Part shown: piece by piece, positions 1 to 64,000 of the stretch | Numbering within the stretch: the first letter of the stretch is position 1 | Layout: each line of letters opens with the position of its first letter | NCBI GenBank assembly: GCA_009692005.1 | Contig: SHZZ01000004.1 | Location: forward strand, 62,001-126,000 | DNA from: Gemmataceae bacterium | Lineage (GTDB): Bacteria; Planctomycetota; Planctomycetia; Gemmatales; Gemmataceae | Reading direction: 5' to 3' | DNA: 64,000 nucleotides | Program-made: the position numbers and the translations under genes | The notes under the pieces: generated by a model | Databases searched by the model: none | Told to the model about the DNA's origin: nothing | What the model saw: only the letters and a program-made list of their open reading frames with translations

Positions 1-1
1 C

Positions 2-190
2 GTTCCCGCGCGGCAAGCGCCGCATTTCCTCATGACCACCGGCATCGTGGGGAAGGAACAGTCCGCACTCTACCTTGTGGAAACAACCACGGGGAAAATA
101 GGCGTTTACACCATGGGACCGCGTTTGGATGGGCAGCCGGGCGTTTCCATCCGCAGACAGGACTTGTCGCTGTTTCGCAAATCGAATTGA
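2..190 (+). CDS. C-terminal fragment of an unknown protein (5' end outside window)
   Basis: The frame beginning at base 2 is open to a TGA at 188-190 and encodes about 62 residues, so this is the end of a gene that starts before the window. The peptide contains MTTGIVGKEQSALYLVETTTG followed by KIGVYTMGP, which suggests a short beta-rich domain, but I do not recognise a family. The downstream cstA gene converges on it with only seven bases between the two stop codons. No signal peptide or membrane segment is visible in the part that can be read. Confidence 0.55.
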   Translation, partial: VPARQAPHFLMTTGIVGKEQSALYLVETTTGKIGVYTMGPRLDGQPGVSIRRQDLSLFRKSN

Positions 191-197
191 ACCGGAC

Positions 198-2390
198 TCA
201 AACAGGTGTTTCTTTTTTATCACCCAAGCCTGAAAGCACCGCGATCCATCTGCTGGCCGCCCAGATAAGCAGGACCAAAATCGAGGACATGACAAAAATG
301 GTCATGCTCAGACGCAGTGCCACGGGCAGCAATTCCGCAAAGCTGTTGACGCCGGAAAGCGACTGAATCCAACCGCGGATCATGGTGGCCCCAGCCGTCA
401 TTGTCGTCGTGGTGACAAAAGCCATGGGCACAATGGTGATCCAAATAAATTTACCTTTTCCATTATGCACCATCACGGTGGTCACCAGGGCCAGGGCCAA
501 GGCTGCAAGAAGCTGGTTGGCGATGCCAAACATGGGCCAAATGGTGCCAATTGAACCTGTGTAAACCAGGCTGCCCCATGCCAGGGTGATGAGGAAGGTA
601 GAGAGCAAAGCGCCGGGAATCCAATCAGTTCTGGCAAACTTTGGATGCACATGGCCAAACATTTCCTGCAAGAGGAAACGGGCAATCCGCGTGCCGGTGT
701 CAATGGTGGTCAGGATAAAGAGGGCTTCGAACATGATGGCGAAGTGGTACCAGTACTTCATCAGGTGGTCGAAGGGGATGCCCAACTGGTTGAGCGGTTT
801 AGAAAGGATAAGCGACATGCCAACGGCAAGTGTGACGGCGCCACCCGTGCGCCCGCGCAGCGATTCTCCCCCCACCTGATTTTCAATCGTATTAAGGTCG
901 AGGTGTTCGAGTCCACCGGCCGAGCCCAGCTCCTGATGCAGCTTGTCCACTTGGGGTTTCCATTTATCCGCCTGTTCCAAACCGATGTTGATCTCGTAAT
1001 AAATTTTCGGGTCGAGTGAGGCGGCGGCAATCAAGGCGACAATCCCCACCAGACCTTCCATCAACATGCTGCCGTAGCCAATCATGCGGATATCGGTTTC
1101 GCGGTTGATCATCTTGGGAGTGGTGCCTGAAGCTACCAGGGAATGAAAGCCGGAGATGGCCCCGCACATGATGCAAATGAAGACGAAAGGGAATAACCCG
1201 CCTGCAAAGGTGGGGCCGCCGGCAGAAAAGACCGGCTCCACCGGCCGATGCACCAGCACAGGGTTGGCCACCAGCACGCCAGCCACCAGCAAAATGATCG
1301 TTCCCACTTTGAGGAAGCTGGAGATGTAATCGCGCGGGCAAAGGAGCAGCCAAACGGGCAAAACCGAGGCGACAAAACCATAGACGCACAGCGCCATTAC
1401 GGTTTGCCCCTTTCCAAGAGAGAACCAGGGTTCCAAGGGCGAGCCAGGGATCCAGTTACCTGCCACGGTCGCGGCCAGGACTCCCGCTGCCCCGATCAAT
1501 GACGCCTCCACCACTTTCCCTTTTCGAAAGCGGTACAGGTACAAGCCGACAAACAAGGCGATGGGAATGGTGCAGGCGATGGTGAATACCCCCCAGGAAC
1601 TCCCGGGTACATACTGCGCGCCGCCATTAGGAAGGATAATGGGCCCACCTACCTGCTGCAGTGCAATCTCGGGAAGGCGCCCTGCGGCAGGCAATACCAA
1701 ATGGAATGAATGGTCTCGGCGAGTTGGCTCCGCCGACTTGCCAAACTGAAACTCGCATCCCGAGGGAAAAGTGTATACCGCTTCGCTAGCGTTGGAGTGA
1801 ACGCTGTCTGGCGTGATTTTTTCACCTGCGGGCAATTGAATTCGTGTTCCCTTGGGGAAGGGAATGGTTTCGCCGCCCAGAGCCTTGACCACAACAAAAC
1901 CCAAGCCGGCGAGGGCGATCACAACAATGAAGAGAATGGCAGCGGAAGAAATGATGCCGGCCCAGGGGCCCAGTTCAGCGCGCGCGATTTCCGCCAGTGA
2001 TTTCCCTCCCCGGCGAACCGATGCCGCCAGCACCAGCATGTCCTGGACCGCGCCCGCAAGGCAGACGCCAATCACCAGCCAGAGCAAGCCTGGCATGTAA
2101 CCGTATTGAATGGCCAGAACCGGGCCAATGAGAGGCCCTGCGCCACTGATGGCAGCAAAATGGTGGCCAAATAAGACCCATCGGTTTGTCGGGTGGTAGT
2201 TTTGTCCATCGTTGAATTGATGTGCAGGAGTAATTTTGCTGTCGTCCAGCGCGGCCAGCTTGGCGGCCAAAAAAGCGCTGTAATAGCGATAGGCCAGGGC
2301 CAAAATGCACAGGACAAAAAGCAAGACCGGCATGGCGTGCAAGGCCGTGCGACCGCCCAGGTCTTCCCAAAAAACTGCTGCAACCAGCAT
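198..2390 (-). CDS. cstA: carbon starvation protein A (CstA-family transporter)
   Basis: This is a polytopic inner-membrane transporter of about 730 residues. The family in Escherichia coli imports peptides, and a relative imports pyruvate. Family hallmarks near the N-terminus are HHFAAISGAGPLIGPVLA, followed by GAVQDMLVL and a string of hydrophobic helices; SGFHSLVASGTTPKM lies in the centre. The ATG at 2390 is chosen because GGAAGG sits a few bases before it; the longer frame to 2444 would translate a terminator hairpin. Between about residues 180 and 265 there is a largely hydrophilic loop that the E. coli protein lacks, so the protein is longer than the classic one. It follows hppA on the same strand, separated only by the terminator and the ribosome-binding site. 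Confidence 0.95.
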   Translation of the reverse strand: MLVAAVFWEDLGGRTALHAMPVLLFVLCILALAYRYYSAFLAAKLAALDDSKITPAHQFNDGQNYHPTNRWVLFGHHFAAISGAGPLIGPVLAIQYGYMPGLLWLVIGVCLAGAVQDMLVLAASVRRGGKSLAEIARAELGPWAGIISSAAILFIVVIALAGLGFVVVKALGGETIPFPKGTRIQLPAGEKITPDSVHSNASEAVYTFPSGCEFQFGKSAEPTRRDHSFHLVLPAAGRLPEIALQQVGGPIILPNGGAQYVPGSSWGVFTIACTIPIALFVGLYLYRFRKGKVVEASLIGAAGVLAATVAGNWIPGSPLEPWFSLGKGQTVMALCVYGFVASVLPVWLLLCPRDYISSFLKVGTIILLVAGVLVANPVLVHRPVEPVFSAGGPTFAGGLFPFVFICIMCGAISGFHSLVASGTTPKMINRETDIRMIGYGSMLMEGLVGIVALIAAASLDPKIYYEINIGLEQADKWKPQVDKLHQELGSAGGLEHLDLNTIENQVGGESLRGRTGGAVTLAVGMSLILSKPLNQLGIPFDHLMKYWYHFAIMFEALFILTTIDTGTRIARFLLQEMFGHVHPKFARTDWIPGALLSTFLITLAWGSLVYTGSIGTIWPMFGIANQLLAALALALVTTVMVHNGKGKFIWITIVPMAFVTTTTMTAGATMIRGWIQSLSGVNSFAELLPVALRLSMTIFVMSSILVLLIWAASRWIAVLSGLGDKKETPV

Positions 2391-2402
2391 TTCACCTTCC
2401 CT

Positions 2403-2439
2403 AAAAAAAAACTGGCAGGGCGTATTACAGCCCTGCCAG
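2403..2439 (-). terminator. Rho-independent terminator between hppA and cstA
   Basis: Read on the minus strand, a perfect 10-bp stem (CTGGCAGGGC against GCCCTGCCAG, 8-base loop) is followed by nine T. It begins 26 bases after the hppA stop. The T-run is followed almost directly by the cstA ribosome-binding site, so the element is both the end of hppA and the leader of cstA. Confidence 0.93.
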
Positions 2440-2465
2440 CTCATTCTGTCAAGGATTCCCCAGGG

Positions 2466-5222
2466 CTACTGATTGGCCCTGGAGAATTCTTCGTCGATAG
2501 CTTTCATCTCAGCGCTTTCGGTCTTCGATTGCCACCAGGCCCAGCCGACTGCAACCAGGCCGACACCCAGAACGGACAGGCCGATGGTAAAGCGCTGGTC
2601 CAAATTTGTGCCGTCCTTCAAATTGAAGGCCATCACCAGTGGCAGGATCAACAGGCTGACCATGTTCATCACCTTGATGAGCGGGTTCAAAGCCGGGCCG
2701 GCAGTATCCTTGAGCGGGTCGCCCACGGTGTCGCCAGTGATCGAGGCCATGTGCGACTCGGAACCTTTGCCGGTGGTGGCGGTTTTCGGCTGATCCTCAA
2801 TCGTCTTCTTGGCGTTATCCCAGGCGCCGCCCGAGTTCGCCATGAAGACAGCGATCAACTGGCCGACAACAATCATGCCAGCAAGGTAGCCACCCAGTGC
2901 GTAAGGGCCCATGGCAAAGCCGACAATAACCGGCGCGAAAATCGCCAGCAACCCTGGGCCGATTAATTCCCTTTGCGCGGTCGAGGTGCAGATATCGACT
3001 ACCCTGCCGTAGTTCGGCTTCTTGGTACCCGCCCAGATTTCCTTGTCGCGGAATTGGGCCCGGCATTCCTGAACGATCAGGAAGGCGGCGCGGCCCACCG
3101 CCCGAATGGTCATGCTGCTGAAGAGGAAGGGAACCGCCCCGCCGATCATCATGCCGATGAACACATACGGATCGGCCAAGTTCAACTTGGCGGCGCCCAC
3201 CATGAATTCCTCAATGCTCAGGTTGGTGATGGCGTCCTCGCCTTTGCCCGTGGCAACCACGGCGATAAAGGAGGCGAAAAGCGACACCGCCGCCAAAACT
3301 GCCGAGCCAATGGCTATGCCCTTGGTGATGGCTTTGGTCGTGTTGCCCACTGCGTCGAGGTCGGCCAAAATCTGCCGACTCTTCTTGTAGCTCGCTTCGT
3401 CCATGTAATCGGGATGGCTTGGAGGCAACGGCTGGTTGTTCTCGTCGCGATTGTAACCCATTTCGCCGATGCCATTAGCGTTATCGGCAATGGGCCCGAA
3501 GACATCCATGCTGATGATATTGCCGGTCAGGGTTAACATGCCAATGCCGCACATGGCCACGCCGTAGGCGATGAAAATCGGGTTGGTACCGGAATAAACC
3601 AGGACCGAACCCAATATAGCAGCGGAAATAATGAGCACAGCCCAGACCGCGCTTTCATAACCCAAGGCCAAGCCCTGAATAATGTTGGTAGCATGTCCGG
3701 TGCGGCAAGCCTTGGCCAATTGTTTGACCGGATCGTGTTCCGTACTGGTCCAGTAATCCGTGCACCAGTGCAGCGCCAAGGCCAAGGCAATGCCGATGAG
3801 GCAAGTGACAATGGGCCGCCAATCGAAACCGACTTTCAATGGCATGTACTTCTGCGCCATGGCAACTACCGGTTCATCCGCAATAGCGGCTTGCTTGTCC
3901 CGGGCTTTCTTCCATTCGGAGTTGATGGAGGCAATGTAAGCCTCGCGGGGTTTTTCATCCTTGGGAACCACAGTTTCGATCTTGGTTCCAGCCACCTGGT
4001 TCAACTTGTCAATGAACGCTTTCTCTTTATAGAGTCCGCGTTTTATCGACTCGCCAACAATGTATTCTGGCGACGGGCGGAGGTAAATCGCGCCCAAAGC
4101 ACAAATGGCCACCACGCTGATGAGGGCGCCCATCCAAAAACCCTTGGTCACCGCGCCCATGGCGGACTTCACGCCTTCCTGGCTTTCCGCCTTGACCTGG
4201 CTTGTGGAAATGATGCTGCCAATCACGCCGATGGCGTGCACCAGCAAGGGAAAAACCACCCCCATGTGGCCAAAGCTGGCCATGCCGAGGATAAGAGCCG
4301 CGACAATGGTTACTTCATAGCTTTCGAAAATGTCCGCTGCCATGCCAGCGCAATCGCCGACATTGTCGCCGACATTGTCGGCGATGGTGGCGGCATTACG
4401 GGGATCGTCTTCGGGAATGCCAGCTTCAATTTTGCCCACGAGGTCGGCGCCAACATCCGCGGCCTTGGTGTAAATACCGCCGCCAACGCGCATGAAGAGC
4501 GCCAGCAGGGTTCCGCCAAAACCGAAGCCAAGAAGCACTTCGAACGCTTTTTCACCGTAGTAAAGGAAAATCAGCGTGCCGCCCAAAAGGCCCAAGCCGT
4601 CGGTGAGCATTCCGGTAACGGTCCCGGAGCGGTAGCCAATCTGCAGCGCCCTGCCAAAGCTTTCCCTGGCGGCGGCGGCAACTTTCAAATTCCCAATTGT
4701 CGCCATGCGCATGCCAAACAACCCCACCATGGCGCTAAACAGCGATCCCATGAGGAAGGCCACACCGCGCCCAATGGCAATCTGAATTTCTGTGTTATTA
4801 TTCGGGTCGTTCCACGGCCACTTGGTGGCCACCAGAACGCCCGCAATCACGAAGATCAAGGCCGACACCACGGTGAACTGCCTGCGCAAGTAGGCATAGG
4901 CCCCTTCGCGCACGGCCCGTGCAATCTCTTGCATGGCCGCGGTGCCATTGCCTGCCGCATTGACATACTGGTTCAGCCAGCGGGCGTAGATTAATCCGGA
5001 GATGGCAATGACCAGATTCATCACCAGGGCGAATTTTTCAAACATGGTGAAGTTGGAGTCGCTGCTGAAAAGACTGAACGGGTGCCATTCCTCGCCACCC
5101 TGACCGCTACTCCCGACGCCAACTCCCGCGGCGCCCATTAAGCCGATAGCCAAAAACGCAAACATCAGCCATAACATGCGATTGGGAAATGGTTGAATTT
5201 TCTTCTTGAGAAACTTCTTCAT
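2466..5222 (-). CDS. hppA: membrane-bound proton-translocating pyrophosphatase, K+-independent type
   Basis: This integral membrane pump couples hydrolysis of pyrophosphate to proton export. The 918-residue product has the family signatures: EDDPRN and then DNVGDNVGD near residues 270-290, and GDTVGDPLKDTAGP near the C-terminus. The GNTTKAITKG motif near residue 627 carries lysine where K+-dependent enzymes have alanine, which marks the K+-independent subfamily. A hydrophilic, charged insertion of roughly 75 residues lies near residues 387-465 between membrane helices. The ATG at 5222 is preferred over one at 5261 because AAGGA lies eight bases upstream and the protein then begins MKKFLKKK. 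A strong terminator follows the stop codon. Confidence 0.97.
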   Translation of the reverse strand: MKKFLKKKIQPFPNRMLWLMFAFLAIGLMGAAGVGVGSSGQGGEEWHPFSLFSSDSNFTMFEKFALVMNLVIAISGLIYARWLNQYVNAAGNGTAAMQEIARAVREGAYAYLRRQFTVVSALIFVIAGVLVATKWPWNDPNNNTEIQIAIGRGVAFLMGSLFSAMVGLFGMRMATIGNLKVAAAARESFGRALQIGYRSGTVTGMLTDGLGLLGGTLIFLYYGEKAFEVLLGFGFGGTLLALFMRVGGGIYTKAADVGADLVGKIEAGIPEDDPRNAATIADNVGDNVGDCAGMAADIFESYEVTIVAALILGMASFGHMGVVFPLLVHAIGVIGSIISTSQVKAESQEGVKSAMGAVTKGFWMGALISVVAICALGAIYLRPSPEYIVGESIKRGLYKEKAFIDKLNQVAGTKIETVVPKDEKPREAYIASINSEWKKARDKQAAIADEPVVAMAQKYMPLKVGFDWRPIVTCLIGIALALALHWCTDYWTSTEHDPVKQLAKACRTGHATNIIQGLALGYESAVWAVLIISAAILGSVLVYSGTNPIFIAYGVAMCGIGMLTLTGNIISMDVFGPIADNANGIGEMGYNRDENNQPLPPSHPDYMDEASYKKSRQILADLDAVGNTTKAITKGIAIGSAVLAAVSLFASFIAVVATGKGEDAITNLSIEEFMVGAAKLNLADPYVFIGMMIGGAVPFLFSSMTIRAVGRAAFLIVQECRAQFRDKEIWAGTKKPNYGRVVDICTSTAQRELIGPGLLAIFAPVIVGFAMGPYALGGYLAGMIVVGQLIAVFMANSGGAWDNAKKTIEDQPKTATTGKGSESHMASITGDTVGDPLKDTAGPALNPLIKVMNMVSLLILPLVMAFNLKDGTNLDQRFTIGLSVLGVGLVAVGWAWWQSKTESAEMKAIDEEFSRANQ

Positions 5223-5412
5223 TCTGAATTCCTTAATAAGCCAATGAAATCGGGCGGCCAAGACCCCTCGTACACAATCCTAATTTGCTAGAGTCAAATG
5301 AGAGCTTGCCAAGGCGACCCTTGAAAACAGGGAAGGTAAAAATCTAATCCTTCACATCCTTTTTCACCACTCTAAACGACCAAGGTAGGATAAGAACTCG
5401 GTTGCCCCTAGT

Positions 5413-6345
5413 CTACGGGTAGGCCAAAATCTGTTGTCGAACATCCAGGCCGGTAACACCTTTCCAAAAATGATTTAGAGCTTCCAGGGTGGAATCCGGG
5501 CGCGTCAACCGAACACTATTGAAGGTGTGCACATGGGCAAAACAAAAGCTGGTGCCAGTTAATAGCGCGGCATCTCCCACCTTGACATCCTGGGGACTCA
5601 GCGGTTTTTCTTCCCAGGCAATGCCGTTTTCCATGGCAAATTTTCGAGTAACTTCCAGAGTAACACCCGGAAGGACCGAACCTATTGGAGGAACCAAAAA
5701 CAGTTGTTTTCCCAAAGGTTTCTCGGGGTTTTTCACCAGAACAAAATTGGCGAAAGCCGTCTCCGTCAAATGCCCTTGCATATCTAGCAGCATGGCCTCC
5801 GCCGATGGGTTCATCCGCTTCACTTCGCGGTTGCCCATCCACCAATGCAATCTGGATCGGTGTTTAATCCCAGTGGGCAAAAGGGAATTAGGCGCTTGGC
5901 GGATTGCAGGGGTGGCCAGATCGACCCCTTCGTGGATCCATTTCTGGTAGCGCTGCAGGGGCAGTGGAAAGGAGTGAATCCCCAAAACTGGATTGGCTTC
6001 ACCAGGCCCGCCTTCCTGGCCGAAATAATAACCCACGGCCCCCGGGGTGGCGAAAAGAACCAGGGCTAAATCCTGTTTTTTCTTCAGGTGGCGGGCGTTG
6101 TGCTGAATTAATTCACCAGCTACCGTCTCCACTTCTCCCTTTCCGTAATTCAACGGGATGCAGGCATGTTCCGCGCTGAGAAAAAACCGATCAAGGTGCT
6201 GGGACAGGCGAAAAGGAATATGATTGAAAGTCCTGATCAGATCAGTGACGGTGGCGCCAAAAATCAGCCCTGTGTCATTCCAGGGTAAAACAGCTTCGGT
6301 TTGAGGAATGAACTGGCCATTCAACCAAACCATTGGTCCCTTCAT
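5413..6345 (-). CDS. class IV (branched-chain type) aminotransferase family protein
   Basis: This is a PLP-dependent fold-type IV enzyme of 310 residues, the usual length for branched-chain aminotransferases and aminodeoxychorismate lyases. The N-terminal VWLNGQFIP, the GLIFGATVTDLIRTF segment, a probable PLP lysine in GIKHRSRLHWW near residue 161, and LTETAFANFVLV followed by LPGVTLEV fit the family. The substrate cannot be decided from sequence. It is the last gene of the secA - waaA operon, 18 bases after waaA. An alternative ATG at 6333 has a clearer AAGGGA in front of it, so the start is uncertain by four residues. Confidence 0.85.
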   Translation of the reverse strand: MKGPMVWLNGQFIPQTEAVLPWNDTGLIFGATVTDLIRTFNHIPFRLSQHLDRFFLSAEHACIPLNYGKGEVETVAGELIQHNARHLKKKQDLALVLFATPGAVGYYFGQEGGPGEANPVLGIHSFPLPLQRYQKWIHEGVDLATPAIRQAPNSLLPTGIKHRSRLHWWMGNREVKRMNPSAEAMLLDMQGHLTETAFANFVLVKNPEKPLGKQLFLVPPIGSVLPGVTLEVTRKFAMENGIAWEEKPLSPQDVKVGDAALLTGTSFCFAHVHTFNSVRLTRPDSTLEALNHFWKGVTGLDVRQQILAYP

Positions 6346-6363
6346 AAAAAACCCGCCCAGGAT

Positions 6364-7668
6364 CTAGGCCGCTTTACTCCAAGGATTGCCAACCAACCCT
6401 TCCAAAAGTCGCAAGGTTTTCCCGGTTGCCCCTTTTTGCGAAAGGACAAACTCCCTGGCCTTTTCTCCCATTTCCCTTCGCCTAATTGGGTGGGATGCCA
6501 GCAAACGAACTGCCTGGTCCATTTCCTTTTCTGATTGAATCTTCATGGCCCCGCCAGTTGCGATCAAATCCTTGGCCACTTCCTTGAAATTCCACACATG
6601 GGGCCCAAAGAAAACCGCCGCCCCGCAGGCTGCCGGTTCGATCATATTCTGCCCGCCCCGTTTTCCATCCAGACTTCCGCCCACGAAAGCCAGATCGGCC
6701 AATTGCCATACTTGTTTCAATTCGCCAAGGGTATCGACCAGGATGATTCTTTCCTCAGTTGGTTGCGCGGAGCTTAATTTCGACCGCCGTGCGAAGGAAT
6801 GCCCTGCTTCCCCAAGCATCCTGGCGACGGGATCAAACTGATCGGGTTGCCTGGGCACCAGGATCAAGCGCAACTGGGGAATTTCCCCGGCCAGACGGTT
6901 AAAGGCATCCAGCACCCAGGATTCCTCGGGGGATTGCGTGCTGCCTGCAACCCAAATGATTTGATTGTCTTGGATCTGGAATATTTCCCGTAATTCAACC
7001 ACCTTGGGGTTGCCGGGATCGGGGACGGCGCCCTCGTACTTGATAGACCCAGTAAGGGCGATTCGGCTTTCCGGCACATCCATATCGCGGAAAAACCCCG
7101 CCGTCGCCGGGTCCTGGACCGCAAACAAGTTCACCTGAGAAAGCAAGGGCCTTGTCCACCATCGCATCCACCGGTAACGCCGTTGGCTTTTAGGGCTCAT
7201 GCGCGCATTGATCACCGCCACCGGCACACCTCTGGACCTGGCCAAAGCCAGGAAAGTGGGCCAAAGTTCACTTTCAGCAAGGACAATCTGGGTAGGCTGA
7301 ACCTTATCCAGCGCACGCCTGACAGCCCAAGAGAAATCCAGGGGAAAGGGGAATACCAACAAGTCGGAAAAACACCGACGAGCTTCCAAAAGGCCATTGT
7401 CCGTTGACGCGGAGATCACCAAATTCCAAAGCGGATTTTCTTTCCTCGCCAGCGCAATCAACTGGCGCAAGAGGTGGATTTCCCCAACGCTTACCCCATG
7501 AAACCAAAAGGTAGGGGCATCTCCGCCTCCCGGCCGGCGTGGAACTGCACCCAAAAAACGGTCCCACAGCACCGCCAGGGATTTTCCTTTCCTCCAAGAT
7601 CGGTAAAGGATCCAGGGGGAAAGCAGGATGAGGAGAATGAACCCGAGAAAATCCCGAACCAGCACCAT
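6364..7668 (-). CDS. waaA: 3-deoxy-D-manno-octulosonic acid (Kdo) transferase
   Basis: This is a GT-B glycosyltransferase that adds Kdo to lipid A precursor at the inner face of the cytoplasmic membrane. The 434-residue product has an N-terminal membrane anchor (residues 1-23), HGVSVGE with the expected catalytic glutamate at residue 63, ESELWP near residue 131, AGSTQSPEE, and a C-terminal GGSLDGKRGGQNMIEPAA donor-binding signature. The ATG at 7668 is preferred because AAAGGA lies six bases upstream and it falls 32 bases after secA ends; the longer frame to 7755 would overlap secA. Its presence implies that this planctomycete makes a Kdo-containing lipid A. Confidence 0.92.
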   Translation of the reverse strand: MVLVRDFLGFILLILLSPWILYRSWRKGKSLAVLWDRFLGAVPRRPGGGDAPTFWFHGVSVGEIHLLRQLIALARKENPLWNLVISASTDNGLLEARRCFSDLLVFPFPLDFSWAVRRALDKVQPTQIVLAESELWPTFLALARSRGVPVAVINARMSPKSQRRYRWMRWWTRPLLSQVNLFAVQDPATAGFFRDMDVPESRIALTGSIKYEGAVPDPGNPKVVELREIFQIQDNQIIWVAGSTQSPEESWVLDAFNRLAGEIPQLRLILVPRQPDQFDPVARMLGEAGHSFARRSKLSSAQPTEERIILVDTLGELKQVWQLADLAFVGGSLDGKRGGQNMIEPAACGAAVFFGPHVWNFKEVAKDLIATGGAMKIQSEKEMDQAVRLLASHPIRRREMGEKAREFVLSQKGATGKTLRLLEGLVGNPWSKAA

Positions 7669-7700
7669 GGGGATTCCTTTCCCAATTGGCCTGAACACTA

Positions 7701-10700
7701 TTAAACCGCGGTCGATCTCATGCAGCAATTCTTGTATTTCTTGCCGCTTCCACACGGACAGGGGGCGTTTCTGCCCACCCGTTCCCCGCGGTTGCGGATT
7801 GTTTCCACTTTCTTTTCCGGCTGGGGTTGCGAGGTCTCCTGGTCGCCAGCAGTGTCGGCGGGCTCCAATCGGGGGGCCGCTTCATGCGTGGCCGAACCGA
7901 TTACCCACACCGTATCCTTCACTTCTTCCGCTTCTTCCATGCGGAACACCAGTTCGCCAACCCGTTCTTCAATCCCTTCCCACATTTCCTCGAAAATTTT
8001 CATCCCTTCCCGCTTGTAAACGGTCTTGGGGTCTTCCTGGGCATAGCCGCGCAGCCCAACCGTGGAGCGCAATTGGTCCATGGTATGCAGGTGGTTCTTC
8101 CAAGCGCTATCGAGCTGGGCCAAAAGGAGGCCGCGTTCCATGAGGCGGATTTCAGGCCGGTAGCGATTGTCATAAGTCGACCACAGCGCTTGCCTGGCCT
8201 GTTCGCTGGAAATACCGGTCAAAGCGGAGGCATCGACTTTCAAATTGAATTCCGCTTGAATAGCGGCGGCAAGTTCTTGGGCATCGGCAGCTTCCGATAT
8301 TTCAGCCCCTTCAAAAGCTTGACTGATAAGAACGTCGAGGCGCTCTTGGCTGGCCCCTGGCATGGCTATGGCGCTTTGCTTTAAGAGCAATTCCTGCAAG
8401 CCAGCCCTGGAAAAAGTTCTAAACGATTCTTCGGAAAGCGAGCTGACTTGGCCGGGAAAGCGCAAGTGGGCCCATTGAAACAAACCCTCGCGGTTGTATT
8501 TCTGCCCGCCATGATGTCCCTGGGCGCGTACGGGATCGCTCATGAAGCGGGCCATCGCCGCCGCCACGGGAAACGCTGTTTCCTTTTCCCGGTACAAAAG
8601 CCGCGCCCTCTCCAACATGATACCTTGGCATTCCAATGAGGTTTTTCCGCTGATGTCTTCCTCTTTTAGGCGGATTTGAAACCGGCTGGCAAACCAATTG
8701 ATCAAGGAGAGCAGGCCCCATTTGGGCTGCAGCAAAGGCTCGCCTTCACTCAGGTCGATTTTTTCCACGGAATCGTCGGCGGCACGAGACAGGTGAGCGA
8801 TCAAATCGCTTTTACCCACCAACTTCAATTCCTTCTCCGATATATTCAAGCCAAAGCGCTTATTCACCTGATTGGCCAGCGCCTGCCAATTCCATTCGCT
8901 TTCGTCTTCAGTTCCCAGATTTTCCTCGATGTAGTCCTGAAGCTGGGTGGTGACAACGCCCAGGGCCTTGTTCTTGGCGTATTGGCAAACCTCGTCGAAT
9001 TGAGCGCGATCGAAATCTGCCGGATTAAATTCCACTCCAAGGCGCCCCGAGGCGAATGTCGCGAAACTGCTGGCCCCATACGACCGGTCGAGAAAGAGAT
9101 CCAGGGCGCGCTCTAACTGGCTCTCGATCATTTTCAAAATCTGAATCTTGCAATTAGTGTCGTTCAAAATCTCCTGGCGGTAACCATAAACCCGCTTGCG
9201 CTGGGCATCCATGACTTCGTCGTATTCCAGCAGGTGCTTGCGGCTTTCGAAATGGCGCTCTTCCACCTTCTTTTGCGCTTTTTGAATCTGGCGAGAAACC
9301 ATGGGGCTTTCAATGGCCTGGTCGTCCTCCATTCCCAAGCGCGTGAGAATGTTGCCCACCCATTCGCCCATAAAAATGCGCATGAGATCATCTTGCAAAG
9401 AGATGTAGAAGCGACCGGACCCGGGGTCGCCTTGCCTGCCGGAACGGCCGCGAAGCTGGTTATCAATACGGCGGGAATCATGCCTTTCAGTGCCGATGAT
9501 GTGCATCCCGCCCATGCGCACGACTTTTTGCCCTTCTTCCTTCATCCGCTCGCCTTGCTCGATGGAATCGACAAGAGATTTCCACTCGGCTACGGGAACA
9601 TCGAGGCGGGAGGCAAATTTATGCTTGAGCTGAGCCCAGGCCATGGTTTCCGGGTTGCCACCCAAGATGATGTCGGTGCCACGGCCCGCCATGTTGGTGG
9701 AGATGGTGACCGCGTTGATTCTTCCGGCCTGCGCCACGATTTCCGATTCCCTGGCGGCGTGTTCCGGCAAAGCGTTGAGCAGTTCGTGCTTGATCCCCTG
9801 CCTTTTCAGCATATCGCTGAGTCTTAACGACTTGTCAACATCGGTGGTGCCGATCAAGGTTGGCCGACCGGTGGCATGAACCTCGACAATCTCATTGATC
9901 ACCGCTTTCCACTTTTCCTTTTCAGTGCGGTAAACCATATCCGGGTGGTTGATGCGAATTAAAGGTTTGTTGGTGGGTATGGCCAAGACTTCGAGCTTGT
10001 AGATTTTCCAGAATTCATCGGCCTCGGTCATGGCCGTGCCGGTCATGCCGCAGATTCTCTTGTACAGTTTGAAAAAATTCTGCAAGGTGATGGTTGCCAG
10101 GGTCTGGGTTTCCTCCTTGATCTTGACCCCATCACGGGAGTGCTTGGCTTCCACCGCCTGGTGCAGCCCATCGGACCATTGTCGGCCAATCATTAAGCGC
10201 CCGGTGAATTCATCGATAATAATGATGCTCATCTCCCCGGATTCGGGGTGATTCATGACCGCGTAGTGTTTGTCTTTCCTGTAAAGGTGATGGGCCTTGA
10301 GAGAATTGTCGATCAGGTGGGGCCACTCCATGTTTCCCGCGGTGTAAAAGCTCTCAACGCCCGCCAGTTCTTCGGCTTTTCGAATCCCCTCATCCGTCAG
10401 GTGGCAGGTGTGCTCTTTCTCTTTGACCTCAAAATACGCGCCGACTAACTGGCCTTCCTTGTTGAGAACCTTGGGGACCTGGCTCTGCAACTCACCCAAA
10501 CGGACGGCGATTTCATTGGCCGTGGCGTAGCGTTTCAAATCGGAAAAGGCCTGCCCGGAAATGATCAAGGGCGTGCGCGCCTCGTCGATGAGGATATTGT
10601 CCACCTCGTCGATGACGGCGAAATTCAAACTCCGCTGACACTGGCGGTAAAACGGATCATATTGCTCATCGTCCCAGCGAGCCGGCTTCATGTTGTCGCG

Positions 10701-11369
10701 CAGGTAATCAAAGCCGAATTCGCTATTGGTGCCGTAAGTGATGTGGCATTCATAGGCGGCCCGGCGCAGGACCGGATCCATGTCGCTTTGAATAAACCCC
10801 GCGGTCATGCCCAGTGCGCGGAAGATGGGCAGCATCCATTCGCAATCGCGGCGGGCCAGGTAATCGTTGACCGTGATGATATGCACGCCCTTGCCGGTAA
10901 GGCCGTTCAAAAAAGCCGGCAGCGTGGCCACCAAGGTTTTCCCTTCGCCAGTCACCATCTCAGCAATGTTGCCCCGGTGCAGAATGATCCCGCCCAGGAT
11001 CTGCACATCGAAATGGCGCATGTTTTTGCTGCGAAGGGCGGCTTCCCGGCAGGCGGCAAAGGCCTCCGGCAGCATCTCTTCAAGCGTTTCACCCTGGTTG
11101 AAGCGCTGGCGAAGCTGCTCCGTCATTTGCGCCAATTCCCCTTCGGACCTGGCGCGCATCGTTTCTTCCAACTCGCACACTTTGGCCAGCATCGAATTGG
11201 GAATTACTTTGGGAACGCTATCCGCCTTGTCGGCGCGAGCATAACCCAATGAGCGAATGTAGCGCTCGTTGCTTGAACCAAAAAGTCCAAGGAGCATTTT
11301 GCCAAAGACTTCAGGCAGAGCGCCGAAGAACTCCAGAATGCGATCCAATAAACCCGATTGCACCGCCAT
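7701..11369 (-). CDS. secA: preprotein translocase ATPase SecA (extended form)
   Basis: SecA drives preproteins through the SecYEG channel by ATP hydrolysis. Motifs in order are TGEGKT (Walker A, near residue 141), DEVD-N-ILIDEARTPL (Walker B, near 254), the AGRGTDIILGGNPE helicase region, GRSGRQGDPGSGRF (near 643), and a C-terminal zinc motif CPCGSGKKYKNCC. At 1,222 residues it is far longer than the roughly 900 of the E. coli protein. The extra length lies between LLEYDEVMDAQRK (near 714) and LDSAWKNHLHTMDQL (near 1084), that is, in the helical wing region. GGAG lies seven bases before the ATG. It leads an operon with waaA and an aminotransferase gene. Confidence 0.98.
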   Translation of the reverse strand: MAVQSGLLDRILEFFGALPEVFGKMLLGLFGSSNERYIRSLGYARADKADSVPKVIPNSMLAKVCELEETMRARSEGELAQMTEQLRQRFNQGETLEEMLPEAFAACREAALRSKNMRHFDVQILGGIILHRGNIAEMVTGEGKTLVATLPAFLNGLTGKGVHIITVNDYLARRDCEWMLPIFRALGMTAGFIQSDMDPVLRRAAYECHITYGTNSEFGFDYLRDNMKPARWDDEQYDPFYRQCQRSLNFAVIDEVDNILIDEARTPLIISGQAFSDLKRYATANEIAVRLGELQSQVPKVLNKEGQLVGAYFEVKEKEHTCHLTDEGIRKAEELAGVESFYTAGNMEWPHLIDNSLKAHHLYRKDKHYAVMNHPESGEMSIIIIDEFTGRLMIGRQWSDGLHQAVEAKHSRDGVKIKEETQTLATITLQNFFKLYKRICGMTGTAMTEADEFWKIYKLEVLAIPTNKPLIRINHPDMVYRTEKEKWKAVINEIVEVHATGRPTLIGTTDVDKSLRLSDMLKRQGIKHELLNALPEHAARESEIVAQAGRINAVTISTNMAGRGTDIILGGNPETMAWAQLKHKFASRLDVPVAEWKSLVDSIEQGERMKEEGQKVVRMGGMHIIGTERHDSRRIDNQLRGRSGRQGDPGSGRFYISLQDDLMRIFMGEWVGNILTRLGMEDDQAIESPMVSRQIQKAQKKVEERHFESRKHLLEYDEVMDAQRKRVYGYRQEILNDTNCKIQILKMIESQLERALDLFLDRSYGASSFATFASGRLGVEFNPADFDRAQFDEVCQYAKNKALGVVTTQLQDYIEENLGTEDESEWNWQALANQVNKRFGLNISEKELKLVGKSDLIAHLSRAADDSVEKIDLSEGEPLLQPKWGLLSLINWFASRFQIRLKEEDISGKTSLECQGIMLERARLLYREKETAFPVAAAMARFMSDPVRAQGHHGGQKYNREGLFQWAHLRFPGQVSSLSEESFRTFSRAGLQELLLKQSAIAMPGASQERLDVLISQAFEGAEISEAADAQELAAAIQAEFNLKVDASALTGISSEQARQALWSTYDNRYRPEIRLMERGLLLAQLDSAWKNHLHTMDQLRSTVGLRGYAQEDPKTVYKREGMKIFEEMWEGIEERVGELVFRMEEAEEVKDTVWVIGSATHEAAPRLEPADTAGDQETSQPQPEKKVETIRNRGERVGRNAPCPCGSGKKYKNCCMRSTAV

Positions 11370-11387
11370 TAAGAAGCTCCAAGGACC

Positions 11388-11419
11388 AAAAAAGCCCGGC
11401 CAGGATAACCTCCCGGCCG
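11388..11419 (-). terminator. possible terminator after the glycosyltransferase gene
   Basis: On the minus strand GGCC-GGG-AGG-TTAT-CCT-GGCC folds with a three-base bulge and is soon followed by six T (11388-11393). It lies between the GT2/ArnT-like gene and the secA ribosome-binding site. The stem is imperfect, so the call is tentative. Confidence 0.4.
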
Positions 11420-11477
11420 CATTTCCACTTCTGGAAGTCTAGGAGGCAGCATGAGTTCGGGTCAATATGGACAAGAA

Positions 11478-13913
11478 TTATTGACCTGGAAAGACCCCGC
11501 TGACCGGCGTCGTCGCTTTTTTCCTCACCCAGCCCACTGTTATCGACCCTGGGTTCATGCTCGTCTGAAATTCCAACTGGCTGGGCAGCATTTGCACTAG
11601 CTCTCTCCTCTCCCGCCCTGAACGAACCAGTACCAGCGTATCGTTCCTGCCACGCAAAAACTCAATCATTTTTTCCTTCTCGCCATTGCCAAAGGTCTGA
11701 ATCCTGGCCCCTGGCAAGTAAAAAGGAATGCTATCCCAACGATGGGGATAACAGACCACAACCTCAGGCGCCCCCTGCCCCAGCCGAAGATGTTCCCTCA
11801 AATGTCCCCTCAGTGAAAAGGCATTGTTGTAGGCCGGCAAGATTTCTCTAACCCCAAGCCAAAGGAAAAGGAAGGTCGCCACCCCGGCCAGACCCCAGGA
11901 AGCCCGCAGATCCTCTTTAGCCATGGTTAGCAAAAGAACCAAGGCGCCAGATCCCAAGGAAAGAAGGGAAAAAACCAAAGCCGCTTCCGGCCGGATCAAC
12001 CCCCGCGCCACCGCGGCCAAGGACAGACCTCCCGCCAGGAACAGCAAGCCGCCTATCCACGACAAACAAAACCGTGAGTTCAAACTCCAAAGCGCCGGCC
12101 AAATTCCTTCGGGACATTGTTTTTCAAGGAGGAAAACCACTCTGCAACCAAGCGCCATCGCCAAAGCAGGGAGCATGGGGAGTAGGTAGATCGGTCGTTT
12201 GCATAAGGCCAGGGAAAAGAAGAGGAGGGAGAAAAAGGCGGCCAAGAGGCAAAACCCGCCGAGCATTCCCAGCCCTGCCCCATTGCCAGTAGGCCGAAAG
12301 CCATCCCGAAGCAAGCCCGGGAGGAATATTACCCACGGGACCATGCCCAAAACCAACTGCGGCAGGAAAAACCAGAACGGCTCTTGGTGATCGTAAGGAG
12401 AAACAAAGCGGAAAAAGTTCTGGCCAAAATAAAAATATTGGAAAAAGTCCGGTTCACGAAGGGATACTGCGATCTGCCAAGGAAGAGTTATCCCCACGGC
12501 AACCGCCAAGACCATCAACCAGTTTCCCAATCCAAGCTTGGCGGAGCGCTTGTCGAGAAACGCCCATAGACCCAGAGGAATGCCAATCAGGAGGAAGGCC
12601 ACCGGTCCCTTGGCCAGAAAGCCCAAGCCGGCACACAACCCCGCCAGGAGAAGGTAGGAGCGCCGAATCTTCGGCCCTTGGCAGGAAAGGAAACCAAAAG
12701 CCAAACCGCCAGTGACAAATAATCCAAGTAAAACATCCGGCGAGAGCATTCGGCCCAAATAAATGAATCGGTTGGACAGGCAAAGGAAAAATCCCGCCAA
12801 AAGTCCTTCCCATCTGCAGCCCGAGGCCCAGCCCCAAAAGGCTAACAAGAAAACTGTACCCACACCCGCAAGGCAGGGAATCAACCGGGCCGCCCAATCG
12901 TGAGTTCCAAATATTTGGTAAGCCCCCATGACCGCCCAATAGGCCAAAGGGGGCTTGTCCAGGTAAGGGCTGCCATGCAAAAGAGGAACCACCCACTCAT
13001 TGGCCAGGAGCATTTCCCTGGGGACTTCCGCATAGCGGGCTTCCTGAGGTTCCAACAACGGGGCGCGCAACCGGGTGCCAAACAAAAAGGAGGCGAAGGC
13101 AAAAAGCAACAGCAGGGCAAACCCATAGGAAAGACGGCCCCCATGCCAGGCGCTTTGTCCGGATTGCACGTCCCTGCCTGTGCAGACCTTGCAAGTCCAC
13201 CAGTAAGGGATCAAAGCACGCAAGGTCTTGGGCACCTCGAAAAGGCCCACTTTGCTTTCCCCGGCGTGACGGCGCCGATGCCGAACAGGAAATTCTTTTA
13301 CCACAAGGCCCTGGGCGGCGGCCTTGTGAAGCATTTCCGTGTTGACGAAAAAACCCTCGGTCTCGGGCAGTATTTTTTTCAGGGCCTCCTTCCGGAAAAC
13401 TTTCAAGGCGCAATCGCAATCGCGCACCTGGGTATTCAATAACGACCGCGCCAGGAGGTTGTAACCGCCTGAAAGAAACTTGCGGAATTTAGGATCTTGG
13501 CGATCTTGCCGGTAGCCTACGGCCAAGTCGGCATCGGCGCACCCTTCAAGGAGCGGCTTCAAGTCGGCAAGGTGGAATTGCGAGTCGGCATCGGTGAAGG
13601 CGACGAGTTCAAAGCGCGCAGCCTGAAACCCAGTTCGCAGCGCCCCGCCGTAACCCCGGTTCAATTCATGGCGGAATACACGCGTATGAGTAAAACGCGC
13701 TGCTGCTTTATTCGCTTTTTCAAAGGTAAGGTCCGCGCTGCCGTCATCCACCACCAGGATTTCAAAATCATCCAGCCCCAAAATGGCTAATTCCCTTTCG
13801 GCCTCCTCGATAGCATGGGCAATCCCGCCTGCCTCTTGGTAGGCTGGGATTACCAATGAAAGCCGGTTTGCTTTTTCTCGCACAGCCATGCGCATCCCAT
13901 GAAACCCCGGCAT
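11478..13913 (-). CDS. fused GT2 polyprenyl-phosphate sugar synthase and ArnT/PMT-like glycosyltransferase
   Basis: Two enzymes are joined in one 811-residue chain. Residues 1-250 are a dolichol-phosphate-mannose-synthase-like GT2 domain: SLVIPAYQE, VVDDGSADLT, a DADSQ metal site near 106 and RHRRRHAGESKV. From about residue 262 a polytopic GT-C domain begins, with EARYAEVPREM near 291 and YLDKPPLAYW, as in ArnT-type transferases that move sugars from undecaprenyl phosphate to lipid A or protein. The first half could charge the lipid carrier and the second could transfer the sugar outside the membrane; this coupling is inferred. The start is uncertain: in-frame ATGs at 13895 and 13889 are also possible, and the AAAGGA adjoining 13913 is too close to be ideal. 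Confidence 0.85.
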   Translation of the reverse strand: MPGFHGMRMAVREKANRLSLVIPAYQEAGGIAHAIEEAERELAILGLDDFEILVVDDGSADLTFEKANKAAARFTHTRVFRHELNRGYGGALRTGFQAARFELVAFTDADSQFHLADLKPLLEGCADADLAVGYRQDRQDPKFRKFLSGGYNLLARSLLNTQVRDCDCALKVFRKEALKKILPETEGFFVNTEMLHKAAAQGLVVKEFPVRHRRRHAGESKVGLFEVPKTLRALIPYWWTCKVCTGRDVQSGQSAWHGGRLSYGFALLLLFAFASFLFGTRLRAPLLEPQEARYAEVPREMLLANEWVVPLLHGSPYLDKPPLAYWAVMGAYQIFGTHDWAARLIPCLAGVGTVFLLAFWGWASGCRWEGLLAGFFLCLSNRFIYLGRMLSPDVLLGLFVTGGLAFGFLSCQGPKIRRSYLLLAGLCAGLGFLAKGPVAFLLIGIPLGLWAFLDKRSAKLGLGNWLMVLAVAVGITLPWQIAVSLREPDFFQYFYFGQNFFRFVSPYDHQEPFWFFLPQLVLGMVPWVIFLPGLLRDGFRPTGNGAGLGMLGGFCLLAAFFSLLFFSLALCKRPIYLLPMLPALAMALGCRVVFLLEKQCPEGIWPALWSLNSRFCLSWIGGLLFLAGGLSLAAVARGLIRPEAALVFSLLSLGSGALVLLLTMAKEDLRASWGLAGVATFLFLWLGVREILPAYNNAFSLRGHLREHLRLGQGAPEVVVCYPHRWDSIPFYLPGARIQTFGNGEKEKMIEFLRGRNDTLVLVRSGRERRELVQMLPSQLEFQTSMNPGSITVGWVRKKATTPVSGVFPGQ

Positions 13914-14024
13914 TCCTTTGCCGGATTAGCAAAGGTTCCCACAATCCGGGGAAAACTGTCAAGGTGAGCTAACCGCATCCATTTCTTCCTTTCCCACAAA
14001 CCTTTTCCCCACTAGGATGTGTTC

Positions 14025-15671
14025 ATGATTCATCCCGACGCACCTCCTCAACCGGCATGGATCATTCTCCCAAATGGCCGGTTGATTCCATTTGAATCCG
14101 ATCGAATCTGCGAGGACCTTTACCTTGCCAGTGTCAAGATGGGCAATCCAGATGCTTTTCTCATCCGGGAATTAACCGACGGCGTCGTCTTCACTCTCGC
14201 TTCCGAAAACCCAGGCGCCACACTCAAACTCGATTTCCTCGTGCAAGCGGTCACCAACTCCTTGCGCAATTTTGGCCACAGCGAACTCTCCGCCACTTAC
14301 AATAAAATTGCCTTCAACCCCAGCGAACGAAGCGAGTCCTGGGATGAAGAAAGCGTTTTGTTCAAAAAGACCGCCAAGGGCCAAAAGTCCTTGTCCGAAG
14401 TTTCCCGCCAGAAAATGCTGCACTCGGTTTTCACGCCGGACATCTCCGGCGCCATCCAGGATGGCTGGATCCAGATGGCTGGACTGACTTTTCCCGATGG
14501 CCTTTTGTCCGCCACCTGGACCGATGGCGATTGGCTGGGGTTGGCCCTCCATCAACCCGATTCCCTTGGACCCACCATCCGCGCTCTGGCTGCCAGAAAT
14601 ATTCTCCTCGACAGCCCCGAAATCCACGCCCAGCATCTAGGACTTACCGATCCCGGCAAGATTAGTTTGGTCTTGCAACGGTTGGAAGCCGCCTTTCTGT
14701 CTGAAGGCGTTTCCGGAATCCTGCATCTGAATAATCCCCGCCAGCCCGGCTGGTTCCGCTTTTTGGTCCAAGGTCCCTTGTTTTCCCAAACGAAAAGGGA
14801 TGATCAAGGAAAAGACCCTCTGAAAACAGCTAATGCCTTCCTCCGGGCCTGGATTTCACTTAATCCTTCGGCCCTGCGTTTGCATTGGCACCGTGGTGAA
14901 AGGGAATTGGCTGATACTGGGAAAATTCTGAGTCAACTGGCTCGTTCAGGCCGGCCATGGGCTTTTTCCTCGACAAAAAATCTCACCATTTCCTGGCTCA
15001 GCAAGGGCGTCACGCAGGAACAACCGGCTGTGCTGGACAAGGTCTATTTGCGCCTGGACCGGCTGGCCAAGGCCTGCCGCAGGAAAGGAATCCTGGATAA
15101 ATTTCCCGAGCGGCTGCCAAGCCTGATCCGCTTGGGGATTTCCGCAGGGAATCAAAAACGGGCCTTCTTACGCCGACTGGAGAACCACCGCCGGGGAAAT
15201 GAAACACCTGGCGCTTCCCTGGGTGCGGGCTTCCAATTAGAAAAGGCCCGCCTGGTGATAGCACCCCGGGGCCTGCCCGAACTTTTGGATTGCCAATTTC
15301 CTGGCGCTGAACCTAATGATGAAAAGGTATTACAATTGGCCCGTGTGGTTTTGAAGGAAATCCGCCAAACTCTTTTGCGCGAAGATCCCAAATCCACGGG
15401 GTCCCTTGTCCTGGATTTGTCCCACCTTTTGGATGTGAAGGAATCGCGGATTAAGGAATTGATGGACCGGCAGTTAGACCAGCCCCGCTCCATTTGCTTC
15501 GGATCAAAAAGGGATGTAGGTGAATGGTTAAATGCCGTTGGCCAGCCTGGAGACTGGATTGATTTGGCCAACCCGCAAGCCCCGGAAGGGGAAATGGACT
15601 GGCTGGCTGAAGCGGAGAAATGGCCGCGGATTCATGCAATAAGTTGGCCTGGGCCGGGATCTTCCAAGTGA
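14025..15671 (+). CDS. ATP-cone domain protein of unknown function
   Basis: Residues about 12-90 read as an ATP-cone, the nucleotide-sensing domain of ribonucleotide reductases and NrdR: WIILPNGRLIPFESDRI, then a helical stretch and NSLRNFGHSELSATYNKIAF. The remaining 450 residues match nothing I can name. They have a vague class III reductase-like order (ISGAIQDGWIQMAGL resembles the segment after the cone) but no glycyl-radical motif and only scattered cysteines, so reductase activity is unlikely. The ATG at 14025 follows AGGA at good spacing; a GTG at 14019 is the alternative. It is transcribed divergently from the glycosyltransferase fusion and lies upstream of rpsT, which has its own candidate promoter. 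Confidence 0.6.
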   Translation: MIHPDAPPQPAWIILPNGRLIPFESDRICEDLYLASVKMGNPDAFLIRELTDGVVFTLASENPGATLKLDFLVQAVTNSLRNFGHSELSATYNKIAFNPSERSESWDEESVLFKKTAKGQKSLSEVSRQKMLHSVFTPDISGAIQDGWIQMAGLTFPDGLLSATWTDGDWLGLALHQPDSLGPTIRALAARNILLDSPEIHAQHLGLTDPGKISLVLQRLEAAFLSEGVSGILHLNNPRQPGWFRFLVQGPLFSQTKRDDQGKDPLKTANAFLRAWISLNPSALRLHWHRGERELADTGKILSQLARSGRPWAFSSTKNLTISWLSKGVTQEQPAVLDKVYLRLDRLAKACRRKGILDKFPERLPSLIRLGISAGNQKRAFLRRLENHRRGNETPGASLGAGFQLEKARLVIAPRGLPELLDCQFPGAEPNDEKVLQLARVVLKEIRQTLLREDPKSTGSLVLDLSHLLDVKESRIKELMDRQLDQPRSICFGSKRDVGEWLNAVGQPGDWIDLANPQAPEGEMDWLAEAEKWPRIHAISWPGPGSSK

Positions 15672-15686
15672 AAACTGGCTCTCCCC

Positions 15687-15715
15687 TTGCCGGGTTCCAC
15701 CCTGCCCCTTAGACT
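15687..15715 (+). promoter_or_regulatory. candidate sigma-70-type promoter of rpsT
   Basis: TTGCCG and TAGACT are separated by 17 bases and lie upstream of the rpsT ATG, leaving a leader of about 60 bases. Matches to consensus are partial. Confidence 0.4.
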
Positions 15716-15782
15716 ATTTATCTGCCGCATTGGGCGGTAATAGGGTCACTACGAGCCAATTTTAATTGTAAATGGAGTATTC

Positions 15783-16052
15783 ATGCCGCATTCGCGCAGC
15801 GCCAAAAAAAATGTGCGCAAGTCAGAAAAACGGCGGCTAAAAAACAAAGCCGTTCTGCGCGAGCTTAGGCTGCAAATGAAGGTAGTTGAGGATAAGGCCG
15901 GTGGTTCCTTGGAGGAATTGCGCACTGAATGCGCTTTGGCCGCCAAGAAACTCGACAAGGCCGGCGCCCGCAGGGTTATCCACCCCAACAAGGCGTCTCG
16001 CTTGAAGTCGCATGTTGGCAAGTTGCTGGCGAAGAAGGAAAAAGGCCAGTAA
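15783..16052 (+). CDS. rpsT: 30S ribosomal protein S20
   Basis: This small basic protein of 89 residues binds 16S rRNA in the small subunit. The N-terminal SAKKNVRKSEKRRLKNKAV and the C-terminal ASRLKSHVGKLLAKK segments are typical of S20, and the length is normal. GGAG lies a few bases before the ATG. The gene has its own candidate promoter and a perfect terminator, so it is probably transcribed alone. The convergent MMPL gene ends inside that terminator. Confidence 0.97.
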   Translation: MPHSRSAKKNVRKSEKRRLKNKAVLRELRLQMKVVEDKAGGSLEELRTECALAAKKLDKAGARRVIHPNKASRLKSHVGKLLAKKEKGQ

Positions 16053-16066
16053 GAATTGAAACAAGG

Positions 16067-16099
16067 AAAAAGCCCCGCGTTCCCCGCGGGGCTTTTTTT
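16067..16099. terminator. bidirectional Rho-independent terminator (rpsT / MMPL)
   Basis: A perfect 8-bp stem GCCCCGCG/CGCGGGGC with a five-base loop is flanked by five A on the left and seven T on the right, so it can stop transcripts from either side. The minus-strand MMPL stop codon (16098-16100) lies within the T-run. Confidence 0.95.
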
Positions 16100-18494
16100 A
16101 TATCGCCTTGCGGAATCGGCTGCGGTACTTCGGCAGGGATTGAATTTCGCTCTCTTCCCCTGGCGCCACCTCTTCCTCCCCTTTCTCCTCCTGGCTCCAA
16201 AGCCAAACGGTGAAGGCAGGCACCAGGATCGGCCGAACCACGAAGGTGTCCAGAATCACGCCAAAGGCCAGGGCGAAGCCAATTTGGAAAAGCGTGTTCA
16301 GCCCCGACAGCATCAAGGTGGCAAATGTCCCCGCCATGATTAAGCCGCAGGAAGTAATCGTTCCACCAGTCATGGCCAGGGCTTTTTTCGTCCCTTCAAT
16401 GGCTCCAAGTTCCTTCCGCTCTTGCATCATTCGCGTGATCAACAAGATGTTGTAGTCAGCGCCGACCGCCACCAGGATGATGAACAGGAAAAAGGGAACT
16501 CGCCAATCGAGTTCGCCAATGGGCCGGCCGTCGTACCAATTGGCAACCAGCGAGGTTGCGCCGAGGGTGGCCAGATAGCTGAACAGCACCGTGGCCAGCA
16601 GGTATCCCGCGATCCAGGGATTGCGCACCAGGTAAAGCAGAATCAGGAAGATGCCTGTAAGAACCAAAATATTGATCCGCGCGCGGTCAGCCTCGGTCAC
16701 CGTGGCCATGTCCTGCGCCGAAGCCGTGACTCCATAAAATTCAGCGTTTACGATGCGCTCCTTGCTGACCGACCAGGGCAATTGTTCCCGGGCCCAATAC
16801 TTGAGTTTTTCCATGGTTGGCTGGCTGGAAGGGGCAAAGGGGTCGAGGTCGAGCACGACCTCCAACCGGGTGACATGGCGCAGTTGGGCGCGGTCGCGGT
16901 TGTCGCGGTTCACCAGGTGAGCCAGATAATATTCCCTCGCCTGGCGCATAATCTGCTCATCCACCCCTTGGACAATATTGGCCCAAATATTTTTCAAAAT
17001 GCCCTGGGGATCCTCGTGCAATCCCTTGGGATTTTTCACCGGGGTGCCCAAGGGCTGGGTGAAACTCCGCACTTCCGCCACATGGGGAAGATTCAAAAAT
17101 CCCTTGCTCAGGTGGGATAAGATTTGCTTGCCTTCCAGGTCGTCCCAAGGACGGTTGGATTCTAAAAGGATAATCACCGGGCCCAGTTCGCCCGGGATGA
17201 AATGCTCCTGGATTGATTTCATTCCCAAAATACTTTGCGACCGTTGCGAAAGTTCACCGGTGGCCCGGTAACTAGGGGAAATTTGCAAACCGAGAACAGC
17301 CAGGGGGGTCAAAACCGCCGTGACAACCAGAAGCGAAGTTATGGGGCGTGAAACGATCAGGTTGCCAAACCTTCCCCACAGGGTTTGCCTGTCCTGAAAT
17401 GGAGATTTGCAAGTAACTTTCCCGGGCCAAAAGGCGACCTTGCCAAAGATAGCCAGGAGCGCAGGCGCCAGTGTGATCGAAGCCAGCAAGGCAACGAATA
17501 ATCCCATGGCAATGGCTGGCCCGCCGCAACGCACCTTGGCGAATTCCGCCAAAATCATCAGGCCCATCCCGCAAATGACCGTTCCAGCGCTGGCAGTGAT
17601 TGCGCCCCCGACTTTTTCCAATGCCATTACCAGGGCATCCGATCTGCTCAGGCCGTTTTCCAGCTCCTCGCGGTAACGGCTGATGAGAAACAAACAGTAA
17701 TCCGTGCCGGCGCCGTAAAGCATCACCACCGCGAAAATGCGGCTGATATTCATCAATTGGAAACCGGGGATCAAGGTGCACAGGGCCAGAAATTCCAGGG
17801 CTATCCAGACGGCCCAGGCGATCGTCACCAGAGGTATTAGCGCCAGGCCAGGAGCCCGGTAAACAAAGAGAAGTGTCACGATCACAAGGAGAATGGTGGC
17901 CACCGTCGTGCTTTCGAGGCTGGAGCCCCCGGCACTGACCAGGTCGCGGCCAACCGCTGCCAGACCCGTGACCATGACCCGAACCGGACCGTTCACCTCT
18001 GTGGGAAAGTTTTCCCGAAACACCTTTTCAACCCGATCCACCGTTTGCCTGGTTTGATTGGCCATGTAGGGGGTTGCCAGGAACACCTGCACCAAGGAGC
18101 AAGATTTATTCTCGCTAACCAGCTTTTTCCCAATGATGGGGTCTTTTTCGTAGAGAATCTTGCCTATTTGCAAATTGGGTTCGGCGACTGCGAGTTTTCT
18201 CAAGGCCGTGACAGCGCGGTCAAGGAAAGAGTAATCCAACGCTTCCAGCGGGCCGCTTTTCCTCTCGACTAAAAAAACCGCCTTGCTGGCAAAGATGTCG
18301 CCCGGAAACGCCTCTTCCAAGAGGTGGTAACCACGCACACTATCGCAGCGCGCTGGGAGAAAGCGAATGTCGTCGTCTTGCGAATTCTTGTCCCACGAGG
18401 GGGCAAACCAAGTTGCAGAAACGCCCATGAGCAACCAGGCGCAGCAAATGAGCCACGGATGGTTGGCAGCAAATCGGCCTAACCAACGATACAT
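16098..18494 (-). CDS. MMPL/RND-family transporter
   Basis: This is an inner-membrane exporter of about 798 residues in the MMPL (HpnN-like) family, whose members move lipids or hydrophobic compounds using the proton gradient. There are two repeated halves. Each has a large extracytoplasmic loop after the first helix and a conserved membrane motif: GAGTDYCLFLISRYRE near residue 263 and VGADYNILLITRMMQE near 678. The ATG at 18494 (MYRWLGRF) is chosen because AAGGAG lies ten bases upstream and a membrane helix follows. The longer frame to 18695 would run into the preceding phosphoesterase gene. The substrate is unknown. Confidence 0.9.
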   Translation of the reverse strand: MYRWLGRFAANHPWLICCAWLLMGVSATWFAPSWDKNSQDDDIRFLPARCDSVRGYHLLEEAFPGDIFASKAVFLVERKSGPLEALDYSFLDRAVTALRKLAVAEPNLQIGKILYEKDPIIGKKLVSENKSCSLVQVFLATPYMANQTRQTVDRVEKVFRENFPTEVNGPVRVMVTGLAAVGRDLVSAGGSSLESTTVATILLVIVTLLFVYRAPGLALIPLVTIAWAVWIALEFLALCTLIPGFQLMNISRIFAVVMLYGAGTDYCLFLISRYREELENGLSRSDALVMALEKVGGAITASAGTVICGMGLMILAEFAKVRCGGPAIAMGLFVALLASITLAPALLAIFGKVAFWPGKVTCKSPFQDRQTLWGRFGNLIVSRPITSLLVVTAVLTPLAVLGLQISPSYRATGELSQRSQSILGMKSIQEHFIPGELGPVIILLESNRPWDDLEGKQILSHLSKGFLNLPHVAEVRSFTQPLGTPVKNPKGLHEDPQGILKNIWANIVQGVDEQIMRQAREYYLAHLVNRDNRDRAQLRHVTRLEVVLDLDPFAPSSQPTMEKLKYWAREQLPWSVSKERIVNAEFYGVTASAQDMATVTEADRARINILVLTGIFLILLYLVRNPWIAGYLLATVLFSYLATLGATSLVANWYDGRPIGELDWRVPFFLFIILVAVGADYNILLITRMMQERKELGAIEGTKKALAMTGGTITSCGLIMAGTFATLMLSGLNTLFQIGFALAFGVILDTFVVRPILVPAFTVWLWSQEEKGEEEVAPGEESEIQSLPKYRSRFRKAI

Positions 18495-18670
18495 GCTCCT
18501 GAAACTCCTTTTAGTGGAGCGCCCAGCGCAAATCCATTTGCGCTTCCTCAATAAACCGCGAAAGAACGAGGGGAGAACTGGAGAAAAGAGAACCCTCCCC
18601 AGTTTGGAAAATTGGGTAAACCCGCCTGCTGCCGCCTCGACTCTTCCCTTTTTACTAATGCCCGAGAAGC

Positions 18671-19489
18671 CTATTCCAAAGCAAGACCGATCCAAGTCGG
18701 TTTATGGTAATCCGCACCGATCACTTGGGTTTCAATCGGCTTTCCCACTGCCCTTGGCCAAGTCTGTTTTTTGGGAATATGGGTATGGCCACTCAAGACA
18801 TGACTGACTTTGGAGTATTTTTCGACTTCCTTACCCAGAGTAAGGTTGCCTGCGTAGGCATTGGAGAAGTCCCACCCCATGATTTCAGTATCCTGGTGAA
18901 TTTGGCAAGGAAGTATGGGGAAATGGGTGACTACAATAACCTGGGATACTTCTTTGTCTTTTTCTAATTTATCCAGTTTACCCAAAAATGCCGACGATAC
19001 TTTGTGAGCAAACTCAGGGTCGGACCATTCCCAGTCCACCAGCAAGGCGTCGCTATTGCAATCAAACTTCTTCTGCGCGAATTCCAAATGGGAACAGGAA
19101 ACCGTTGGCCCAGCGGCGGAATAGTCGTACCAGGCAATTGTACCCGCGAAACCTACACCTTTTACTTGAAAGGAATTTCCCTCCAGCCAATGGCAGCCTT
19201 CCTGGGAAACAGTTTCCGGCAGTTCCTCAAACCATAGCTTCTTGCTGTCGCTAAACCGCCTCACCCAGAGGTCATGGTTGCCCGGGATAACCAGAATAGG
19301 GCAGGGGATTTTCTTGCGGAACAATGCCAGACAGCGTTGAAAGTCCTGCAGTGATTCGCCCAAATCGCCGCCAATAATAAAGACTTCCGGCCCCCAGTCG
19401 GCGGCCTGGTTAGCAATCTCCTCTACCATCCAAGCTGGCGTGATTGGTTGGTGCAAATCGGCGGTAAACCCAATCTTCAATGCAGGCAT
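18671..19489 (-). CDS. calcineurin-like metallophosphoesterase
   Basis: This is a predicted cytosolic dinuclear-metal phosphoesterase of 272 codons including the stop. All metal-ligand motifs are present in order: D-L-H at residues 11-13, GGDLGE at 40-45, GNHD at 70-73, the VTHFPI histidine and GHTHIP near the C-terminus. No signal peptide is visible. AGGAA precedes the ATG at 19489; the longer frame to 19525 has no better signal. It is transcribed divergently from the radical SAM gene. The substrate cannot be inferred. Confidence 0.88.
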   Translation of the reverse strand: MPALKIGFTADLHQPITPAWMVEEIANQAADWGPEVFIIGGDLGESLQDFQRCLALFRKKIPCPILVIPGNHDLWVRRFSDSKKLWFEELPETVSQEGCHWLEGNSFQVKGVGFAGTIAWYDYSAAGPTVSCSHLEFAQKKFDCNSDALLVDWEWSDPEFAHKVSSAFLGKLDKLEKDKEVSQVIVVTHFPILPCQIHQDTEIMGWDFSNAYAGNLTLGKEVEKYSKVSHVLSGHTHIPKKQTWPRAVGKPIETQVIGADYHKPTWIGLALE

Positions 19490-19571
19490 GCCATTTCCTG
19501 AAAACTCTTGAGATGCTATCCCCAAGGAGAAAACCTATTCTCTTTTGGGTCATTGCTGGGCCCAGAATGGT

Positions 19572-19599
19572 TTGTCTTCCTTAACTGATAAGGTATACT
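19572..19599 (+). promoter_or_regulatory. candidate promoter of the radical SAM gene
   Basis: TTGTCT and TATACT are spaced by 16 bases in the divergent region upstream of 19642. The -10 matches five of six consensus bases, giving a leader of about 35-40 bases. Confidence 0.45.
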
Positions 19600-19641
19600 C
19601 CAAGGTTACCAGGGAAACAACCATCAAGGCTAAATTCACCC

Positions 19642-21444
19642 ATGATAAAGGGAAAGCAACTCAGGCATGAAATAGAAAAGCACCTTCCCAAGGTGCAAAT
19701 GCCGGCGCAATACCTCGGCGGGGAACTTAACTCCATTGTCAAAGACCCCGCTGGCCTTCAGGGAAAAATGTGTTTCGCGTTTCCGGACGCTTACACCCTG
19801 GGCACCAGCCACCATGGCTTGCAGGTTCTTTATTCCACCATCAATCGCGATCCGCGCTGGGCCTGCGAACGGGCCTTTACTCCATGGACCGACTTTGAAA
19901 AAATCCTGCGGGAAAACCGCCTCCCTCTTTACAGCCTGGAAACATTCACACCGTTGGCCGACTTCGACCTCCTGGGCTTCACCCTGCAGTATGAAATCTG
20001 CTACACCAACATCCTGACGATGCTGGATTTGGGCGGCATCCCGCTAAGAAGCGCGGCCCGTGGCAACGAACATCCCCTGGTCATCGCCGGCGGACCAGGC
20101 GCGCAAAACCCCGAACTCCTCGCCCCCTTCATCGACCTTTTTGTCCTGGGGGACGGGGAGGAAAGCCTTCCCGCGGTTTTGGAAAAATGGCTGGAGTTAA
20201 AAAGAGACCCCGAACTGTCGCGTGAGGAACGGCTCGCCAGGCTGGCGGGGGCATTCCCCTGGGTTTATGCCCCGCGGTTTTACGAACCCGAGTACCACGC
20301 CGATGGCACCCTGGCTGCGCTCAACCGCACCCGCAATGATGTCCCCCAGGAAATCCTGGCCTGCACCATCGGCAAAGATTTCGATTCCTTTCCACTGCCT
20401 GTGAAGCCCATAGTTCCTTTCGTGAAAACGCCGCACGATCGCATCGCCATTGAAATCATGCGCGGTTGCCCCTGGCAATGCCGCTTCTGCCAGTCCACCG
20501 TGATCAAGCGTCCCCTGCGCGTCCGATCCGTGGAAACCATTGTGCAAGCGGGGTTGGAAAGCTACCGGAATACAGGTTGCGATGAGATTAGCCTGCTAAG
20601 TTTGAGTACCAGCGATTATCCCTATTTCGAGGAACTGGTGCAGCGGATGCATGAGGTGTTTACCCCGTTGGGCGTAAATGTCTCGCTGCCAAGCCTGCGG
20701 ATCAACACGCAATTGCGCACGCTGCCCAAGCTGATTCGTGGCATCCGCCGCAGCGGCCTGACCCTGGCCCCGGAAGTTGCCCGCGACGACATGCGCGAAC
20801 AGATCCGCAAGAAAATCAAGAACGACGACCTGTTCGAAGGCTGCCGCGAAGCCTTCAAGAATGGCTGGCAAAGGGTCAAACTCTATTTCCTTTGCGGTTT
20901 GCCCGGTGAACGGGCGGTTGACCTCGACGGCATTGTCGAAATGGCAGAAACCATCTCGCGCATCGGCAAGGAAGTCACCGGGCGCTACAAAGAAGTCACC
21001 GCTTCGGTCTCCAATTTTGTTCCCAAGCCGCACACCCCTTACCAGTGGAATGGCATGCAATCGCGGGAATATTTCCAATGGGCCGGGAGGTACCTCCGCG
21101 AGAAAGTGCGGTTGCGGTCGGTGAAGATCAAACAGCACGATGTGGAAACCAGCCTGCTGGAAGGAATATTGACCCGAGGCGACCGGCGGGTGGCGGAGGC
21201 GTTGGAATTGGCGTGGAAAAAGGGGGCCCGACTGGATGGTTGGACCGAATGCTTCAAACCGGAAATCTGGGCCGAGGCCTTTAGCGAACTGGGAATCGAC
21301 ACGACCGGGTATTCCCAGCGCGACCGCCCCATGACGGAAAAACTGCCCTGGGACCACATCCAGGTAAAGAAAGGGCGCGATTACCTGGAAAAAGAACAGA
21401 GCCGCAGCCTGCTGCAGTTGGAAATTATGTCGGGCGCGGTCTAA
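19642..21444 (+). CDS. B12-binding-type radical SAM protein (TIGR03960-like)
   Basis: This 600-residue protein has an N-terminal cobalamin-binding-like region (CFAFPDAYTLGTSHHGLQVL, then VIAGGPGAQNPE) followed by a radical SAM barrel with the cluster motif CPWQCRFC near residue 276. EISLLSLSTSDY and TLAPEVARDDMR follow, as in the TIGR03960 group. In many bacteria this family is fused to or followed by a DUF2344 protein involved in RNA modification near rng/rplU genes; no such partner is seen here. The ribosome-binding site is weak, but the protein begins at the expected point. Its reaction is not known. Confidence 0.88.
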   Translation: MIKGKQLRHEIEKHLPKVQMPAQYLGGELNSIVKDPAGLQGKMCFAFPDAYTLGTSHHGLQVLYSTINRDPRWACERAFTPWTDFEKILRENRLPLYSLETFTPLADFDLLGFTLQYEICYTNILTMLDLGGIPLRSAARGNEHPLVIAGGPGAQNPELLAPFIDLFVLGDGEESLPAVLEKWLELKRDPELSREERLARLAGAFPWVYAPRFYEPEYHADGTLAALNRTRNDVPQEILACTIGKDFDSFPLPVKPIVPFVKTPHDRIAIEIMRGCPWQCRFCQSTVIKRPLRVRSVETIVQAGLESYRNTGCDEISLLSLSTSDYPYFEELVQRMHEVFTPLGVNVSLPSLRINTQLRTLPKLIRGIRRSGLTLAPEVARDDMREQIRKKIKNDDLFEGCREAFKNGWQRVKLYFLCGLPGERAVDLDGIVEMAETISRIGKEVTGRYKEVTASVSNFVPKPHTPYQWNGMQSREYFQWAGRYLREKVRLRSVKIKQHDVETSLLEGILTRGDRRVAEALELAWKKGARLDGWTECFKPEIWAEAFSELGIDTTGYSQRDRPMTEKLPWDHIQVKKGRDYLEKEQSRSLLQLEIMSGAV

Positions 21445-21487
21445 AGCAATTGGATTGGTTGCAAGTAAGAGTTTTCACCCTTGAAAA

Positions 21488-21527
21488 AGGGGCTTTCACC
21501 CCTCGTTTCACCCTCTGAAAACAGAGG
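21488..21527. repeat. two adjacent short hairpins downstream of the radical SAM gene
   Basis: AGGGG-CTTTCA-CCCCT (21488-21503) is followed by CCTCTG-AAAA-CAGAGG (21512-21527). Neither has a T-run, so they are not typical terminators; they may stabilise the 3' end of the upstream mRNA. The remaining gap up to 21678 is AT-rich and shows nothing else definite. Confidence 0.4.
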
Positions 21528-21678
21528 AAGTTGCCTGAGAGAGTTGGTTGATTTTCTTTAATAAAGCAAAAAGATTCTTAATTTTCTTTCCCCTACGCCG
21601 CAGTAATTAATTCGTTGCTTATCCTCTTGCCATAGAAGATGATCCCAAGAGATTCAAAAAGAAAACCAAGGAGCGATC

Positions 21679-22470
21679 ATGAAATTTCTGGGAAGAATTC
21701 TTATTGCCTTGGCCTTGGGAAGCCTATTTAGCACTGTCTGGGCCGACGATGCTTTGGAGGAGTCCCTGGCAGGGGTCTACCGAATTTTCGATGAAAAAGT
21801 TTCCGGAACAGCCTTCGCCATTTCGCATGTGGACGGTGAGAAAAAAGAACATGTTTTCCTGGTGACCGCCGGGCATGTATTTAATCAGATGAAGGGCCAG
21901 GAAGGCAAATTGGCCCTACGAGTGCGTGAAACCGACGGCAGCTATATTCGCAGAGAAGTGTCGATCGCCATTCGTAAAGGTGAGGCGCCGCTTTGGAAAA
22001 AACACGCCACCCTGGATATTGCCGTGCTGCCGATCACGCAGCCCGAAAAACTGGGCTTGAGTACGATGCCCCTTTCACGAATCGTTGGAGAGAAGGAATT
22101 GCAAGGGAAATTGGCGCGTGTCGGGCAAGAGACTTGGACCCCCGGCTTCCCGGCCAAGGCGGAAGCGAACCCCGCTGGCTGGCCGGTGCTGAGAAAAGGA
22201 ATAATCGCCTCGCACCCGTTGACGCCAAGCAAAACTTACAAAACTTTTCTCTTGTCGTCGAATACCTTTGGTGGCGACAGCGGGGCGCCGGTCCTGGTTC
22301 AAGCAGGAAAGGAATACTGGGTGGCCGGAATGGTCCAGGGCATGCTGCGCGAGACGAACCGCAGCGTCCTCCCCTATGAAGAACGGGTGGCGCATATGCC
22401 GTTGGGCCTGGGGATCGTGGTGCAGGGGGAATTCATCCGCGAAGTGATCCAAGAGTTGATGCCAAGGTAA
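21679..22470 (+). CDS. secreted trypsin-like serine protease
   Basis: This 263-residue protein has a signal peptide (residues 1-22, ending at VWA-DD). The predicted catalytic triad is in chymotrypsin-fold order: His66 in VTAGHVF, Asp113 in LDIAVLP and Ser201 in GGDSGAP. Length fits a single protease domain without PDZ, so it is not a DegP-type enzyme. AAGGAG lies five bases before the ATG. It stands just upstream of the secretion operon on the same strand, but a separate promoter lies between them, so co-regulation is not shown. Confidence 0.85.
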   Translation: MKFLGRILIALALGSLFSTVWADDALEESLAGVYRIFDEKVSGTAFAISHVDGEKKEHVFLVTAGHVFNQMKGQEGKLALRVRETDGSYIRREVSIAIRKGEAPLWKKHATLDIAVLPITQPEKLGLSTMPLSRIVGEKELQGKLARVGQETWTPGFPAKAEANPAGWPVLRKGIIASHPLTPSKTYKTFLLSSNTFGGDSGAPVLVQAGKEYWVAGMVQGMLRETNRSVLPYEERVAHMPLGLGIVVQGEFIREVIQELMPR

Positions 22471-22499
22471 ATGGGTCAGCAGGGGTGGTGGGATTTTTC

Positions 22500-22528
22500 T
22501 TGACTCATGGAAAACCCAAGTGTACTAT
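22500..22528 (+). promoter_or_regulatory. promoter of the type II secretion-like operon
   Basis: TTGACT (22500-22505) and TACTAT (22523-22528) are separated by exactly 17 bases, a good sigma-70-type pair. Transcription would begin near 22535, which rules out translation from the upstream in-frame start at 22485. Confidence 0.65.
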
Positions 22529-22543
22529 TTGTGTAGTACACTT
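22518..22543. promoter_or_regulatory. perfect palindrome over the -10 box (probable operator)
   Basis: AAGTGTACTA and TAGTACACTT form a perfect 10-bp inverted repeat around a 6-base spacer. The left arm contains most of the -10 box and the right arm reaches the expected transcription start, the classic position for a dimeric repressor. No T-run follows, so it is not a terminator. Confidence 0.65.
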
Positions 22544-22604
22544 CCCCACGGGTGTGGTCCCACTTGTGATTGCGATTTTGCCCATCCTTTGGAAAAGCTG
22601 GCAA

Positions 22605-23792
22605 ATGGTTTCGGAAGTTCATTTAAGCAGCCCTTTGGATCCTGGCATAGCCGCCGGACCAGAGCGGATTTGCCAAATGGTCAACCGGGTGTTCCAGGAA
22701 GGAATCCGCCTTGGCGCCACCGATATTCACATCGAGCCGACCCATTCTTCCCTGCGAGTGAACTTCCGCCTCGACGGTGTGCTGCATGAAGCTGGCGCCT
22801 TGCCCCGCGAATTGGCCCCAAACCTTATTACTCGGCTAAAAGTCATGGCCGACCTGCTTTCCTACCGCCAGGACATTCCTCAGGAAGGGCGCGTGCGGAG
22901 CGACTTTTCCCCGGCCGATATGGAAATCCGCGTCAGCACCTTTCCCACCATCCATGGCGAACGGGCGGCGATCCGCCTTTTCCGCTTCGATTCCAGGCGG
23001 ATCGACCTGGAGGAGTTGGGGCTGCAAGGTGAAATCCACGCCACCTTGGCGAAGGCCATTCAGCAGCGGACGGGCGCCATATTGCTGACAGGGCCGGGCG
23101 GCAGTGGCAAAACCACCACGATCTATGGCTGCCTGGCCAATATTTTGAAGAAAGAAAATGGCGCACGGCATGTGGTGACTTTGGAAGACCCGGTAGAGCA
23201 AGTGCTGGAAGGGGCCGGGCAGACGCAGGTTCGGCCAGGGACGGAATTTGATTTTTCTCGCGGCTTGCGCAGCCTCTTGCGCCAGGATCCGGAAGTCATC
23301 ATGGTGGGGGAAATACGGGATAGCGAAACGGCGCGGGCGGCAATTGAAGCGGCTCTTTCCGGCCATTTGCTTTTCAGCACCCTGCACGCGGGGTCGGCTT
23401 GCGGCGTGGTGGCGCGCCTGCTCGACATGGGCATCGAGCCTTACCTGTTAACCAGCGCCATCCGCCTTGTTTTGAATCAACGGCTGCTGCGTCAAAGTTG
23501 CCAGAGATGTTTGGGGTTGGGTTGTGACAATTGCCATCAAACAGGATATTCTGGGCGAATGTTATTGGCCGAAGCCTTGGAAATCACGCCGAGCATCCGC
23601 CAGGCGATTTTGCGCAAGGCCGACCGGATCGAATTGGAGGAGCTATTCCGCGCCCAGGGAGGTTTTCCTCTCGAGGACCATGCCCGGGCGGCGGTGGCCA
23701 AGAAATTAACCACCCAAGAAGAGGTCAACCGGGTGCTGGGGTTATTGAATTGGCAGGATGACTCCGGAATCAAGAAGAAGGAGGCCAAATGA
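22605..23792 (+). CDS. gspE: type II secretion / type IV pilus assembly ATPase (short GspE/PilB)
   Basis: This is the cytoplasmic ATPase that powers pseudopilus assembly. It contains DIHIEPT, the Walker A motif GPGGSGKTT (near residue 163), the Asp box TLEDPVEQ, Walker B RQDPEVIMVGEIRD, the His box STLHAGSA, and a C-terminal cysteine set CQRCLGLGCDNC like the GspE zinc module. At about 395 residues it lacks the usual N-terminal domain that docks on the inner-membrane platform. The ATG at 22605 is chosen because the promoter lies downstream of the first possible start at 22485; its ribosome-binding site (GGAAAAG) is weak. The stop overlaps the next start (ATGA). Confidence 0.9.
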   Translation: MVSEVHLSSPLDPGIAAGPERICQMVNRVFQEGIRLGATDIHIEPTHSSLRVNFRLDGVLHEAGALPRELAPNLITRLKVMADLLSYRQDIPQEGRVRSDFSPADMEIRVSTFPTIHGERAAIRLFRFDSRRIDLEELGLQGEIHATLAKAIQQRTGAILLTGPGGSGKTTTIYGCLANILKKENGARHVVTLEDPVEQVLEGAGQTQVRPGTEFDFSRGLRSLLRQDPEVIMVGEIRDSETARAAIEAALSGHLLFSTLHAGSACGVVARLLDMGIEPYLLTSAIRLVLNQRLLRQSCQRCLGLGCDNCHQTGYSGRMLLAEALEITPSIRQAILRKADRIELEELFRAQGGFPLEDHARAAVAKKLTTQEEVNRVLGLLNWQDDSGIKKKEAK

Positions 23793-24859
23793 GCGAAACC
23801 AATAAAGGGAATGGGGCGCTGCGTCCCGAAGACTTGATTTATTTGAACGAGGAAATCGCCGCCATGGCGCGCGCCGGGCTTCCCCTGGAACAGGGGTTGC
23901 TAGCGCTGGCCCGGGAGATGAGCCACGGGTCGCTGCGCGAGGTTACTGAAAGCATTGCCGCGGAGATGCGCTTGGGGAAAACTTTGCCCGATGCCATGGC
24001 CCTTCAGGGCGACCGGTTGCCTCCCTTTTATTCGCGCCTGATGCAAGCGGGAATTCGCGGCGGGAATTTACCCAGCGTCCTTTCCGTTCTTACCGTCTAT
24101 GCCCGCAGCCTGGCCGATTTGCGTTCGGTAATCATGACGGCGCTTTACTATCCCCTGATTGTCCTCTTGGTGGTAACAGGGCTGTTCCTGGTGATCTTTC
24201 ATTTGATCATGCCGCAATTCGCGAAAATCTTTCAGGATTTCGGCATGAGCCTGCCGTGGATTACGGAAGCAGCGCTGGCCTTGGGCTTGCAACCGATGGT
24301 TTACCTGGTTTTGCCCGTTGTTGGAATCTTGATCCTGTTCATGGCGATTCGCATGATCCTGCGCTCCACCGATGCTGGGAAATGCGCCTGGACCAAATTT
24401 GTTTATTCCTTGCCGGTGGTGGGAACCTTGATCCGCTCAGCCCGGCTGGCTTCGTTTACGGAACTCTTGAGTATCCTGGTGAACCATGGCATGCCTCTGG
24501 GCGAGGCCTTCCGACTGGCTGGGGATTGCGGTTCAGACCCCGTGCTGCGCGCTGGCGCCATGGAAGTGGAAAAACATTTGAATTCGGGAGACACGCTGGC
24601 GCAAGCGTTGCAAAAAACCGAGGTTTTGCCGCACTTGGTTTCCTGGATGGCCGGCATTGGGGAAGCGCAGGGAAAACTCCCCGAGGCGTTTACCCAGGCC
24701 TCGCTCCTTTACCGCCGCCAGGTGGAGATGCGGTCAGCGATGGTGCAAAGCGTGGTGCCCCCAGTTTTGATCGTTGCCACCGCGGGAATCATCACCTTTA
24801 CCTTTGTGCTGGCGATTTTCCTCCCGTTAATCAAGCTTCTGGAAGGGCTAAGCAAGTAG
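23789..24859 (+). CDS. gspF: type II secretion inner-membrane protein, GspF/PilC family
   Basis: This 356-residue platform protein has two T2SSF domains. The first includes IAAMARAGLPLEQGLLALA and MQAGIRGGNLPSVL; the second includes FTELLSILVNHGMPLGEAFRLA and GIGEAQGKLPEAF. Each domain is followed by membrane helices (about residues 120-145 and 165-190, and at the C-terminus). It overlaps the gspE stop by four bases, so translation is probably coupled. The family sits between the ATPase and the pseudopilus in the inner membrane. Confidence 0.92.
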   Translation: MSETNKGNGALRPEDLIYLNEEIAAMARAGLPLEQGLLALAREMSHGSLREVTESIAAEMRLGKTLPDAMALQGDRLPPFYSRLMQAGIRGGNLPSVLSVLTVYARSLADLRSVIMTALYYPLIVLLVVTGLFLVIFHLIMPQFAKIFQDFGMSLPWITEAALALGLQPMVYLVLPVVGILILFMAIRMILRSTDAGKCAWTKFVYSLPVVGTLIRSARLASFTELLSILVNHGMPLGEAFRLAGDCGSDPVLRAGAMEVEKHLNSGDTLAQALQKTEVLPHLVSWMAGIGEAQGKLPEAFTQASLLYRRQVEMRSAMVQSVVPPVLIVATAGIITFTFVLAIFLPLIKLLEGLSK

Positions 24860-24878
24860 GCAAGGAAGGCGTGCGAGA

Positions 24879-26120
24879 ATGGAATTTCTGAAAAATATTC
24901 TCAAGGGGCTGGGCTTCGCCCTGATCGGGCTGGCCCTCCTCTGCTTGATTTTTTTCCTTTTTAATTTCCTCGGCTTTTATTTTGTCCTCCTCCTTTGCGC
25001 CTTTTATACCTGGTTGGCCTTCGCCTTTTTCCACTACCGCTATGTCCGGCAGGAAGAAATGTTGGGGCTCCTGCAATCGGCAGTCGATTCCAACCTCCCA
25101 GTGGCGGCAGTTCTGCGAGCTTTCCTTCATGACCGCCCCTCGGGCTGGACCCGCGAGACGATCCTGGCCGTAAGTATGTTTCTCATCTTTCCCGGTTATT
25201 ACTGGTTTTGGCATCGCGGCCGGGATTTCGATTCCCGTTTGAAACTCCTTCTGGAACTTCTGGAAAGCGGTTTTTCCCTGAGTGAAGCCCTGCAAGTGCA
25301 TCCTTCCCTGGTTTCTCGCGATGTCCTCCTGGCCGTGGCGCTTGGGGAATCCTCTGGAAAAATCCCGGAAGCCCTCCGTGCCATCCCCCGATGGCAGCAA
25401 GACCGCTTTTGGCTGACTTCCCTCCCTCGGATTGCCTATGTCCTGGCCGTGACTTCCTTCACGCTGATCGTGGTGGGTTTTTTCATGGTCTATATTCTGC
25501 CGCGTTTTAAAAAGATCTTTATGGATTTCAGCCTGCAACTTCCGGCCTTTTCCAGAAAAGTTTTCGATACGGCGGATTTTCTCCTGGGCACTCCTTTCCC
25601 CCTCCTTTTCCTCTTCCTGGTGACCTTGGCCATCTTCATGGCTGCCATTTGGAGTTCGACGGTGCGCTGGTATTTTCCCGTGGCGGGTACCCTTTATCGC
25701 ATTCAAGTCCAGGGGAATTTTCTGCGCATGCTCGGTTTAGCCCTGCAAAGCCAGGAGTCCCTACCCCGGGCCCTGGCCGTGCTTTTAGGCTCGGGATTTT
25801 TCCCTACACCAGCGCGAATGAACCTAGTCAAGTTGATCAACCATGTGGAAAAAGGCGGCAGCCTTCCTTCCGGCCTGGAGGAGAACGGCTGGACCCCACC
25901 CGCCATGAAAGGCTTGTTTGAAGCCGCAGAACGCCTGGGTAATCTCCCCTGGGCTTTAATGGAAGCTGGATTACAACGCTCTCGGGTGGCTTCCCTCCTG
26001 GCCAACCGCCTGACTTTCACCGTTTTTCCCCTTATGCTTTTGGCGCTCGGCGCGCTGGTTGGCATGATTGCGGTGGCGATGTTCCTTCCCCTGGTGGAAT
26101 TAATCATGGAGCTGGCATGA
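24879..26120 (+). CDS. second, divergent GspF-like membrane protein
   Basis: This 413-residue protein begins with two strongly hydrophobic helices (residues about 8-55), then has degraded T2SSF-like repeats. LLELLESGFSLSEALQ, ALGESSGKIPEALRAIP and LGLALQSQESLPRALAVLL correspond to the motifs of the preceding gene, and the C-terminal helix VGMIAVAMFLPLVELI parallels the GspF end. It is probably a duplicated GspF with an added N-terminal membrane hairpin. It starts 19 bases after gspF and overlaps the next gene by four bases, so it belongs to the same operon. Whether it forms a hetero-oligomer with GspF is inference. Confidence 0.8.
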   Translation: MEFLKNILKGLGFALIGLALLCLIFFLFNFLGFYFVLLLCAFYTWLAFAFFHYRYVRQEEMLGLLQSAVDSNLPVAAVLRAFLHDRPSGWTRETILAVSMFLIFPGYYWFWHRGRDFDSRLKLLLELLESGFSLSEALQVHPSLVSRDVLLAVALGESSGKIPEALRAIPRWQQDRFWLTSLPRIAYVLAVTSFTLIVVGFFMVYILPRFKKIFMDFSLQLPAFSRKVFDTADFLLGTPFPLLFLFLVTLAIFMAAIWSSTVRWYFPVAGTLYRIQVQGNFLRMLGLALQSQESLPRALAVLLGSGFFPTPARMNLVKLINHVEKGGSLPSGLEENGWTPPAMKGLFEAAERLGNLPWALMEAGLQRSRVASLLANRLTFTVFPLMLLALGALVGMIAVAMFLPLVELIMELA

Positions 26121-26554
26121 CCATGAAGCAGAGAAATCAATTGCGACGAGCCTTCACCATGGCCGAGATCGTGGTGGCCATCGCCATTCTTTTTGGCGCC
26201 ATGGTGACTTTTGCCCAGATTGCCACCTGGTGCCTGGGAGAGCGTGCGCGGAATAACGCTGCGCTCAACGCCTTGCACCTGGCGGAAAATATTCTGGAAG
26301 AGGCGCGGGCGCAGCCTACTGAAAAACTCGATGCTGCCTGGGCCGCCGCCGTCCAAGAACCGGCCCGTTACAAAGCCCTTCCGCCGGCTTGCCTGATTGA
26401 AGTGAAATTTGAAACCCCGACGACCTTGGCCGGTTTTAAAAAGGTTGAAGTGAAAGTGAAATGGAAAGCCGGGCCTGAGACTTCATTAAGGGAAATCGTT
26501 TTGACCGGCTTTTTCGCCCCACGGACTGCCCTGGTTGGAGGGCCAAAACCATGA
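26117..26554 (+). CDS. prepilin-like protein (GspI/GspH-like minor pseudopilin)
   Basis: This 145-residue protein has a class III signal: a short basic leader, then RRA cleaved before FTMAEIVVAIAILFGA, with the glutamate at +5 that pilins need and alanine instead of glycine at -1. The hydrophobic N-terminal helix is followed by a small soluble domain (AENILEEARAQ, then VKVKWKAGP). The segment AENILEEARA resembles GspI-type proteins. Start and stop each overlap neighbouring genes by four bases. The exact minor-pseudopilin class is uncertain. Confidence 0.78.
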   Translation: MTMKQRNQLRRAFTMAEIVVAIAILFGAMVTFAQIATWCLGERARNNAALNALHLAENILEEARAQPTEKLDAAWAAAVQEPARYKALPPACLIEVKFETPTTLAGFKKVEVKVKWKAGPETSLREIVLTGFFAPRTALVGGPKP

Positions 26555-27039
26555 GGCGAAACTCCCAACGGCCTGCCTACACCTTGATTGAAGTCGGCGT
26601 GGTCATGGCGCTTCTCGGCGCGGTCATGGTGGTGGTCACCACTTTGCTCGTGGGAATGGTTGGGTTGGAAGGGGCCGAATCCGGGTTGCAAGCACGCATG
26701 CAAGGGCTGGTTCGCCTGGGAGAACAATTCCGCGCGGACGGCGCCACGGCGGCGAAAGCCAAGTTCACTCCTGGGCCAGACGACAAGAGCGCCTCGCTCA
26801 CTTTAGAATTCGCCAAGGGCAAGCCGGTGACTTATCAATGGGAAAAAGCCGGCCTGTTCCGCGAGGGGCCCGAAGGGAAACAGAGACTGATTCCCTCCAG
26901 TATCATTGAGCAAATTGAATTTGCCGCCGGGGAAAAAGACCGGCTGGTGTCGATGCGTTTGTTGGAAAAAGGGAAAGGGGCCCGCTCGCCTTTAAGAAAC
27001 TGGTGGATTCAGTCGGCACTTGGAGGGGATGTGCAATGA
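26551..27039 (+). CDS. prepilin-like protein (possible GspJ-type minor pseudopilin)
   Basis: This 162-residue protein has the leader MRRNSQRPA followed by YTLIEVGVVMALLGAVMVVV, a prepilin helix with glutamate at +5 and alanine at -1. The rest is a soluble domain with TYQWEKAGLFREGPEGKQRLIP, an arrangement often seen in GspJ-like proteins that end with strands judging bound peptide residues. It overlaps the genes on both sides by four bases (ATGA). Assignment to GspJ rests on order and length only. Confidence 0.75.
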   Translation: MRRNSQRPAYTLIEVGVVMALLGAVMVVVTTLLVGMVGLEGAESGLQARMQGLVRLGEQFRADGATAAKAKFTPGPDDKSASLTLEFAKGKPVTYQWEKAGLFREGPEGKQRLIPSSIIEQIEFAAGEKDRLVSMRLLEKGKGARSPLRNWWIQSALGGDVQ

Positions 27040-27452
27040 TGCTGAAGAGGGCCTCTTCTGGTGCGAGAAAAGGCGTGGCACTGCTGACGGCGCTGGTGGT
27101 GCTGGCCGTGGCGGCGGCGTTGTCCGTCACTGTGACGGTTCATGAACTTTCCACCCGTAAGGAAATCGCGCTCGGCGTGGAAAAAGCGCAAGCACGCTGG
27201 CTGGCTCGAGGCGGCATGGAACTGGCCATCGCTCACCTGGCCGCTGGCACGCAAGATAAAACCCCCAAGAGCCTCGAAATTAAAGGGGGCAAGGCCACGA
27301 TCACGGTCACCAGCGTCGTCTCAAGCCGTTGGCAGGTGGAAACCACTGGCGAGTTTTCTCGGCCGGATGGCCGCCCAGCCCGGGTCACCTTGAAAAGGAC
27401 TTTTGCCGTGAAAACCACCGAGGGCAAAATCCTGGTTTCACCAGCCGATTAA
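27036..27452 (+). CDS. GspK/PilX-like minor pseudopilin
   Basis: This product of about 138 residues starts MMLKRASSGARKGVALLTALVVLAV, a pilin-like helix with a G-V-A-L-L start typical of GspK/PilX proteins, which lack the +5 glutamate. It continues with ARWLARGGMELAIAHLA, a segment common in this family. It is much shorter than a full GspK (about 300 residues). The start at 27036 overlaps the previous stop; an upstream in-frame ATG at 27003 would give a poorer leader. Its TAA shares bases with the stop of the convergent PVC gene. Confidence 0.72.
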   Translation: MMLKRASSGARKGVALLTALVVLAVAAALSVTVTVHELSTRKEIALGVEKAQARWLARGGMELAIAHLAAGTQDKTPKSLEIKGGKATITVTSVVSSRWQVETTGEFSRPDGRPARVTLKRTFAVKTTEGKILVSPAD

Positions 27453-30403
27453 TTCTTCCCCAACGGCGTGGCGCCATCCAGGTAGCGCCAGTTTTTCAAA
27501 TACGCTATCAAGTCTGCCATATCTTTTTCGGAAATATTTTTTTCCAACCCCTCGGGCATGAGAGACACCCCTGTCGATTGGATTTCCTCGATATCCTGGT
27601 GCAGAATGGCCTCCGTTTGATTTTCGGCCCGGCGCAGAGTAATTCCCGCGGCATTGGAAGCGCTGATCATGCCAGTGCTCGTCCTGCCGTTTTTCAAAGT
27701 GACAGCGTAATTGAGGAAGTTATTGTCGATCGCCTGGTTGGGGTTGAGGATGTCGGTGAGAAGTTGCGCCGGGGTTTTTGTGCGCGTGTCGGAGATGTCA
27801 GGACCAATTTCAACCCCCACTTCGCCAACCCGGTGGCAGGTGGCGCATTGCTTCTGAAAGACTTGCTTCCCGCGCAGGGGATCACCGGCCATTTTCAAAC
27901 TGGGCTGAAACTGTTCCAGCACCTTGGCCCGGTCCGCCGGTATGGCCGAGGCCAAAACTTTTTTCGCCCTTTCTCTCACTGCGGGATTGGCATGCTGCAG
28001 CAAAAGGCGGACGCGGGCGGGGTCAATCTCCCGCGCCTGCAACTCCTCTTTTTCCACCATGGTAAAGAGGGCTTGAATCCTCTCGGGGGTGCGGGTCATG
28101 GCTTCCAGGATTTCCTTGCGCACCGCTGGCCCTTGCGTTTTCCAGTCCTGGAAAAGTATTTTGGAAATGCCTGGCTCGCTTTGCGAAGCGATGGCGCGAA
28201 CAGCGGCCAGGCGGATTTCCGGTTCACCACTGGTTAGCAGTTTTTTCAAAGGCGTCTGAGAGTCCTTGGCCGACGCCATGCCCAGAAGTTGAATCGCCTC
28301 CAGCCGGGTTTTTACAGGCAGCGATTGATCCAACGCCAGGCCGGCCCGCTGGGTCAGGTACTTCCGGGTTTTCTCGCGGACGCCTTCCGGGATTTGCTTC
28401 GTCCCTTCCAGGAAGGCATAAAACGAGCCGCCGCGCTTGGAGAAGCCATCGGCCAGGCCGAACATGATGGCGGCCAGCCCGGGAGGTGCGGGGTTAAGTT
28501 CCAGGCTCGATTGTAAAAGGGTCTGGATTTCATCCGGGTCACGCCGTGAACCCGCTTGAGAGCACAGCTCCCGGATTAAGGTTTCCACTTCCAGGTTCAT
28601 TTCCTGACGCGAAAGATCCAGCGCCAGCGCCCCGGCGTTATCCCCCGCAGACACCCCGATGGCCAGCCGGGTCCAGCGATCGAGTGGCTGCGCCTTCGCT
28701 GCTTGTTTTAAGGCGTTTAGCCGCAAAGAAAGGGGCAGATAAGAAGCGGTCAAGGCCGCCTGAAACCGTAGAGCCCCGTCCGGTTGGTCGACCAGGCGGG
28801 AGACTTTTTCCCCCAGGCTGCCGTCCAGGGGCAACCCCTCCGCCATGAGCAAGGCCGCGGCTTGCACGCGCGGGTTTTTGTGCTCAATCAAAGCCTCCAC
28901 CTCTTTGGCGTTGATTTTTCCCATGGAGTGGAGCAGCCATGCGGCGTGAAAAGTTTTTAAGGCGCTGAACTGATCCCGCAGTGCTTCGCGCAGCAAGGGG
29001 ATGCTGGCCGGGGCCTCTTTTTGCAGAAGTAACCGGTGGGCGGTGTCGCGCCAATAGCCTTCAAGATTGCCAAGTTGATTGACCAATTCCGCAGCCGAGG
29101 CATGGGCCAGGCTGGGCTGTTCAATTTTCTTGGGTAAAGCCGGGTTGAAAATCCGCCAGATGCGCCCTTTCTCTTTTCCCAATATCAAGTCAGAGCGGTT
29201 TTTCAGCTCCACCGGCATGAACTCGGGATGTTCAATAACGGCCCGGCACATATCGACCACATACAGCGCGCCGTCGGGGCCATGCGTCAAGTTCACCGGA
29301 CGGAACCACTCATCCGTGGTGGCCAGGAATTCAACTCCCTCCCGCGCGGTTTTCGCTGTGAAAGTCGCCCCCTTGGGCGTGAGAATTTCCTCGTGGACCA
29401 GGTTGCCTGTCGGATCGCAAGTGAAGGCGCTATTGAAGTGGTTTTCACCCAGAAGAAGCCCTTGGTGAATAAACACGCCGCAGGCAGCGGTAAAACGGCC
29501 GGCGTGGAGATTGGAAGTTGTCCAGTTCCTGCTAAGAGGATAAATTTTCGACCCCGAGGAAAGCGGCCCGGCCTGCCCCTCATCGACATCTTGGACCAAT
29601 TCTCCCGCGCCGGCCAGCAGGTTGCGTTTCAAATATCGGTTGTCGAACACCACATGGCGCAGGTGATGGCGATTGTCGCAAACAAAACGATTGCCCCAGG
29701 GATCGAAGCAGTTGCCAAACTGCCCTGGCCCGGTGGTGGGTTCGGCCTGGTCTTTCCTCGGGTCGAAACGAAAGTCCATGCCGGCGATGTTCAGCGGTTT
29801 TTCTCCCTGTTTTCCAGCGCGAATGATCTGCCCGCCGCGCAACCCGTTGGCCACGGTCACCCAGCCATCCGGGCCAAGGATGGGAAAGCTGACGCGCAGT
29901 TGCGGGTTAAGCGCCGCAAATCCTTCATAAAGGACCTCCCGCTGGTCGGCTTTGCCATCGTTATTGGTGTCCCTAAGGAAAAGAATGTGCGGGGCGCAGG
30001 TGACAAAAGCGCCATCCTTCCAGGGCAAGACGCCGTTGGCGAAAAGCAGGTTGTCGGCAAAGAGTGTGGCCTTGTCGAATTGGCCGTCGCCGTTCGTGTC
30101 TTCGAGAATCTTGATGGCGCCCTCGGGAGGTTTCCCCGGGGCGGGGCCGTTGGGGTAGTCGGGCATTTCCACCACCCAGAGCCTTTTCTTTTCATCGAAG
30201 ACCGCGGCCACCGGGCAGTGAATGAGCGGATCGGCGGCAACGAGTTCGATCTTCAACCCGGGCGCGATTTGAAACAACGCTTGCGCCTTTTCAGGGGGCA
30301 AGGCCTGGGATTGCGGCGTTTTGTTCGGCGCTTGGGGCGCCCCTGGGGAATAGACTCCCAAGATTACTACCAGGAAGAAGGCCAAGCTCGTAGTTCGTTT
30401 CAT
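27449..30403 (-). CDS. PVC-type haem-binding dehydrogenase protein (propeller + HEAT + CxxCH), copy 1
   Basis: This secreted protein of about 984 residues has an N-terminal signal (MKRTTSLAFFLVVILG), then a TIGR02604-type propeller with calcium-binding-like repeats EDTNGDGQFDKAT and RDTNNDGKADQREV. It is followed by a long helical repeat region resembling HEAT repeats and a C-terminal TIGR02603 cytochrome domain, haem site CATCH near residue 854, ending LMPEGLEKNISEKDMADLIAYL. Such proteins are typical of planctomycetes and are thought to oxidise sugars or related compounds in the periplasm. The ATG at 30403 gives the signal peptide, though its ribosome-binding site is weak. It is divergent from the ceramidase-like gene. 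Confidence 0.88.
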   Translation of the reverse strand: MKRTTSLAFFLVVILGVYSPGAPQAPNKTPQSQALPPEKAQALFQIAPGLKIELVAADPLIHCPVAAVFDEKKRLWVVEMPDYPNGPAPGKPPEGAIKILEDTNGDGQFDKATLFADNLLFANGVLPWKDGAFVTCAPHILFLRDTNNDGKADQREVLYEGFAALNPQLRVSFPILGPDGWVTVANGLRGGQIIRAGKQGEKPLNIAGMDFRFDPRKDQAEPTTGPGQFGNCFDPWGNRFVCDNRHHLRHVVFDNRYLKRNLLAGAGELVQDVDEGQAGPLSSGSKIYPLSRNWTTSNLHAGRFTAACGVFIHQGLLLGENHFNSAFTCDPTGNLVHEEILTPKGATFTAKTAREGVEFLATTDEWFRPVNLTHGPDGALYVVDMCRAVIEHPEFMPVELKNRSDLILGKEKGRIWRIFNPALPKKIEQPSLAHASAAELVNQLGNLEGYWRDTAHRLLLQKEAPASIPLLREALRDQFSALKTFHAAWLLHSMGKINAKEVEALIEHKNPRVQAAALLMAEGLPLDGSLGEKVSRLVDQPDGALRFQAALTASYLPLSLRLNALKQAAKAQPLDRWTRLAIGVSAGDNAGALALDLSRQEMNLEVETLIRELCSQAGSRRDPDEIQTLLQSSLELNPAPPGLAAIMFGLADGFSKRGGSFYAFLEGTKQIPEGVREKTRKYLTQRAGLALDQSLPVKTRLEAIQLLGMASAKDSQTPLKKLLTSGEPEIRLAAVRAIASQSEPGISKILFQDWKTQGPAVRKEILEAMTRTPERIQALFTMVEKEELQAREIDPARVRLLLQHANPAVRERAKKVLASAIPADRAKVLEQFQPSLKMAGDPLRGKQVFQKQCATCHRVGEVGVEIGPDISDTRTKTPAQLLTDILNPNQAIDNNFLNYAVTLKNGRTSTGMISASNAAGITLRRAENQTEAILHQDIEEIQSTGVSLMPEGLEKNISEKDMADLIAYLKNWRYLDGATPLGKN

Positions 30404-30601
30404 GATTGTGGACTCAGGTGAGTTGATCAGGCAAGCGGCCACGACTTTAATTGACCAGAAAATTTCCTGCTTGCAAGGCCTTTCCTCATTCCACGATTGG
30501 AAGCGGGAAAAACATTGGACACCCGACTGCAGGTCAGCAATGATGCCCATGCTTCATCCGCCAGTCAGGAAATGCACCCTCCCGTATCAGGAGCCATCGT
30601 C

Positions 30602-32164
30602 ATGCTGTTAACCCCTTCGCACACTTTTGGCAAAAAAATGTCTCTTTCCAATCCTGGGTGGACCATGGCCCTGGGAGTTTTGGTTTACGCCCTGGCCCCG
30701 GGCTTGGCCTCCGCCCAGCAACCGATTTTCAAGGCCGGCTTTGCCGAACGCGATGTCTCGCCAGCCATTGGCATGGAGCAACCGGGAGGCTATGGCAAAG
30801 CCTTTCATCGCACTTTTCACGACCCGTGCAAAGCCCGGGCTTGCGTCTTTGATGACGGCGCCATTCAAGTCGCCCTGGTCGGCCTCGATGCCCTTGGCAT
30901 CGATCGCCGTTCAGTTCAACGCTGCCGGAAAAAAATCAAAGAACTCACTGGTCTGCCCGAGTTTGCCATTTTGATTGGCGCCTCGCACTCCCATTCCTCC
31001 GGCCCGGTGGGCATGGTTTACCCAGGCGATTACGACCATGCCAATGAATTCGTGCAAAAGCTGGCCTATGAGCAATCGAGCATGGCGGACCTCAAGTATT
31101 TGGAGAAAATGGAACAGGGCACCATTGAGGCGGTGGTCGAAGCGTTCAAAACTCGGGTGAATGTTCAGGCGGGCATCTCCACCGGCAGGGAGGACCAGGT
31201 GGCTTTCAACCGCCGGTTCCAAATGAAGTCGGGCCTCACCGTCACCCATCCTGGGCAGAACAACCCGGACATTCTCCAACCTGCCGGGCCAGTCGATCCG
31301 GAAGTGGGCGTGATTGGCACATGGAACCAAGAGGGAAAAATGCTGGGCTGCGTGGTGAATTTCGCCTGCCATGCCACCACAAGTCCCGGCGGGATTTCCG
31401 CCAATTATGTTTATTACCTCGAGAAAGTTATCAAGGGTTACTACGGCAAAGACACCGTCGTGGTCTTTTTGAACGGGAACTCCGGAGATATCACGCAAGT
31501 GAACAACCGCAATCCCCATGTCAACCGCAAGGCGGAACCCTGGGCGGAGTATGTCGGCGGACGCATCGGCGTCGAGGCCCTCAAGCAATTGCTGACCATG
31601 GAAAAGGGCGTGTTGCTTCCCGTTCGCTTCGCCGCCAAAGTAGTCGATATGCCCAAACGAAAACCGTCGGAGGCCAGGTTGAAAAAAGCCCTGGAATTAT
31701 TGCAAAAAGGCATGGGCAAGGCCGACCCCACCGAGTTGACCTTCGCCAAGGAAATCGTCATGCTCGACGCCCAGTTGAAGAAGTTCCCCGCGGGCGAGGT
31801 TGAGGTGCAGGCGGTTCAGGTGGGCCCGGCGGTGTTCCTCACCAACCCGGCCGAGTTCTTCTGCCAGTTCGGTCTCGATTTAAAAAAAGGCGCCGGCTTC
31901 CCTTTCACATTTCCGGTGTCGCTGGCCAATGGCTGCGTCGGGTATGTGCCGACTGCCGAATCGTTTGGCCCGCGCGGCGGCGGATATGAAACCCGCCTGA
32001 CCAGTTACAGCAATTTGGAAGTGGGATCGGGGGAAAAAATGGTTCAAATGGGGTTGGAACTGGCGAAACAATGGAAGCCCGGAGTTTCCCCCGCGCCGGT
32101 TCTTGCCCCGGTGTTCAAGGGCTTGCCCTGGAGTTATGGCAATATTCTCCCCGAAGTGAATTGA
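30602..32164 (+). CDS. neutral/alkaline ceramidase-like secreted hydrolase
   Basis: This protein of about 520 residues has a hydrophobic export segment (MALGVLVYALAPGLASA) and a domain that resembles the N-terminal part of neutral ceramidases. AGFAERDVSPAIG opens it; GASHSHSSGPVG and VNFACHATTSPGG supply likely zinc histidines; FLNGNSGDITQVN follows. In planctomycetes this family is abundant and its substrate is mostly unknown, so ceramide hydrolysis is not established. AGGAG lies eight bases before the ATG at 30602; a later ATG at 30638 has no ribosome-binding site. It converges on the ThuA-PVC gene with 50 bases between. Confidence 0.8.
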   Translation: MLLTPSHTFGKKMSLSNPGWTMALGVLVYALAPGLASAQQPIFKAGFAERDVSPAIGMEQPGGYGKAFHRTFHDPCKARACVFDDGAIQVALVGLDALGIDRRSVQRCRKKIKELTGLPEFAILIGASHSHSSGPVGMVYPGDYDHANEFVQKLAYEQSSMADLKYLEKMEQGTIEAVVEAFKTRVNVQAGISTGREDQVAFNRRFQMKSGLTVTHPGQNNPDILQPAGPVDPEVGVIGTWNQEGKMLGCVVNFACHATTSPGGISANYVYYLEKVIKGYYGKDTVVVFLNGNSGDITQVNNRNPHVNRKAEPWAEYVGGRIGVEALKQLLTMEKGVLLPVRFAAKVVDMPKRKPSEARLKKALELLQKGMGKADPTELTFAKEIVMLDAQLKKFPAGEVEVQAVQVGPAVFLTNPAEFFCQFGLDLKKGAGFPFTFPVSLANGCVGYVPTAESFGPRGGGYETRLTSYSNLEVGSGEKMVQMGLELAKQWKPGVSPAPVLAPVFKGLPWSYGNILPEVN

Positions 32165-32214
32165 TTGAACCCGGCATCATGCCACCTAGAGTCCGACCCT
32201 TTCAGGAGGAGGCT

Positions 32215-35200
32215 TCACGGACTTTCCGCCGTCACAGCCATGATCACCGGCGCGCTTTCGTCTGGCCCTTTCAAAAACTCCACTTCCTTGATCACCTTGT
32301 TGGGTCTGGCCGGCTCCACTTTTAAATAGCGGATCTGCTGACCACGCAACGCCAGGGCGAACTGCGAACCGGGAACATCCACCCTGCGGATGTAGTCCGC
32401 AAACTCCACCCCATTTTTCAACTCATGATCTTCCTTCGTGCCGTCCTCATAATGGAAGCGCACGATCAGGCTGACCGATCCCTTCGGCAAGGCCGGGTAT
32501 CCCCAGCCGCTGATTCCACTGAGAAGGTGAATTGCCTTGGCCGGCCCATGGACAGGCAATCGAATGTTTTTCGGCATGGACGGCGGGATCTTTCCCCGTG
32601 GGGAATGCAAAAGAACCGCGTTGGCTTTGCGGTCCCCCAGCGGATCAACCAACAGGAAGGGCACCCCAAAGAATTCCTTCGGACCCCAATCCGGGAAGAC
32701 CAGCCGCTCAACCTGAGACTCTTCGCCAAAAAACATGCCCTTGGTGCTGACCACGGTGGCGGCCTTGTCCAAAGGCAAAGGCAGGTATTTACCCCGTTGC
32801 GACAAAAATTCGAGCAAGTTGGCAATGTCGGCTTTCGTCGCCTGTTTCTCAAAACCTTCGGGCATCAGTGAGCGGTTGGAGACTTTAATCTCGTCGATGT
32901 CTTCCCTGAGGATGGTGATTTTTTTCGCCTCGATGTCAATGAGTTCCACCGCCGAGCGGGTCTCCGAAGCCAGCATGCCATTGAGCAGCTTGCCCGACTT
33001 GGTAGTCAGCAGGTAAACTCGGAAATTCCCTTCGACATCGCGGTTGGGATCGAGGATGTGAACCAGGAGTTCCTGCTTGGGATGCGCGGCCATGCCGGTG
33101 AGATCGGGGCCAATTTTCGTCCCTTCGCCAGAATGCTGGTGGCACTTGGCGCATTGATTTTTGAAAACAATTTTACCCAGCGCCGCGTCGCCTTTTTCCT
33201 TGGCCAGGGGCAAGTATTCAACTAGCACTTTTTCCCGGTTGGCATCGGGTAAACTGCCTCCTCGGGCCAAAATTGCCCGCACTCGACCGAAAAGCTTTGT
33301 GTTGCTTCCCGCCATCAGCGCCTGCTTTTGTTCCAGACTGAGTTCAGACAGGCGGATTTTTCCCTGGTCCAGGCCGTCGAGCAGTTGAGGGATCCAAGGA
33401 GCCCGGCCCAAAAGAACCTTAATGGCCGCGAGGCGCAATGGCGGGGGCAGCTCCTCCATTTTCTCCACCAGGGTTTTTCCGGTTTGAATGGCTTCTGAAA
33501 GGGCCAGAGAATCCAAAAAGGCTTTGGCCAGATCGGGCCCAGTTTGCGGGGTGATCAATTGCATGATTTTGGCCGCGGTATCCGCGTCACCCGCGCCGAA
33601 CTCCAACGCTTGCCGGGCCATCTCACTCCGCTCCGCATCGGACGCCTTGGCATCGGCTGCCACCGCCAGAAACCTTTGGAGAATCTCCTTCGATTGCGAT
33701 GCCAAAGCTTGGTTGCCCCATTTTTTCCCCAACTGAGCCAGCCTTCCGCGGCCGGATAACGGCATTTTTTTGAACAGTGTTTCCAACGCTTCGTCCAAAC
33801 TCTTTCCCCCTTTGAGGGGTTGATTCGCCGGCCAGCCTTTGGCCAGGCTGTTAACCACGGCATTTTGAATCGCCGGGTCGGCCTTGTGCAGTTGAAGCAA
33901 CAGGCCTGCCACCTCCTCGGCCGCCCGCCTCCCGTGATGCTCAGCCACCCTTTCAATGGTTTGAATGAGCAACGCCTGGGCCGCGCCCTTCGCTTCACAT
34001 GCCTGGGCCAGAAACGCCGTGTCATGTGAGGCAGCGGCGGCAACAGCAGCATCAGCCAGCCAGCGGTCCTTCTCCACTTTTTCATCGGCAAGAAATTGCA
34101 CCAGGGTTTTGCCCGCCTCGGCGTGGGCCGGCATGTCTGCCAGGGCCAGCAGAGCCGCCAAGCGAACCTGGGGGTTATTGTGAAACAAACTTCGCGAGTT
34201 CAAAATGGCCAAGACGGAATCGGCGGTGGCGGGAAGTACTTTCAGTGCGTTAAGGCGGACTGCATCCGAGGGATGTTGCAGAGCCGCCTGTGCCGCTGCC
34301 AGCGCCGGGCCGTTGCCCTCCAGCGCACCCAGCCCTTGCAAGGTCCACAGAGCGTGCATGGCCCCAGGCGACAGGCCAATGCCATCAGTTTTCTTCTCTT
34401 CCACCAGTTGGATTAGCGCCGGGATCGCTTCTTTCAATTGCCGCTCCACCAGCAGGCGCTGGGCCTGCTTGCGCCAAAAGAAATTGTCATGGCGCAAAGA
34501 ATTCACCAAGGTTTCCGCCTTGGCGTTGGCCAGGGAATGGGCTTTTGCCTCCGGGGCGTCGGACCAGGCGAGTTGGTAAATCCGCCCGTGCTTTTTATCC
34601 CGCAACTCGGTTTCGTAAGCGTTGCCCTTCCCCGTTTTGAAACCCTGTGGTGTCGGGTTGTGCTGCACGATGAAGTTGTACCAGTCGATTACCCAGATAT
34701 TTCCATTCGGGCCGACCTCGGCCATGATGGGGGAACACCACTCGTCATCGCTGGCCAAAAGGTTCCAGCCGTTTTTAGAACGGAAGCTGGCGCCATCGGG
34801 AGTGATGGGAAAAGTCGCCACCAGGTGCCCAGTCGGCTCGGTGACGAAGGCGGTGGCGTTCCAATATTCCCTGGGGTAATTGCGCGCTGTGTAAAGGGCG
34901 TGGCCGGCGGCCGCGGTAAAATGATCGTGCCAATCCACCTGCCTCACTTTCTTCGTGATCGGGTGCATGGGGGCGTTGCCCGCGATACCCTCCAATACTG
35001 AACTCGACCACCCGCGCACCTTTTCATAGTAGCGGTTGGGAATGGGCAAGTGAACCGAGGGGCAGCCATTGGCCGTCGAGCCGAAGAGGAATCCCTCTTC
35101 ACTAATGCCCACGCCCCAAGAATTGTTGTTGGTGTTGCGCAGGAACTCCAGGCGCGAACCATCCGGTTTAAAGCGGTAGAAACCCGTGCGGAAGGAAAGC

Positions 35201-36552
35201 CGTTCCCCATTCACCACGCCTTCAAACCCGGAGTAACCGACCTGGCCATAAATCCAGTTGTCCAGCCCATGGACCATGTTGCTAGGCCCGGCGTGGGTGT
35301 CGCGGGTTCCCCAGCCATCGAACAGCGTCTTTTTCTCATCCGCAATGTCGTCGCCGTTTGTGTCTTTCAGAAAAAGCGTGACCGGCGCCTGGTGCACGAT
35401 GACTCCGCCGTTGGCGAATATCAGGCTGGTGGGGATGCTGAGCTTGTCGGCGAAGGTGGTGATCTTGTCGATGGAACCATCGTGGTTGCTGTCCTCGCAG
35501 ATGACGATTTTGTCCCGCCCTTGGCCTGGCGCCTTCATTTCATTGGGATAATCCACGGTTAAACTAACCCACAGGCGGCCGCGCTCATCCCAATTCATGG
35601 CAATGGGTTTGCCTTCCAACCGAGGTTCGGAAATCACCGGCATAACCTTGAAGCCCGCGGGGGTGACGAAATGTTTGATCGATTCTTCCATGGGCAGCGG
35701 CTTTTGCATCTTCTTGATGTTGTCTCCGGTTTTGCCCCACTGCGGACCGGCGGGGTAAAAAGGAACATCGGCTTCGGTATATTCAAAAGGCTTTAGATTC
35801 TGCGGGAGAGAAGTAATGCGCACGGGGTTTTGCCCAAACTCGCCGGCCTTGGCCGGGTCGTCGCCTACGGCCCAGCGCAGGCCCCGTTCCAGCAAGTTAT
35901 GAAACCCGGGGTTGCCCCAGGTGTTGCTGTCGTGCCCCCAGGCGGTGTAGAAAACCCGGCCCTTTCCCTGCGTTCTCACCCAGGTCCATGGTTCCGCTGT
36001 CTTCCCTTCCTGGCGGACTTCCAGCACCGTCCGGTCCTTGGGGTTGTGTTTCGTGTGGATATAAGTCTCGTCGAAACTTTCAAACCCGCGGAATCCCCTG
36101 AGCACGGGATGCTCGGGCTGAGTTTGTTCAACGCGGAAAATGCCGGTCTTGTGTTTGGAAAACTGCGCCCCAACCAAATCGATGTACTTCGGCGAATTCA
36201 AAAAACAGTAGCTCCCGCAGTGCAGGACGATCAACCCTTTGCCTTGCTCCACAAAGTCTAAAAGGGCCTGCTCGACTTGCGGCGATATTTTTTCCTGGTT
36301 GGCGTAAATCACCAGTCCCTGGTAGGAAGACAACACCTTGGCATTCAGGCTGGTCAATTGATCGGTGTAGGAAAGTAGGATCCCTCTTTTTTCCAAAAGA
36401 CTGGCTACTTGCCTATGGCGGTCCTTGGGCTGGTGGCTCCCATTGTCGCCCAGGAAAAGAATCTTGAGCGGGGCATCCTCTGCCCCGGGAGCGGAACTAA
36501 AGGTTGCCAGGGCTGCCAAAGAAAAAAGCGCGGCGATTATTCCCCGAACCAT
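32215..36552 (-). CDS. ThuA domain + PVC propeller + HEAT + CxxCH + C-terminal beta domain, copy 2
   Basis: This very long secreted protein has about 1,445 residues. After a signal peptide comes a ThuA-like glutamine-amidotransferase-fold domain (KILFLGDNGSHQPKDRH, then GKGLIVLHCGSYC and GHDSNTWGNPGF). Next come a TIGR02604-type propeller (DSNHDGSIDKIT, DTNGDDIADEKK), HEAT-like repeats, a cytochrome with CAKCH near residue 1136, and an extra beta-rich domain of about 200 residues that may bind carbohydrate. GGAG lies seven bases before the ATG at 36552; the longer frame to 36648 overlaps the gene upstream. It follows a Gfo/Idh/MocA oxidoreductase gene by 22 bases, so the two are probably co-transcribed. 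Confidence 0.88.
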   Translation of the reverse strand: MVRGIIAALFSLAALATFSSAPGAEDAPLKILFLGDNGSHQPKDRHRQVASLLEKRGILLSYTDQLTSLNAKVLSSYQGLVIYANQEKISPQVEQALLDFVEQGKGLIVLHCGSYCFLNSPKYIDLVGAQFSKHKTGIFRVEQTQPEHPVLRGFRGFESFDETYIHTKHNPKDRTVLEVRQEGKTAEPWTWVRTQGKGRVFYTAWGHDSNTWGNPGFHNLLERGLRWAVGDDPAKAGEFGQNPVRITSLPQNLKPFEYTEADVPFYPAGPQWGKTGDNIKKMQKPLPMEESIKHFVTPAGFKVMPVISEPRLEGKPIAMNWDERGRLWVSLTVDYPNEMKAPGQGRDKIVICEDSNHDGSIDKITTFADKLSIPTSLIFANGGVIVHQAPVTLFLKDTNGDDIADEKKTLFDGWGTRDTHAGPSNMVHGLDNWIYGQVGYSGFEGVVNGERLSFRTGFYRFKPDGSRLEFLRNTNNNSWGVGISEEGFLFGSTANGCPSVHLPIPNRYYEKVRGWSSSVLEGIAGNAPMHPITKKVRQVDWHDHFTAAAGHALYTARNYPREYWNATAFVTEPTGHLVATFPITPDGASFRSKNGWNLLASDDEWCSPIMAEVGPNGNIWVIDWYNFIVQHNPTPQGFKTGKGNAYETELRDKKHGRIYQLAWSDAPEAKAHSLANAKAETLVNSLRHDNFFWRKQAQRLLVERQLKEAIPALIQLVEEKKTDGIGLSPGAMHALWTLQGLGALEGNGPALAAAQAALQHPSDAVRLNALKVLPATADSVLAILNSRSLFHNNPQVRLAALLALADMPAHAEAGKTLVQFLADEKVEKDRWLADAAVAAAASHDTAFLAQACEAKGAAQALLIQTIERVAEHHGRRAAEEVAGLLLQLHKADPAIQNAVVNSLAKGWPANQPLKGGKSLDEALETLFKKMPLSGRGRLAQLGKKWGNQALASQSKEILQRFLAVAADAKASDAERSEMARQALEFGAGDADTAAKIMQLITPQTGPDLAKAFLDSLALSEAIQTGKTLVEKMEELPPPLRLAAIKVLLGRAPWIPQLLDGLDQGKIRLSELSLEQKQALMAGSNTKLFGRVRAILARGGSLPDANREKVLVEYLPLAKEKGDAALGKIVFKNQCAKCHQHSGEGTKIGPDLTGMAAHPKQELLVHILDPNRDVEGNFRVYLLTTKSGKLLNGMLASETRSAVELIDIEAKKITILREDIDEIKVSNRSLMPEGFEKQATKADIANLLEFLSQRGKYLPLPLDKAATVVSTKGMFFGEESQVERLVFPDWGPKEFFGVPFLLVDPLGDRKANAVLLHSPRGKIPPSMPKNIRLPVHGPAKAIHLLSGISGWGYPALPKGSVSLIVRFHYEDGTKEDHELKNGVEFADYIRRVDVPGSQFALALRGQQIRYLKVEPARPNKVIKEVEFLKGPDESAPVIMAVTAESP

Positions 36553-36574
36553 GGACTTCTCCCAAAAGTGACAA

Positions 36575-37696
<1,122 letters not shown>

Positions 37697-37825
37697 GCGT
37701 TTTTCCGTCATTTGGATAGGATGGTGGCTGCCCATCGGCCTGGGCTAATTTTAGATAGGCAAGGGATGGAAAACCAGCAGCGCCTGGGTTATTCATCCTT
37801 TTTCAACAAGTATGAAAATAATTCC

Positions 37826-37854
37826 TTGAATTCACCCCGAATCTCTATTATTCT
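37826..37854 (+). promoter_or_regulatory. candidate promoter of the DUF1080 - PVC operon
   Basis: TTGAAT and TATTCT are separated by 17 bases in the 275-base divergent region. Transcription would start about 110 bases before the DUF1080 ATG. Confidence 0.4.
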
Positions 37855-37971
37855 CAATCGCCATAGAGCATCCTTTGGCCCGGTGGCGGGAAACGGGCGT
37901 TTTAATATCCTGATAGCGGCGGCCAGACTTGCCGCCTTCCTACCTGGGTTTCTTTTTCACGGAGTTTTTTC

Positions 37972-38718
37972 ATGCGCATACTTTCCTTGGCGGTTTGCCT
38001 TTGTTTCACCACCCTTGGCTTGGGCCTCCCCGACGATGGCTTCAAGTCCATTTTCAACGGCAAAAACCTCGACGGCTGGGATGGCAACCCAAAGCTGTGG
38101 AGCGTTGAAGACGGCGCCATCACGGGAAAAACCGGCAACGAACCGCACAACAAACTCAAGCACAACACCTTTCTGGTTTGGAAGGGCGGCGAGGTTTCCA
38201 ACTTCAACTTTCGCTGCAAGTTCAAAATCGATGGCGGGAACTCTGGCATTCAATACCGCAGCAAGGAATTCCCCAAGGGCGAGTTCGGCCCTATCGTCGG
38301 CGGGTACCAGGCAGACTTCGAGGCGGGCAAAACCTACTCCGGCATCCTTTACGATGAACGCGGCGTGGCGGGCGGCCGCGGTGTCATGTGCCAACGCGGC
38401 GAAAAGGTCCGCTGGACAAGTGATAACAAGAAAGAAATCACTGGCAAAACCAAACTCACTTCCGAGCAAATTCAAGAATCAATCAAAAAAGACGGTTGGA
38501 ACACCTACGAGATCATTGCCGACGGTGTGAAACTGATTCACAAGGTCAACGGCAATGTCTCGGCAGAAATCTTGGATGAGTCCCCCAAGGCCTTGACCAA
38601 GGGCATTTTGGCTCTGCAAATCCATGTCGGCCCGGTCATGACTGTTCAATTCAAAGATCTGGAGTTGAAAACTCTTGGCGCCCAGGCGACCCCGCCTGAA
38701 AAAAAAAAGGTGAACTAA
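37972..38718 (+). CDS. DUF1080 (3-keto-disaccharide hydrolase-type) secreted protein, possibly the 5' half of a frameshifted gene
   Basis: This 248-residue product has a short signal peptide (MRILSLAVCLCFTTLGLG) and a concanavalin-like DUF1080 domain: FKSIFNGKNLDGWDGN, WSVEDGAITGKTG, NSGIQYRSKEF, GGYQADFEAG, SGILYDERG and GWNTYEIIADG. Characterised relatives cleave 3-keto-glycosides. CGGAG lies seven bases before the ATG. The gene ends in PPEKKKVN; the KKK codons come from a run of ten A, and the next gene continues without a start in the -1 frame. The domain itself is complete, so a free DUF1080 protein is also plausible. Confidence 0.9.
   Translation: MRILSLAVCLCFTTLGLGLPDDGFKSIFNGKNLDGWDGNPKLWSVEDGAITGKTGNEPHNKLKHNTFLVWKGGEVSNFNFRCKFKIDGGNSGIQYRSKEFPKGEFGPIVGGYQADFEAGKTYSGILYDERGVAGGRGVMCQRGEKVRWTSDNKKEITGKTKLTSEQIQESIKKDGWNTYEIIADGVKLIHKVNGNVSAEILDESPKALTKGILALQIHVGPVMTVQFKDLELKTLGAQATPPEKKKVN
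38699..38709 (+). other. A10 slippery tract with in-register A AAA AAG heptamer
   Basis: Ten A followed by G. In the DUF1080 frame the last codons are GAA AAA AAA AAG, so the canonical -1 slippery heptamer A AAA AAG (38703-38709) is in the correct register. The -1 frame is open from 38700 through the following PVC gene. A small perfect hairpin (GGGTC-GGAT-GACCC) lies at 38739-38752. Confidence 0.6.
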
Positions 38719-38759
38719 AGAAAAAAGGGCGCAACAACGGGTCGGATGACCCCAAGCTG

Positions 38760-41225
38760 GTGGGGAAGGAACCCCCGGCGACCGACCCAGCCAAGATCAA
38801 AACCCCAAAAGGGTTTAAAGTTGAGTTACTTCACTCGGTTCCCGCAGCCATGGAAGGTTCCTGGGTGAACCTTTGCGCCGACCTCAAGGGCCGGTTAATC
38901 GTCTCCGATCAGTACGGCTCGCTTTACCGGGTTACCCCTTCGCCCGTGGGCAATTCCAAAATCCCGACCAAAGTGGAGAAAATCCCCGCCGACATTGGCG
39001 AAGCCCAGGGCCTGCTATGGGCCTTCGACAGCCTTTATGTCGTTGTCAACAAAGGTGGGAAATATGACCACGGTTTCTACCGCGTCCGCGACACCAATGG
39101 CGACGACCAGCTTGATGAAGTGACGCAATTACAAAAGTTTACCGCCGGGGGCGAGCATGGACCGCATGCGGTGCTGCTGGCGCCGGATGGCAAAAACCTG
39201 ATCGTGGTGATCGGCAACCAAACCAAAAGGGTGGATTACAAAACCACTCGGGTGCCTCCTCGCTGGGGCGAAGATCACCTGCTGCCCCGCATGCCCGATG
39301 GCCGCGGGTTCATGGCCGGGGTGCTTGGGCCGGGGGGAACTATCTATAAGGTTGATCCCGATGGAAAGAATTGGGAAATCCTGGGCGTGGGGTTCCGCAA
39401 TGAATTCGATGCGGCTTTCAACCGCCAGGGCGAGCTATTCACCTACGACGCCGACATGGAATGGGACTTCAACACTCCGTGGTACCGCCCGACCAGGGTC
39501 TGTCATGTGACCAGCGGGGCGGAATTCGGCTGGCGCAACGGCGCGGGCAAGTGGCCCTCCTACTATCCCGACAGCCTTCCCGGCGTGGTTGATATCGGGC
39601 CGGGTTCACCCACGGGTGTAAGCTTTGGCTACGGGGCAAAGTTTCCCGCCAAGTACCAGAACGCCTTTTTCATCTGCGACTGGAGCTATGGCAAAATGTA
39701 CGCCACTCACCTAATCCCCACCGGCAGCACTTACAAAGCCGAGGTGGAGGAATTCGTCTCCGGGTCCCCATTGCCCCTGACCGATGTCATCATCAATCCC
39801 ACTGATGGCGCCATGTATTTCACCATCGGTGGAAGAAAAACCAAGTCCGGGCTCTACCGGGTGACTTACCAAGGGGAAGAATCGACGGGGCCCTCGCGGC
39901 CAGACACCCGTGGAGAGGAAGACCGGGCCGTTAGAAAACGGCTGGAAAGTTTCCACGCGCCAGGGAAGCCCGAGGCGGTCGCCATTGCCTGGCCGCAACT
40001 AGGCAGCCCCGACCGTTTTATCCGTTTCGCAGCTCGCGTGGCCCTGGAACACCAGGACCCTTCCCTATGGCAAGATAAGGCGCTTGGTGAAAAAGACCCG
40101 CGGAAAGCCATCTACGCTTTGCTCGGCTTGATTCGGGCCACGGCATCAGATCCGCAGCACCAAATTCAGGAGGTGAACCAAGAGTTGAAGGGAAAAATCT
40201 TGTCAGCATTGCTGGCATTGGATTTTTCCAAACTCGGCGATGAGGACCAACTCGACTACCTGCGGACCCTCTCGATCGCTTTCGTGCGCATGGGCGCGCC
40301 GGAAGAAAAGGACGGCCTGGCTCTCGCCAAAAAGCTCGATGCGGCGCTTCCCGGAAAAAACAAAACGGTGAACTCCGATATTTTGCAGGTTCTGGTCTAT
40401 TTGCAATATCCCAGCGCAGCGGCCAAGGGGATAGCGCTCCTTGGCCTCGCGGCGACGCAGGAAGACCAGATGGAAGTGGCCCGTGCACTGCGCATGTTGC
40501 GCGCCGGTTGGACCGCACCATTGAAAAAGGAGTACTTCTCCTGGTTCAACAAAGCCACGGGGTACAAGGGTGGCATGAGCTTCACCAATTTCATTGAGAA
40601 CATTAAGCGGGATGGCCTGGCCATGCTCATGGATCATGACAAGGTCGAACTCAAAGAGATTCTTGAGTTCAAGCCGGTGGCGACGGCGACGGCGCTGCCT
40701 GCGGTGAAGCGGGATTTCGTCAAGCAGTGGAAAATGGACGACCTGGTTGGAAAGCTTGAAAGCGGCTTGAAGAAGGGGCGCAACTTTGAAAAAGGCCAAC
40801 GCCTTTTTGCAGAAGCCCGATGCATTGCCTGCCACCGCTATGGGAACGATGGGGGCGCCCTGGGCCCAGACCTGACCGGCGTGGCCGGGCGTTTTAGCCC
40901 CCGCGATTTGCTCGAATCGACACTCGACCCCAATAAAGTAATCTCGGACCAATATGCCGGTGTCGTCATCGCCACCGATGATGGCAAGCTGGTTGCGGGA
41001 AGGATTATCAACCTGTCTGGGAACAACATCATGGTTAACACCGATATGTTCAACCCGGCGGCGGTCACCAATGTCGATCACCGCAAGGTGGAGTCGATCA
41101 ACATTTCCAAGGTGTCGATGATGCCGGCGGGGCTGGCCGACACTTTGAAGGAAGAGGAAATCCTGGATTTGCTGGCATTTATGCTTTCCCGCGGAGACAA
41201 TAAAAGCCCCATGTTTGCCAAATGA
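38760..41225 (+). CDS. PVC-type haem-binding protein lacking its own start and signal peptide, copy 3
   Basis: The frame is open from 38700; the first possible start here is a GTG at 38760 with no ribosome-binding site, and the first ATG lies inside the propeller. It has no signal peptide, which is impossible for a working c-type cytochrome unless the N-terminus comes from the DUF1080 gene. The order is a propeller (RDTNGDDQLDEVTQL, GGEHGPHAV, YDADMEWDFNTPWYRPTRV), HEAT-like repeats and a cytochrome with CIACH. It is a close paralogue of the protein at 47162-50242, which has its own signal and N-terminal beta domain. A -1 shift at 38709 would give one protein of about 1,084 residues. It overlaps the next gene region at its stop. 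Confidence 0.8.
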   Translation: MGKEPPATDPAKIKTPKGFKVELLHSVPAAMEGSWVNLCADLKGRLIVSDQYGSLYRVTPSPVGNSKIPTKVEKIPADIGEAQGLLWAFDSLYVVVNKGGKYDHGFYRVRDTNGDDQLDEVTQLQKFTAGGEHGPHAVLLAPDGKNLIVVIGNQTKRVDYKTTRVPPRWGEDHLLPRMPDGRGFMAGVLGPGGTIYKVDPDGKNWEILGVGFRNEFDAAFNRQGELFTYDADMEWDFNTPWYRPTRVCHVTSGAEFGWRNGAGKWPSYYPDSLPGVVDIGPGSPTGVSFGYGAKFPAKYQNAFFICDWSYGKMYATHLIPTGSTYKAEVEEFVSGSPLPLTDVIINPTDGAMYFTIGGRKTKSGLYRVTYQGEESTGPSRPDTRGEEDRAVRKRLESFHAPGKPEAVAIAWPQLGSPDRFIRFAARVALEHQDPSLWQDKALGEKDPRKAIYALLGLIRATASDPQHQIQEVNQELKGKILSALLALDFSKLGDEDQLDYLRTLSIAFVRMGAPEEKDGLALAKKLDAALPGKNKTVNSDILQVLVYLQYPSAAAKGIALLGLAATQEDQMEVARALRMLRAGWTAPLKKEYFSWFNKATGYKGGMSFTNFIENIKRDGLAMLMDHDKVELKEILEFKPVATATALPAVKRDFVKQWKMDDLVGKLESGLKKGRNFEKGQRLFAEARCIACHRYGNDGGALGPDLTGVAGRFSPRDLLESTLDPNKVISDQYAGVVIATDDGKLVAGRIINLSGNNIMVNTDMFNPAAVTNVDHRKVESINISKVSMMPAGLADTLKEEEILDLLAFMLSRGDNKSPMFAK

Positions 41226-41233
41226 GGTGTGCC

Positions 41234-44200
41234 ATGATGCGCTGGGTGCTTCCCGGGATTTTTGCGGCAGCGGTTTGGACCTTTCATCTGCAGAGCGGCG
41301 CCGAGCCGCCCAAGGAGAAAACCCTGCCCAAGGGCTTCCAGGAAGTTTCCCTCAATGGCCATCGCTTTCAATTGCCCCTGGGCTTCTCAATTGAATTGGC
41401 CGCCTCTTCACCCCTGATTGAACGCCCCATCACCGCTGCCCTGGATGACAAGGGGCGTCTTTATGTCACCGATTCCTCCGGTTCCAACGAGAAGGTCGCC
41501 ATCCAACTGGAGAAAAAACCGCACCGGGTGGTGAGGCTGGAAGACCGCGATGGCGACGGACGCTATGACCATTCCACTGTCTTTGCCGAGCAGATGATGT
41601 TTCCTGAAGGGTCGCTGTGGTTCCAGGGGTCGCTTTATGTTGCCGCCCCGCCAAGCATCTGGAAATTGACCGACACGAATGACGATGGCGTCGCCGATGA
41701 ACGGATCGAGTGGTTCAAGGGAAAAACGCTGACCGGTTGCGCCAACGACCTTCACGGCCCGTATGAGGGCCCCGACGGGTGGATCTACTGGTGCAAGGGC
41801 GCCTTCGCCTTGCAGGAGCATCCTCGCGAGGGGAAGTCGCCTTTTACCACCAGGGCTTCGCACATCTTTCGCTGCCGGCCGGATGGCACCGGACTGGAAG
41901 CGGTAATGACGGGCGGGATGGACAATCCGGTCGATACGGTTTTCACCCCTGGCGGCGAGCGCATCTTCACCACCACTTTTTTTCAACACCCGGGCAACGG
42001 CCTTCGCGATGGCTTGATTCACGCGGCCTACGGAGGGGTATATGGCAAAGTGCACGAAGTATTGGACAATCACCCGTGGACCAGCCCGGAAGTGATGCCA
42101 GTCCTTTCGCACATGGGCGCCGCCGCCCCAAGCGGACTTGTCGCCTATGAAGGTAGTTCCTTTGGCCGGGATTTTTCAGGCAACCTCTTTGCTTGCCAGT
42201 TCAACATGCGGAAAATCTCCCGCCATGAACTCAAGGAACAAGGGGGGACCTTTACCTCGGCCGATTCCGACTTTCTTGTTTCCGATCATGTCGATTTCCA
42301 CCCCACCGACATAATTGAAGACGCGGACGGCAGTTTGCTGGTGATGGACACTGGCGGCTGGTACAAACTCTGCTGCCCGACTTCGCAGTTGGTTAAGCCG
42401 GATGTCAAGGGGGCGATCTACCGGGTGAGAAAAACCGGCGCTGCCCGTTTGGCCGACCCCTGGGGCCTGAAAATCCCCTGGACAAAATCGACTGTAGGAG
42501 ACCTGGCCGATTTGCTAGATGACTCCCGTCCGGCGGTGTGCCACAAGGCCATGCAAACCCTGGCGAAAGGTGGCGCCAAGGCGATTGACGAAATTTCCTC
42601 CACCTGCCCCAGGGCCAACTCCGGCCTCAAGAGGCTGAACGCCGTTTGGGCCCTGACCCGAATTGAGGGGCCCGAGGCGCGAGAAGCGGTGCGGAAATTC
42701 CTAAACGATATCGACGCCCCGGTGCAAAGAGCGGCGTTGAATTCGATTTCGCTTCACAGGGACCGTTTAGCCGCGCCGGCCTTGCGCGATCTTTTATCCC
42801 GAGCCAAAGGGATCAACCTTCGGCTGGCCATCGAATCTCTCGGCCGGGTCGGCTATGCGGGCGCGGTACCGGAATTGCTAAAAACAGCCGCGACGGGATT
42901 AGACCGCTTTCAAGAGCACGCCATCACTTATGCGCTGTATGAAATCGGCGCTGGCGAGGCCACGGCCAAAGGGCTGCAATCGCCTTCTAGCGCGGTGCGC
43001 AAGGCCGCACTGGTTTCGCTGGAATTAATGGGTTTCAACGGTTTGAAACCCGAGTGGGTCACGAAGGAGCTAGGAGCCGAGGATCCGGGGTTGAGGAATA
43101 CCGCTTGGTGGCTGGTGGGAAAGCATCCGCAATGGGGCGACACTTTTGCCAAGGAGATCCAGGCGCCGTTGTTTCGCGAAGCCCCTGACCCGGCCCGGGC
43201 TGCGGATTGGGTGAAACGCCTGTCCTCGCTTCACAAATCGCCATTGATCGGCAGTCTCATTGCCAGCCTGGTCAAGGACGAAAGTGTCCCCAAAGAGGTG
43301 AAATTGATCGGCCTGAAGGCGATGGCCGCCGCAGGCCCGAGAGAGTTTCCCATTTCATGGATCGAGGCTTTGACCTCGGCCTTGGACAACAAGGATGCCC
43401 AGGTGCTTGGAGAAGGCCTTCGCGTGGTCCGCCTGGCCAAGATGAAACCCGAAGCAGCGGTACGCCTCATTCCCAAGCTGCTGGCCATTGGTGAGAACAA
43501 AAGTCAAACGCGGGAACTTCGCTTGAACGCCCTGGCTGGTATCCCAGGCGGCCTGGGCTTGGTTACCTCCGAGCAATTGGCCTTGCTCATCGAAGCCCTG
43601 GATCCAACCCAGCCGGTGCCCAACCGCCTGGCCGCCGCCGAGACGATTTCCAAAAGCAAATTCACCCCGCAGCAGTTGGTCGTCCTGGGAAAAGCACTGG
43701 GGAAAACCAGCGCCATGGAAGCCGACCGAGTCCTGGATGCCTTTGCGCAATCGCGTGACCCACTGGCGGGCAAGGCTCTGGTGGAAGGATTGTTGCAATC
43801 GCCGGCACGGTTTTCCTTACGGTTGGAAACTTTAAAACAGCGCCTGGGCCAATTTGGCCCTGAGGTGGAGAAAAAAGCTCAGGAGCTTTATTCGTCGATC
43901 GAAATTCATTCGCAAGCGCAGATTAAAAAGCTGGAAGAAGTGCTGCCCTTGGTTGCCAGCGGAGATATCCGCCGTGGCCAACTCGTCTTCAAAAGCGCCA
44001 AGACCTCCTGTCTGGCTTGCCATGCCATTGGCTACTTGGGAGGAAAAACGGGACCCGATCTGACTCGCATCGGCCAGATTCGCACGGAAAGGGATTTGCT
44101 GGAATCGATCCTTTTCCCCAGCGCCAGCTTCGTTCGCAGTTATGAACCGGTCAAGATTGCCCTGGCAAATGGGAAGGTCTTGCAAGGGTTGGTCCGCTCG

Positions 44201-44377
44201 GAAACGGCAACGGAACTGGTGATTCAAACCGGGCCCGACCAGGAATCGAGAATCTCGCGTCAGGAGATTGAAGTGATGGAGCCCAGCACGGTTTCTGTCA
44301 TGCCTGCGGGATTGGATAACCAACTTACTTCACAGGAATTGGCCGACCTGGTCGCTTTTCTGAAGGCGTGCAAATGA
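41234..44377 (+). CDS. PVC-type haem-binding dehydrogenase protein, copy 4
   Basis: This secreted protein of about 1,047 residues has a signal peptide (MMRWVLPGIFAAAVWTF), then a TIGR02604-type propeller with EDRDGDGRYDHSTV and TDTNDDGVADERIE. It has a long array of HEAT-like repeats (NAVWALTRIEGPEAREAVR and similar) and a C-terminal cytochrome with CLACH, ending VMPAGLDNQLTSQELADLVAFL. GAGG lies six bases before the ATG at 41234; an upstream ATG at 41222 overlaps the previous stop but has no ribosome-binding site. It belongs to the same operon as the DUF1080-PVC pair and ends one base from the stop of the convergent DUF4038 gene. Confidence 0.87.
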   Translation: MMRWVLPGIFAAAVWTFHLQSGAEPPKEKTLPKGFQEVSLNGHRFQLPLGFSIELAASSPLIERPITAALDDKGRLYVTDSSGSNEKVAIQLEKKPHRVVRLEDRDGDGRYDHSTVFAEQMMFPEGSLWFQGSLYVAAPPSIWKLTDTNDDGVADERIEWFKGKTLTGCANDLHGPYEGPDGWIYWCKGAFALQEHPREGKSPFTTRASHIFRCRPDGTGLEAVMTGGMDNPVDTVFTPGGERIFTTTFFQHPGNGLRDGLIHAAYGGVYGKVHEVLDNHPWTSPEVMPVLSHMGAAAPSGLVAYEGSSFGRDFSGNLFACQFNMRKISRHELKEQGGTFTSADSDFLVSDHVDFHPTDIIEDADGSLLVMDTGGWYKLCCPTSQLVKPDVKGAIYRVRKTGAARLADPWGLKIPWTKSTVGDLADLLDDSRPAVCHKAMQTLAKGGAKAIDEISSTCPRANSGLKRLNAVWALTRIEGPEAREAVRKFLNDIDAPVQRAALNSISLHRDRLAAPALRDLLSRAKGINLRLAIESLGRVGYAGAVPELLKTAATGLDRFQEHAITYALYEIGAGEATAKGLQSPSSAVRKAALVSLELMGFNGLKPEWVTKELGAEDPGLRNTAWWLVGKHPQWGDTFAKEIQAPLFREAPDPARAADWVKRLSSLHKSPLIGSLIASLVKDESVPKEVKLIGLKAMAAAGPREFPISWIEALTSALDNKDAQVLGEGLRVVRLAKMKPEAAVRLIPKLLAIGENKSQTRELRLNALAGIPGGLGLVTSEQLALLIEALDPTQPVPNRLAAAETISKSKFTPQQLVVLGKALGKTSAMEADRVLDAFAQSRDPLAGKALVEGLLQSPARFSLRLETLKQRLGQFGPEVEKKAQELYSSIEIHSQAQIKKLEEVLPLVASGDIRRGQLVFKSAKTSCLACHAIGYLGGKTGPDLTRIGQIRTERDLLESILFPSASFVRSYEPVKIALANGKVLQGLVRSETATELVIQTGPDQESRISRQEIEVMEPSTVSVMPAGLDNQLTSQELADLVAFLKACK

Positions 44378-44378
44378 C

Positions 44379-46022
44379 TCAGGGATTGACCGCCCCGCGG
44401 ATGCACAAGATCCAGTCCTGGTTATCTGGCGCCTGGTAAACTCCACCTTGTTGCGTGGCCTTTTTCTTTTCCCCGGTCAAGGGGTTGTGCCATTCCTGCG
44501 ACGCGGGGTTGTTGATTGCCGGGCGGAGGCGGACATTTCCCCCTTCAGGCAAATAGGCCAGCACACCTGAATTGTCGCTGGCCTGCATAACGGAAATGTG
44601 CCGGGCCGGGTTTTGATTCCCAGGTTGCTCAATCAGCAGCAAGGGCGCCGGTTGCAATTTCCACCATTCAAAAGACTTCATCAACCTGGCCAGGTATTTC
44701 ATTTGCAAGGCTCCCGGCAGATCCTTGGCAATGTGCCACGGTTGGGCCCTCCCCGTCCCCGGGTGGTCGAGAGGGACCCCGGGTTTCATCTGCCAGCTCC
44801 ACATGCCATGCCCGCCATAGGTAACCCCCGCGACTGGGGCGGCGAACAAGCTCCAATAGATGGCCCTGCGAACCGAGAAATCGGAATGCGGCTTCTTTGA
44901 TTGATAGGCCACATGGTCTTCATAAGGGGGTTCCAGATTGATGATGGGTCGGTCGGCGCCCTTGTGCACCGACGCCGTAACCGGGCCGGAATGAATCCAT
45001 TTAAGGGTGCGAGCATCATCGCCATGCCCGCTTTGGTAGCCGAATAGGCTTAGCCATTTTTCATTCCGCCAGCTTTCCCAAGGCCAGTTCATACCTGTAG
45101 GGTGAGTGGTCACCGGTGCGTGATGGCCCCTTGCAAAAACCTCTCTGCCAATCTTTTTCCACTTTTCCGTCTGCTGAGGGTTGTAGGGATTGTCTCCGGC
45201 CAGGATCCATACAACGGGGAAACTCTCATAACGCGCCACCTGGTAGCGAACCAGGCGGAGAATATCTTCATTGGACAAGAATTGCCCGGGATCTTTTTTC
45301 GTAAGAGACCAAACAAGAACCGGGGCGGCGGCCATGCCAGCAGTTTCAATCGCTTGCATTCGTTTGTCCAGCCGTTGAAAAAAAACCGGGTTGATCCGCA
45401 TGGGGCCGCCAGAAGTGAAAGCCTGATTTCCTTTTTCGTCGGCCTCCCCGGCACGCCAAGGCGCCAGAACATTAAACTGAATAACGGAAAACTCCTTCGC
45501 TTTGCGGTCTTTCAAATAAGTTTCCCAATCGGCATCGCTACTGAGAAGGGGGCCGTTCCAGACAGTGTCCCCCATCCAGAAAAAGGGCGTGCCGTCCTGG
45601 TGTTCCAAATGCGTGCCGTTCACTTTCAAAATGCCATGCTTGTTCCACGGGTTGAGGGAATAGTTCTTGCCACACTGCCATTCACCCTGAAGGCCATCCA
45701 GTCCATTGACTTTGGGGTTGGAGCGGGTGGAATACTTCCATTGCCCTTCTTCGGTGGGGCGGAAGCGGACCTTGAATTGGTTTTTCCCGTCCCAAAAACC
45801 CGGGATCTCGAAAGTGGATCCCTTTGGCGAAGTAAAGGAAACGGAGAAATCCACGAGGTCGGCTGGTCCAGCGGGAAGAGCATCCGGTGAGAAGGTTATT
45901 TCAATTCTTTGGCCAGCGGGAGAGGCGGGGAGGTTTTGGGCTGGGGCAAAAAGTGGCCAGGCAGTGGCCAGAGAAAGTGTCAGAAAGAAAAGAACTCGCT
46001 GTTGCATCTTTTCACTTGCCAT
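44379..46022 (-). CDS. DUF4038 (apiosidase-like) glycoside hydrolase-type secreted protein
   Basis: This protein of about 547 residues has a signal peptide (QQRVLFFLTLSLATAWPLFAP). It contains a DUF5060-like beta domain (FKVRFRPTEEGQWKYSTRSN), a DUF4038-type TIM barrel (DGTPFFWMGDTVWNGPLL, NVLAPWRAGEADEKGN, PVVWILAGDNP and a likely catalytic glutamate in NLEPPYED), and a C-terminal collagen-binding-type domain (NPLTGEKKKATQQGGVYQAP). Relatives include apiosidases and other plant or algal glycan hydrolases. AGGAG lies seven bases before the ATG at 46022; in-frame ATGs at 46028 and 46040 are less well placed. Confidence 0.85.
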   Translation of the reverse strand: MASEKMQQRVLFFLTLSLATAWPLFAPAQNLPASPAGQRIEITFSPDALPAGPADLVDFSVSFTSPKGSTFEIPGFWDGKNQFKVRFRPTEEGQWKYSTRSNPKVNGLDGLQGEWQCGKNYSLNPWNKHGILKVNGTHLEHQDGTPFFWMGDTVWNGPLLSSDADWETYLKDRKAKEFSVIQFNVLAPWRAGEADEKGNQAFTSGGPMRINPVFFQRLDKRMQAIETAGMAAAPVLVWSLTKKDPGQFLSNEDILRLVRYQVARYESFPVVWILAGDNPYNPQQTEKWKKIGREVFARGHHAPVTTHPTGMNWPWESWRNEKWLSLFGYQSGHGDDARTLKWIHSGPVTASVHKGADRPIINLEPPYEDHVAYQSKKPHSDFSVRRAIYWSLFAAPVAGVTYGGHGMWSWQMKPGVPLDHPGTGRAQPWHIAKDLPGALQMKYLARLMKSFEWWKLQPAPLLLIEQPGNQNPARHISVMQASDNSGVLAYLPEGGNVRLRPAINNPASQEWHNPLTGEKKKATQQGGVYQAPDNQDWILCIRGAVNP

Positions 46023-46197
46023 AACCATTCTCCTAATCACGAGTTAGGACTATCACTCCGAATGCTTCGCACCCCGGATGCCTTTCACCACGGACAAAAT
46101 TATTCCCTCTTTCGCCCTAGTTATTATTGGATTTCTCTTGCAACTTTATGTAGGGTTGTTGCCGGAGTGATGTTGGGCGACATCCTCCAACCACCGG

Positions 46198-46228
46198 CAC
46201 GGGAGCAATCCCGTGTCGGACTTTTTTT
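46198..46228 (+). terminator. hairpin with T-run on the plus strand
   Basis: CACGGGA-GCAA-TCCCGTG forms a perfect 7-bp stem followed, six bases later, by seven T on the plus strand. Both neighbouring genes run on the minus strand, so it would stop antisense transcription. On the minus strand it is a stem just after the SDR stop codon without a following T-run. It may instead be a repeat of the REP type. Confidence 0.4.
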
Positions 46229-47000
46229 ACCGCGCTGTCCAACCACCGTCCACCACCAGTAAACTTCCCGTTGTGAAACTGCTGGCATCGCTGGCCAGGT
46301 AAATAGCAGCGCCCTGGATCTCCGGCAGTTCACCCCACCTGCCCAAGGCCACTTGGCCCAGGATGAAATTTTTCGTGTTCTCGTCATCCTTGATGGGGAT
46401 ATTCATGTCCGTCAGGAAGGGGCCAGGGCAGATGGCGTTTACCGTGATTTGAAAAGGCGCTAGCTCCAAGGCCAAGGCCCGGGTCATGAGCACCACCGCC
46501 CCTTTGCTCGAAGCGTAGGGCGTGCGGTTGGCCAAGCCGACGATTCCCAGGGTGCTGGCCAAATTGATGATCCGGCCGCTTTTTTGGTTTTTCATGTGCG
46601 GCACCACGGCTTTCGAAGCCAGCCAGAGTCCATCGACATTGGTCGCCATGACTTTTTGAAAATCGGCGTGGGACAATTCGTCAATCGGGCCGCGGATGTT
46701 GATGCCTGCATTGTTGATTAAGATGTCGATTCGTTTGAATTTGTTCAGGCAGGTTTGAACGGCTTTCTCCAGGTCAGGCCCCGAGGTGACATCCGCCTGC
46801 ATTCCCAGGGTTTGCACGGGAAATTCCTGGCCGATTTTTTTCGCCGCCGCCGCCGCTTCGTCCCCATGGCGACTTAACAAAACCAGGTTTGCTCCTGCGG
46901 AGGCCAGCCCCTCTGCCATGGCCAAGCCAAGGCCTTTGGAACCACCCGTGACGATCGCCACGCGGCCTGTCAAATCAAACAGTTTCATTCCCGCTGTCAT
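46227..47000 (-). CDS. short-chain dehydrogenase/reductase (SDR)
   Basis: This NAD(P)-dependent oxidoreductase of about 257 residues has TGGSKGLG for cofactor binding, the NNAG motif, INLAST for the catalytic serine, YASSK for tyrosine and lysine, and PGPFLTDM. It is close in type to sugar/polyol dehydrogenases and FabG-like enzymes; the substrate is unknown. The ATG at 47000 is chosen because AAGGAG lies six bases upstream; 46988 and 47018 are alternatives. It is divergent from the PVC gene at 47162 and lies upstream of the DUF4038 gene on the same strand, separated by about 200 bases. Confidence 0.9.
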   Translation of the reverse strand: MTAGMKLFDLTGRVAIVTGGSKGLGLAMAEGLASAGANLVLLSRHGDEAAAAAKKIGQEFPVQTLGMQADVTSGPDLEKAVQTCLNKFKRIDILINNAGINIRGPIDELSHADFQKVMATNVDGLWLASKAVVPHMKNQKSGRIINLASTLGIVGLANRTPYASSKGAVVLMTRALALELAPFQITVNAICPGPFLTDMNIPIKDDENTKNFILGQVALGRWGELPEIQGAAIYLASDASSFTTGSLLVVDGGWTAR

Positions 47001-47161
47001 TTCCTTCTCCTTTTTCACCAGGTGAAAATCTCACGCATTTTCCCACTATCCTCTTGTCAATACTTTCCCGGTTCGTGATCATGGTTACCAGCGGTTTATG
47101 GAATTTGGCGTGGATTAATCCTTCCCTTGTTGGTTAAGCAACTTTTTTTGGAGTTACCGGA

Positions 47162-50100
47162 ATGCATTCGCGCAAGGTAATGGCGTTGGCCTTTCTATTC
47201 ATCCTGGCACGGGTTTCTCTTGCTGATGATTCCAGGATTTTTAAGCAGAAGCCTGAAGTCATGCCGACTTCCGGTCAGGCTGAAGGAACCGTCAAGGAGA
47301 AACCCAAAGGGGCGGGAATGGACAAAGGCCCAGTTCCCCTGTGGATTTGGGGCAAAGACAATAACACCAACTACCTGTTAACCAAGGAATTTCAAACCAG
47401 CGCGAAAAAAGGCGTTTTGCGCGCCACTTGCGACAACCGCATGGTGGTCCGGGTGAATGGCAAGACCGTTGCGCAAAGCGATGAATGGAAAAGCCCGGTG
47501 GAAACAGATATTTCCCCCCACCTGATTTCTGGGAACAACAAGATTGAAGCGGCGGTGCAAAACGAAGGCGCCCAGGCGGGGTTTTTACTGAAGTTAGTTT
47601 TGACCACCGCGGATGGAAAGTCCACGGCTGTGATTTCCGACCAGACTTGGAAAGCCACGCCAACCCAGGGCAAGCAGGCGGAAAATGTCAAGCGCATTGG
47701 GAAACTGGGGGATGCTCCCTGGGGGGATGTTTTTTCTGGGGCGCCAGGGAACGACCTCGGCAAATTCAATCTTCTCCCAGGCTTTCAGGTCGAGAAACTT
47801 TTCACTGTGCCCAAGGATCAGTTGGGTTCGTGGGTCTGCATTACGGTGGATCCCAAGGGCAGGATTATTGCCAGCGATCAGAATGGCAAAGGCCTGTGCA
47901 GGATCACGCCACCCGCTATCGGTTCCATGGAAGAAACCCGTGTGGAACATTTGCCTGTAAAAATCACCGCGGCACAGGGGTTGCTTTTCGCTTTTGGCAG
48001 CCTTTATGCCAGCGTCAATGGCGGGCCGGGAAGCGGGCTTTACCGCATCCGCGACACCAACGGCGACGACCAATTTGATGAAGTCGTGAAATTGAAAGCT
48101 CTGCAAGGAGGAGGGGAGCATGGCCCTCATGCCTTGCGCCTTTCGCCAGATGGAAAATCGATTCTGGTGATGTGCGGCAACCACACTAAACCGCCGGAGA
48201 ATTTTCAGGCCAGCAGAGTGCCAAAAAACTGGGGCGAGGATCACCTCCTGCCCAGAATGTGGGATGCCAATGGCCACGCTCGCGGCATCATGGCTCCGGG
48301 GGGTTACATCGCACGAACCGACCCCGAGGGGAAAGAATGGGAAATGATCAGCATCGGCTACAGAAACGCCTACGATTTTGGCATTAACACCGTCGGAGAG
48401 CTTTTCGCTTACGACGCCGACATGGAATGGGACATGGGCAGCCCTTGGTACCGGCCCACCCGCGTCAACCATGCGCCCAGCGGCAGCGATCTCGGCTGGC
48501 GCAGCGGCTCGGGCAAGTGGCCCTCTTATTATCTCGACAGCCTGCCCGGCATGGTCGACATCGGCCCGGGTTCCCCGGTGGGGGTGGAGTTTGGCACTGG
48601 CGCTAAGTTTCCCGCCAAATATCAGAAGGCGCTTTTCATTTGCGATTGGACCTTTGGCACCATGTATGCCATCCATATGGAACCCGACGGCAGTTCCTAC
48701 AAGGGGGTCAAGGAGGAATTTGTCTCGCGCACCCCATTGCCCCTTACCGATGCGGCGGTGGGCAAGGACGGCGCCTTGTATTTTTCCAGTGGCGGGCGCG
48801 GCACCCAGTCGGAACTTTTCCGCGTCACTTATATTGGCAAGGACGATACCGCTCCGGTTTCCGCGCAGGAGGACAGTGGCGCCAAGAGCAGACTTTTGCG
48901 AAAGAAGCTCGAGGAGTTTCACCAACCGGGCGAGATCCAGGCCAGCCAGTTGGATTTTATTTGGACCCATTTGGGACACAGCGACCGCTACATTCGCTAT
49001 GCCGCGCGGGTGGCACTTGAGCATCAGCCGGTCGCCTCCTGGCAAGACCGAGTTTTCAAGGAAACCGGAACGGAAACTCTGTTGACTGCCTCGGTGGCGC
49101 TGGCACGCCAAGGGGTTCCTTCCCTGCAGAGCGCTCTGGTGAATTCGCTGAATAAGCTGGAATTCTCCAGCCTTTCCCTGGAGCAACAATTGGAATGGCT
49201 GCGGGTTTATCAGGTTGCTTTTATCCGCATGGGTCAGCCGGGCAAGGCGGATTTAGAGAAAGTCACCCAAAAACTGGATGCCCTTTTTCCCTCGCAGCAC
49301 CACTCCTTGAATCAAGAACTGGTCAACTTGTTGGTCTACTTGCAATCGCCACAGATCGCTCGAAAAGTGACCGCCCTGTTGGTGCAACCATCTCCACCGT
49401 TGGATCAAAAGTCAATTGATGACTTGCTCTCGCGCAACCGCGGCTACGGCCAAACAATTGCCCGCATTCTGGCCAACAGCCCCGACTTGCAAAAACTCCA
49501 CTACCTATTCGCCATGAGAAACCTCAAGAATCATTGGACCCTGGAACACCGCAAGGTTTATTTCACGACGCTGAATGAGATGCGCACGAAGAGCGGCGGC
49601 GCCAGTTACCAGGGTTTTTTGAATCTCATTGAAAAGGATGCCTTTGACAACGCCACCGACGCTGATCGGCTGGCCATTGAGGCCCTGGGTTTGCGCAAGC
49701 CTTTCCAGGTGAAAGCGCTGCCCAAGGCAATTGGCCCGGGCAAGGAATGGAAGTTGGCTGAACTGGTCCAGGCATCGGAAGGAAAATTGAAAGGGCGGAA
49801 TTTCAAAAACGGGGAAAAAATGTTTGCGGCCGCCCGCTGTGTTGTTTGCCATCGTTTCAACGGGGATGGCGGAGCCACGGGACCCGATTTAACCCAGGCC
49901 GCGGGGCGGTTTACACTCAAAGACCTTTGCGAATCGATTGTCGAACCGAACAAGGTGATCTCCGATCAGTACCGCGCCTCGATTATTGAGACGAAAACCG
50001 GCCAGACCATCACTGGCAAAATCGTCAGTGAAAATCAGGAGGCCATAATTGTCGTCACCGACCCGGAGGATTCCACCAAGGTGCGGGAGTTAAAAAAAAC

Positions 50101-50242
50101 CGCCATTGAGCAGGTCATACCCGCTCCTGTTTCTTTAATGCCAGGCAACCTTTTATTGACCTTGAACGACACTGAAGTGTGGGACCTGCTGGCCTATTTG
50201 CTTTCGCGGGGCGATCCGGCCAGCCCCTATTTCAGGAATTAA
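47162..50242 (+). CDS. PVC-type haem-binding dehydrogenase protein with N-terminal beta-sandwich, copy 5
   Basis: This secreted protein of 1,026 residues has a signal peptide (KVMALAFLFILARVSLA), then a domain of about 140 residues with VLRATCDNRMVVRVNGKTVA and ISPHLISGNNKIEAAVQNEG, which looks like a galactose-binding-type beta-sandwich. The propeller follows (RDTNGDDQFDEVVKL, GGEHGPHAL, YDADMEWDMGSPWYRPTRV), then helical repeats and a cytochrome with CVVCH near residue 893. The propeller and cytochrome are strongly similar to the start-less copy at 38760. GGAG lies eight bases before the ATG. It ends seven bases from the convergent membrane-protein gene. Confidence 0.9.
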   Translation: MHSRKVMALAFLFILARVSLADDSRIFKQKPEVMPTSGQAEGTVKEKPKGAGMDKGPVPLWIWGKDNNTNYLLTKEFQTSAKKGVLRATCDNRMVVRVNGKTVAQSDEWKSPVETDISPHLISGNNKIEAAVQNEGAQAGFLLKLVLTTADGKSTAVISDQTWKATPTQGKQAENVKRIGKLGDAPWGDVFSGAPGNDLGKFNLLPGFQVEKLFTVPKDQLGSWVCITVDPKGRIIASDQNGKGLCRITPPAIGSMEETRVEHLPVKITAAQGLLFAFGSLYASVNGGPGSGLYRIRDTNGDDQFDEVVKLKALQGGGEHGPHALRLSPDGKSILVMCGNHTKPPENFQASRVPKNWGEDHLLPRMWDANGHARGIMAPGGYIARTDPEGKEWEMISIGYRNAYDFGINTVGELFAYDADMEWDMGSPWYRPTRVNHAPSGSDLGWRSGSGKWPSYYLDSLPGMVDIGPGSPVGVEFGTGAKFPAKYQKALFICDWTFGTMYAIHMEPDGSSYKGVKEEFVSRTPLPLTDAAVGKDGALYFSSGGRGTQSELFRVTYIGKDDTAPVSAQEDSGAKSRLLRKKLEEFHQPGEIQASQLDFIWTHLGHSDRYIRYAARVALEHQPVASWQDRVFKETGTETLLTASVALARQGVPSLQSALVNSLNKLEFSSLSLEQQLEWLRVYQVAFIRMGQPGKADLEKVTQKLDALFPSQHHSLNQELVNLLVYLQSPQIARKVTALLVQPSPPLDQKSIDDLLSRNRGYGQTIARILANSPDLQKLHYLFAMRNLKNHWTLEHRKVYFTTLNEMRTKSGGASYQGFLNLIEKDAFDNATDADRLAIEALGLRKPFQVKALPKAIGPGKEWKLAELVQASEGKLKGRNFKNGEKMFAAARCVVCHRFNGDGGATGPDLTQAAGRFTLKDLCESIVEPNKVISDQYRASIIETKTGQTITGKIVSENQEAIIVVTDPEDSTKVRELKKTAIEQVIPAPVSLMPGNLLLTLNDTEVWDLLAYLLSRGDPASPYFRN

Positions 50243-50249
50243 ACCAGAG

Positions 50250-51884
50250 TTACTCCGCCGATTTCTTCAGCCTGTAGATTTTGTATAGGGCGCTCTGGTG
50301 GGTTAATTCCGCTTCCGAGCTCAGAATGTCGGAAGTGGCCGGGACCACGCAATGCGTGATGCCAGCCGCCCGTAGCTCACCCAGGATTCCCTCAAAATTC
50401 CCCTCAGCGATCATGGTTTGCCAATCCAGGTTCTTCTTGATTCGCGCGCGCCATTCCAGCACATCGGCGCTGGCATAGGGAATTGATTTGAAATCCACAA
50501 AGATCGGAGCCCCGGTCGATAAGCGGAAACCTTGAAAATCCACCGGGACAATCCGGGCATCGACTTTCTTGGCCGCCAGGGGTTTGAAATCGCTGGAGAG
50601 CGAGCCGCGGGTAGTGCGCTTCAGATCAGGAACGGAAAACGGAATCAGGTACAGGTCGCCCTTGGCTTTATTATGGGAAACCGAGCGCTGGGTGACTTGT
50701 TCCCCTTCATTGGTTTGAAACCCCATTTTTTTGATCTGAAGGGAGCCACCGGCAAATGCCAGCAGCACAATCACCAGCCTGGCCAGTTGGGTTTTATTCA
50801 CCCCTTCAAGTGAATCCCTGCAAGCCAAGATGGCTTTGGAAAAAACAATCATGGTTGCCAGGGGAACCAGAACAGCAGAGATTCTCCAGGGGAATAAAAG
50901 CGCCAGGGTGTGGGAACCAGTCAGCATTTGCAGAATTGTCAGAAGAACGGCAAGGCTAAAGGCCGCGCACAGCAGCCGACCGACTCGGGTCCCCGATGTC
51001 AGAAAGAGGGAAAAAACAACCCAACCGATTTGCAGGCAAGCTACCCAGTCTAGCCACAAACCAGGCAGGCAATGGTGTGGAATCCGAAAGTTAACCAGGA
51101 TATCTTGAGCCGCCTGGGTTTCCTCTCCCATTCCCGGTTTGAAATGAAGCAAGGAGTAAGCCACCGAAGGCGACACCAGGACCAGGGCGGAAATGCCTAA
51201 TTGTATGGCTCTTTTGCATTGGCCTTCCTTGCAAAGGGCGTATTGAAACCCCAGAATCAACAGGGCTCCGGGGAGCAAGTAAGTCGCGTGAAGAATGCCT
51301 GCCAGGCAGACGAAACCCATTCCCAAGTAGACGCGGTCGCGCAGAAACAAGGCAGTTCCCAATAGCAAAAAAACACCAAAGGAGGATGGCTGAAACATGG
51401 CGCCGAGCAAATACTGCCCCGCCACGCCTGCCTGAAAAAACCAGGGGTAATCAAATTCCACCAGGCGGTAAGAGGCCCAACGCAAGGCGGCGGAATGGAA
51501 AATTGCCAACAAGGCAAAGTAAAACAGGATCAGATGCCCTGGCGCCGTTCTTTGAAAATACCGAAAGACCAGGAAACTGCCCAGGAGGTAAACTCCCATC
51601 AGGCCCAGGTAATACAAATGAAAGGCCCATTCATGCAGCAGTTGCGCGGTAAATTGAACCAAGCCGGAAAATAAGGGCGCGGGGTCAAGGGTGTTGGCCA
51701 GCCAGTCGTTGCCGAGAAATCCCACTTTCGCCTGAGCCAACCCGTGCAAAAAGTACTGATTCTGGTTGGAATAATACAGGGGCGCCTGGCAGTAGAGGCC
51801 GGCAAAAAGCAGAGTGGCAAAAAGGAACCGGGCCAACGGCTTGCATAAACCCGCTTCGTTCTTCGGTTGCTGTATTTCGGACAT
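50250..51884 (-). CDS. polytopic membrane protein of unknown function
   Basis: The product of about 544 residues has roughly ten hydrophobic helices spread from residue 15 to 390 and a soluble C-terminal domain. The N-terminal region PLYYSNQNQYFLHGLA followed by NDWLANTLDPAPLFS and the helix pattern resemble planctomycete integral membrane proteins of GT-C-like shape, but I cannot name a family. The ATG at 51884 follows GGAGG by five bases. The reading frame continues upstream to 52748, but that part is antisense to the next gene and is an artefact. It is divergently transcribed from the zinc-ribbon gene. Confidence 0.72.
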   Translation of the reverse strand: MSEIQQPKNEAGLCKPLARFLFATLLFAGLYCQAPLYYSNQNQYFLHGLAQAKVGFLGNDWLANTLDPAPLFSGLVQFTAQLLHEWAFHLYYLGLMGVYLLGSFLVFRYFQRTAPGHLILFYFALLAIFHSAALRWASYRLVEFDYPWFFQAGVAGQYLLGAMFQPSSFGVFLLLGTALFLRDRVYLGMGFVCLAGILHATYLLPGALLILGFQYALCKEGQCKRAIQLGISALVLVSPSVAYSLLHFKPGMGEETQAAQDILVNFRIPHHCLPGLWLDWVACLQIGWVVFSLFLTSGTRVGRLLCAAFSLAVLLTILQMLTGSHTLALLFPWRISAVLVPLATMIVFSKAILACRDSLEGVNKTQLARLVIVLLAFAGGSLQIKKMGFQTNEGEQVTQRSVSHNKAKGDLYLIPFSVPDLKRTTRGSLSSDFKPLAAKKVDARIVPVDFQGFRLSTGAPIFVDFKSIPYASADVLEWRARIKKNLDWQTMIAEGNFEGILGELRAAGITHCVVPATSDILSSEAELTHQSALYKIYRLKKSAE

Positions 51885-51996
51885 TCGCTCCTCCATCCGC
51901 CTGGCTAAAGGCCAGCATAATAGCCCGGCCGTAAGGAGAAAATAATGAAAATGTTTCCGGGGTGGGTTTTTCGAGGCCGGGGAAAGGTGTATTTGT

Positions 51997-52025
51997 TTGA
52001 TGCCCCAGTGGATTTGGGTTAATAT
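51997..52025 (+). promoter_or_regulatory. candidate promoter of the zinc-ribbon protein gene
   Basis: TTGATG and TAATAT are separated by 17 bases, about 80 bases before the ATG at 52105. Partial match to consensus. Confidence 0.35.
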
Positions 52026-52104
52026 TCCTGAAAGAAACTGCCTGGTTTCCCGCCCCTGTTTCCAGGAATAATGAACATCCCTATTTTTTTCAGGGGAAAT
52101 TCCC

Positions 52105-53823
52105 ATGTCACAACCATCTGATGGCTTTCGCGTGAAATGCAAATGCAGCGCGATTTTGAAAGTAAAGACCGCCGGAATCGTAATCGCCTGCCCCAAGTGC
52201 GGTAATAAGATGAAAGTCCCGGCGGCGGGAAGCGCTGCCGGGCCTGCCTCGCAGACCACGGCCAAAGTGCCCGCTAAATCGTTAGCCCAGGTGAAAAAAC
52301 CTGGCACCGTTCCCAATGTCGCGGATGACACCGATTCCACCGAGGGGATTTCCAAATCGACCCGTAAAGCCCCCGCGAAGAAAGGAGGGAGCAAGAAACT
52401 CATCCTCATCGTTTCCTCTGCGGTGGTCTTGATTGCGGCCTTGGCAGGGGGGGCTTTCTTCTTCCTTACCGGCGATTCCTCCAAGTCGGCCAACAACAAG
52501 CCATTAGCCCAAAACACCAAGGATGGCGAGAACAAAAACAATCCAAAGGATGCCAAGGAAGAAACCAAGCAACCGAAGGATGACACCGGGGCCAAGGGCG
52601 CCCCCATGGGAAAAGGAGACGGAAAAGGCAAGGAGGAAGCCAAAGGCAAGGAAGAAACTAAAGGCAGTGAGGAAACCAAGGGGCCCAGTTCTGGATCGGG
52701 TGCAATAGGCAAATATCTTCTCCCGGAATTTTTTGCCGCGGTCACCATTCAGCCAGGAAAGATTTTGAAAAATCCCTTATTGGCAAAGTACATCCCCCCA
52801 GGGGCGCTGGAAGAAGCTGGAAAAGATTTAGGTATCGGCCCTGAGGATGTGGACAAAGTTTATGTTCTTTTGGATTTTTCCGTCCTGCAGGGCGCCGCCT
52901 TTGGGCCTCCGCCTGGCGGACTTGAACCCAAGGGCAAGGGGGGTTTTCCGGATAAAAGCAATCAAAAAGAAAAAGGGTTGCCTAAAGACAAGAATGAATT
53001 TAAGGACAAAGACGATCCCCTGGGCAAAGGAGAAAAAGGAAAAGGCGGGTCGCCTTTCGGCAAGGGCCCTCCTGGTTTTCCAGGCGGACCTGGGCTTTCC
53101 CCTGCCGCAGGGTTGGCCAGCGGCGCACAGGGCATGGTGATTTTAGTCACCACCAAGAAACCAATTCCCGTAGCTAACTTGGAAAAACTGGCCCCTCCTG
53201 AAATAGTAACCAAGGCCGATCACAAGGGGAAAGCAATCTATGTGGCGAAGGAACTCCCCGGGGCGCCCCCCATTCCAGGCGCCTCCTATGCCTTGGCATT
53301 TCCCGAACCCAACCTTGTCTTGGGAGGAAGTGAAAAACTGGTCAGGAAAATCCTGGACGGCGGGATGGGCAACCCGGCCCTGGCTGCACGCCTTGAAAAG
53401 GCGGGAGGCGCAGAGGTTCAACTGCTGGTAGTTTTTGAAAAAATTCGGCCAACGCTGGGGCTTTTGGCAGCCATAACCGCCAACGATGTCCCACCTGAGT
53501 TCAAGGATGTCCCCAAACTTTTGGCCAGCCTTGACACTTTGTCCCTCGATGCCGATTTGTCGGGCAAGGATCTTCTGAAATTGGAAATCGGCATGACCGA
53601 CGCTGAATCGGTTAAAACCTTGGAAGGCCTTGTGAAAATGGGCTTGGACGCAGGCTTGAACCAATTGAAGGAAATGAAGCCTCTTCTTGAGGGGTTTGTT
53701 CCTCCCGAAGGAAAACCTTTTGCCCTCCCTTTGCTCAAGCAGCTTGAAAAAGGCCTGGATGTCAAGGTGATGGACAAGACCTTGACCATAACCTTGCCCC
53801 GGCCGGAGAAATTTGGCGAATAG
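52105..53823 (+). CDS. zinc-ribbon, single-pass membrane protein with low-complexity linkers
   Basis: This 572-residue protein starts with a zinc-ribbon-like module (CKCSAILKVK, then CPKCGNKMKVP, residues 13-40) and has one membrane helix near residues 97-120 (LILIVSSAVVLIAALAGGAFFFL). It continues into a Lys/Glu/Gly-rich segment with repeated KGKEE/KGSEE units (near 130-200). The external part carries two copies of a folded stretch separated by a second Gly/Lys/Pro-rich linker, ending VKVMDKTLTITLP. The N-terminal ribbon is common in planctomycete membrane proteins and would face the cytoplasm. No enzymatic motif is visible. A strong terminator follows. Confidence 0.8.
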   Translation: MSQPSDGFRVKCKCSAILKVKTAGIVIACPKCGNKMKVPAAGSAAGPASQTTAKVPAKSLAQVKKPGTVPNVADDTDSTEGISKSTRKAPAKKGGSKKLILIVSSAVVLIAALAGGAFFFLTGDSSKSANNKPLAQNTKDGENKNNPKDAKEETKQPKDDTGAKGAPMGKGDGKGKEEAKGKEETKGSEETKGPSSGSGAIGKYLLPEFFAAVTIQPGKILKNPLLAKYIPPGALEEAGKDLGIGPEDVDKVYVLLDFSVLQGAAFGPPPGGLEPKGKGGFPDKSNQKEKGLPKDKNEFKDKDDPLGKGEKGKGGSPFGKGPPGFPGGPGLSPAAGLASGAQGMVILVTTKKPIPVANLEKLAPPEIVTKADHKGKAIYVAKELPGAPPIPGASYALAFPEPNLVLGGSEKLVRKILDGGMGNPALAARLEKAGGAEVQLLVVFEKIRPTLGLLAAITANDVPPEFKDVPKLLASLDTLSLDADLSGKDLLKLEIGMTDAESVKTLEGLVKMGLDAGLNQLKEMKPLLEGFVPPEGKPFALPLLKQLEKGLDVKVMDKTLTITLPRPEKFGE

Positions 53824-53851
53824 CCTCAACCGTCCTCTGGATTTTCCTTAC

Positions 53852-53879
53852 GGCCTGCCCTTTGGGTGGGCCGTTTTTT
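53852..53879 (+). terminator. Rho-independent terminator of the zinc-ribbon gene
   Basis: GGCCTGCCC pairs with GGGTGGGCC (nine pairs, two of them G-T) around a TTT loop and is followed by G and six T. It begins 29 bases after the stop codon. Confidence 0.85.
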
Positions 53880-54010
53880 ATGAAGGTAGCAGACTGCCTG
53901 GGATATGGACCCAAATGCTGTTCACTCGATCATGCGTCCCAGCCAAGTGATACCTTGGGTTTAGATTGAACCAAGGTCTCAATGAAGCTGTGACAAGGAT
54001 GTTGCTTGCT

Positions 54011-54105
54011 GCCCGTGGACGCCACGGGCCTGAAAGATGGGTCCCTCAGAACATCCCCGAGAACGCCAGGCTCCAGCCTGGCAGATTGATTGGCCCCAAG
54101 GGGCC
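54011..54105. repeat. cluster of three perfect inverted repeats (REP-like)
   Basis: Three hairpins stand in tandem: GCCCGTGG-ACG-CCACGGGC (54011-54029), GCCAGGCT-CC-AGCCTGGC (54065-54082) and GGCCCC-AA-GGGGCC (54092-54105). They lie in a 409-base stretch (53824-54232) between convergent genes. The middle one resembles repetitive extragenic palindromes known from planctomycetes and other phyla. No transposase gene is near. Apart from the terminator and these hairpins I see no gene in this stretch; a 99-codon minus-strand frame over it has no ribosome-binding site or family resemblance. Confidence 0.6.
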
Positions 54106-54232
54106 TTGCACGGTGTGGCGGACCCCTTCCAATTTTCCCTCCCCGGGAAACATGCGCCGAAGCAATTGCATCAATCCGCAGGCGGTAAAACACAACTGTT
54201 CCAGGTTCCCCAAGAAACGGCCCGGCCATGCG

Positions 54233-55282
54233 TCATGGCCTACCGTTGGCGATGGCTCCTTGGCAGCCGGAACCGCTGCCCGCCGTGCAACCGTAACAAT
54301 GCTGCCCGGTGACGATTTGCCTTCTTTCCAGAGTTTCCCGCATAAATTCGGATATGTGCCGGGACTGGTCCGGCGCCAGAGGCAAGTCCAGCATCTGATT
54401 GAAATCACAATCGTAAAGCGCCCCATCCCAACCGACCGATAAGGTGTTCCTGCACATCAGCCCCTTTACCGTGGCGGGATTGTAATTCTCAACCAGCTTT
54501 TGCATATATTCCTGGTGCTGGCCCTTCTCGATCAATCCCGAAAGAAACCGGCTGATAGGCATATTCGTGATGGTGATGAGCTTGTTGAATACAACCCCGT
54601 AACGCCCCCAAAGGGCTTCGCGATAATCCTCCTCCAGTTTTTCCTGGCGAGGGGGCAACGAATTTGAAGTAGGGTTGAAAACCAGGGTCAGATTCAGAGG
54701 GGAACTTTCCTGGCCGTAACCCAGTTCATTCAGAATGCGCAGGGCCTGGATCGATTTTTGAAAAACCCCATTGCCCCGCTGGAGGTCGGTGTTCTCTTCC
54801 AGATAGCACGGTAGCGAGGCGGTTATTTCCACCTGATGGCGGGCAAGAAACTGGGGCAAGTCCTGAAAACCCGGGGAAAGTAATATGGTCAGATTCGAGC
54901 GGTCGATAATTCTTTTTCCCAGGTTGGCTGCCTGTTCCACGGCCCAGCGGAAGTGCGGGTTCATTTCCGGCGCCCCACCGGTCAGATCCAACACAGGTAT
55001 TTGAGCTTCGCACAAAACATCCAGACAAAGCCGCAGGGTGTTCATCGACATGATTTCCCGGCGGTCTGGCCCGGCATCAACATGGCAATGAGCGCAGGTC
55101 TGATTGCACAGCTTTCCCAGGTTGACCTGAAGGATTTCGATTTTCCCGGCGCGCAGGGGCCATTGCCCAGTGGCGGTCAAGGTGTCGCGGAAATGCGGCA
55201 AGCCGAGAGATTCAATCTCCCACCGTTGCGATTCGGGCCGGGCCAGTTTGCTGCCGCTTCGTACCAGCGTCAATCCCGCCAT
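54233..55282 (-). CDS. arsS: ArsS-type (arsenosugar biosynthesis-like) radical SAM protein
   Basis: This radical SAM enzyme of 349 residues has the cluster motif CNQTCAHCHVDAGP near residue 60. It also has LDLTGGAPEMNPHFRW, LSVGWDGALYDCDFNQMLDL and a C-terminal HCYGCTAGSGSGCQGAIA, the two latter being hallmarks of the ArsS/DUF3641 group. ArsS in cyanobacteria and others makes the ribosyl-arsenic bond of arsenosugars; many homologues stand apart from arsenic genes and may act on other substrates. The ATG at 55282 follows GGGAG by seven bases; the longer frame would overlap DUF1080. No arsM is seen in the window. Confidence 0.88.
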   Translation of the reverse strand: MAGLTLVRSGSKLARPESQRWEIESLGLPHFRDTLTATGQWPLRAGKIEILQVNLGKLCNQTCAHCHVDAGPDRREIMSMNTLRLCLDVLCEAQIPVLDLTGGAPEMNPHFRWAVEQAANLGKRIIDRSNLTILLSPGFQDLPQFLARHQVEITASLPCYLEENTDLQRGNGVFQKSIQALRILNELGYGQESSPLNLTLVFNPTSNSLPPRQEKLEEDYREALWGRYGVVFNKLITITNMPISRFLSGLIEKGQHQEYMQKLVENYNPATVKGLMCRNTLSVGWDGALYDCDFNQMLDLPLAPDQSRHISEFMRETLERRQIVTGQHCYGCTAGSGSGCQGAIANGRP

Positions 55283-55304
55283 TCGAGTCTCCCGGCTTGG
55301 GTTT

Positions 55305-55949
55305 CTAATCCAGTTCCTGAATGGTGATCTTCCGGTAGTGGGCTTCCGCCTTGTTACCCCCGTGAATTTGCAATCCGATTTGGCCCTTTCTGTCGATGCC
55401 GTCCTCTTTTTCAGTGTAATCCACCGTCTGCTTTCCATTGACGAAAAGCTGAATGCGCGGGCCCTGGCAGCGGATTTCAAACTGATTCCACTCACCCACC
55501 TTTTCAATTTCCTTGAGGAGTTTGGAGTCTGAAGCAACCAGGAATTTTTTCCTGCGCGATTCGTCGTAAAGGCTCCCGGTGAGCGAGTCGCCATTCTTAA
55601 AGGCCCCGATATCCGCCTGGTAACCGTACATTTCATTCGGAGGATTGTCGATGCGTTTGCTGCGCACCTGGATGCCGGCGTTGGGGTCCCCTTCCTTGCA
55701 GACCAGTTTGAATTCGAGTTTTAGGATGAAGTTTTCAAAGAGTTTTGCAAAAGTGAGGAATTCATTACGCGGATTGCCGCTGAAATGCCCGCCAGTTATG
55801 GCGCCCTCAGCAACCCGCCAGACTTTTTCATTCCCATCCCAGCCCTTGAGGGTTTTGCCGTCGAATAAGCTCTGGGGTTCACCCGAGATCGCCTGGGGGA
55901 GGGAGAGGAAAAAGCCAGCCAACAAGGCAAACGAGAAATGCAATCGCAT
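55305..55949 (-). CDS. DUF1080 (3-keto-disaccharide hydrolase-type) secreted protein
   Basis: This 214-residue protein has a signal peptide (MRLHFSFALLAGFFLSLPQAISG) and a complete DUF1080 domain. Motifs are SLFDGKTLKGWDGNEKVW, VAEGAITGG, NAGIQVRSKR, MYGYQADIG, GSLYDESRR, WNQFEIRCQGPRIQLFVNG and GQIGLQIHGG. Homologues hydrolyse 3-keto-glycosides. GGGAGG precedes the ATG by five bases. The ArsS gene follows 22 bases after the stop and is probably co-transcribed, although there is no obvious functional link. It differs from the DUF1080 domain at 37972, so the two are diverged paralogues. Confidence 0.9.
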   Translation of the reverse strand: MRLHFSFALLAGFFLSLPQAISGEPQSLFDGKTLKGWDGNEKVWRVAEGAITGGHFSGNPRNEFLTFAKLFENFILKLEFKLVCKEGDPNAGIQVRSKRIDNPPNEMYGYQADIGAFKNGDSLTGSLYDESRRKKFLVASDSKLLKEIEKVGEWNQFEIRCQGPRIQLFVNGKQTVDYTEKEDGIDRKGQIGLQIHGGNKAEAHYRKITIQELD

Positions 55950-56157
55950 GGAATCCTCCCAGTGTGGCCGTGTCCTTCAGTCATTAACTAAACGGGAAAA
56001 GGGCTCCTGTCAACTTTTTTCCCGGCAGGATTCCGGGCGGATTTCCCTCGAAAGGAACCGCCATTTATGATAAAAGGAGTGTTCTGAGATTGAGTGTTGG
56101 CCTAAACCAGCCGATGTTTTGAATAGTTTGATCCCCGCCTAAACGAGAAAACCAATT

Positions 56158-57591
56158 TTGAGTATTAATCCTGTTCATTGCACTGGGCCTGGAAAGCAAG
56201 ATCCCGCGATCAACCGCCGGGAGTTGTTGCGCCTCGGTTTAGGGGGATTCGCATCCTTGGGCCTTCCGGGATTGTTCCGCTTGCGCGGGCTGGCCGGTGA
56301 GCAAAGCCAAACCCCAAAAACAGCGATCATTCTCGTCTGGCTTCGTGGCGGGCCCAGCCATTTGGACACCTTCGACCCCAAGCCCAATGCCCCGTCGGAA
56401 TACCGCGGGCCCTTCAAGCCGCTGAAAACCAAAGTTCCCGGGCTGGAAATTTCCGAACTGCTCCCCTCGCTTGCCGGGTTGGCAAACCGCTTCACACTGC
56501 TGCGGTCGATAGCCCATAGTGGCGGCGGGCACCCGGCAGGTTCTTTGCAAATGCTCTCGGGCGATCCCGATGCGCTGGACAAGCCAGGGCCAAAATACCC
56601 AGACTGGATGTCGATTGCGAATTTCATCCGCTCGGGCCAACCGCGAAACCTTCCCAACTATGTCGCGGTCAACCCGGTGGACCGCTATGACAGCTTCACC
56701 ATTGCCGGCTCCACTTACCTGGGCGCTGGTTTCGACGCCTTCAAGGTTCATGGCGACCCGAGCCAACCCGGCTTCTCTATCCCCAACATCGGATTGAAAG
56801 ATGAAACGGGCAGGGCTCGCCTGGCCGAGCGCATCGGCTTGAGAAAATCGTTCGACTCATTGCGCAGAGACATCGATCAGAGCGGCTTGGTTCGCACCGG
56901 GGATCAATTTGAAACCCAGGCCCTTAACATGTTCCTCAGCCCCAACGCAGGGAAAGCGTTTAACCTTTCCCACGAGCCGGCAAAAATTCGCGAGCGTTAC
57001 GGCATGCATGCCTGGGGGCAGCAGTGCCTGATGGCCCGCCGATTGGTGGAAGCCGGAGTGGAAATCGTCACCACGGAATTCGACGGGCCCCAATGCGGCC
57101 GGGTGGCTAATTGGGACGACCATGCGGTTAATCACCATGTGTTCGACGCCTTGAAATATCGCGCGCCCTTTGTCGATCAGGCGGTGTCGGCGCTTATTGA
57201 AGACATTTACGCTCGCGGGCTGGATCAGCGGGTGCTGGTGGCGGTGGGCGGTGAATTCGGGCGAACGCCACGCATTTCTCATGTGGCCAGCAGTGGGGGC
57301 GGAGTGGCCAGCGGCGCGACGGGCACGGTTCAGCCTGGCAGAGATCACTGGCCCAGGGCTGGGTCGTTCCTTTTCGCTGGCGGGGGGATTGAAACCGGGC
57401 AGGTAATCGGCGCCACCGATGCCAAGGGCGAAGACCCGATTTCCCGGCGAGCTTCTCCCGAGGATTTCCTCGCCACCCTGTACACCCATTTGGGAATCGA
57501 TTTCAAAAGCCTCACATTGAAGGATTTCAACGGCAAGCCAACACCAATTATCCGTTACGGGAATCCCATTCCCGAACTGGCTTCAACCTGA
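56158..57591 (+). CDS. DUF1501 Tat-exported sulfatase-fold protein
   Basis: This 477-residue protein is a typical planctomycete DUF1501 member with an alkaline phosphatase/sulfatase-like fold. A twin-arginine signal NRRELLRLGLGGFASLGLPG lies at residues 19-38. Motifs follow: LVWLRGGPSHLDTFDPKP near the metal site, HSGGGHPAGSLQML, EFDGPQCGRVANWDDHA, VAVGGEFGRTPRIS and GRDHWPRAGSFLFAGGG. It begins with a TTG codon at 56158; no ATG or GTG fits upstream of the Tat motif. The function of the family is not settled; members are usually next to DUF1549/DUF1553 cytochrome genes, but none is here. Confidence 0.85.
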   Translation: MSINPVHCTGPGKQDPAINRRELLRLGLGGFASLGLPGLFRLRGLAGEQSQTPKTAIILVWLRGGPSHLDTFDPKPNAPSEYRGPFKPLKTKVPGLEISELLPSLAGLANRFTLLRSIAHSGGGHPAGSLQMLSGDPDALDKPGPKYPDWMSIANFIRSGQPRNLPNYVAVNPVDRYDSFTIAGSTYLGAGFDAFKVHGDPSQPGFSIPNIGLKDETGRARLAERIGLRKSFDSLRRDIDQSGLVRTGDQFETQALNMFLSPNAGKAFNLSHEPAKIRERYGMHAWGQQCLMARRLVEAGVEIVTTEFDGPQCGRVANWDDHAVNHHVFDALKYRAPFVDQAVSALIEDIYARGLDQRVLVAVGGEFGRTPRISHVASSGGGVASGATGTVQPGRDHWPRAGSFLFAGGGIETGQVIGATDAKGEDPISRRASPEDFLATLYTHLGIDFKSLTLKDFNGKPTPIIRYGNPIPELAST

Positions 57592-57637
57592 CCGCCTGGC
57601 TTTCCAGCCGGTGCCTTAAATGAACCAAGGAGGCGTC

Positions 57638-59743
57638 ATGCTGCGGCTGGCTTTTTCACTTCTCCTTTTAGTTTCGTTTTTTCTTGTCCCGGCGAATTCC
57701 CAAGAGAAGGGGGAAAGCCGCCTCCGCGCCGGCGCCTATTCCCTCGATATTACACCGGTCGATTTTCCCTGCATTGTCAATGGCGGGTTCCTCGAGGCCA
57801 CTGCCAAGTCAGCTCTGGACAACCTGTTTGCCCGTTGCCTGATCCTGGAGGACGGCAAGGAGAGAATTGTTCTCCTGGTGGTGGATTCCTGCATGATGCC
57901 GCGCGATTTTCTCGACGGCATCAAAAAACTGATTCAGGAAACCCATGGCATTCCACCTGAAAGGGTGATGATCAGCGCCACGCACACGCACACAGCGCCG
58001 TCGGTCATGGGCGCCCTGGGATCGCGTGCGGATGACAAGTACCGGGCTTTTCTCGGGGTGCAACTGGTGCGGGCGGTTGGCCTGGCGTTGAAAACCGTTC
58101 GCCCGGCGCGCGCTGGGTGGGCAGTCATCGAAGACCCCGCCCACACTTTTTGCCGCCGCTGGATCTTCCGCTCCGACAAAATGTTAACCAGCCCCTTTGG
58201 CGAGGTGAATGTTCGGGCCAATATGCACCCAGGGCATTTAAACCCCACCACCATCGGGCCCTCCGGCCCGGTGGACTCCGGCCTTTCAATCCTTTCCCTG
58301 CAAGGAACCGATGGCAAACCGATCGCGATTTTTGCCAACTACTCCATGCATTATTACGGCAGCGGGCCAGTTTCCTCAGATTATTACGGCCGCTTCTGCA
58401 ACTCCCTGGCCAAGAAAATCTCCAAAGACCCAGGCTTCGTGGCGGTAATGTCGCAAGGCACAAGCGGCGACCTGATGTGGATGGACTACGGTTCTGCCTC
58501 CCCCAAGCGCGATATTCAGGCCTTTGCCGATGCCGTCGCCTCTGAGGCTTTCAAAGCCTTTCAAAGCATTCAATATAAGGATGAAGTTCCTTTGGGCATG
58601 GCCGAGACACGGCTGCGGCTGGGTCGGCGAACTCCCGATGAAAAAAGGCTCGATTGGGCCAAAAAGTTGCAAGAGAAAATCACCGGCCCCATTCCAAAAA
58701 ACCGCGAAGAAGTCTATGCTCTGGAGCAAATTCACCTGCATGAGCAGCCAAATGTGGAACTGAAACTGCAAGCCATTCGCCTTGGCGACCTCGCCATCGC
58801 CACTTTTCCCAACGAAGTCTTTGGCATTACCGGGTTGAAGATCAAGGAGCGCAGCCCTTTCAAAACCACTTTCAACATTGAATTGGCCAATGGGTCGGAA
58901 GGTTACATCCCACCGCCGGAGCAGCATGCCCTGGGCGGCTACACCACCTGGCCTGCGCGCACCGCAGCTTTGGATGTGCAGGCCGAACCAAAAATCGTCG
59001 ACGCTCTTTTACTTTTGCTTGAGCAACTTAAAGGAGAAAAACGCAAACCCTGGTACTACGAACAAGCCTCTGGCCAGAAGGAACAATCTAAATTGGCTGC
59101 CTATCGCCTGGAGGAAATGGAGTTAAGCCGGGCCTTTGATTCCTCGGGTAATAACCATCATGGCCAGTATGAAAAGGGCGTGGCTCTCTGGTTGACCGGT
59201 CCGCCGGGTGAGTTCTCTCCAGGCAGAACAAACCGGGCGGCTCATTTCGCCGGCGGGAGAATGAAATTCAACCTTCCTGGCTGGAATGACACTTATACCG
59301 TTGAAGGATGGATCTGGAATGGTTTTCCCGTGAAGGACCGCGCGGTGGCGGGTTACTTTTTCTCCCGTGGCAAGGACGGGGAAATTGGCGCGCCTGGCGA
59401 CCACCTGGCCCTGGGTGGCAAATCGATGGCCGAAGGAAAGTTGTTATTTTTCAACGGCAACACAGTGAAAAAAGTAATTGCCGGAGAAACCGTTCTGGGG
59501 TTCAAAACCTGGCACCATGTTGCCCTGGTGCGCCAGGGAAAACAGGTGATGCTATATCTGGATGGCAAAAAAGAGGCGCAAGGAGAAGCGGAGATAACCG
59601 GGAATTCCCAAGGCGGATTTCTTGGCGGCCGTTCCGATGGCTTTGCACCATTTGAAGGCAAACTGGATGAGTTTGCCATTTACCCCATGGCCCTGGACGA
59701 GGATGCCATCCGGAAGATGGCTTCCCGAGGGAAAAAAGAATAA
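57638..59743 (+). CDS. ceramidase-like hydrolase with C-terminal LamG domain
   Basis: This secreted protein of about 701 residues has a signal peptide (MLRLAFSLLLLVSFFLVPANS) and a neutral/alkaline ceramidase-like domain. The latter has AGAYSLDITPVDFPCIVNGG, ISATHTHTAPSV (likely zinc histidines), FANYSMHYYGSG and MSQGTSGDLMWMD. A second half from about residue 490 is a LamG/concanavalin-like domain with AAHFAGGRMKFNLPG, YTVEGWIWNG, WHHVALVRQGKQVMLYLDGK and DEFAIYPMALDEDAI. The LamG domain may bind glycans. AAGGAGG lies five bases before the ATG at 57638, which is preferred over 57620. It follows the DUF1501 gene by 46 bases. Confidence 0.85.
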   Translation: MLRLAFSLLLLVSFFLVPANSQEKGESRLRAGAYSLDITPVDFPCIVNGGFLEATAKSALDNLFARCLILEDGKERIVLLVVDSCMMPRDFLDGIKKLIQETHGIPPERVMISATHTHTAPSVMGALGSRADDKYRAFLGVQLVRAVGLALKTVRPARAGWAVIEDPAHTFCRRWIFRSDKMLTSPFGEVNVRANMHPGHLNPTTIGPSGPVDSGLSILSLQGTDGKPIAIFANYSMHYYGSGPVSSDYYGRFCNSLAKKISKDPGFVAVMSQGTSGDLMWMDYGSASPKRDIQAFADAVASEAFKAFQSIQYKDEVPLGMAETRLRLGRRTPDEKRLDWAKKLQEKITGPIPKNREEVYALEQIHLHEQPNVELKLQAIRLGDLAIATFPNEVFGITGLKIKERSPFKTTFNIELANGSEGYIPPPEQHALGGYTTWPARTAALDVQAEPKIVDALLLLLEQLKGEKRKPWYYEQASGQKEQSKLAAYRLEEMELSRAFDSSGNNHHGQYEKGVALWLTGPPGEFSPGRTNRAAHFAGGRMKFNLPGWNDTYTVEGWIWNGFPVKDRAVAGYFFSRGKDGEIGAPGDHLALGGKSMAEGKLLFFNGNTVKKVIAGETVLGFKTWHHVALVRQGKQVMLYLDGKKEAQGEAEITGNSQGGFLGGRSDGFAPFEGKLDEFAIYPMALDEDAIRKMASRGKKE

Positions 59744-59865
59744 CCGTCCAAAGGCGGGAATTGTTCCCCTTTTCCCCGACTACCCTTTTGCCAGGTTCAC
59801 AGGGAATCATTTTCCCACTTGGTTTGTTGGGAAATATCCAACTAGCCCCTGAATGGTAAGGAATA

Positions 59866-60768
59866 ATGGTTTGCCAATACCCCATCCTGCTGGCGCATGG
59901 GATCGCGCCATTTGATTTTCTTTCACGGAAGATCCGCAAGGCCTTTCCCTCGCTGGCCGGTAGCGGCGATTCCCGCCACTATTTCAAGGGCGTGAAAAGC
60001 TTTTTAAATTCCCGCGGGTTTGAAGCCCATCATGGCGATGTCAGCTTTGCTGCCAGCGTGGATTTGCGTGCCAGGGAACTGGCCTCCCAGGTGGAGGCCA
60101 TTTTAAAACAGCCCGCCAGCCCTGGCCGTTCCCATGAAAAAGTTCTGATCCTGGCTCATAGCATGGGCGGCCTGGATGCCCGGCGCATGATCGTTGATTT
60201 TCCCGGCCTGGCGGAGAAAGTCGCCGGCCTGGCCACGATTGGGACCCCTCATCTCGGATCCTCCTTTGCCGACCTGGGAATGCAAAAAGGGGGAAACCTT
60301 GCCATCTTGGGGTTAAAAAAATTCGTTGACCTGGCCGGATTCGCCGATCTGACAACGCAAGCTTGCAAAGTATTCAACCAACGATCGCTGGCCAGTGAAG
60401 CGGCCAATGGAGTCGTCTACCATGTTTGGTCCAGCCACGAGGAGAAATCCAGGGTCTACCTCCCGTTGAGAAATTCCTGGTCGGTGATTCACGAAAAAGA
60501 AGGCGCCAACGACGGTTTGGTTTCCGTGACATCGCAAGAGTGGGCCAGTGAACTGGCCCTGGGAAATGGCGCCAGAAAAACGGTGAAGCAATTTCGCTTC
60601 CCGTTTTTGGCGGACCATTTGAACCAGATCGCCTGGTGGTCGCCGAAAAGCCCCACCCTGGCGGGGAAGCTAAAAGAGTTCGTCCTGGCCCGGGAATTCG
60701 AAAAGACCGTTCTGGAGGTTTACCTGGAAATCGCCCAAAATCTGGCGAAGGATGCTTGCCCCTGTTAG
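59866..60768 (+). CDS. alpha/beta-hydrolase, triacylglycerol lipase-like
   Basis: This 300-residue protein has the lipase start YPILLAHG, a nucleophile elbow LAHSMGGLDAR with serine 99, and IGTPHLGSSFADL. A likely catalytic aspartate is in KEGANDGLVSV and a likely histidine in FLADHLNQIAW. No signal peptide is visible, so it is probably intracellular, unlike most bacterial lipases of this type. AAGGA precedes the ATG at short spacing. It precedes the thioredoxin-haem-PDZ gene by 34 bases and may be co-transcribed with it. Confidence 0.85.
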   Translation: MVCQYPILLAHGIAPFDFLSRKIRKAFPSLAGSGDSRHYFKGVKSFLNSRGFEAHHGDVSFAASVDLRARELASQVEAILKQPASPGRSHEKVLILAHSMGGLDARRMIVDFPGLAEKVAGLATIGTPHLGSSFADLGMQKGGNLAILGLKKFVDLAGFADLTTQACKVFNQRSLASEAANGVVYHVWSSHEEKSRVYLPLRNSWSVIHEKEGANDGLVSVTSQEWASELALGNGARKTVKQFRFPFLADHLNQIAWWSPKSPTLAGKLKEFVLAREFEKTVLEVYLEIAQNLAKDACPC

Positions 60769-60802
60769 CATTAACCCAACTTTAACACTGGCAGGAGGAT
60801 TT

Positions 60803-62134
60803 ATGTTTCGAAAAATGTTGCTTGGAGTTTTGGCGGCGGTGGTTTTGGTTCCCGGCGCCTTTTCTCAAACCCGCGAACAGAAGGTGCGCGATGACAAGAA
60901 AAAAATCGAGGGCCAGGGCTTCTGGCTGTACAACGATTTAGCCGCGGGCAAAGAACAAGCCAAAAAAACCAACAAACCGATGATCGTTGTTCTCCGCTGC
61001 ATTCCCTGCGAAGAGTGCGTCAAGCTGGATGATGAACTGGTCAGCCAAGATGCTCGCGTCCGCGCCCTGCTCGATCAATTTGTACGCGTGCGGGTTGTTG
61101 GCACGAATGGGCTAGACCTTACCCTGTTTCAATTCGATTACGACCAATCCTTCGCCGTCTTCTTCTTGAACGCCAACGGCACGATTTATGGCAGATTCGG
61201 CACGCGCTCGCACCGCACCCATTGGACCGACGATGTGTCTGTGGAAGGATTGGGAAAAGCCATGGAAGGAGTGTTGGCGCTGCACCAGGGCTACCCGGGA
61301 AACCGCGCCGAATTGACAGGAAAAACCGGGCCCAAGCCCTTTTTCCCCACACCCGAGCAATTCCCCCTCCACAAGGGAAAATTCTCCTCCACCATCGATT
61401 ACCAGGGCAATAATGTGGTGAAAAGCTGCATTCATTGCCATCAAATTGGCGATGCCATCCGGCAAACCTATCGCGACCGGGGCCAGCCCATTCCACCGAA
61501 GTCTCTTTATCCCCACACCCATCCTAAATCGCTGGGACTGATTCTCGACCCCAGAGAACGGGCCACCGTGGCCAAGCTGGTTGAAGGAACACCCGCAGCC
61601 AAGGCCGGGTTTGTTGCGGAGGACAAGATAACGCACCTTGATGGGCAGGCACTGGTTTCCCTCGCTGACATTCAATGGGTTTTGCACCAGGTTCCCATGG
61701 CAGGAAAAACCGTTGTGGCAAACATTATGCGCAATGGAAAGCCCGTGATTTTGAAAATGGAATTGGTGGACGGTTGGAAAAAGCTGGACGACACCTCCTG
61801 GCGGGTTTCTTCCTGGGCCATGAGGCGGATGGCAACCGGAGGCCTGGTCTTGGAAGCTCTTGGCGCCGAGGATAAAGCAGGGATAAAAATTCCGGAAAAC
61901 CAAATGGCGCTGCGAGTGAAGCATGTCGGGCAGTATGGCGATCATGCCGCCGCCTTGCGCGCAGGTTTCAAAAAAGACGACATCCTGGTTTCCTTCGATG
62001 GGAATTCTGACCTGACTCGCGAGCAGGACTTGATGGAATACGCCATCAACAAGAAAAAGGTCAACGACAAGGTGGCGGTCGAGATCGTTCGTAATGGCAA
62101 GAAAATGACCCTGACCTTGCCCATGCAAAAGTAG
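60803..62134 (+). CDS. thioredoxin-like, CxxCH haem and PDZ multidomain protein
   Basis: This protein of about 443 residues has a signal peptide (MFRKMLLGVLAAVVLVPGAFS) and a thioredoxin-fold domain with CIPCEEC near residues 66-72, where the usual CxxC motif is present (C-I-P-C). A single c-type haem site CIHCH lies near 209. Two PDZ-type domains follow, near residues 250-330 (LILDPRERATVAKLVEGTPAAKAGF) and 370-440 (AALRAGFKKDDILVSFDG). AGGAGG precedes the ATG at 60803; an earlier ATG would extend it with a poor leader. The domain set suggests a periplasmic redox protein with a peptide-binding tail; its role is unknown. Confidence 0.82.
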   Translation: MFRKMLLGVLAAVVLVPGAFSQTREQKVRDDKKKIEGQGFWLYNDLAAGKEQAKKTNKPMIVVLRCIPCEECVKLDDELVSQDARVRALLDQFVRVRVVGTNGLDLTLFQFDYDQSFAVFFLNANGTIYGRFGTRSHRTHWTDDVSVEGLGKAMEGVLALHQGYPGNRAELTGKTGPKPFFPTPEQFPLHKGKFSSTIDYQGNNVVKSCIHCHQIGDAIRQTYRDRGQPIPPKSLYPHTHPKSLGLILDPRERATVAKLVEGTPAAKAGFVAEDKITHLDGQALVSLADIQWVLHQVPMAGKTVVANIMRNGKPVILKMELVDGWKKLDDTSWRVSSWAMRRMATGGLVLEALGAEDKAGIKIPENQMALRVKHVGQYGDHAAALRAGFKKDDILVSFDGNSDLTREQDLMEYAINKKKVNDKVAVEIVRNGKKMTLTLPMQK

Positions 62135-62140
62135 AACGCC

Positions 62141-63364
62141 ATGCATGAATTCAAGGATGGCCAAGCATTCATGGAGAATTTCCTCCTGGAACCCCAGGGG
62201 CGGGGGGATTTGAGCGGCTTGCGCTTCGCGGTCAAAGACTTGATCGATATCGCGGGAAAAATCACCGGGTGCGGCAACCCCACCTGGAGAAACACCCATG
62301 GGCCAGCTAGCGCAAACGCCACTTGCGTGGATCAGTTACTGCAAGCCGGCGCCACTTGCCTTGGCAAAACCATCTCCGATGAATTGGCCTTCAGCATCAT
62401 TGGCGCCAACCATTTTTATGGCACGCCTTTGAACCCCAAGGCCCCGGACCGGGTGCCGGGCGGGTCCTCCAGCGGCTCGGCTTCCGCCGTGGCGCGAGGG
62501 ATCGTGGATTTTTCTCTCGGCACCGACACCGGCGGGTCGGTGCGGGTGCCCGCGTCCAATTGCGGAATCTGGGGATTGCGGCCAACTCATGGCGCCATTT
62601 CCCTCGATGGGGTCATGCCCTTTGCCCCTTCCTTTGACACTGTGGGGATTTTTGCCGCCGACTGCAAGGTTTTAACCCTGGTTGCCAAGGCCTTGCTTCC
62701 AAAGGAAAAACTAGGGCCTGATCGGCCAGGCGCAATTCATTTCCTTGAGGATGCCTTTGAACTTGCCGACCCCGAGGTGCGCTCCGCCCTTACTTTATTC
62801 AAAAAGAGGATCGGGAATCATTTCCCAGGCCGGACTCAAAGTTCCACCCTGGAGAGCCTGGGCTTGAATCTCGGCAAGGGCTTTTTCGACTGGCATGAAA
62901 CTTACCGGATTAACCAGTGGGTGGAAGTAGAGAAATCCCTTGGCGGCTGGATTGACCAATGCCATCCAGTATTTGGCCCCGCCTTGACCAAAACTTTTGA
63001 ACAAGTACGGACGATGGACAAAAACCTGATTCCCCCGGCCTTGGATAATCGGGAACTGTTGTGCCAAAGAATTCAATTAGCCCTTGGGGGGGCTGATTTC
63101 TTGTGCATCCCGACGGCGCCTTCGGTGGCGCCAGAAAAAAATAATATCCCTGTAAGGGATCACAACCAGTTGGGTTACTACACCAAAGCGCTGTCCCTGA
63201 CAGCCTTGGCTGGGATTGGGCGCTTGCCCCAAATATCTCTCCCTGTGGCCCAGGCCGAGGGTTGCCCGATAGGTTTGTCTTTCATCGGCCCTCCGTTTAG
63301 TGAACGCCAATTGCTGGAATTCGCCGGGCTTCTTTCAGAGGCCTTTTGCGTTACTCTTCATTGA
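62141..63364 (+). CDS. amidase (amidase signature family)
   Basis: This cytosolic amidase of 407 residues has the catalytic Ser-cisSer-Lys set: lysine 32 in FAVKD, PGGSSSGSASAVA near residue 107 and the nucleophile region GTDTGGSVRVP near 127-137. The compact length and the GNPTWRNTHGPA segment resemble plant AMI1-type amidases, which hydrolyse indole-acetamide and related amides; the substrate here is unknown. It starts six bases after the preceding gene, but no clear ribosome-binding site is visible, so coupling is likely. A second in-frame ATG lies at 62171. Confidence 0.88.
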   Translation: MHEFKDGQAFMENFLLEPQGRGDLSGLRFAVKDLIDIAGKITGCGNPTWRNTHGPASANATCVDQLLQAGATCLGKTISDELAFSIIGANHFYGTPLNPKAPDRVPGGSSSGSASAVARGIVDFSLGTDTGGSVRVPASNCGIWGLRPTHGAISLDGVMPFAPSFDTVGIFAADCKVLTLVAKALLPKEKLGPDRPGAIHFLEDAFELADPEVRSALTLFKKRIGNHFPGRTQSSTLESLGLNLGKGFFDWHETYRINQWVEVEKSLGGWIDQCHPVFGPALTKTFEQVRTMDKNLIPPALDNRELLCQRIQLALGGADFLCIPTAPSVAPEKNNIPVRDHNQLGYYTKALSLTALAGIGRLPQISLPVAQAEGCPIGLSFIGPPFSERQLLEFAGLLSEAFCVTLH

Positions 63365-63374
63365 AAGGGGCCTC

Positions 63375-64000
63375 ATGAACGCCGTTCTTTGGCTGAGTTT
63401 GACTTTTACCGCCGCTGGGCTGAATGCTGATCCTTCCCGCGTGGAGAAATTCCTGCACACCGGGGATTTTCAAGGAGGCGAGAAAGCTTTACTCAAAGAG
63501 TTGAAAACGCAACCGAAGGATTCGCAACTCCGCTTTGAACTGGGCGCCTTGCAGTTCATTCATGCGGTTGAGGGGCTGGGCCAGGGGTTATACCGCCATG
63601 GACTGCGCCCCAATGGTGGCTTTGGCAACGAAATCCCCTTCATGCGGCTGCCTGTGCCTGAAAACCCAGACCCACAGGAAATCAGTTATGAACAATTCCG
63701 GGCTCTTTTTTCCAGTTTTTCGAAAAGGATCTCCGAGGCAGAAAAAAATCTCTCTCTGGTGATGGACGAAAGTGTCCGCCTGCCTTTGCGCATGGGGTTG
63801 ATAAAGCTCGATATGACGGGCAATGGCAATCCGGAGACCAATTTCAAGGCCATAGTCAACCGCTACATCGGCGGCAACCAGGGCTTGCCCGGCGCCCTGG
63901 GTGATATGCCTGTCACTTTTGACCGCGGCGATGCACTCTGGCTGCAGGGATATTGCAATCTCCTCCAGGCTTTGACCTCGTTTATTCTCGCTCATGATTT
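63375..64000 (+). CDS. unknown secreted protein, 5' part (runs off the window)
   Basis: From the ATG at 63375 the frame stays open to the window end (at least 208 residues). AGGGG lies four bases upstream. The N-terminus MNAVLWLSLTFTAAGLNA looks like a signal peptide. It is followed by VEKFLHTGDFQGGEKALL and a helical TPR-like stretch, then RHGLRPNGGFGNEIPFMRLP and RLPLRMGLIKLDMTGNGN. I do not recognise the family. It starts eleven bases after the amidase gene. Confidence 0.72.
   Translation, partial: MNAVLWLSLTFTAAGLNADPSRVEKFLHTGDFQGGEKALLKELKTQPKDSQLRFELGALQFIHAVEGLGQGLYRHGLRPNGGFGNEIPFMRLPVPENPDPQEISYEQFRALFSSFSKRISEAEKNLSLVMDESVRLPLRMGLIKLDMTGNGNPETNFKAIVNRYIGGNQGLPGALGDMPVTFDRGDALWLQGYCNLLQALTSFILAHD

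Follow-up and report, generated by a model that had tools for sequence, protein, structure and literature searches.

The question raised by this locus is how a reading frame for a haem protein comes to be expressed when it has neither a conserved start nor a visible export signal of its own, and when the gene ahead of it, in another frame, ends in a run of ten A residues and a stop. The locus lies in a window of 64,000 nucleotides (the whole stretch of DNA analyzed), taken from a 4.19-Mb planctomycete draft genome in 99 contigs. A first-pass annotation had read it as follows: a DUF1080 gene ends a few codons past an A10 run that holds an in-register A_AAA_AAG heptamer; a -1 frame without stops from 38700 to 41225 encodes a PVC haem protein that lacks a signal peptide; slippage at the run could yield both free DUF1080 and a joined product of about 1,084 residues. 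The description of the two frames holds, and the joined length is exact (246 + 838 = 1,084 residues). The slippage proposal is supported by comparison with related loci, a transcriptional event being favored over a ribosomal shift of the dnaX type; nothing experimental bears on it. The features needed for the argument are given here in window coordinates; the labels g20, g23, g416, f1, f4 and f6 used for genera and families are handles, not taxon names.

37972-38718, + strand: DUF1080 / 3-keto-disaccharide hydrolase ORF with a signal peptide; free product of 248 aa in the zero frame; PF06439, E 2.5e-34
38683-38698, + strand: perfect 6-bp hairpin CAGGCG-ACCC-CGCCTG abutting the 5' side of the tract; the fold of 38660-38709 has -14.5 kcal/mol, z -2.5
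38699-38708, + strand: putative A10 slippage tract; equal length in six f1 species; other families have A9 or A10 at this joint
38700-38709, + strand: overlapping heptamers A_AAA_AAA (38700-38706) and A_AAA_AAG (38703-38709), both in register by sequence inspection
38700-41225, + strand: -1 frame ORF, proposed to extend DUF1080 at its C-terminus; lysine-rich linker, PQQ-dehydrogenase-like propeller, HEAT-like helical repeats and cytochrome c
38716-38718, + strand: zero-frame stop TAA, 7 nt past the tract
38750-38765, + strand: 5-bp hairpin CCCCA/TGGGG, judged to lie outside the signal
38814-39869, + strand: beta-propeller domain; AlphaFold2 model with mean pLDDT 82.8, best Foldseek match 5min, E 2.1e-10
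40788-40925, + strand: cytochrome c core (PF00034, TIGR02603), with a CIACH haem motif at 40821-40835
47162-50242, + strand: paralogue that has a signal peptide of its own and a beta domain at the N-terminus; best segment 52% identical

Across the tract the zero frame reads CCT GAA AAA AAA AAG GTG AAC TAA. The upstream ORF scores 119.4 bits against PF06439 (3keto-disac_hyd), for which the gathering score is 26.8; its signal peptide was called by eye only. The draft genome holds about 13 tracts of at least ten A, and among the stretches scanned only that at 38699-38708 sits at a frame break between two ORFs; this survey, set at nine or more A, covered every tract of at least ten and only part of the A9 tracts. 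Elsewhere in the same genome, an A10 (L165; G000:C58, tract at 2967) lies within a 610-codon open frame without a frame break, and is a possible slippage site.

Comparison of homologous loci, put forward in the first-pass annotation as a check, finds the frame break conserved across species and genera, and finds natural in-frame fusions as well. Five species of g20, a genus of the window's family (G019, G106, G107, G108 and G110), have the same gene order, exactly A10 and the -1 offset; in all six f1 species (these five and the window's own, two genera) the zero-frame stop comes 1-2 codons past the tract. Nucleotide identity between g20 and the window is 69-71%, and about 57-66% of third codon positions differ, near saturation; indels occur in the flanks of the tract, none in its length. 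Substitutions relative to the window, counted by codon position, number [55,44,158] in the zero frame 5' of the tract and [167,118,511] in the -1 frame 3' of it. That is, changes pile up at third positions of the zero frame and then of the -1 frame, so that each frame has the look of a translated sequence under purifying selection, the change from one to the other falling at the tract. The linker is likewise conserved in the -1 frame. In G110, C instead of G follows the run: A_AAA_AAG is lost and A10 is kept. Species within one genus are not independent evidence.

Broken junctions were found in 16 genomes of nine genera in total, all with a -1 offset and all with A9 or A10; in nearly all homologous joints the stop follows directly or within a few codons (14 codons in L063). 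In g416, which belongs to another family and represents a second cytochrome lineage, a beta domain comes after DUF1080, and then the same kind of haem protein. Its five species are about 70% identical in nucleotide sequence: three have A9 and one A10, each with an immediate stop and the -1 offset, and the fifth has A10 with the fusion in frame. At this last locus (L058, the same as L237; tract at 4478-4487) a latent TAA lies one base out of register, and the default product, free or fused, may be reversed. The weakest case, L063, is a single Planctomicrobium genome in which an A10 broken joint sits within a clade of in-frame fusions.

A pattern consisting of a DUF1080 C-terminal motif and then A9 within 30 nt was sought in 398 genomes of the class, 229 of family f6 and 170 of family f4 (the samples overlap). 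It matched such joints almost exclusively, and a reversed control pattern gave one match overall; a match in an unrelated gene (L305) was discarded. In five genera (G676, G768, G795, G758 and G941; loci L264, L268, L269, L270 and L306) the partner encoded in the -1 frame is ThuA (PF06283), always at A10 and always with the -1 offset; for these joints A9 was a requirement of the search. The Pfam ThuA score exceeds the gathering score in four of the five and falls below it in G758 (L270), where the contig end cuts the domain; NPCBM and DUF7133 follow ThuA in two. A second A10, in frame, lies in the post-ThuA linker of L268 (minus strand, 2364); slippage there would truncate the product.

Fusions of DUF1080 with PVC cytochrome or with ThuA also occur naturally in frame, in planctomycetes and verrucomicrobia, and they have the same domain order, which marks the joined product as a natural architecture; unlike the broken joints, they are always fused. 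The first-pass annotation had inferred the usual architecture from the paralogue at 47162-50242. This does carry a signal of its own and, N-terminally, a beta domain, but that domain is sugar-binding-like rather than DUF1080, so the argument rests on other genomes. Where loci were fetched by the cytochrome alone and the tract ignored, A9 or A10 was present at 10/10 broken joints and in only one of 32 in-frame DUF1080-cytochrome fusions; the other 31 have no run of at least nine A. Fisher's test gives p 6e-8, with the misclassified L004 counted as broken, and related rows overstate the number of independent events. L004, at first scored as broken but lacking a tract, was dropped: it is an independent gene that has a signal peptide of its own. 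The best loci of a phylum-wide protein search included no further out-of-frame DUF1080-cytochrome joint. Two in-frame DUF1080-ThuA genes, L267 with A9 and L322 without, are interspersed with broken ones in the DUF1080 tree, and the state of that joint has thus changed more than once. Nine is the length at which runs of A or T are avoided within the genes of many bacteria (PMC1088944), a point in favor of the polymerase.

A frameshifted DUF1080 fusion is, in our judgment, very probably made by some mechanism, although slippage itself is inferred, in the absence of transcript or peptide data. That RNA polymerase is the slipping machine at A10, giving free DUF1080 and fusion, has a probability of roughly 0.7, and this too is inferred without RNA data. 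Most transcripts would keep A10 and specify secreted free DUF1080, with its stop two codons past the tract; in a fraction of transcripts the polymerase would add one A, which would bring the downstream frame into register; the A11 transcript would then specify a secreted 1,084-residue protein comprising DUF1080, the PQQ-dehydrogenase-like propeller, the helical repeats and cytochrome c. In 16/16 broken joints, the addition of a single A would bring the frame downstream back into register. The tract begins at codon position 1, 2 or 3 according to lineage, and its length is always 9-10. Sequence comparison shows that the tract, the -1 offset and both coding frames are conserved, and that the haem part has no conserved means of independent start or export; the occurrence of slippage, its transcriptional stage, its efficiency and the likely role of the products are inferred.

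The best surviving alternative, unlikely but not to be dismissed, places the event in translation: a programmed -1 ribosomal frameshift at A_AAA_AAG or A_AAA_AAA, in which two lysine tRNAs slip back by one base and the same fusion comes from an unaltered mRNA. The window has each of the two heptamers in register, and the stop is close behind the tract; moreover, the offset is -1 in 16/16 joints, and a uniform shift direction points to ribosomal shifting according to Antonov et al. 2013 (PMC3711429). This uniformity counts against the polymerase, though addition of mostly one A would look identical. On the other side, A_AAA_AAG is absent not only from G110 but from several ThuA joints (the AAA AAA AAA AGR junctions); the window's genome has two lysine tRNAs, a tRNA-Lys(UUU) and a separate tRNA-Lys(CUU), and in T. 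thermophilus dnaX a review links two lysine tRNAs to transcriptional, not ribosomal, slippage (PMC5009743). An in-phase A7 would suffice for the ribosome, yet no broken joint with A7 or A8 was found in 119 family-f6 genomes searched for runs of at least seven. Alignment and folding gave no conserved stem-loop about 5-8 nt downstream of the tract, and inspection of the alignment gave no conserved Shine-Dalgarno-like purine-rich element about 10 nt upstream. Length is kept while phase and A_AAA_AAG are not, there are two lysine tRNAs, and no stimulator lies at ribosomal spacing; for these reasons RNA polymerase is favored. Any run of nine or more A, however, holds an in-phase A_AAA_AAA, and sequence alone does not rule out a ribosomal shift.

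The 5-bp downstream hairpin described in the first-pass annotation exists, at about 41 nt past the tract and not about 30; as part of a signal it fails, being absent from the minimum-energy fold, unconserved and too far away. The placement of the hairpin at 38683-38698 resembles that in stem-loop-assisted polymerase slippage. The alignment shows that it is not conserved in g20; it was dropped as a general element, since it occurs in the window only, and is an optional local feature at most. In g20 (L141, L142, L143, L007) a 9-bp hairpin, AGCTGGCGG/CCGCCAGCT, lies about 50 nt past the tract, with fold z-scores down to -4.4. It was rejected as a ribosomal stimulator: it is too far, and the conserved KLxGKEPPA peptide accounts for it at least partly. 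The nearest conserved hairpin, about 46-52 nt downstream of the tract, lies within protein-conserved sequence, and only 1/36 consensus pairs has a two-sided change.

Phase variation, in which the length of the A10 would vary in the DNA between cells, some encoding the fusion and others the free enzyme, is improbable. Homopolymers do mutate fast, and g416, with one species in frame and four out of frame, could be read in this way; but a switching locus would be expected in frame about equally often, and six f1 species share one out-of-frame length.

Still less credible is the supposition that there are two ordinary genes, the second expressed by reinitiation or from an internal start. The earliest ATG, GTG or TTG in the -1 ORF is a GTG at 38760, but relatives in the sister genus have GCG there; no start codon for this ORF is conserved across relatives, CTG being the only one common to the linker, and the linker itself is conserved in the -1 frame. 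Attachment of c-type haem takes place outside the cytoplasm; the haem domain needs export, yet no signal peptide is visible in the -1 ORF. The two-gene arrangement does occur in g23. Relatives in which the second gene has its own start and signal had been named beforehand as grounds for refutation, and g23 supplies them, yet with a cytochrome of a different branch, so that the fusion is not refuted. The DUF1080 tree groups g23 with the window and g20. The cytochrome tree unites the window and g20 in a clade with 100/100 support; in the two g23 loci where the next gene is readable (L006, L144), the neighboring cytochrome, with its own start and signal, belongs elsewhere. The DUF1080 orthologue of g23 (L006, L144, L328) is free-standing. 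The sequences suggest replacement of the partner. For the f1 joint a single origin is possible, followed in g23 by loss of the joint or by exchange of its partner, alternatives between which the two trees do not decide.

Assembly error or recent pseudogene formation, for which one could cite the error-prone nature of homopolymers and a draft in 99 contigs, is virtually ruled out, since separately assembled genomes of many species show this tract and this offset, one of them (G676, with a DUF1080-ThuA A10 joint) a single contig, and both frames appear to be under purifying selection; as raised in the first-pass annotation, assembly error is refuted for the pattern overall, although in the window's own genome the true tract length could still differ from the assembled one.

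A polymerase-slippage joint of the kind proposed has partial precedents. Like two-ORF dnaX genes with A10 (PMC3711429) and T. thermophilus dnaX, it has a coding-strand poly-A of 9-10; as in the former, a zero-frame stop follows and the longer product needs a shift (PMC3711429); as in the latter, there are two lysine tRNAs (PMC5009743). However, dnaX encodes a cytoplasmic replication subunit and DUF1080 is a secreted enzyme; furthermore, the DUF1080 joint unites two catalytic-looking modules and recurs with different partner domains. With the -1 ribosomal frameshift of E. coli dnaX the window shares the in-register A_AAA_AAG and the direction; it differs in lacking a conserved stimulatory hairpin or Shine-Dalgarno element, in having two tRNA-Lys, and in that the heptamer is not present in all relatives. 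In Citrobacter rodentium tssM1 an interrupted gene likewise has a poly-A (A11) before the stop; there, slippage adds As to give long and short forms, both of them needed (PMC4256274). That unrelated protein has been bench-tested in C. rodentium and Y. pseudotuberculosis (PMC4256274), whereas the DUF1080 case is comparative only. Full-text searches of an open-access library found no paper pairing DUF1080 with 'frameshift', and none on slippage in planctomycete genes.

What might be gained from the longer form is suggested by its domains. The -1 ORF scores 91.4 bits against TIGR02603 (CxxCH haem domain; cut-off 68.15), and the cysteines and histidine of the haem motif are invariant across 27 homologues. 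Against TIGR02604, the profile for the N-terminal propeller, it reaches 67.7 bits, under the cut-off of 122.2; a propeller is present in the AlphaFold2 model, and Foldseek places soluble PQQ sugar dehydrogenases as its nearest solved folds. BT2157, a 3-ketotrehalose hydrolase, is one of the DUF1080 enzymes, and CCNA_01705 has been proposed to act as a periplasmic 3'-ketolactose hydrolase (PMC9007349). The other partner, ThuA, is annotated with trehalose use. From the modeled fold, oxidation of a glycoside and cleavage of the 3-ketoglycoside may be coupled in the fusion, PQQ binding and activity both being inferred: the oxidizing module would form a 3-keto-glycoside, the haem could accept the electrons, and the DUF1080 module would cleave the product. 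The fusion could thus hand the 3-keto intermediate from the oxidizing to the cleaving part, and the free enzyme could act on other substrates.

To our knowledge, few cellular genes rely on programmed slippage, and most cases are single genes. In the present case one protein joint has this kind of site in each of nine genera, and its partners are of two unrelated kinds; in-frame relatives serve as natural controls. Gene callers and assemblers will split such genes or 'correct' them. We lean, by a modest degree, toward a general reading: DUF1080 genes of planctomycetes would have a reusable 'optional-domain' joint, an A9-A10 site of polymerase slippage repeatedly gained and lost, which would set the ratio of free, secreted 3-ketoglycoside hydrolase to the form fused with an oxidizing haem module or with ThuA. 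The finding opens the questions of why the enzyme is kept both free and fused, and of how often slippage sites arise and vanish.
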